Origin: a virus
DNA: 22,302 nt
Virus record (IMG/VR): IMGVR_UViG_3300025131_000481
Location: 1 to 22,302 of that record
Reading direction: 5' to 3' (one strand)
Shown here: positions 1 through 22,302 of the stretch, in pieces
Position numbering within the stretch: the stretch's first letter is position 1
How the letters are laid out: each line of letters opens with the position of its first letter
Program-made: the position numbers and the translations under genes
The notes under the pieces: generated by a model
Told to the model about the DNA's origin: nothing
Databases searched by the model: none
Seen by the model: only the letters and a program-made list of their open reading frames with translations

Positions 1-435
1 ACCAGAAGTACCAGAGGAGCCCGAAGTACCAGAAGAACCTGAAGAACCAGAAGTGCCCGAACTACCAGAAGTGCCCGAACTACCAGAAGATCCAGAGGTA
101 CCAGAGGAACCAGAAGTACCAGAGGAACCCGAAGTACCAGAAGATCCAGAAGTGCCCGAACTACCAGAAGTGCCCGAACTACCAGAAGTGCCCGAACTAC
201 CAGAAGATCCAGAGGTACCAGAAGATCCAGAGGTACCAGAAGATCCAGAGGTACCAGAAGATCCAGAGGTACCAGAAGATCCTGAAGAACCAGAAGTACC
301 AGAGGAACCAGAAGTACCAGAGGAACCAGAAGTACCAGAGGAACCAGAAGTACCAGAGGAACCAGAAGTACCAGAGGAACCAGAAGTACCAGAGGAACCA
401 GAAGTACCAGAAGAACCAGAGGTACCAGAAGGACC
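1..435 (-). repeat. Tandem 9/18-bp repeat encoding collagen-like Gly-X-Y triplets
   Basis: Read on the minus strand in the frame of the enclosing gene, every third codon from 435 down to 1 is glycine. There are 48 complete triplets and the repeat continues past the edge. The first triplet is GPS; the rest are GTS and GSS in mostly alternating order. At DNA level the unit is 9 bases, with an 18-base higher-order period that is nearly perfect between about 300 and 420 and more varied at 1-240. Such low-complexity Gly-X-Y tracts are known in phage fibres and are thought to form trimeric collagen-like stalks. This one lacks proline and charge apart from the first triplet. Confidence 0.92.
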
Positions 436-2238
436 CCCTCCTGTTATGAAACCTGCTCCAGTTATTGAGTCAAAAATTTGACCACTTAAAAGACGAAAAG
501 GATCACTAAAAGAGGATACCCTTCCCTCGGATGTAACAGATCTAATTTTAAACTCATAGTTGGCGTCATCGTAAACATCAAACAAAAGATGGGGCTCCAT
601 TTCGGTTAACACCATCGACCGACCATTTACCCATACGTTTTTCGCAACTAACGATCCGGTACCCCCTGTAATCAATTGTCCATAATAAGGATCATAACCT
701 GCTTCTCCCGCTGTTCCCTGTACAGCATCCGCACTCCCCCCTAAAACCCCACTACTATAGGTTCCGGTATAAAAACTATCTTGAAGTTTTCCCCCAGAAG
801 GGAAAAAAGTAAATTCAGCCGTGTCAACATTATAACCGAATCCAATATAAGCCGAATTCCCCTCTGTGAAACCCGAAGCAATCATCACCTCTGATAAACT
901 AGGCTGCCCTGTATAATACCCCGGGGGAAGCGCCTTGTAGGTGTCCACCAAAACTGTGTGCTCCAACCATTTTATCCCTTTTCCTGTTGAAGGGTCCTGT
1001 CCGGGCTGAATCTCAGTATAGGGGGCAAAAATAGGAGTAGCATTTACTCCGCTATAATAAGGATCTAATAAAGTAGGGTTATTGTCGAAAAACTTTTTAT
1101 CTATTCGCCCTGTCCCCGTGCCCTGAATAAAACGCACTACCCCATCCACAAACGGTGTCTTGGTAAAAACCGTATCAATTTTATTTAAAACCTCACCGCT
1201 TGCCGTTACCTTAACCTCGTAATCCACATAACCAGCAGTATTCTCTCTATGCCATTTTAACAATGCCTGCGCTCGCGCCCCATTAAAAGAATCTTTGCTT
1301 GCGACAACTATTCCACTAACTCCCGATACCACCTGAGAATAAGAAAACGGATCTAAAGTTTGGGGTTTAATGGAAGAAGGAAACAAGAAACCGCTTCCAG
1401 TTCCATAATTGTCTTCGGCTATTACCTTATAAAACAACCCCGACTCAATAACTGGGGGTTGTAGCTCAATAGAAGGAAGACGAGCCCCCTCTCTCCCCCC
1501 TTCCTCATTATCAATACCTAAACTAAAATCATATAAAGCGGTTCCAGATCCAGTAGAATCAACATTAAAACCAGAAAATGGAGAAGCATAAACATGAACC
1601 GCCTGTAACCCTGTTGTTTGGGAGTAAAAAGGATCCAGTACCAACAATTCTCCTTGATTAACATTTAACCCAGTAATATCTATCTGAGGACTTGTCAAAA
1701 AATAAGAACCCGTATAGGGAATATCAGTTTTTTGGCTCCCATATTGGGTATGGGAAACTACCTCAAACCTAAACCTTCTTGGATCTTGACCCACACCATA
1801 TCCGCTACGCAAATCAGCGTCTCCTCCCGCCACTTGAAAAAGACTCTTAACAGTCTCAGTTTCAAAAGCAATTTTGGTAGCATAATAGCCAGTAGCTATC
1901 CTCTCTACTAACATTCCTGTTTCATCTAACAAGGAAACATCAAACCCCCTAAAAAAATTAAGACGAAGCAATTCCAAAGAACTAAACGGCGTATTTGTTC
2001 GAGGATCAATAAGAGACCACTCCACCGCTGGAGTCTGGCTAAAAAATTGTCCACTAGCCGCAAGAGAATCTAAAGGAATACCCCCTTCTCCAGAAAAAAG
2101 AGCTAATGCCGCATCGTAAGGAAATGGCTCTAAGTGAGGGCTCCCTGACACCTCGGTTGTCAAAGAAAATCCGGAAACCTTTAAAGATTCTCCAAAATCT
2201 AAAGAAGGCTGACTAATATATCTTGTATTGCTAGGCAT
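1..2238 (-). CDS. Tail fibre / tail tip protein with FN3-like regions and collagen-like repeat (3' end beyond window)
   Basis: The frame opens at an ATG at 2238, 8 bases after the hub gene stops, and stays open for 746 codons to base 1, so the C-terminus is missing. Residues 1-600 are a Gly/Ser/Tyr-rich beta protein. Two stretches look like fibronectin type III domains: around 310-390 (ALLKWHRENTAGYVDYEVKV) and around 545-595 (NYEFKIRSVTSEGRVSSFSD). Recurrent turns of the type D-P-Y-Y-x-G and T-G-Y-Y lie between them. Residues 602-746 are an unbroken Gly-X-Y repeat made almost wholly of GSS and GTS triplets. No convincing Shine-Dalgarno site precedes the start; a GGAG lies about 20 bases away, so coupling to the hub gene is likely. 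By position, and because the hub protein lacks this part, I infer that it forms the central fibre or an adhesin attached to the hub. The receptor-binding tip would lie past the left edge. Confidence 0.8.
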   Translation of the reverse strand, partial: MPSNTRYISQPSLDFGESLKVSGFSLTTEVSGSPHLEPFPYDAALALFSGEGGIPLDSLAASGQFFSQTPAVEWSLIDPRTNTPFSSLELLRLNFFRGFDVSLLDETGMLVERIATGYYATKIAFETETVKSLFQVAGGDADLRSGYGVGQDPRRFRFEVVSHTQYGSQKTDIPYTGSYFLTSPQIDITGLNVNQGELLVLDPFYSQTTGLQAVHVYASPFSGFNVDSTGSGTALYDFSLGIDNEEGGREGARLPSIELQPPVIESGLFYKVIAEDNYGTGSGFLFPSSIKPQTLDPFSYSQVVSGVSGIVVASKDSFNGARAQALLKWHRENTAGYVDYEVKVTASGEVLNKIDTVFTKTPFVDGVVRFIQGTGTGRIDKKFFDNNPTLLDPYYSGVNATPIFAPYTEIQPGQDPSTGKGIKWLEHTVLVDTYKALPPGYYTGQPSLSEVMIASGFTEGNSAYIGFGYNVDTAEFTFFPSGGKLQDSFYTGTYSSGVLGGSADAVQGTAGEAGYDPYYGQLITGGTGSLVAKNVWVNGRSMVLTEMEPHLLFDVYDDANYEFKIRSVTSEGRVSSFSDPFRLLSGQIFDSITGAGFITGGGPSGTSGSSGTSGSSGTSGSSGTSGSSGTSGSSGTSGSSGTSGSSGTSGSSGSSGTSGSSGTSGSSGTSGSSGTSGSSGSSGTSGSSGTSGSSGTSGSSGTSGSSGTSGSSGTSGSSGSSGTSGSSGTSGSSGSSGTSGSSGTSG

Positions 2239-2246
2239 TTAAGGGA

Positions 2247-5200
2247 TCAAGGGTCTTCTCCACCCGGCGGCACCGAAGCCAAGGACTCCTCTACGCCGGT
2301 TGAGTTATATGTATAAACAGTATAAGCAATGTTGTTTATAGTGTCTTCGCTACCCGCTTGTATAGTGAAAGAAGTATTATCTGCACCCACCAAAATAGCA
2401 GTTTTTGTTTGTCCATTTACTTCTGCCTCTACCACAAAACCTTCAGGCGCAGTCTCAGAACCTGTATCAAGTTGAGCCGCTGCATTACCAAAACTAATGG
2501 TAGCTTCCGTTACATTCTGTTGTGTCCCTTCAGTGGTTTCGTCAAAACTAAACGTAGCCTTTTTTGTTATGGGCCGCGAGGCAGCGGTGCTTACAAAAGC
2601 TATTGATTCTACTTCAGGTGGATAAGTATCTAAATCTAAAGACGAGGGTCTTGCCGCCTTATTTACTACACTCATTTGGGTTTTAGATTGCTGGGTAGCA
2701 TTTAAATCTTGAGATTCATCAATGGCGTTAAACTTTGAACGATGATACATCATCCCTGTTACCAGATATTCCCCTGAAGATTGATCAGCAACTGAAAGAA
2801 CCCTATATTCCACATCTTTAATTTCATAAGCCTCCGCAGTATTCTCTAAAGTCCAAAGGGTCCCCACCTGAACGGAAGAAAACTCTCCGCTATCGGTTTC
2901 ATCTATAGTAATAAGGTCGTTTTGCGCTCCTCCCTCATCACCGCTAGCTCCTACCGCAGCGACAGTGAACTGTGTGATCTGAGGGGACGTAATTCCCCTA
3001 CTGATCTCGCTCGCCGAAAACCCTTCGCCCTCTCCTTTGGCGGCTTCCTTAGAAAATTCGGTTGCCGACTTCTTGGGTCTGGGAGTGATTAGGGTAATTT
3101 TTTGTCCCACTACGTCCTCATAAACACCCTGATCCAAAGTAACCTGAAAAGAAGAAGGATAAACCGCTACCAATCGTCCCCCATATCTTTTTGTACTTTT
3201 TAAAGTATCTTGTATTTTAATAACGTCCCCGGGCCTTAAAAAAGTAGCCTCTACTGCTGTAGTGAATTGCACCAAATCCGTTTCAAGTTGATTGGTAAAA
3301 AGAAACCACTTGCCTAAACGACTAGCTTGTCCTCGTGAGGTGGTCCCCAACCCCAAAATCTTCTTTTCTAAATATCCATATTTTTTCATTGCAATGGGGT
3401 CTTCCACATATTCTATCTTAGGCTTAAAGCTATCGTACTGATCATTATATCTTACTAAAACAGCCGTAAAACGAGTGGTCTTAGAGCTCCCGCTATATAC
3501 AAAGGCTCCATCCTTTACGTTAGAATTATTAAAAACTGCAATTGCATCTCTTAATTGATCATTAGCGACAAAGACAAAACCGCTATTCCAGTATATCATT
3601 CCCCGGAATACTGCGGCGAGGTCGTTCAACAAATTATAAGCCTCTTGTTCCTTATCAAGATAAATGTTGGTGGAAAAACGAGCCTCCAATACAGGGCGCG
3701 CCAAACCAGCCTCCACCACAGCCTTCCCTGACGCAACATTATGCCCCAATGAAAAACCCTGCATATACTCACTTACAAATGCGTCACGACTTTCTTCCTT
3801 TAGCGCGGCTTGTTTTTGTATACGATCAATAAGCCAACTGTGTGCGTCTAACGTTCCTAAGGCCGTCCGGTTAACACTGTCGCCTTTATAATTTAAATAG
3901 TCTCTTCTCAACCATTCAACCACCTTCCCGCCTTCATTTTTCACGAAGTTTTCAAATACCAATTGCGGAAAAATAGGCTTATGAATAGTAAAAGTAAGCA
4001 CATTAGTGTTTTTATTAAAACTAACATTTCCCACCCTTCTACGAAATCCCTGTCCTATATCAGTACCAGCGCTATCTTTGGCTTTAAAAAGTGCTACCGT
4101 ACTCCCTGTTGTAAAATATTTTCTTAGCTCTTCTTCCCCACGCTTGGTAGCGCTATCGTTAATTGTAATTACAGTCCCGTCAGGACCCACCGTAAAACCC
4201 AAAGGTTCTGTATAAGGGCTAAAACCAGTTTCTACTAACTCGTCACAGTATTTTCCAATAGAATAAAGGTTCCACTTATCAATAACATCCGCATTTAAGC
4301 CATACTTAGCAAGCCCATAGCGATTATTAATCACCATATCGTAAAACACCCACGCAGGATTATCACTCCATCTTTGTGTCCCAGCGAACTCTCCTGTCCA
4401 ATGACTGCTATATATCTTGTTAACAGGATCATAATTAGAAGGCAATTTAATCTTCAATAGCTTCATGTCATAAGTTCTGGTAGGAATAGAAGAAAAAGCT
4501 CGTGCATCTATCATATTGCAAATCATTGCAGAATGGGGATAAGAAAAAGGAGCATCTACCATTTCCGTGATACTTTTTACTCCTGACGCCCTCGTAATAC
4601 CCCCTGTCGCTACATCATTTGGATGAGGTTCCCTCATTGCGGCAATGATCGTAATCTGCCTATCTACTCCTGCAAGGGATGGCGGTAATTTAAGTTGATA
4701 AGACCGAAGGTACGGGCTGGTGGCAACCCCTGTTATAGGGATAACCAAATAAATAGCAGAACCCCCCTCCCCTATCAATCTCTCATCTCCTACATATGAA
4801 ATTTTCCCCAAAAAAAGCGCCGTATTTCCTTGGGGCTTCTTATCCGGCTTCTTGACATAACGAAAAGATAACTGCATGACCTCTAGGGTTAGTTCAATGT
4901 CGTTTACATTATCATTTGTTACAACATGATGAAGTTTTACTGGGTTGCTATTTATGGCTTTTTTAATACGCTCTATCATTACAGAGTTATTGCCGCTACT
5001 CCTGTCTGTAAAAGCAGATACTCTGTTAGACCCCTTTGAAATAAAATAATCGTTTTTATGATAAGCCGCTGACTCAAACCAAAAACTCGTAAAACCGTAA
5101 TTGAACCCAGTACCAAAAAACTGGGCAGTCCCTCCCGAATCAAAAGCGACAAGATCATCAAATTCATTACTATTTAACCCCGGTAACTGCACACCCACAT

Positions 5201-6107
5201 TAAAGGTCTGAGCAGAGACCCCAAAGGCTAGGCTGCGTTGATCCTTAAGCAGGATACGCGGAAGACGGGTAGCGCTAGAAGTAAAAGGTCCTTGGGTTAA
5301 AGTGCCTTTTTTTATTTCAGCGAAGGTTCTCATATAATTAATGGTGTCAGTATGAGTATTCTTGACCGGTACATTGTTAAAATATATTCCCTTGAATGCC
5401 CCTTCGTTATTGTCGGATGGTTTGTTACTTAAGGGAGCCACTTCTCCATTTTGGTCGCAAAGACCTTCTATAGGCCCCTCGCTTATCAAATCTATTGTTT
5501 TATATATGCTGACCGATTCTAACTTCTTGTTGGTGTCTCCGCTCACTTGCCCTGTCCACCCTCCATTTGGGAAATAGAACTGCTTTCCACCAACCGAGCG
5601 ATTCGATTTTTTGTACCACTCCTCCACCAATTGGGGGGAATCTGCACCCCCCCAAAAACCATCTTTACCGTATCCTCGAGTTCTATTAGAAACTGTAATT
5701 GCCTCTTCAGCATCTAATTTATACTGTGCATGCTCTTTAGCCGTACCTTCACGAACTACAAAGCCCCATGGCAGTAATGCCCCCCCATTGGGAGAAGTCA
5801 CATTCGACGTAGCATAACTCTGATAATAGCGCTCTTGAGAAGCGTCTTTGTCTAGTTCTGCTACATTACCTCCCTGCCCTTTCGTCGCCTTACCATCCCC
5901 CCCGGGAGGTTCTTCAACCGGATCTGCGGCGGCTACCTGTAAAGGAATGTTGGTTACTCCGCGAGGAAGACCGGGATCTGCTGTGCCTGCTCCTTGATCA
6001 TAAATATTGGCATCATCAGAAACCGTGGAACCGCCCCCTCCTTCTCCGGCCATCGACAAACGAAAACCAAAGAGAAGGTTCCGGAAATATTTGTTAATCC
6101 AATCCAT
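2247..6107 (-). CDS. J: Lambda gpJ-like tail hub / host specificity protein
   Basis: This is a central hub protein of a siphovirus tail tip, 1286 residues long (lambda gpJ is about 1130). Blocks that match gpJ in order are IDLISEGPIEGL (about 205-216), LPSNYDP followed by NPAWVFYDM, NNRYGL and DKWNLYSIGKYCDELV (about 555-622), LNDLAAVFRGMIYWNSG, TTSRGQASRLGKW (about 921), RPGDVIKIQD (about 956), and LWTLENTAEAYEIKDVEYRV (about 1090-1110). Two parts have no counterpart in gpJ: residues 1-200, which include a GEGGGG tract, and about 630-805 inside the hub. After about 1125 only some 150 residues of low-complexity beta sequence follow, ending PPGGEDP. The fibronectin and fibre part of gpJ is absent and seems to be carried by the next gene. 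The ATG at 6107 has only a weak AAAGAA upstream and follows the preceding stop by 11 bases. Confidence 0.93.
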   Translation of the reverse strand: MDWINKYFRNLLFGFRLSMAGEGGGGSTVSDDANIYDQGAGTADPGLPRGVTNIPLQVAAADPVEEPPGGDGKATKGQGGNVAELDKDASQERYYQSYATSNVTSPNGGALLPWGFVVREGTAKEHAQYKLDAEEAITVSNRTRGYGKDGFWGGADSPQLVEEWYKKSNRSVGGKQFYFPNGGWTGQVSGDTNKKLESVSIYKTIDLISEGPIEGLCDQNGEVAPLSNKPSDNNEGAFKGIYFNNVPVKNTHTDTINYMRTFAEIKKGTLTQGPFTSSATRLPRILLKDQRSLAFGVSAQTFNVGVQLPGLNSNEFDDLVAFDSGGTAQFFGTGFNYGFTSFWFESAAYHKNDYFISKGSNRVSAFTDRSSGNNSVMIERIKKAINSNPVKLHHVVTNDNVNDIELTLEVMQLSFRYVKKPDKKPQGNTALFLGKISYVGDERLIGEGGSAIYLVIPITGVATSPYLRSYQLKLPPSLAGVDRQITIIAAMREPHPNDVATGGITRASGVKSITEMVDAPFSYPHSAMICNMIDARAFSSIPTRTYDMKLLKIKLPSNYDPVNKIYSSHWTGEFAGTQRWSDNPAWVFYDMVINNRYGLAKYGLNADVIDKWNLYSIGKYCDELVETGFSPYTEPLGFTVGPDGTVITINDSATKRGEEELRKYFTTGSTVALFKAKDSAGTDIGQGFRRRVGNVSFNKNTNVLTFTIHKPIFPQLVFENFVKNEGGKVVEWLRRDYLNYKGDSVNRTALGTLDAHSWLIDRIQKQAALKEESRDAFVSEYMQGFSLGHNVASGKAVVEAGLARPVLEARFSTNIYLDKEQEAYNLLNDLAAVFRGMIYWNSGFVFVANDQLRDAIAVFNNSNVKDGAFVYSGSSKTTRFTAVLVRYNDQYDSFKPKIEYVEDPIAMKKYGYLEKKILGLGTTSRGQASRLGKWFLFTNQLETDLVQFTTAVEATFLRPGDVIKIQDTLKSTKRYGGRLVAVYPSSFQVTLDQGVYEDVVGQKITLITPRPKKSATEFSKEAAKGEGEGFSASEISRGITSPQITQFTVAAVGASGDEGGAQNDLITIDETDSGEFSSVQVGTLWTLENTAEAYEIKDVEYRVLSVADQSSGEYLVTGMMYHRSKFNAIDESQDLNATQQSKTQMSVVNKAARPSSLDLDTYPPEVESIAFVSTAASRPITKKATFSFDETTEGTQQNVTEATISFGNAAAQLDTGSETAPEGFVVEAEVNGQTKTAILVGADNTSFTIQAGSEDTINNIAYTVYTYNSTGVEESLASVPPGGEDP

Positions 6108-6118
6108 ATTCTTTAATT

Positions 6119-6781
6119 CTAGTCGCGATATATAACAGCCCCTGCTCCTTCAGCGCCAGCGGATCGATCTGGATAACCCTGCGCCCCCGGGCGGCCTAGT
6201 TGGCTGGTTTGAACTGATTTTCTATCCTCCCATACATTCTTCTCTACCGAACTCAAACTAACACTTACAACATTTCCCCCTACGCTCATTCTCCCGTAAC
6301 CCACGGGTACGACCTGCCCTTGCTGCGCTGTATTTTCAGCGCTAGAAAACACAAAGGAGGTAGTATTTGTTGCGTCCGGATCATCGCTTTTCATTGTTTT
6401 GTTTATCAAATAACTAATACCAAAAGATATTGCAGCGCTAATAACAGCCGTAAGAACAAACTGTACAATTACAGCGGTGACCCCCTGCAGTCCAATAGCC
6501 GAAACTATAGCGCCTGCCATCATGGCGGCTGCACCAGCCAAAATAGGAACAATTTCTATCTTCTTGTTTTTTACATCTCTATATAAAAAATCGTCCGCCT
6601 TAACTAAGTCTCCGTCAAGAAAAATAGCCAACTTATCTTTTTTATTTTTATTTAAATAATGACGAAAAATACCTGTATTACACTCCAAAGCATTAAAAAG
6701 CTCCATAAAAGTGGATACCTTTAGTTTCCATGTGGAACCAATCTTTTTTCCTAATTTTCCGCCTATAAATATATCTGTCAT
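6119..6781 (-). CDS. I: Lambda gpI-like tail tip assembly protein, second copy
   Basis: This 220-residue protein belongs to the gpI family, which is needed to build the lambda tail tip. Residues 1-78 are a small basic ubiquitin/beta-grasp-like domain (GGKLGKKIGSTWKLKVST) ending IEIVPILAGAA. Residues about 80-126 are strongly hydrophobic with two possible membrane or fusion-like helices. Residues 141-184 carry the family signature SFVFSSAENTAQQGQVVPVG, YGRMSVGG and SSVEKNVW. The tail (190-220) is Gly/Ala/Arg-rich and ends VIYRD. It is clearly paralogous to the neighbouring 206-residue protein: the signature block aligns almost without gaps, down to VEK.VW. The ATG lies 8 bases after the previous stop in an AT-rich leader with no Shine-Dalgarno site, so coupling is likely. 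Whether both copies enter the particle or one acts only in assembly cannot be read here. Confidence 0.9.
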   Translation of the reverse strand: MTDIFIGGKLGKKIGSTWKLKVSTFMELFNALECNTGIFRHYLNKNKKDKLAIFLDGDLVKADDFLYRDVKNKKIEIVPILAGAAAMMAGAIVSAIGLQGVTAVIVQFVLTAVISAAISFGISYLINKTMKSDDPDATNTTSFVFSSAENTAQQGQVVPVGYGRMSVGGNVVSVSLSSVEKNVWEDRKSVQTSQLGRPGAQGYPDRSAGAEGAGAVIYRD

Positions 6782-6789
6782 TTAAATTT

Positions 6790-7410
6790 TTATCTAAAAA
6801 CCATAGTGTTAAATGCCTTAGATTTATCCCATACCGATTTTTCAACACTGCTATTAGATACGGAGATTGTCATACTACCTACTCTCATCCGCCCATAAGC
6901 CACAGGCACAACACCCCCTTGGTTAGTTGTATTCTCGGCCCCTCCAAAAAGAAAACTACTAGTTCTCTCCGATTGGGGGTCCTTGGGATCTTCTGCCATA
7001 TGCGATATCAAGCTACTGATCCCAAGAACAACTAAAGCAACTAAAGCCACAACAGCTACAGCCACCACCATATATCCTATAGCCAGCGCCGTCGCAAAGC
7101 CAATCGGGGTGGCCGCCACGATCGCCGCGCCTATCCAAACCGCAGCAGAAACCGCCCCCCCCGCCAAAATAGGAATCAAAACTAGACTTTTTTTAATTTT
7201 TTTTAAAAAACAAGCATCAGGTGCCACAGGCACACCGTCTACTATCACCGCATACCTTTTTGAAACCCCTAAAGCTTTCGCGAACGCGCTTCCAACATTT
7301 GCCCGTATGGCCCTAATTGCCTCCCCTACGGTCCCTACATGGAGTTCCCACTTTTTACCTAGCGATTTGCCTACACGACCTTCTAGAGAAACCTCAACCA
7401 TACTATACAT
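6790..7410 (-). CDS. I: Lambda gpI-like tail tip assembly protein, first copy
   Basis: This is a 206-residue gpI-family protein. Residues 1-77 form the N-terminal domain (VEVSLEGRVGKSLGKKWELH). Residues about 76-136 are an Ala/Val/Ile-rich hydrophobic stretch (LVLIPILAGGAVSAAVWIGA, then VVAVAVVALVALVVLGIS), long enough for two helices. The conserved C-terminal block FLFGGAENTTNQGGVVPVAY, GRMRVGS occupies 153-179 and ends SSVEKSVW. It shares all blocks with the following 220-residue protein, so the two arose by tandem duplication, but it lacks the Gly-rich tail of that copy. Two ATG codons, at 7410 and 7401, could start it; neither has a clear Shine-Dalgarno site, and the upstream stop is 9 bases away. 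Confidence 0.91.
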   Translation of the reverse strand: MYSMVEVSLEGRVGKSLGKKWELHVGTVGEAIRAIRANVGSAFAKALGVSKRYAVIVDGVPVAPDACFLKKIKKSLVLIPILAGGAVSAAVWIGAAIVAATPIGFATALAIGYMVVAVAVVALVALVVLGISSLISHMAEDPKDPQSERTSSFLFGGAENTTNQGGVVPVAYGRMRVGSMTISVSNSSVEKSVWDKSKAFNTMVFR

Positions 7411-7419
7411 TATACACTA

Positions 7420-7800
7420 TTAAATTAAAAAATAAATGGTTTCTTGTGTCTCAGGGTCATATAAAGCAAACTTTGCTTCGCTAGGAGAAAACACCAAAAA
7501 CGGTATTAAGGAATTATCTGAAAGCTCAATATCGCTCAGGCTGGGGCCACAGGTCGACTGAGGGTGAGAATGAAAGCAAAAATCTATTTTTTCTCTGCGC
7601 GAAACCTCTATATATTTTAAAGGATCAATGTAAAAAGTGTCTTGCTGGTTTAGAGAAGAGTTTTTTATGAAAAATAAACTATTATTGCAAATTAAACCAC
7701 ATATTTCAATAGAATGTAACGACGCAAGGCGCTTAATATAACTTAAAAAGTCACATCTAATTTGTGTAGCGGTATGCCTCAATGGATGGGAAGCCTCCAA
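7420..7800 (-). CDS. K: JAMM-domain tail assembly protein, gpK N-terminal half only
   Basis: This is a compact JAMM (Mov34/JAB) zinc isopeptidase-type domain. Counting from TTG at 7800 (126 residues), the metal site reads H77-S-H79-P, then seven residues to S87 and two more to D90; E32 in the segment SIEICGLI fits the upstream catalytic glutamate. Lambda gpK joins a JAMM domain to an NlpC/P60 domain. Here the frame stops at the end of the JAMM domain and no NlpC/P60 motif follows. The frame contains no ATG or GTG codon. TTG at 7800 has no Shine-Dalgarno site; TTG at 7782 follows GGAGG by 11 bases and gives 120 residues, which I prefer. Either start overlaps the end of the gpL-like gene (44 or 26 bases), as in the tightly packed lambda order L-K. 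Its likely role is processing or assembly of the tail tip; the substrate is unknown. Confidence 0.86.
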   Translation of the reverse strand: MEASHPLRHTATQIRCDFLSYIKRLASLHSIEICGLICNNSLFFIKNSSLNQQDTFYIDPLKYIEVSRREKIDFCFHSHPQSTCGPSLSDIELSDNSLIPFLVFSPSEAKFALYDPETQETIYFLI

Positions 7801-9049
7801 ACGGAAGCTCTGAATAACTTTTGAACCTTAACGTACACGCTGGAACCGTTTTGGAACATTGATCAGCCCCCCAATATTCTTTTTTATATCGAGGATCCTG
7901 CGGGACTATATGTTGTTTTATGCACACAAAAAATGCATCAGGCTCATCCGCTGAAGAATCTGCGCTTTTGACATGTTTAACCTTATCTATAGTGCTAAAG
8001 GTTCCAGATTTAATCCTTACGACATCTCCTTTTACATATCCTACGGTACCAGTTGAAGAGTTGGCCAACGTGCTTTCCCCATGATTTAAACGCAATCTGC
8101 CAGTTAAACTTGTGGCGTTTTTTTCAGCCAATGTGGTCACCTCGAAGGTACCAGTAGAAAAAATTATAGTCCTATTAGGGGTAATTTCATTAGAAATAGC
8201 CGCTACCGTTAAAGAGGAAGCGCCGTCAGAGGCCAGAGCCCCTGTAGTAATTTCCACTTGTTCTCTTATGTAATCATAGCTCCACCTCATAGAAGTAATA
8301 CCATAACCACTGGAAGCTTGATCAAACCTTTTGTTATTAGCGTCGGCAACAGGTATACCTAGGTTTGAATCAAGCAGACTAGTATTTGATTTTCTTCTAA
8401 AAAAGTCACGCGAAACAATAGCGGCGCCCGTAGCACTGTTAACCAAGCCCGAAACAGGACCATCCATATCTGAGCGACACCCGTACCTACACCCTACCCC
8501 TCGATATTTCCACGGACAATAATTAGATACCATCAACCGCGCAGGCAACGTGTGACTCTCCATCTCCAAAGGAGAAATTAACTCAAACTCTACAAAAAAC
8601 TTACTCTCCGAAACCTTTCTATTAAATATAAAAATATCCTCGTCAAAACGCGCACTAGAATCAGACACTGCAAAAGGGTTGGTTTCTTCAGGAAAATTCA
8701 CCTCGTCAATATATTTGAGAAAAATTCTGATTCGTTTAAATTTTTGCCCCACCATATCATCCCTCCTTTTAATAAGGTCAGAAATCACACCGTTCGGATT
8801 GGCTACCAATAACCTAGGGCGCGCCAACGTCCCGTCTCCTTTTGACTCAAAACCATCCGCTTCAATAGGGAGGGAAAAATAAGTATGGGCAAGATTGGTA
8901 TCGGGATCAGTTAATACGATGTCTTTGTTAACGATTTTGCCCGCGTGAAACCGTTTAACACCGCCTTCTTCTATAGACACCTCATAGAGCTCTATAATAG
9001 TGTCTGGGAGAAGATCCGCTAAAGATGCGTTATGTGCTTGTGTTGACAT
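7757..9049 (-). CDS. L: Lambda gpL-like iron-sulphur tail tip protein with large insertion
   Basis: Residues 1-175 match the N-terminal part of gpL/DUF2163-type tail tip proteins (TIIELYEVSI, DEDIFIFNRKVSESKFFVEF). The cluster-binding part follows: C178 in NYCPWKYRGVGC with C187 eight residues on, then C398 in WGADQCSKTVPAC with C405 six residues on, ending LPFGGFPSIEAY. The spacings C-x8-C and C-x6-C are those of the lambda gpL cysteines known to hold a [4Fe-4S] cluster. In gpL the two pairs are about two dozen residues apart; here they are 210 apart. The insert (about 192-395) holds a small repetitive beta module (SSLTVAAISNEITPNRTIIF) and a segment just before C398 (GDVVRIKS, then FFVCIKQHIVP) that resembles small carbohydrate-binding folds. 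Extra cysteines are C191 and C376. The ATG is 2 bases after the previous stop, with no good Shine-Dalgarno site. Confidence 0.92.
   Translation of the reverse strand: MSTQAHNASLADLLPDTIIELYEVSIEEGGVKRFHAGKIVNKDIVLTDPDTNLAHTYFSLPIEADGFESKGDGTLARPRLLVANPNGVISDLIKRRDDMVGQKFKRIRIFLKYIDEVNFPEETNPFAVSDSSARFDEDIFIFNRKVSESKFFVEFELISPLEMESHTLPARLMVSNYCPWKYRGVGCRYGCRSDMDGPVSGLVNSATGAAIVSRDFFRRKSNTSLLDSNLGIPVADANNKRFDQASSGYGITSMRWSYDYIREQVEITTGALASDGASSLTVAAISNEITPNRTIIFSTGTFEVTTLAEKNATSLTGRLRLNHGESTLANSSTGTVGYVKGDVVRIKSGTFSTIDKVKHVKSADSSADEPDAFFVCIKQHIVPQDPRYKKEYWGADQCSKTVPACTLRFKSYSELPFGGFPSIEAYRYTN
7780..7798 (-). promoter_or_regulatory. Shine-Dalgarno GGAGG and TTG start inside the upstream gene
   Basis: On the minus strand GGAGG occupies 7798-7794 and is followed after 11 bases by TTG at 7782-7780, in frame with the JAMM protein. 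The whole site lies within the last codons of the gpL-like gene (those for ELPFGGFPSIE). Because the JAMM frame has no ATG or GTG anywhere, this is the best supported initiation signal for it. Confidence 0.5.
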
Positions 9050-9051
9050 TT

Positions 9052-12000
9052 TTATTCGAAAAGGATTTGTCCTGCAAACCCATTGTTATCGGTGAAAGCA
9101 TTAACAGTGTCTACGGATAGAGGGTCCCCTGCATCCGCTCCTTTCACTGTAAGATATTTATTATATAAAAAACCTAAGACGTTTCGATTTTCACTGCTCG
9201 CTAAAAGCCTATTGTAAATCACCAGATGAGCTAACCCCCCTTTATACCCTACTCCAAACGGAGCTCTGTATTCTCCACCTAGGGCGCTCGCCCCTATTAA
9301 AACATTATCTGAACTCAAAAAATCAAAAGCTTCTTTATTTGTTTTAAACTGTTGCCCTCCTACAGGCACTCCATTACATCGCGCTAAAAGAGATATTAAA
9401 CCATTTTTTCGTTGGGCAGACAAATTATAAACCCACGCCGAACGGGGCGTCCGTATCACCTCAGCGCTTTCTTCTGACCCTTCGGCTGCCATATTTAAAT
9501 CCTGAAACGTTAAATAGTTATTAGTGTTTTCGCCACTCACCCCAGCATTCTCCATAACACTAGGCTCGCAACGATGATAATAAGCAGAATCAAAACCAGT
9601 GCCATCTCCCTTGGGCTTCACAAATGGTGCGGACCACCTCATCCACCCTACTTGAAATACATCATCATAAACCGCCTTACACACAAAAGTTAAAGTTTTG
9701 CCGGTAGCCTCGCTTGCCGTTGGTGCGACCGAAAGTACCACGTTGGGAGCAGAAATACTAGATACTTTAGTGTTTACGGGAATATCAGCACCTATAACCA
9801 TTTCGCCAACCTTAATGTCTGTCACGTTGGCGGGCGTAATGGTAGTGTTGCCAGAGGTGTAAGTGCATGTTTTATTATTTGTTTTCCCCATGCTGGTTTC
9901 TATTTGACTATTACTCAGCCAACAAGAGTCAAAACTAACAGGCTCACCACCCTCGTGGTACGGCTCTCCAAAGGTCTTTTCTGGGAACACCGGTCTCCCA
10001 CCAATGTAATTTCCTTGAGCATCCCACTTGTCCGGATATATCACATAAAAAATATCAAACCCATTCATGAAGGGCGAAAGTCGGTTGGAACCATATTCGC
10101 TATCGTTCACTTGTCTTTTTCTGAGAGTACCAAAAAGAGCGGTATCCGACGAAGCGGCATCAGCGGCTAACTGGAATTCCCCTCCTCCTGCAAAATAAAC
10201 AACATCATTTGCCAATAGCTTAGAAGGAAGGCTTGCCACTGCAATTCCCACACCAGCCGCTGAGTAAAGACCCGGTTGGTAAGTTTTTCCACTACTATTG
10301 ATCTGTATGGCTCCCGTGTTACTCTGGTCTACCGTAGCATTTAGCAGTTTGAAATACTGCGCGCCCGGACGAGTCGGAGTTGTGGCGTGATAACCATAAT
10401 ACGCTGGATCAAAATAAATGAAAGGAGCGTCATTAAAATATCTTTTATAAAGCGTTGTTCCTTTAAAATTTGTATAGTCAGCCGTACGGTAAGTGGGACG
10501 ATTATTGTTAGCGTTGGTGGTTTGTTCCATATAAATACCGTCATCACCTGAATTATTAGTTGAAGCCCATCTAACTATAGATTGACCGTTTGTAGCCGCC
10601 GTATTGGTGCTTTCATTCGTATAAGCGCTATAAACATTTTGAGAGCTGTCAAAATTAGCCACCAAACCGGAAATATCTGAAGGGGTTTTCTTTGAGGGGG
10701 TTATTTCAATCAATACAGACCGAAAATTGTTTTTAGTATAATTTGTATTCCCCGAAATCACCCTAAGTGCGTTGCCCGCACTCCCTCCAAGCTGCCCTAC
10801 CGTATTATCTTGAACCGTAAAAGGATCAATAGCTCCTATATCATCCATATTTTGGCCCTTGATCCCCCCTTCTCCATAGCCTCCCCCCGCACCCCCTTCA
10901 GAATGACGAGTTTGCTGGCTCGGAGACAGGTAGCCCGGACCGGAGCCATAAAACCCTCCGCGCAATTGAATATTCAATGGCTTCAAGTCTGCGTCGGGAG
11001 AAAGTTGCCGCCCCCCCTCAGACACAATATAGCCCTGCCCACCTCCGCCGGGACCCCCATAATGCGTACCCAAAGTGGATACCAGCATTTCGTCTTGGGT
11101 TGCTCTACCGCCTGCCGCGACAAGTTTTAATTTTCCGTCTTTTTTAACAAGCTTTGTATTACTATCTAGAATTTTCGGGTTAGCCGCCCACATTTTAGCG
11201 AACAGCTCAATTGAGGTGCCAGATTGTCCACCTACAAAATCCACAATCTTATAACTTGTGGAGTTCTTAAGAGCAAAGATTTTTTCAACCAAAAAGCGAT
11301 CACCGCCCCCTCCTCCTCCACCACCACCCAACACCTTTGCTGTGTAATCTTTCCTAATCTTAAATTCACCAATCGCCGTATCAGAAATCTTAATGGCGTG
11401 CCCCCCCGGTGAGCCTACAGTAGAATTTTCCGTCTTAGAGAACTCAAAAGTTAATGTGTTGGTTTGGATTGAAGGGGCATTTTTTACTAGAGTATATCCT
11501 CCGTCCCCACCCGCTCCCCCTTTACCGGCTACCACAGAATTATATTGCATCACTAAAACTGTAGGAGTCTCCTTGACAGGTTTTTGAAGATTAGAATGAC
11601 CCCCCGCTGTAGCATCCGCTGGATTCACAACCCCTGTTAATAATTGATAGCCCGTATCTATAGATGGTTTTGTTGAATCTGTAGATCCCACTACAAAATT
11701 AGGACGCAAAATATATTGGATACCTGTAAAATTATCCCCATAAACTCCAGTCTCAGCCACATTAAGCCATGCCTCCGGACTTGTCTCATAAGGTATTCCG
11801 GGAACATTATCCAACCCATCTGTTTGCGTAACCACACCCCTATTCACCAATTCTTGAATAAAAAGGCCACTTAAGTTAAGATTGGTAGAACCATGGGGTA
11901 AAAAAATCCTCATAGCAGGCTTACTCCCTGCCGGTATCCTAATCTTGGGCAGATGACTCGCGCTGGTAATAGGCTGAGCAAAAGAGTTTAAACCCAAACC

Positions 12001-14265
12001 GGTGTAAACCTTGTCACTCACCACCTGATTAAGATCATCTACCCCGCTAGCATAAACATACATAGACCCTGTTGTGAAGGCCACCTCTTCACCGGCTGCA
12101 TTTTGATATTCTGATCTTATTCGATAATAATAATTTGAATCCGGTTGAAGTTGTGTGTGTAAGACCGAACGGGGTTGATGATAACCCGTAATAATAGGAT
12201 CCGTAAAAGGGCTTCCGATAGCATCTTGAGCCAAACTAGGAGGAAATGCTATACCTGTATATAAAAGAGTATTGAAATTTCCAGCGTTCCCGGCTGTGCT
12301 CCCATCATAAGAAGATACCTCCTTAAACCCAATTCTTCCCGGGTCATCACTATCGGTATAAAAATTGGTTAACCCCGTAAATCCGTCAGCAGGCCCTTGG
12401 CTTGCCTCTAAATTGTATCGCGTTAAATAGTAGCCGCTGGTGGGGTGTTCCCACTGTAAATAATGTAAAGGACGCCCAGACACATCATAATATCCCGTTT
12501 TAACTAAAAACTTGCTTGGAAACATAGGGGTCTCCGAAAGGCGCCCTGCGTAAGGGCTAGAACCCCATCCACTAATATACCCGGTGATACCTAATGCTAT
12601 TGTTCCACTAGGGTCAACTTCGTTATCCACTTCCGCCACCGTACTTAAAGTTAAATAACCATTATATCCTGTAATTTGTGGGCTAGCAGGATCAATTGAG
12701 GAGGCATTCGAATTGTCCCCAAACGCATTAAAATAAAAAGGAACAAAATGTGTTACCCCGGGAGGGGTAATGATAGGGTTATCCACTGATCCTGAGGGAA
12801 ATTCAAAAACCGAATACTCATTCTGAGAGGTGTCTAAAGTAGTCTTAGTGGTAATATTGCCACTGTTAGTTAAATAAAAACCAGTTCTTAGGGTAAATCC
12901 CGTGGGAACATAAACGGGGATGCCTGTATTCTCTACAAACTCCGTGTTCTGTGCCCTAGCCCTAACGCTAGTAGACCCTCCCCAGTCTGCGTGTTGAGGA
13001 ATTGTGGTTACAGGCTTATTAACAATAGTTACTAATGTTCTAAAATCCCTAGTAAGATTTAAATAATCTATTGGAAACTCTAAAAAATCTACCCTAATAT
13101 CATTATTATCTTTGAATTTTAAAGTATGTTGCCAACTCGAGGAAATAAAAACCTTCCTCTTATCATAAGGGGCGGGTGGGGTGAAGTTGAAAGGGGCGCT
13201 TCCTTGATGGTGCTCTAAAAAATGAACCATTGCCTTGGTTTCCCTGTCTGTGCGTCCCCGAAAATCTAAAGAAAATTTTAATAAATTTTTATTTAACCCC
13301 GCTCCGAAGCGAATTTTAAATTGATTTTGCAAATCTTGGCTATAATAAACTGGCGACATCTCTAACGAAATCTGGTCATTAGCACCAAAGTAAAAAGTGT
13401 CCTTTGTCCAAAGTGTCGCGTCCCCAGAAGGGGAATTGTAAATAGTGCCCTTTAGTCCGGTTACCTTACCATCGCTAGAGGTGTAATCCACATTTTTTTC
13501 ACCTGTAAAATAATACCACCCACTTTGCTTAGGTAAAAGGCATGATTCCGAGGCTGTTTCCTTCATGAAAAAAGCGGCATCGTGTTGATAATACTGCTCG
13601 CCATCATCATACTTTTCTCGAGTTCCTTCATAAGGAATATGTAACTGCTGCCAATCAGTCAACGACACCGTTTCGTTGAAAAAAGTTGTACTCACATTGT
13701 TAACCTCAGGACCCGCTGTACTGTGGTTAATATTTTCAATAAAAAATTCTCCACTTAAGTTATAAGGGGCAAAAGGAGCCCAGTTAATCCCACTATATCC
13801 CCCTTTTGGCTTGGTTCCCTTATTAAAAGAATCTTCTAGAAGATGAATGATGGCGCGGCTTTCAGCATCTGTTCTTTTATTGAAAGAAAGGTTAAATTCT
13901 GCACGTAAAGCGTTCTCGCTTCTGTTCAATACGGAATAATACCCATCTCCCATCGAGGTAGAGTAATTAAAAGCTTTATAAGAAACCGTAGCTCCGTAAG
14001 AAGGCTCAAAGAAAAATTTTTGAGTCCAATTAGTAGGGTTATTTTCTTCTGTAGTCGCAGCAGGCGTATTGCTAATTGTGGATGCGGTGCCCTCTTTACC
14101 GGAATAATAGTAATGACCCGACTGAGCTTGAGTGCACGGATACAACGAGTCATCGGCTGGATCTGTATAGCCGCTAAAGTAAACAATATCGTTCAGCTTA
14201 TAATTGTTCCCAACCTCAAATGGAAAAATATCAGTAATATTGGTGACGCCCGAGTTAATTATCAT
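9052..14265 (-). CDS. Tandem gpM-like tail tip protein fused to a giant adhesin-like region
   Basis: This 1737-residue protein sits where lambda has the small gpM. Two copies of one unit open it: a small domain (NYKLNDIVYFSG, ending NPTNWTQ) plus a gpM-like domain at about 86-210 (KRTDAESRAIIHLLED), then the same pair at about 220-405 (GRTDRETKAMVHFLEHH, APFNFTPPAPYD). Residues 410-900 are beta-rich, with a fibronectin III-like stretch at about 598-735 (LQWEHPTSGYYLTRYNLEAS, NYYYRIRSEYQNAAGEE). A glycine-rich region covers 913-1138, with KGGAGGDGG, a run of nine glycines, GGPGGGGQG and GGAGGGYGEGG. Residues 1195-1710 look like a LamG/concanavalin-type lectin fold (GLVANFDSSQN to LAHLVIYNRLLASSE, FLYNKYLTVKG), with a small beta module inserted at about 1466-1531. 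I infer a tail tip ring component carrying a lateral adhesin. The start is well supported by GGGAGGG seven bases upstream. The function of the fused body is not proven. Confidence 0.86.
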   Translation of the reverse strand: MIINSGVTNITDIFPFEVGNNYKLNDIVYFSGYTDPADDSLYPCTQAQSGHYYYSGKEGTASTISNTPAATTEENNPTNWTQKFFFEPSYGATVSYKAFNYSTSMGDGYYSVLNRSENALRAEFNLSFNKRTDAESRAIIHLLEDSFNKGTKPKGGYSGINWAPFAPYNLSGEFFIENINHSTAGPEVNNVSTTFFNETVSLTDWQQLHIPYEGTREKYDDGEQYYQHDAAFFMKETASESCLLPKQSGWYYFTGEKNVDYTSSDGKVTGLKGTIYNSPSGDATLWTKDTFYFGANDQISLEMSPVYYSQDLQNQFKIRFGAGLNKNLLKFSLDFRGRTDRETKAMVHFLEHHQGSAPFNFTPPAPYDKRKVFISSSWQHTLKFKDNNDIRVDFLEFPIDYLNLTRDFRTLVTIVNKPVTTIPQHADWGGSTSVRARAQNTEFVENTGIPVYVPTGFTLRTGFYLTNSGNITTKTTLDTSQNEYSVFEFPSGSVDNPIITPPGVTHFVPFYFNAFGDNSNASSIDPASPQITGYNGYLTLSTVAEVDNEVDPSGTIALGITGYISGWGSSPYAGRLSETPMFPSKFLVKTGYYDVSGRPLHYLQWEHPTSGYYLTRYNLEASQGPADGFTGLTNFYTDSDDPGRIGFKEVSSYDGSTAGNAGNFNTLLYTGIAFPPSLAQDAIGSPFTDPIITGYHQPRSVLHTQLQPDSNYYYRIRSEYQNAAGEEVAFTTGSMYVYASGVDDLNQVVSDKVYTGLGLNSFAQPITSASHLPKIRIPAGSKPAMRIFLPHGSTNLNLSGLFIQELVNRGVVTQTDGLDNVPGIPYETSPEAWLNVAETGVYGDNFTGIQYILRPNFVVGSTDSTKPSIDTGYQLLTGVVNPADATAGGHSNLQKPVKETPTVLVMQYNSVVAGKGGAGGDGGYTLVKNAPSIQTNTLTFEFSKTENSTVGSPGGHAIKISDTAIGEFKIRKDYTAKVLGGGGGGGGGDRFLVEKIFALKNSTSYKIVDFVGGQSGTSIELFAKMWAANPKILDSNTKLVKKDGKLKLVAAGGRATQDEMLVSTLGTHYGGPGGGGQGYIVSEGGRQLSPDADLKPLNIQLRGGFYGSGPGYLSPSQQTRHSEGGAGGGYGEGGIKGQNMDDIGAIDPFTVQDNTVGQLGGSAGNALRVISGNTNYTKNNFRSVLIEITPSKKTPSDISGLVANFDSSQNVYSAYTNESTNTAATNGQSIVRWASTNNSGDDGIYMEQTTNANNNRPTYRTADYTNFKGTTLYKRYFNDAPFIYFDPAYYGYHATTPTRPGAQYFKLLNATVDQSNTGAIQINSSGKTYQPGLYSAAGVGIAVASLPSKLLANDVVYFAGGGEFQLAADAASSDTALFGTLRKRQVNDSEYGSNRLSPFMNGFDIFYVIYPDKWDAQGNYIGGRPVFPEKTFGEPYHEGGEPVSFDSCWLSNSQIETSMGKTNNKTCTYTSGNTTITPANVTDIKVGEMVIGADIPVNTKVSSISAPNVVLSVAPTASEATGKTLTFVCKAVYDDVFQVGWMRWSAPFVKPKGDGTGFDSAYYHRCEPSVMENAGVSGENTNNYLTFQDLNMAAEGSEESAEVIRTPRSAWVYNLSAQRKNGLISLLARCNGVPVGGQQFKTNKEAFDFLSSDNVLIGASALGGEYRAPFGVGYKGGLAHLVIYNRLLASSENRNVLGFLYNKYLTVKGADAGDPLSVDTVNAFTDNNGFAGQILFE

Positions 14266-14279
14266 ATAACTGCCCTCCC
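14262..14279 (-). promoter_or_regulatory. Strong Shine-Dalgarno site and ATGA stop-start overlap
   Basis: On the minus strand GGGAGGG (14279-14273) is followed by seven bases and then ATG at 14265. The last three bases of ATGA are the TGA stop (14264-14262) of the preceding 266-residue gene. This is a typical site for coupled re-initiation and fixes the start of the 1737-residue protein. Confidence 0.75.
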
Positions 14280-15062
14280 GGTTGAATAATCTTGCGCCAT
14301 CGAGATAGACCCCACCATATAGTTCCTATCCGCTACAGATAAATTCTGGGAAAAAACCTGACCAGTACAACTAAAAGTGGCAAGGGCCGAATCCCCGGGG
14401 TTCCCATAAACATCATAAAGATGAGCGGTCATTGTAGCGGCATTACCTGTTTCTTTCAAAACGCGTCCTAAATTTTCCCCCTGTACATTCATATTAATCC
14501 TAACGTTTTCTTTTGTGACTCGAAAGGGGAGCCCACTTCCAATAACGGTCTCTGGATTTCGACTGCAGTTTACTGAATAAGTAAAAGATAATTTTTGATT
14601 GATACCCAGTTCATCGCCTGCTAAATAACTCTTTGCCCCGTGCGCCAAAGCCCGCCGCTTTCTTATATCAATATCGCTTTTTCCTGATTCCAAAAACTCC
14701 AACTCTCCGTAAAGATCGATGCTAGAGCGGATAGCAATAGGCTCGAAAGGGCTCACAGAAAACTCCAATTCCCTGATATAACCACTTTTAAAACTCATTC
14801 CCCCCAAATTACCACTTAATGGTTCTCCGGTCCATTCAACAGCAGTCAAAGGGTTTAAAAAATCATGTAAATTTCCTGTTAAATAATGAGTGAACTGCAA
14901 GGTTCCTTTTACAGGACCATCAGGAGCGTATCGGATAAGCCCCCCTGTGACGCTTTTTATAGGAGTAAGTGGGACCTCTGCCCCTAGCTGAGCGCTTTCA
15001 GCGAAAATGCTGTGCCCCTCTATCTCGAGTAATGCTTTTTCATATTCAATGAATTTTCCCAT
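14262..15062 (-). CDS. Tail-tube-like structural protein, second paralogue
   Basis: A 266-residue beta-rich protein. I cannot name its family exactly. Four segments line up in order with the 334-residue protein two genes upstream: GPVKGTLQFTHYLTG (49-63), MSFKSGYIRELEF ending IDLYGEL (89-121), SFTYSVNCSRNP then FRVTKENVRINMNV (159-193), and the C-terminal TGQVFSQNLSV then MVGSISMAQDY (233-259). The pattern of paired strands with a SGY[IL] turn and an [LT]YG strand end recalls tail tube and major tail proteins, so it may be a terminal tube ring or an adaptor between tube and tip. It starts with ATG 5 bases after the fibre gene stops, with only a weak AAAG upstream, and its stop overlaps the next start by 4 bases. 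No signal peptide or membrane segment is seen. Confidence 0.78.
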   Translation of the reverse strand: MGKFIEYEKALLEIEGHSIFAESAQLGAEVPLTPIKSVTGGLIRYAPDGPVKGTLQFTHYLTGNLHDFLNPLTAVEWTGEPLSGNLGGMSFKSGYIRELEFSVSPFEPIAIRSSIDLYGELEFLESGKSDIDIRKRRALAHGAKSYLAGDELGINQKLSFTYSVNCSRNPETVIGSGLPFRVTKENVRINMNVQGENLGRVLKETGNAATMTAHLYDVYGNPGDSALATFSCTGQVFSQNLSVADRNYMVGSISMAQDYSTGRAVI

Positions 15063-15067
15063 TTACT

Positions 15068-16744
15068 TTATGCTTTCAGTTTGCCACCATAAATAACAAA
15101 ACTCCACTCTACATTTGTATTCTCTATATCTAAGGAAGCAGTAGGATAAAAGTCAACTTCGCATGTTGTAGTTGTTTGTGTGCCGGGAATGCCTACAATG
15201 ACCTGTGTGCCTGTCCCATCGTACCCATGAGCTACGACCGTATATGAAGCAGTATTAATAGCCTTAGCGAAAGTAATGAGCGCTTGTGTTGCCGAACTAC
15301 GAGCTATACTGGTAATATTATAATACCCTGTTTTTGTCATTCCGCTGCCTGTTCCGGCCCCAAGACACGTCCCAAAGGCCACCGCGGTATTCGCACAACT
15401 TAATCCTCCTGTAGTTGCGTTCAGATAAGCTGTATTACTGGCCAATACATCATGAAAGACAGCAGAGTCAGGACTCCCATACCCTTGGGCATCAATATTG
15501 CGCCACCCAAAATAATTTATAGCAGTACCTGTTGAGTCATTATCAAAAAATGAACCCACTAACCACTCAAAGTCACCGCTTGTGTTCGTGGATTCAAAAA
15601 CAATACCCATTTGCGGATTAACAGTTGGGTTTGAAATTAACAAATGTGTGCGCCCCGTATTGTCGCCAGACGTATCTGTATTGCGTCCCGCAAAAGCAGC
15701 CAAAGTGGCTTTGCCGTCAGTTCCTGATGTATCGTCAGAATCCCCTACTGTTAGAGGATATGTGAACCAGTTTACTTGGCTTCCTACATTCAATTTGCCA
15801 CTCGATTTTTGAATTTGGAGGGCAGCCGCAGTATTAGCTTGAAAGGTGGTAGAGGGAACAGCGCTTGGGGCTCCTATAAAAATATTGTTTGTATGGTTAA
15901 TGATATAAGCGGTACTGGCTCCGCTGTTAGATAGGCGCATGGAACAGTTTCCAGACGAGGCATTCAAATAAAGAACATTTGCTGTGCCTTCGATGTGCAC
16001 AAGCGCTGCTGGGCTCGTCGTACCCACCCCCAGATTCCCAGCCGTATTGATTACTACATCAGCAGCCCCATTATCAGGCCAAAAACTAATGCCAGCCGTC
16101 GAAGCTAATTCAAGCATGTTTTGCCGTGCGGCTGTCGTATAATTCGACCCTATAAAACGAACATAGCCCTTGGCTGTTCCCCCTTCAGCCAATTTAATAC
16201 CAGTATAAGACGTATTGGTCGGAAAATTCATTTGCAAAAAAACAGCATCACCTTTGATTTCTAGATAGTCTGTAGGAGAGGAAGTATTAATCCCAACACG
16301 CCCGTATACATCCACCACTAAGTGGTTAGACCCTCCAAAATTGCTTGAATTATTTACTTTTAACAACGTAGAAGAATGATCATAACCAATTGTAGCTCGT
16401 TGGGTACCAGCTTGGTCTATACGCATAACAGCATCATTAGAAGCGCCACCCTGTATCCTGAATGTTATATCTCCAGAAGCCTGAGCGTCAAGCTCATAGG
16501 AGGGACTCCCGGTTCCCACCCCTACATTACCCCCATTTTTAATAAAGATACCATAGTTGCCTCCGCTATCCTTGATGCTCAGGCCACTAACGGTGTCCGC
16601 GGCAAGATCCGCCATCTTATTTAAATTGGCGATGGTGATGCTTTTGATTTCAAATGCGGTGGTTGCGTCCGCATCAGCTATAAATAATTTGTCAGCTACG
16701 GCTGGCGCAGCTCCCATTGCAGCATATTCTGTAATTTGTCCCAT
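15068..16744 (-). CDS. Tail fibre protein with G-x-V-G-[VI]-x-T-x-S-P beta repeats
   Basis: A 558-residue fibre-type protein. Residues 1-42 (MGQITEYAAMGAAPAVADKL, then ITIANLNKM) resemble the attachment heads of phage fibres, which often read L-x-[PS]-[IV]-x-D followed by a short helix. Four copies of a short beta motif follow: GNVGVGTGSPSYELDA (72-87), GRVGINTSSPTDYLEIKG (148-165), GNLGVGTTSPAALVHIEG (236-253), and a degenerate GKLNVGS to YPLTVGD (316-335). Their spacing of 76-88 residues suggests a modular trimeric shaft. Residues about 465-558 form a compact beta C-domain (GYYNITSIARSSATQALITF, EWSFVIYGGKLKA) that may be a receptor-binding or trimerising head. I see no S74 chaperone-peptidase domain, which proteins with such repeats often carry. 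It begins 2 bases after the upstream stop, with AGAGGG about 10 bases before the ATG. Confidence 0.82.
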   Translation of the reverse strand: MGQITEYAAMGAAPAVADKLFIADADATTAFEIKSITIANLNKMADLAADTVSGLSIKDSGGNYGIFIKNGGNVGVGTGSPSYELDAQASGDITFRIQGGASNDAVMRIDQAGTQRATIGYDHSSTLLKVNNSSNFGGSNHLVVDVYGRVGINTSSPTDYLEIKGDAVFLQMNFPTNTSYTGIKLAEGGTAKGYVRFIGSNYTTAARQNMLELASTAGISFWPDNGAADVVINTAGNLGVGTTSPAALVHIEGTANVLYLNASSGNCSMRLSNSGASTAYIINHTNNIFIGAPSAVPSTTFQANTAAALQIQKSSGKLNVGSQVNWFTYPLTVGDSDDTSGTDGKATLAAFAGRNTDTSGDNTGRTHLLISNPTVNPQMGIVFESTNTSGDFEWLVGSFFDNDSTGTAINYFGWRNIDAQGYGSPDSAVFHDVLASNTAYLNATTGGLSCANTAVAFGTCLGAGTGSGMTKTGYYNITSIARSSATQALITFAKAINTASYTVVAHGYDGTGTQVIVGIPGTQTTTTCEVDFYPTASLDIENTNVEWSFVIYGGKLKA

Positions 16745-16760
16745 TGTTATAAATCCCTCT
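16742..16760 (-). promoter_or_regulatory. Shine-Dalgarno site of the fibre gene
   Basis: On the minus strand AGAGGG (16760-16755) is followed after 10 bases by ATG at 16744-16742. It lies within the last codons of the preceding gene, whose TAA ends 2 bases before the ATG. Confidence 0.55.
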
Positions 16761-17751
16761 GTAAGTAATCTTTAAACTCTAAAGCTACACTTAAACTGCC
16801 ATCAACAGCAGTAGATATGTTCTCTGACACTAGTTGTCCCGTTACACTATTAAAATTGTACATTGTACGAACGCCATTATCTTCTAAAAAACCCACTGCC
16901 CCCGCTGCATTTTTTCCTTCGAGGTATATAGACCCCCCTACTGATGGACTATTTACCGCTTCTAAGCTTTCTACTTCTCGTGTTGCGGACTCAATATTTA
17001 AACTAATGGATTCATAATGACCACTACGTATTGTATCCATAATATTGGCAGTTTCAAAATCGTCCACTCCCACCGTTATATTTGTAGTTAATTCCACAGG
17101 AAAGTTTGTCACCACCTCTACCGGCCCCCAACCAGCCCCACCTGTCAAGGTAGTGCTATCTTTAGGAAGTAATGCATAGACAGGCTGCCTGTTAATATTA
17201 TAGGATTGCGCAACTTGAGTTACCCGGTTTGTGCCTGATTGGGCCAAACCACAGGTGATAGACCCTTGGTTAGCAAAGGTAATAGATCTTGGAAGCAGCG
17301 GCTCGCTCCCTGAGAAATCCATATCCCCTCCTCGGATTCCACTTCCAAATCTTCCATACGTAGTAAAAGAACAGTTTACAGTTGGTGTCCCCCCTACTGC
17401 ACAATTTACCTCATAACTTGTCAAATAACCCGAACTAAAACCAAATACTTTTTCCGTCCCCTCTTCGAGCTGAGGAGCATATATTAAAGACCCAGATACA
17501 GGAAACTCGCCTGTAAGATCCAAAACCGGATCCCCTCGCGTCACAAAATCTCTGGTAAAAGAAACGCTGCCCTCAAGAGGCCCAGCATATACACTTTGCG
17601 TAAATCCAGCCCCCAGAATATCTGCACGCTGTTGCGGTATATTGTAGCTTGCGTTCCAATCGGTGATACCTGAAACTGTTTGCCCAAACTCCCATGCCGA
17701 AGATTCCATGAAAAATCTTTGCTCATAACTGGGGCTCGCGTTTTTTGCCAT
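16747..17751 (-). CDS. Tail-tube-like structural protein, first paralogue
   Basis: A 334-residue, Gly/Ser/Thr-rich beta protein directly after the tape measure gene. Two halves can be seen. Residues about 55-135 contain GPLEGSVSFTRDF, GFSSGYLTSYEVN and NCSFTTYGRF. Residues about 175-330 contain SYNINRQPVYALLPKDS, FPVELTTNITVGVDDFETAN and TGQLVSENIST. Both halves have the paired-strand look of tail tube or major tail folds, but I cannot assign a named family. Four blocks also occur, in the same order, in the 266-residue protein downstream, so the two are paralogues; this one is about 70 residues longer. In lambda the tape measure gene is followed by gpM, so this gene and the next two are extra to that plan. 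Its start is well fixed by AAGGA seven bases before the ATG. Confidence 0.8.
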   Translation of the reverse strand: MAKNASPSYEQRFFMESSAWEFGQTVSGITDWNASYNIPQQRADILGAGFTQSVYAGPLEGSVSFTRDFVTRGDPVLDLTGEFPVSGSLIYAPQLEEGTEKVFGFSSGYLTSYEVNCAVGGTPTVNCSFTTYGRFGSGIRGGDMDFSGSEPLLPRSITFANQGSITCGLAQSGTNRVTQVAQSYNINRQPVYALLPKDSTTLTGGAGWGPVEVVTNFPVELTTNITVGVDDFETANIMDTIRSGHYESISLNIESATREVESLEAVNSPSVGGSIYLEGKNAAGAVGFLEDNGVRTMYNFNSVTGQLVSENISTAVDGSLSVALEFKDYLQRDL

Positions 17752-17763
17752 TACGGTTTCCTT
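17749..17763 (-). promoter_or_regulatory. Shine-Dalgarno AAGGA and TAATG overlap
   Basis: On the minus strand AAGGA (17763-17759) precedes the ATG at 17751-17749 by seven bases. The TAA stop of the tape measure gene (17753-17751) shares one base with this ATG, so termination and re-initiation are directly coupled. Confidence 0.75.
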
Positions 17764-20700
17764 CTAGTAGGGCTTAAAAGACCCCCAACTCGTTGTTCCT
17801 CTGAAATTACGGCAATTACTCGAGCTTTAATTTTTTCGGAAAGCTCCTTAGCCTGCGTCCCCTCATCACTTGTACCAACTACACTTCTAGTATTCCCTTC
17901 GGTGTTTCCCGAAGAATTGCCGCCGGTATTCACCGAAATATTAATATTATTAACATTACTTGAGGAGGAAAGCGGATTAACCGAAACGCTTCCTCCTCCC
18001 TGAAAACCACGTACTCCATAACGCCCCACAGCCCCACCTGTCTGAAATCTTTGGGCCGAAACAGATCCTCCTCTTTGAAAATCAAAGTCCTTCCCCTTTA
18101 AACTTTCCCCACGCTGCTCTCTGATAGCTTTCCCCAATTTGCTCCACCTTCGTGTCTTGAACTTACCCCCCCCATATTTAGGATCCATCATAGCCTTCAT
18201 GGTTCCAAATCCGTGCTTTTGCGCAAACGCATCCTCATCAAGCCCTCCGTAAAGCTCGAGCTTTTGCGCTTGACTAAGTTCGTTCATATTAACACCCATT
18301 GTGGTCTTGCTGCCTATGAAATCCCCTATTTTGCCCATCGCTTGCCCAATTCCCGCTGAAATCAACATCCCTAAAAACTGCTTTTTAAGATTTTCTTTTT
18401 CTTGCGCTTTCTGCAATCTTTTTTGGACCGCTTCAGACACATCTTGCGCATTCTCTTCCATTTGAGGATTGCTGTTCATCCATAAAAATCCACTAGCATC
18501 AGGCCCCCCCTTTTTTCTATGCCCTGCGAGAGTGCTACCTAATTGAGCGTCTAGTGTTGCAGCCCCTCCACTCTGAAATCCGTGTATCTGCCTAATAGTA
18601 CGGTATTCTTGAGAATTTATAATGCCTTTTGCGAAAGCTTTTTTTGCATCCCTAGGTAAATTGCCCTGCGCGGATGATCGCGGAAACGAGATATCCGCTC
18701 CAGCCTTACCAGTAATCCACCATCCGTCCAACAAACCAAATCCTTTTTTAAACTGAAACGCCTGTCGCGAAGAAATCTTCCCCGATTTAAAAGCTCTTTT
18801 GATATCTTTCTTTGGCTTGCTTTTGCGGCCGGAACGAGGCACAGTGAAACCCAATCCTAGATCCCATACGTTTGCAGGGGAAGAGAATAACTCTGAAGCT
18901 CTATCGGTATATCTAAATTGGTTGGGGGTCAGGCCACCTTCTTGGGCACCAAAACGAGGGTAAGCCCCAAAATTCAATGAATTAAGCAAAGGCATGTTAT
19001 TCTCTGCCGCTTTCCGGTTCACAACATATTCGCCGGGCTCTAACATGGCTGGAACTATATCTCCTGTACCGCTCCCCGGAACCCTGCTGCCCGACTGAGA
19101 CTGAAAATATTTAGGCCTCATTTGGGTGGCCGCACCTTGAACGGTAGCAGCAGTAACCGCATTCATTAAAGAGCTGACCCCTTGCTGTAAAAACGCCCTT
19201 CGCATTTCCTTTAAAAAACTAATAGCCACCCCGCGTAGAGCGTCATCAAAATCTTGGGTTTTATCCATGACGTCTTCCATCGCGGAAACCATGTTATCAC
19301 GAAAGGTCAGAGGAAGACTTTTGCCCAGCCTGTTCATCAGACCTTCTGAATCGGTATATACTACGCCCAATCCATCCTTCAACCCTTCAGTAAACTTTGT
19401 TTGAGACTCAACAAGACCACTGTTGAATCTATTTTGCGCATCGAGGTTCGCTTTTTCTTGTGCTTGTGATGTCCCAAGTATCCCTCTACGTTTTTCAGCT
19501 ATTTTCTCTGCAGTCATTAGTTGAAAATGCATCTCTTCGGTTATCTTCCCCTCCTGCAATGCTGTGTTAATAAGGTCAATACGCTCCTTGCTGGTTTGGG
19601 CCGCCAAAATTTTAGCTAATTCATACTGTGTTTCCTTGTGTCCAACAACTTCTTCCTCTACTTTTACTGTTTGTGCTGCTTGCTGTATCGCTGGAGCCCC
19701 CTGACCTTTTCCTGCCACTCCTTCTGCGAGAACCACTTCATCTGTCCCCTCTTTAATTTTTTTGCGTAGAGCTATGATGTCTGCTTTTGCCTCTTGTAAC
19801 GCTTGTGCAGCTGCCTTTCGGCCGGCCGGCTTAATCGTCCCTCTTTTTCCTGCTACCGAGCCTGTTATCCGCTTCTCATCTGCCTCACGAGCCTTAAGTT
19901 TCCGTATGGTTTTTAGCAGTTCGGCATCAGGCATCCGTTTCCCTGTGATCTCAGGCTTCGCACCGGTTTTTCCACGCTCTTTCGCCACAAAACTTAACCA
20001 GTCGGGACTCTCCCCTCTTGCTTGCGCTTCCTTAAATTTTGCTAGAATCTCTGGCGGAAAATCTTGCTCCACTCGTTTGGCGCTTGCTGCAGCCTTAGCC
20101 TGTTTTTGATCCTCCACCTTCTGCAATACTCGATCACTACTCTCTTTTAGAAGCTGAGCGTTAGATTTAGGGGGCGGCTCGTTTGTAAGGTTAAACGCAT
20201 TGCGTTCACTGATGGTAAGATACGGGTTCTTCTCGCCCGCCGCAGTACCTCCGGAAGAAACACCAGTGAGATCCTCGGTGGCGCGGCTCCGGACGCGCCT
20301 CTTTGGCATCACCGTCCCAGACGGCAAAGTAGACCCCGCCGCAGTTAAGGGAGCTCTTTTCTGAATCTCTTTCCACTGGTCGAAAGTAGGAAATTCGCGC
20401 ATTGCTTTTTGTCCTGCCGCCGAAATATTCTTTTCTGCGCGCCCTGTAATCCATCGCCGCTTGTCCTGCCTTTCGGCCATTTTATCGCGGGCTGCTGCAA
20501 CCGCAATGTTACGTTGCACCTCATATTGAGCGCGCGGCGTTGCCAAACTTGCCTTCCACAGGGATGGATCAACGCCCCCTCCTTCTCCTGCCGCTGTGCT
20601 AGGATCTTGCACAATAACTACAGGCGTCCCCTTTGGTGTGATCGTACCGGTAAACTTCCTAACCTCAGCAAGCACACTTTTTGTTTCTGCGGTTTGTGAG

Positions 20701-22302
20701 GCTACTACCTCTGCAAATCTTTTCACTTGGTCCTCCATCGCCTCAGGCTTGTCAAGAGCCGTAAGGTGCAGTCTTAATACATCCATCAACGAAAAATTGC
20801 TCTCCGTTAGCTTTTGCGTTGAAGCATTCAGAAGGTGTTGGGCTATTATTGCCGCTCTTTCTGTTTCAATTTCAAGTTCTAATTTGTCGGTGGCAAGCCC
20901 TTGTTGTATCGCTAGCTTCTCTGTAGCAATATCGCCTGCAAATTTTTGTTTTGCTACGGGACCCTTAAATCGCGTAACACGAGGATCGCTTTCTATTAAA
21001 CTTAACGTATTTAATCTCCCCGACACCACCGCCTCTTCGGTAGCTAAAGCTAATTCCAGTTTATTTATATAGTCCGTTTTTTGAAGCTGAATATCTCTTT
21101 CTGCCTTTAAGATTTCGGCACGTACCTGATCTTCTCTAAACTTATCTTTAAGCAAAAGCTCCTGTTTCCTTATCCCTTCGTCACCTTTTGCTATCCCCTC
21201 GCGTAAGTCCCTATTAAAATCAACAACCGCCTTCATCTGCTTTGTGTTAAGGCGAGGCGCTTCGACACCATCGGCTGTTATTTTTCTACCTCGCTGTTCA
21301 TCCAAAGCTTTCATGGCATCAGCAAAGTTGCCTTTCATAAATGGAGCCATAATACTTTCCCCAAAATCCTCTAGTTCTTCTTGGGCATTAGCAGCAATCT
21401 TTTCTAACAATGAGCCTAGCTTGGGACCAAAGCTAGTAATCACTCCTCCGCTTAACAATCCTCTTTTAGCTTCAATGTTCGCCATTCCTTCGTCTCTTCT
21501 TTCACGAGCGAGATCCATTGGATCCATCGCCTTGCTCAGCATCGAGCCACGCGCGCCGAGGCGTTGTGTCCGACGCGCCAAATTAGTACCCATTCGTCGC
21601 GCTATGTCAGCACGACCAACAATAGCGTCGTCTATTTGTTTATACATCAAGCTCAAAGACTTAGTAAAATTAGCAAGGTTTTTACGATTAGTTAGGGCCT
21701 GCTGTGCTGCCTTGTTCATTTCCGCTCCAACGTCCTCCACGGTGGTGGCCAAAAACTCAGCAAACATCACCTGCATGTCGTTCTCGCTCCCCATCGCGGT
21801 ATCAAACGAAAAATAGGATTTCAAAAATTTATCCATTTTACTCCCAAGAAACTCCGAGATTTGCTCTGCGGCACTGGACTCCATTCCGGCATCCTTCAAC
21901 CCTTCCCTCATCTTAGCCTCATTAACTTTCCCTTCCCATAGTTTCTCCCCAGTGGCGGGCTGAGTCCAAGCCGCCGAAATTGCATCCTGTATCATTTTGG
22001 CCTGTGCGACCGTTTCCTGTAGGGTTTTTCCTTGGGCTTTGCCCTCCCCTATCAGGTAAGAGGCTAATGGAGTCAAAAACTTTTTTGCCTCCGCTTTGCG
22101 CCTTCTCTCTACCTCTCGTGGATCCGCGCCTTCTTCAATAAAAATTCCTTTTTCCGTAAAGTTTGTGTTGACCGCCGCTTCAGCTGCCGCAAGGGTTCGT
22201 TTGATTTTTAAATCTTTTTCTTGTTCATGCCTATAGTCGCGAATTACATCTGTTAATTTACCAAATTCATTGCCCGCCTCTTGTATTTTTCGGCGTAACA
22301 CA
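17751..22302 (-). CDS. Tail tape measure protein (5' end beyond window)
   Basis: At least 1516 residues are visible and the frame is open at the right edge, so the true start lies outside; the GTG at 22301 is probably internal. Long charged, Ala/Lys/Glu-rich helical stretches dominate residues 1 to about 1000, as in tape measure proteins that run through the tail tube and set its length. The C-terminal third carries clear family marks: FRDNMVSAMEDVMDKTQDF, DALRGVAISFLKEMRRAF and LQQGVSSLMNAV (about 1000-1055), then MLEPGEYVVNRKAAENN (about 1085), a Gly-rich part with FQTGGAVGRYGVRGFQGGGS (about 1415-1435), an Asn-rich strand NVNNINISVNTGG (about 1450), and the ending VGGLLSPTRRKP. No lysozyme or peptidase domain is recognisable. 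At roughly 0.15 nm per residue the visible part alone would span over 220 nm. It is followed immediately by the tube-like gene through TAATG. Confidence 0.93.
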   Translation of the reverse strand, partial: VLRRKIQEAGNEFGKLTDVIRDYRHEQEKDLKIKRTLAAAEAAVNTNFTEKGIFIEEGADPREVERRRKAEAKKFLTPLASYLIGEGKAQGKTLQETVAQAKMIQDAISAAWTQPATGEKLWEGKVNEAKMREGLKDAGMESSAAEQISEFLGSKMDKFLKSYFSFDTAMGSENDMQVMFAEFLATTVEDVGAEMNKAAQQALTNRKNLANFTKSLSLMYKQIDDAIVGRADIARRMGTNLARRTQRLGARGSMLSKAMDPMDLARERRDEGMANIEAKRGLLSGGVITSFGPKLGSLLEKIAANAQEELEDFGESIMAPFMKGNFADAMKALDEQRGRKITADGVEAPRLNTKQMKAVVDFNRDLREGIAKGDEGIRKQELLLKDKFREDQVRAEILKAERDIQLQKTDYINKLELALATEEAVVSGRLNTLSLIESDPRVTRFKGPVAKQKFAGDIATEKLAIQQGLATDKLELEIETERAAIIAQHLLNASTQKLTESNFSLMDVLRLHLTALDKPEAMEDQVKRFAEVVASQTAETKSVLAEVRKFTGTITPKGTPVVIVQDPSTAAGEGGGVDPSLWKASLATPRAQYEVQRNIAVAAARDKMAERQDKRRWITGRAEKNISAAGQKAMREFPTFDQWKEIQKRAPLTAAGSTLPSGTVMPKRRVRSRATEDLTGVSSGGTAAGEKNPYLTISERNAFNLTNEPPPKSNAQLLKESSDRVLQKVEDQKQAKAAASAKRVEQDFPPEILAKFKEAQARGESPDWLSFVAKERGKTGAKPEITGKRMPDAELLKTIRKLKAREADEKRITGSVAGKRGTIKPAGRKAAAQALQEAKADIIALRKKIKEGTDEVVLAEGVAGKGQGAPAIQQAAQTVKVEEEVVGHKETQYELAKILAAQTSKERIDLINTALQEGKITEEMHFQLMTAEKIAEKRRGILGTSQAQEKANLDAQNRFNSGLVESQTKFTEGLKDGLGVVYTDSEGLMNRLGKSLPLTFRDNMVSAMEDVMDKTQDFDDALRGVAISFLKEMRRAFLQQGVSSLMNAVTAATVQGAATQMRPKYFQSQSGSRVPGSGTGDIVPAMLEPGEYVVNRKAAENNMPLLNSLNFGAYPRFGAQEGGLTPNQFRYTDRASELFSSPANVWDLGLGFTVPRSGRKSKPKKDIKRAFKSGKISSRQAFQFKKGFGLLDGWWITGKAGADISFPRSSAQGNLPRDAKKAFAKGIINSQEYRTIRQIHGFQSGGAATLDAQLGSTLAGHRKKGGPDASGFLWMNSNPQMEENAQDVSEAVQKRLQKAQEKENLKKQFLGMLISAGIGQAMGKIGDFIGSKTTMGVNMNELSQAQKLELYGGLDEDAFAQKHGFGTMKAMMDPKYGGGKFKTRRWSKLGKAIREQRGESLKGKDFDFQRGGSVSAQRFQTGGAVGRYGVRGFQGGGSVSVNPLSSSSNVNNINISVNTGGNSSGNTEGNTRSVVGTSDEGTQAKELSEKIKARVIAVISEEQRVGGLLSPTRRKP

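Follow-up and report, generated by a model that had tools for sequence, protein, structure and literature searches.

The hub of the lambda tail tip is known to be a trimer. For lambda gpL, an iron-sulfur cluster with Cys173, Cys182, Cys205 and Cys212 as ligands has been characterized and modeled (PMC10721106). In the RcGTA hub, four cysteines likewise coordinate an iron-sulfur cluster, and the ion-binding domain (residues 143-167 and 250-263) encloses an oligosaccharide-binding domain at residues 168-249 (PMC7296036). A comparable arrangement is described for the R4C hub, where the cluster segments 142-161 and 244-266 flank an oligosaccharide-binding domain (162-243), for which the authors suggest an origin by horizontal transfer and an aid to adhesion (PMC10276861). 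In addition, the C-terminal region of gpL has been called hypervariable (PMC13243795). Within the portions of the literature searched, we found no description of inserts in the cluster loop of gpL that are graded in size or nested; PMC5175280, PMC10684548 and PMC11945409 do not alter this picture. From the RcGTA and R4C hubs, a domain between the cysteine pairs is already known and structurally tolerated, and since solved hubs do likewise, such an insert is ordinary in principle.

Here, we describe a gpL homolog encoded in a viral stretch of 22,302 nucleotides (IMG/VR record IMGVR_UViG_3300025131_000481), referred to as the window. Its arrangement is larger and more structured than an earlier interpretation made from the letters alone (the sequence-only reading) had described.

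Materials and Methods

Homologs of gpL were gathered from viral contigs with two degenerate DNA patterns (CPWKYRG and LPFGGFP) and by similarity to insert-bearing members, the latter restricted to the best 80 of 120; all recruited sets are samples. Among the matches listed, 327 loci gave 317 ORFs with an N-terminal gpL domain and, after truncated and near-duplicate sequences had been dropped, 175 representatives. A profile of the beta-module was built from nine stretches seen in the inserts of the window protein and its relatives.

Results

A gpL homolog in a lambda-like gene order

The tail-tip genes of the window are the following:

9052-14265, minus strand: protein of 1737 aa that contains gpM-like domains plus an additional beta-module copy (Phage_min_tail, E 6.7e-13; module, i-E 4.2e-11)
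7757-9049, minus strand: gpL-like tail hub protein, 430 aa (Phage_tail_L PF05100, phrog_18, lambda gpL 8iyk_L)
8534-9049, minus strand: N-terminal hub domain of this protein, residues 1-172, equivalent to lambda HDI according to the fold matches of the model
7420-7800, minus strand: 126-aa protein at the gpK position, in which JAB is the sole domain and the start codon is uncertain (phrog_30, E 6.4e-13; Prok-JAB, E 0.0053)
6119-7410, minus strand: two tandem gpI-like genes, 6790-7410 and 6119-6781 (both phrog_32, E 1.8e-29 and 7.2e-33)
2247-6107, minus strand: gpJ-like central fiber/hub protein (phrog_31, E 2.5e-122; Phage-tail_3, E 1e-18)

The product of ORF 7757-9049 matches Phage_tail_L in Pfam (PF05100; E 2.4e-35, 122.2 bits, above the curated cut-off of 25), phrog_18 in PHROGs (E 9.3e-53) and, among the sequences of solved structures, lambda gpL chain 8iyk_L (phmmer, E 1.1e-17). 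Residues 9-170 of its AlphaFold2 model align on lambda gpL (Z 16.7, rmsd 3.4, 149 aligned residues) and also on the T1, Sf11, T5, JBD30, Chi and GTA hubs. Together with the profile alignment and the gene order, these matches bear out the assignment as a gpL homolog made in the sequence-only reading. According to Pfam and PHROGs, the lambda order M, L, K, I, J is kept in the window, with a JAB-only protein at the K position and a doubled I gene. An NlpC/P60 match in the gene at the gpK position was returned by neither database. At the place of the two gpI-like genes, two ORFs are likewise present in L002, a relative on another contig.

As the virus record may be a fragment, one could argue that the long gene is an assembly artifact or has decayed. 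The frame is open, the architecture recurs in L002 (57% identity) and many further relatives share it; we therefore rejected this explanation, whose probability is practically negligible.

Two gpM-like domains lie in tandem in the 9052-14265 protein (residues about 50-190 and 280-400; 25% identity, BLASTP E 5e-09; Pfam E 0.021 and 2e-11), and a ring of the usual six-fold kind could then be built from only three chains. Window positions 1-435 hold an 18-bp tandem repeat (24.2 copies) that codes for a GTSGSS-like repeat, the end of a tail-fiber-like ORF cut by the window end.

Four conserved cysteines flank a long loop

The C-terminal half of the gpL gene was divided as follows, the inner limits being assigned from alignments:

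8489-8518, minus strand: first cysteine pair, C178 (codon 8516-8518) and C187 (codon 8489-8491); C at both columns in 52/52 rows of alignment A5
8363-8476, minus strand: variable pre-linker, residues 192-229, differing in length among relatives
8324-8362, minus strand: remnant of the native gpL loop, residues 230-242, LGIPVADANNKRF (profile alignment to lambda GPAVADEYDQPTSD)
8258-8323, minus strand: CBM5/12-like module, part 1, about residues 243-264, continuous with part 2 in L118, L324, L321 and L021
8039-8257, minus strand: nested small beta-barrel module, about residues 265-337 (module HMM, i-E 1.2e-23; pLDDT about 95)
7862-8038, minus strand: CBM5/12-like module, part 2, residues 338-396 with Y338, G341, C376, P386 and W393 (Y, G, P and W near-invariant in 61 inserts)
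7835-7858, minus strand: second cysteine pair, C398 (codon 7856-7858) and C405 (codon 7835-7837); C at both columns in 52/52 rows of A5

Six cysteines occur in the ORF (178, 187, 191, 376, 398 and 405, with gaps of 8, 3, 184, 21 and 6 residues). C178-PWKYRGVG-C187 aligns with C-TWTYRGDE-C of lambda, and DQC398-SKTVPA-C405 with DKC-SKCLSG-C (8iyk_L). These alignments confirmed what had been proposed from the letters, namely that the C-x8-C and C-x6-C spacings are kept while the pairs stand 210 residues apart, compared to 22 in lambda gpL. Placing six cysteines at random in 430 positions reproduced C-x8-C followed by C-x6-C in 195 of 200,000 draws, a figure that is moot because of the homology to lambda gpL.

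The existence of two extra cysteines would allow that the insert altered the ligand set, with C191 or C376 replacing one of the four. C191 is a cysteine in 1 of the 52 aligned sequences, the window protein itself, and was rejected as a ligand for this reason. C376 is conserved (33 of the 35 sequences having that column); it is part of the inserted module and travels with it, and it was rejected because inserts such as those of L160, L165 and L213 have no cysteine near that place and their proteins retain all four canonical ones. With C at the four canonical columns in 52/52 sequences, an altered ligand set is very improbable.

Instead of an iron-sulfur cluster, the cysteine quartet could hold zinc or some other metal, or contain no metal at all. 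In this regard, metal binding is described as no more than putative for a different cysteine site, located in the upper baseplate protein of JBD30 (PMC11445458). We consider this quite improbable for the window protein: ligand spacing and flanks are those of lambda gpL with its characterized and modeled cluster (PMC10721106), and the C-x6-C..R...GFP end is common to the window protein and the R4C hub. An iron-sulfur cluster is the reading we prefer. The R4C hub (vBDshSR4C_014) has C147, C157, C244 and C251 with 86 residues between the pairs, and the gpL profile aligns weakly with its C-terminal motif (hhalign probability 10%, E 0.0031). Searches with phmmer and hmmsearch gave no sequence match between the RcGTA or R4C hubs and the window protein. 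Phage_BR0599 is not among the Pfam matches of the window protein at E 1, and the relative P0003 has a sub-threshold match to this family (E 0.1).

The AlphaFold2 model of the whole protein (52 sequences) has a mean pLDDT of 80.5 and a pTM of 0.55, with pLDDT below 50 at residues 167-182 and 184-186, the span around C178. The insert predicted alone reached a pLDDT of 85.5 and a pTM of 0.82. The R4C hub 8gtc_P matches model residues 10-337 with Z 9.4 over 198 aligned residues, and the rmsd of 18.8 means that the domains are placed differently or that the match across both is loose.

The insert is composed of nested parts

The sequence-only reading had placed an insert at about residues 192-395 (8476-7865) and had named two parts, a repetitive beta module around residues 270-340 and a segment before C398 with the look of a carbohydrate-binding fold. 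The coordinates hold and both parts are present. The insert is, however, no single block: residues 230-242 (LGIPVADANNKRF) align with the native loop of lambda, which thus persists, embedded in the insert. This assignment is based on the profile alignment and not on a fuzzy regex for the native-loop motif, which matched 62/71 inserts but also 15/96 short loops and was given no weight. The beta-module was recovered at about residues 265-337, but in one copy, repetition being found in relatives only. The carbohydrate-binding-like segment is not one piece, since it comprises about residues 243-264 plus 338-396 around the nested beta-module, and its label stays under the Pfam cut-off.

The nesting becomes visible by comparison. 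The beta-module site is empty in L324, L325, L321, L021 and L118 (3-4 of 75 columns filled), and GDYDK(T) is almost contiguous with Y.xGD in L118, L324, L321 and L021. In the window protein, L002, L259, L260 and L263, a unit of ~70 residues separates the two. Judged from these alignments, the insert is a native-loop remnant and a CBM5/12-like module before C398, with one beta-module inside that module.

The CBM5/12-like module

Among the matches listed, a Trp five or six residues before C3 is found in 67 of 71 inserts longer than 45 residues. Four columns are conserved to at least 90% in 61 aligned inserts (Y151, G154, P199 and W206 in the numbering of the window insert, equal to Y338, G341, P386 and W393 of the protein). 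We take this spaced Y..G...P...W signature to resemble CBM5/12 modules (PF02839). A strict CBM regex matched 45/71 inserts. In Pfam, CBM_5_12 matched 6/61 inserts at E 0.1 (best E 3.6e-5, 24.1 bits, cut-off 26.2), and no Pfam CBM matched the window insert. As every match is under the curated cut-off and the window insert has none, true CBM5/12 membership was rejected and the module is named CBM5/12-like only. With regard to solved CBM5/12 folds, Foldseek gave only weak rows, to Vibrio chitin or chito-oligosaccharide deacetylases (4nz1, 4nz4, 9jen; E 0.16-0.28), enzymes that carry CBM5/12-type modules. A compact natural example is L330, in which the native loop start is directly followed by the module; this stretch alone matches CBM_5_12 at E 0.024, under the cut-off, and the whole protein matches Phage_tail_L. 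L330 is the one relative obtained from two scans of genome contigs, the first of which gave none, and its contig is labeled as a Neomarinimicrobiota MAG, a label that is not a host assignment.

Copies, distribution and fold of the beta-module

Among the matches listed, the number of beta-module copies rises with insert length from 0 to 5 (module HMM). There are no copies in 30 inserts of up to 186 residues, one in inserts of 194-223 residues (window included), mostly two at 262-300, mostly three at 340-375, and four or five in most longer inserts. Exceptions are L005, L143 and L284 with none, L278 with one, and L293 and L282 with two. Over all loci, duplicates included, we counted at least 179 copies, 134 in gpL and 45 elsewhere; among the matches listed, 125 of the gpL-borne copies lie between C2 and C3 and nine are outside or not placed. 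A related module is also found in the gene upstream of gpL: in gpL-holding loci, 34/35 non-gpL ORFs with the module are located directly upstream (redundant loci counted, among the matches listed), the window's own carrier being the 9052-14265 protein (i-E 4.2e-11).

The best fold match of the module is a VP1 capsid domain (Z 8.7, rmsd 2.5, 72 aligned residues). Chi tail-tip and JBD30 baseplate chains, a Mystique tail-tube domain, LKA1 gp49 and F1-ATPase barrels follow at Z of about 6 to 7, and translation factors are also among the matches (Z 6 to 8.7). These similarities may reflect merely a common small-barrel arrangement, and since F1-ATPase and translation factors are matched as well, sugar binding is not implied by the fold.

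In this context, the inserts could be structural instead of adhesive, bracing the tip cone or docking side fibers or the upstream gpM-like protein, and sugar binding would have been over-read from a small beta fold. The related module directly upstream, through which the two proteins could meet, and the generic fold matches, including a capsid domain and a tail-tube decoration, would suit such a role. Against it stand the CBM5/12-like signature in most inserts, a PA14 domain in L143 and a copy number that varies between close relatives, unlike a fixed brace. Moreover, in the parts of their papers available, the RcGTA and R4C authors assign oligosaccharide-binding domains to the equivalent slot (PMC7296036; PMC10276861). 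We regard a purely structural role as rather unlikely and keep adhesive decoration as the preferred reading.

Loop length and cysteine conservation among relatives

All four cysteines were detected by script (C3/C4 within 80 residues of GGF) in 163/175 representatives, and the C2-C3 loops of these 163 are between 7 and 712 residues long (both among the matches listed). The fairest set is the one recruited by LPFGGFP, as this pattern contains no cysteine: among the matches listed, 76/80 non-redundant representatives have all four (the doubtful L140 counted), and 25 of these 76 have loops of more than 45 residues. The CPWKYRG set (52/52, among the matches listed) and the similarity set (43/43, best 80 of 120) are complete, but C1 is part of the search pattern in the former and of one of two patterns in the latter, and the frequency of long loops in the similarity set is uninformative because its members were recruited by insert-bearing queries.

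Twelve representatives failed the script. In eight of them (L135, L147, L188, L158, L177, L204, L227 and L140), C-x6-C is located further upstream, with a matching context in all except L140. In L169, four suitable cysteines are present but escaped the script (read by eye), and L200, L205 and L237 have no C3 at the usual place and two adjacent cysteines at C4. The closest company of the latter three on the tree includes L207, where the four cysteines are as usual. In L135, L147, L158, L177, L188, L204 and L227, C3 lies at least 80 residues before GGF, and a second insertion site is present between C4 and the terminal GGF.

The cysteine pairs are thus co-conserved across loop lengths (76/80 and 163/175, among the matches listed), so that the refuting condition named in the sequence-only reading, pairs that are not co-conserved, did not apply; since both pairs are almost never lost, there is little variation for showing their mutual dependence. 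Its further claim, that whole domains can be inserted without loss of the ligands, agrees with pairs kept across varied loops and with the R4C and RcGTA inserts, which are compatible with a cryo-EM cluster.

The C2-C3 loop is a recurrent insertion site. The sequence-only reading, which is supported in part, had overlooked how widespread, nested and variable in copy number the insertion is, and that solved hubs provide precedents. Apart from the modules described above, the loop of L143 holds PA14 (27.8 bits, above the cut-off of 24) and that of L156 an endosialidase-type barrel (25.8 bits, under the cut-off of 35). In L289 (L289:6547-8682), a GTATQ...GSGTSW...GREFTFTGG-like unit is repeated several times before the native-loop motif (by eye). 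Within the phage collection, no record covers 80% of the window protein (P0001), L021, L141 or L160 in one place. Among the matches listed, L021 is covered most widely by Halomonas phage H4907, whose annotated minor tail protein L has 702 bases and therefore no comparable insert.

In a quick-method tree of the N-terminal domain (165 rows), several long branches leave details unsure and gain is not separable from loss. On it, the loop state, short or inserted, requires five changes, of which well-supported branches impose at least three for the short group, and presence of the beta-module requires five as well. The window protein groups with L002 inside a clade of varying copy number.

Discussion

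The best explanation of our data is probably a gpL-type hub with a metal-pinned, most likely adhesive and modular cluster loop. The gene encodes the hub of a lambda-like tail tip, in which a C-terminal metal-binding domain would be pinned by C178, C187, C398 and C405, most likely around a [4Fe-4S] cluster like those of RcGTA, R4C and lambda. Between the pairs, the surface loop would serve as an evolvable mount, into which a CBM5/12-like module is inserted just before the third cysteine, with the small beta-barrel module nested inside it and relatives carrying none to five copies. Cluster, trimer, outer position and a tolerated insert are known from solved relatives, and by analogy three copies per tip would set the added domains around the exterior of the cone, near the cell surface. 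In this position, weak and host-tuned contacts of these domains with surface glycans would probably precede engagement of the central fiber. The most likely role of the insert is hence outward adhesive decoration, and in the window protein the cluster would pin the base of the projecting loop.

A more far-reaching reading, which we hold only tentatively, is that gpL uses its iron-sulfur loop as an expandable mount dedicated to adhesins: the cluster would staple the base, so that gains and losses of modules within modules (CBM-like ones first, followed by none to five beta-modules, or else PA14 or helical inserts) spare the hub. If true, the retention of an oxygen-sensitive cluster on the exterior of the virion would be explained, since the loop would owe its insertability to this fastening, and copy number would set reach or avidity toward the host. 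Ligand pairs that persist while the loop grows from a few residues to hundreds offer a natural test of insertion-site stapling. The family also points to a variable component of the tail tip, distinct from the central fiber, by which environmental phages may adjust the recognition of their hosts.

While domains between the pairs have been described before, the nested, countable stack with its size range was not encountered in the portions of the literature searched. Regarding the modules, the likeness to CBM5/12 (PF02839) lies in the spaced signature, and the difference in the lack of a match above the cut-off. The endosialidase beta barrel PF12195 is also a small barrel, with a sub-threshold match directly in the loop of L156, and the LKA1 gp49 barrel (4ru4) reaches Z 6.8 to the window insert; Z stays under 8 and the window's own module has no sequence match. 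Among cultured phages, Synechococcus phage S-CBS4 gp36 is a gpL homolog with 260 residues between the pairs. Its insert differs, being helical-looking at both ends (by eye), without the Trp before C3 and without a Pfam match. R4C and RcGTA gp13 share the extra domain between two halves of the iron-sulfur segment, at the same place and with the same likely role. They differ by a single insert of about 80 residues, for which the authors report no nesting or copy-number variation in the parts of the papers available, and by a sequence too distant for phmmer or hmmsearch. With lambda gpL (8iyk chain L) and T1 gp36 (9l9p chain J), the window protein has the fold of the hub domain in common, and with lambda also C-x8-C, C-x6-C and the gene order M-L-K-I-J. 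In contrast to the 22 residues between the pairs of lambda, the window protein carries 210, including two added modules.

Follow-up and report, generated by a model that had tools for sequence, protein, structure and literature searches.

A tandem gpM protein with a predicted adhesin arm at the tail-tip locus of an uncultured virus group

At this tail-tip locus, the place expected for gpM is taken by an open reading frame of 1737 residues, which raises the question of how a ring protein and a large adhesin-like part could share one chain, and in how many copies such a chain would be present. The locus lies in a 22,302-base stretch of DNA, hereafter the window, which is the complete IMG/VR virus record IMGVR_UViG_3300025131_000481, a linear fragment whose main genes are all on the minus strand. 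Along the direction of transcription, the tape measure gene (1516 aa) is followed by genes for three proteins of 334, 558, and 266 aa, by the 1737-aa fusion, and by the gene for gpL (430 aa). A JAB protein comes next, then a pair of gpI homologues and gpJ (1286 aa), and the last gene, for an FN3/collagen-like protein, is cut off by the end of the record. Compared to lambda, three genes separate the tape measure gene from gpM here, whereas the adjacency to gpL and the cluster ending in gpJ are present. The place of the fusion ORF directly upstream of gpL, JAB, gpI, and gpJ is conserved among the loci of the family. The features discussed below are collected in Table 1.

Some other features of this cluster were observed. 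The 266-aa and 334-aa proteins (14262-15062 and 16747-17751) are distantly paralogous (hhalign 99.7%), and the sequence searches found no known fold for either of them. The interval between tape measure and gpM in which they are encoded corresponds to the position of the paired fibre proteins in JBD30, but their identification as JBD30 gp47 and gp48 was rejected, given that there is no sequence similarity. At the gpK position (7420-7800), the JAB-type domain stands alone, and no NlpC/P60 part was found. The end of the 746-aa minus-strand ORF at positions 1-481, a gene which exceeds the record, encodes a long collagen-like GTSGSS repeat, and the mirrored plus-strand frame is likewise open (PEVPEEPE...), as a by-product of the repeat.

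Table 1. Features of the fusion ORF and its two neighbours in the window, with residues of the fusion protein.
Feature	Residues	Window position	Strand	Evidence
Whole fusion ORF, tandem gpM ring part and predicted adhesin arm	1-1737	9052..14265	-	Unbroken over the junction in ten related contigs
Small beta spacer ahead of gpM domain 1	~14-60	14086..14226	-	Strands in model; no Pfam hit; repeated before domain 2
gpM domain 1	~82-198	13672..14022	-	Paralogy; model; PF05939 17.1 bits alone
Small beta spacer ahead of gpM domain 2	~217-258	13492..13617	-	Alignment; strands in model
gpM domain 2	~290-400	13066..13398	-	Best PF05939 stretch (290-394); lambda gpM 8iyk_M
Junction, site of the stop and new start in the sister clade	414-431	12973..13026	-	Alignment with split clade
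Stalk, PapD/FN3-like domains	432-890 (first domain from ~406)	11596..12972	-	VIA Z up to 12.2 (406-567); FN3 pairs by Foldseek
Gly-rich block	902-1190	10696..11562	-	Alignment
Hypervariable middle of the Gly-rich block, candidate receptor-contact segments	991-1115	10921..11295	-	Identity 0.45 versus 0.76-0.88 in flanks
ConA/LamG-like C-terminal domain with insertions	1195-1737	9055..10683	-	Laminin_G_3 in 2 of 18 homologues; fold matches of model
gpL homologue (430 aa), gene after the fusion, predicted tip neighbour		7757..9049	-	PF05100 E 2.4e-35; phrog_18
266-aa tip-cluster protein, immediately upstream of the fusion ORF		14262..15062	-	ATGA overlap with the fusion ORF

A single reading frame, fused in some clades and split in others

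The fusion ORF is read on the minus strand, which the initial annotation had not given, from an ATG at 14265 that overlaps the upstream gene (ATGA), and gpL starts 2 nt past its stop codon. In 200 shuffles of the window, the longest stop-free run was 247 aa, against 1737 aa for the ORF. In codon usage, all four parts of the ORF agree with the rest of the window genes when read in this frame (r 0.71-0.83), but not in either of the alternative frames (r 0.26 or less). Between pairs of relatives, dN/dS is mostly below 0.3 along the ORF and rises to as much as 0.6 within the Gly-rich block; a short stretch at the junction has almost no synonymous changes, so that dN/dS is uninformative there. Purifying selection acts over most of the fusion ORF.

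Scans of IMG/VR gave 22, 29, and 11 loci, many of which were shared between scans. The single chain proposed in the initial annotation is found again in related contigs, ten of which have one ORF spanning the junction (L003-L006, L041, and L047-L051); in L002, the junction is also crossed by one ORF, which then frameshifts in the Gly-rich part. The same fusion is nevertheless not universal among the relatives, since a sister clade carries the two parts as separate, neighbouring genes (L007-L010, L012-L014, L016-L018, L030, L032, L033, and L052), with a gpM part of 394-419 aa and an adhesin of 985-1114 aa, which overlap by ATGA in most cases and are 1-6 nt apart in some. The start of this separate adhesin aligns near window residue 427-432. 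L011 shows the split arrangement with an extra stop within the gpM part; this stop (L011:4800-4900) and the frameshift in L002 (L002:5940-6170) are due either to sequencing error or to real loss.

The stop and start found at this site in the sister clade could indicate that the single ORF is an artefact of assembly or sequencing which joined two genes, but we consider this to have almost no chance of being right, given that the fusion recurs in ten further contigs, which come from different samples, have diverged in sequence, and are under purifying selection, and that the junction lies away from indel-prone tracts. The single 1737-aa ORF is real, and the fusion is genuine but clade-specific.

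In a tree built from the gpM part, fused and split forms are sister groups (support 92/93 and 85/86), and a deeper clade (L042-L046, 33% identity) is also fused, with proteins of 1500-1658 aa in L042, L043, L044, and L046. In this deeper clade, the stretch following gpM is stalk-like (hhalign 88-98%), and hhalign found no relation between its C-terminal end and that of the window protein; an F5/8C (discoidin)-like tip, read by eye, is not claimed, as Pfam finds nothing there. One fusion and one fission cost the same on the tree as two fusions. In loci L019-L023, two gpM stretches are found in a protein of 327 aa, with no adhesin to match, and a scan with residues 436-1737 alone, for an adhesin without gpM, gave nothing.

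The existence of both a fused form and an adjacent-gene form supports a physical partnership of ring and arm. One polypeptide might still be made and then cleaved in the junction region, leaving the mature tip with a gpM ring and an adhesin that are no longer joined. Such processing would agree with the split clade, which shows that both parts can function as separate proteins, and with the lower conservation of residues 414-431 relative to their surroundings; against this, the junction alignment shows no conserved cleavage motif, and the tip cluster of the window has no protease gene, the JAB protein being the sole candidate. We find cleavage improbable and retain the intact chain as the preferred reading.

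Differences between the loci were also seen outside the junction. The two neighbouring gpI-type genes (window 6119-6781 and 6790-7410) are both present in the fused clade, and only one in the split clade. A small beta module is common to the C-terminal extension of gpL (L003:12843-14414 and L004:13181-14770) and to the adhesin (window residues 1309-1393), and an insert resembling it occurs near residue 860 in several relatives. A similar insert (TVTGVGTTW...MVGMTF...) is found in the gpM part of L006 (L006:8001-13154) and in the C-terminal domain of the L003-L005 adhesins. Modules thus seem to move between tip genes.

The tandem gpM ring part and its probable copy number

The gpM homology of residues 80-405 put forward in the initial annotation passed the profile test. 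Pfam family PF05939 (Phage_min_tail) matches the fusion protein in two stretches (E 6.7e-13, 49.4 bits, with a curated cut-off of 39), of which residues 290-394 are the best, and the score reaches 72.8 bits in relatives. In the PDB, a profile built from 11 homologues over residues 1-414 matches lambda gpM (8iyk_M) at E 3.6e-8, the next hit being at E 0.59. Instead of the one gpM-like part that had been described, however, the N-terminal region contains two. Residues 61-260 match residues 261-420 by BLAST (E 7e-11), and profile-profile comparison over the family indicates that the two halves are paralogous (hhalign 99.65%, E 3.7e-25, 124 columns), whereas comparisons with the neighbouring 334- and 266-aa families, made as controls, stay below 1%. 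This excludes a single gpM followed by a long spacer, and residues 80-405 are, on these alignments, two tandem gpM domains. Domain 1 has diverged more than domain 2 and, taken alone, scores below the PF05939 cut-off. Nevertheless, the helix, strands, and loop of the gpM fold are retained in both copies in the AlphaFold model, and both copies are conserved across all clades. A CBM5/12-type identity of the beta spacers that precede the two domains, suggested by eye only, received no Pfam hit.

Two AlphaFold models were made, one of residues 1-880 (mean pLDDT 61) and one of residues 861-1737 (mean pLDDT 60). In the first, which is of moderate confidence, residues 82-403 align with residues 175-567 of 8rk3_D (Z 11.2, 221 residues, 3.6 Å). 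The matched span corresponds to domains III-VI of JBD30 gp49, so that the two ring domains of one chain are matched at once. By hhalign, a weak test here given that a single gp49 sequence was used, there is no sequence similarity to JBD30 gp49.

Several known tails bear on the copy number. The distal tail protein gp49 of JBD30 forms a trimer whose subunits each contain two beta-sandwich domains; it converts sixfold into threefold symmetry and forms, with gp50, the attachment sites for three tail fibres (PMC11445458). The lambda tail has a threefold ring of six gpM, in two conformers, placed between its sixfold tube and the hub of gpJ and gpL (PMC10721106), and in the T5 tail tube protein pb6, duplication and fusion of a hexamerising domain resulted in a trimeric, pseudo-hexameric ring (PMC5717097). 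With two gpM domains per chain, three chains would fill the six ring positions and carry three arms. Three copies per tip rather than six is thus, by analogy with these systems, the count that appears best supported. The several lateral arms per tip expected in the initial annotation are sensible as an inference, their number being probably three.

Alternatively, only one ring domain per chain might enter the ring, in which case six chains would carry six arms and the other gpM copy would be a decoration. Single-domain chains of the gpM type do assemble in sixes in lambda and LSH1 (PMC10721106, PMC13243795), and the stronger divergence of domain 1 would suit a decorative role. On the other hand, the helix, strands, and loop kept in both copies, their simultaneous match to two ring domains of one JBD30 chain, their conservation in all clades, and the trimers resulting from duplication in T5 pb6 all argue for two ring domains per chain, and we regard six arms as even less probable than cleavage.

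Our preferred reading is that a two-domain distal ring protein of the gpM/Dit type and an adhesin form one chain, with three chains per ring and three lateral arms, to which we assign a probability of about 0.78. Three two-domain chains would form a pseudo-sixfold ring linking the sixfold tube above to the threefold gpL/gpJ hub below, and the remainder of each chain would leave the ring as a lateral arm, giving three arms in total.

The predicted arm

The order of FN3-like, Gly-rich, and LamG-like regions given in the initial annotation held. In the model, residues 406-567 form a PapD/FN3-like domain (VIA Z 9.6-12.2) followed by more FN3-like strands, and FN3 chains dominate the Foldseek matches of the whole first model.

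Conservation is uneven along the chain. Within the closest fused clade, the gpM part averages 0.88 identity, the stalk 0.85, and the C-terminal domain 0.83, while the outer Gly motifs of the Gly-rich block show 0.78 and 0.76 and the middle of the block 0.45. This dip recurs in three other groups, and it is weaker in one split group whose entire C-terminal half varies. The peak of dN/dS also falls in the Gly-rich block. T2-type gp38 receptor-binding proteins are characterised by hypervariable segments set between Gly-rich motifs (PMC12892980), and this pattern makes the Gly-rich block the best candidate for receptor contact. The likeness to gp38 is one of sequence pattern; with regard to a polyglycine-II sandwich fold, the block found no sequence match in the PDB, and pLDDT is below 50 in its variable part.

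The LamG-like region proposed for residues 1195-1710 is recovered in the second model, where about residues 1192-1731 adopt a ConA-like jelly roll (VIA Z 16 over about 225 residues, at 6-13% identity), and it is less clear in Pfam, where Laminin_G_3 is reached by 2 of 18 homologues (best E 0.0053) and the corresponding end of the window protein has no match. Fold matches of this domain include sialidase lectin domains and the cyanopodophage tailspike 9vyh_p (Z 15.2). Hits to the binding domains of clostridial neurotoxins, at 6-11% identity, are explained by the widespread ConA-like fold and are no sign of a toxin.

In the proposed arrangement, each arm would consist of the PapD/FN3-like stalk, then the Gly-rich domain, whose hypervariable segments would contact the host surface, and then the ConA/LamG-like domain, which may bind glycans. 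We infer the trimer, the ring position, the three arms, and the receptor contact from the comparisons above. If this is true, a determinant of host range is built into the ring at the tube end, with adhesin and ring sharing one chain, and the hypervariable block marks where host range may be set in this uncultured virus group. The natural split and fused homologues would provide a clean test of whether a covalent link between adhesin and ring is needed.

Comparison with known systems

Most deposited phage records examined have their gpM matches within small ORFs, and gpM2 alone matches only lambda-type gpM in such records. At the thresholds used, tblastn against INPHARED gave no match for the fusion protein, the 266-aa protein, the deeper-clade fusion, or the 327-aa protein; no close relative was found among 50,697 phage records, and a prophage scan of genome contigs gave none. 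The initial annotation gave no earlier example of this layout among lambda-type tails, but it is preceded by the Moraxella phage Mcat7 and by the evolved Dits.

In Mcat7 (AKI27307.1 in KR093631; L058:3118-5409), gpM occupies residues 2-107 of a 764-aa ORF, annotated only as a tail protein; further along the chain lie five phage-tail repeats and a trimerisation region of the gp37 type. As in the window, gpM is N-terminal in one long ORF, in Mcat7 directly after the tape measure, but there is a single gpM domain and the remainder is a fibre of the trimeric type. In the open-licence literature, we found no paper discussing this fusion and no functional study of it. Evolved Dits of Gram-positive siphophages also combine a distal ring protein and a host-binding module in one chain (PMC6669499, PMC10688798). 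They share with the fusion protein the addition of domains to a ring protein, host binding being only predicted in our case, and differ in that the module is inserted internally and far smaller, with one ring domain per chain and a hexameric ring. LSH1 gp24, a gpM homologue, bears an N-terminal decoration resembling a sugar-binding domain (PMC13243795).

With lambda gpM, the fusion protein shares the sequence family (PF05939), the fold elements, the adjacency to gpL, and the predicted place between tube and hub; lambda gpM has 109 aa, one domain, six copies, and no adhesin, whereas two domains and an arm are found in one chain here. JBD30 gp49 (8rk3, PMC11445458) also has two tube domains per chain, both covered by the structural match, and its trimer anchors fibres. 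It differs by its length of 567 aa, by its lack of detectable sequence similarity, by its separate fibres gp47 and gp48, and by having no C-terminal adhesin. T5 pb6 has a duplicated, fused ring domain as well, but is a tube protein rather than a distal ring, and its addition is one Ig-like domain (PMC5717097). T2-type gp38 has the same alternation of hypervariable segments and conserved Gly-rich motifs (PMC12892980), but is made as its own protein at the end of the long fibre, and no sequence match between it and the block described here was found.

The fused, duplicated gpM would join the known solutions to the step from six- to threefold symmetry at the tail tip. The general idea is known, and what is new, as far as our searches reach, is the combination of a tandem gpM with a 1300-aa arm in the same chain, of split and fused homologues, and of a hypervariable Gly-rich block. 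The full picture, in which each subunit of a trimeric ring of duplicated gpM covalently bears a hypervariable gp38-like arm, with split and fused sister clades and a terminal module exchanged in the deeper clade, seems to us evenly poised between right and wrong.
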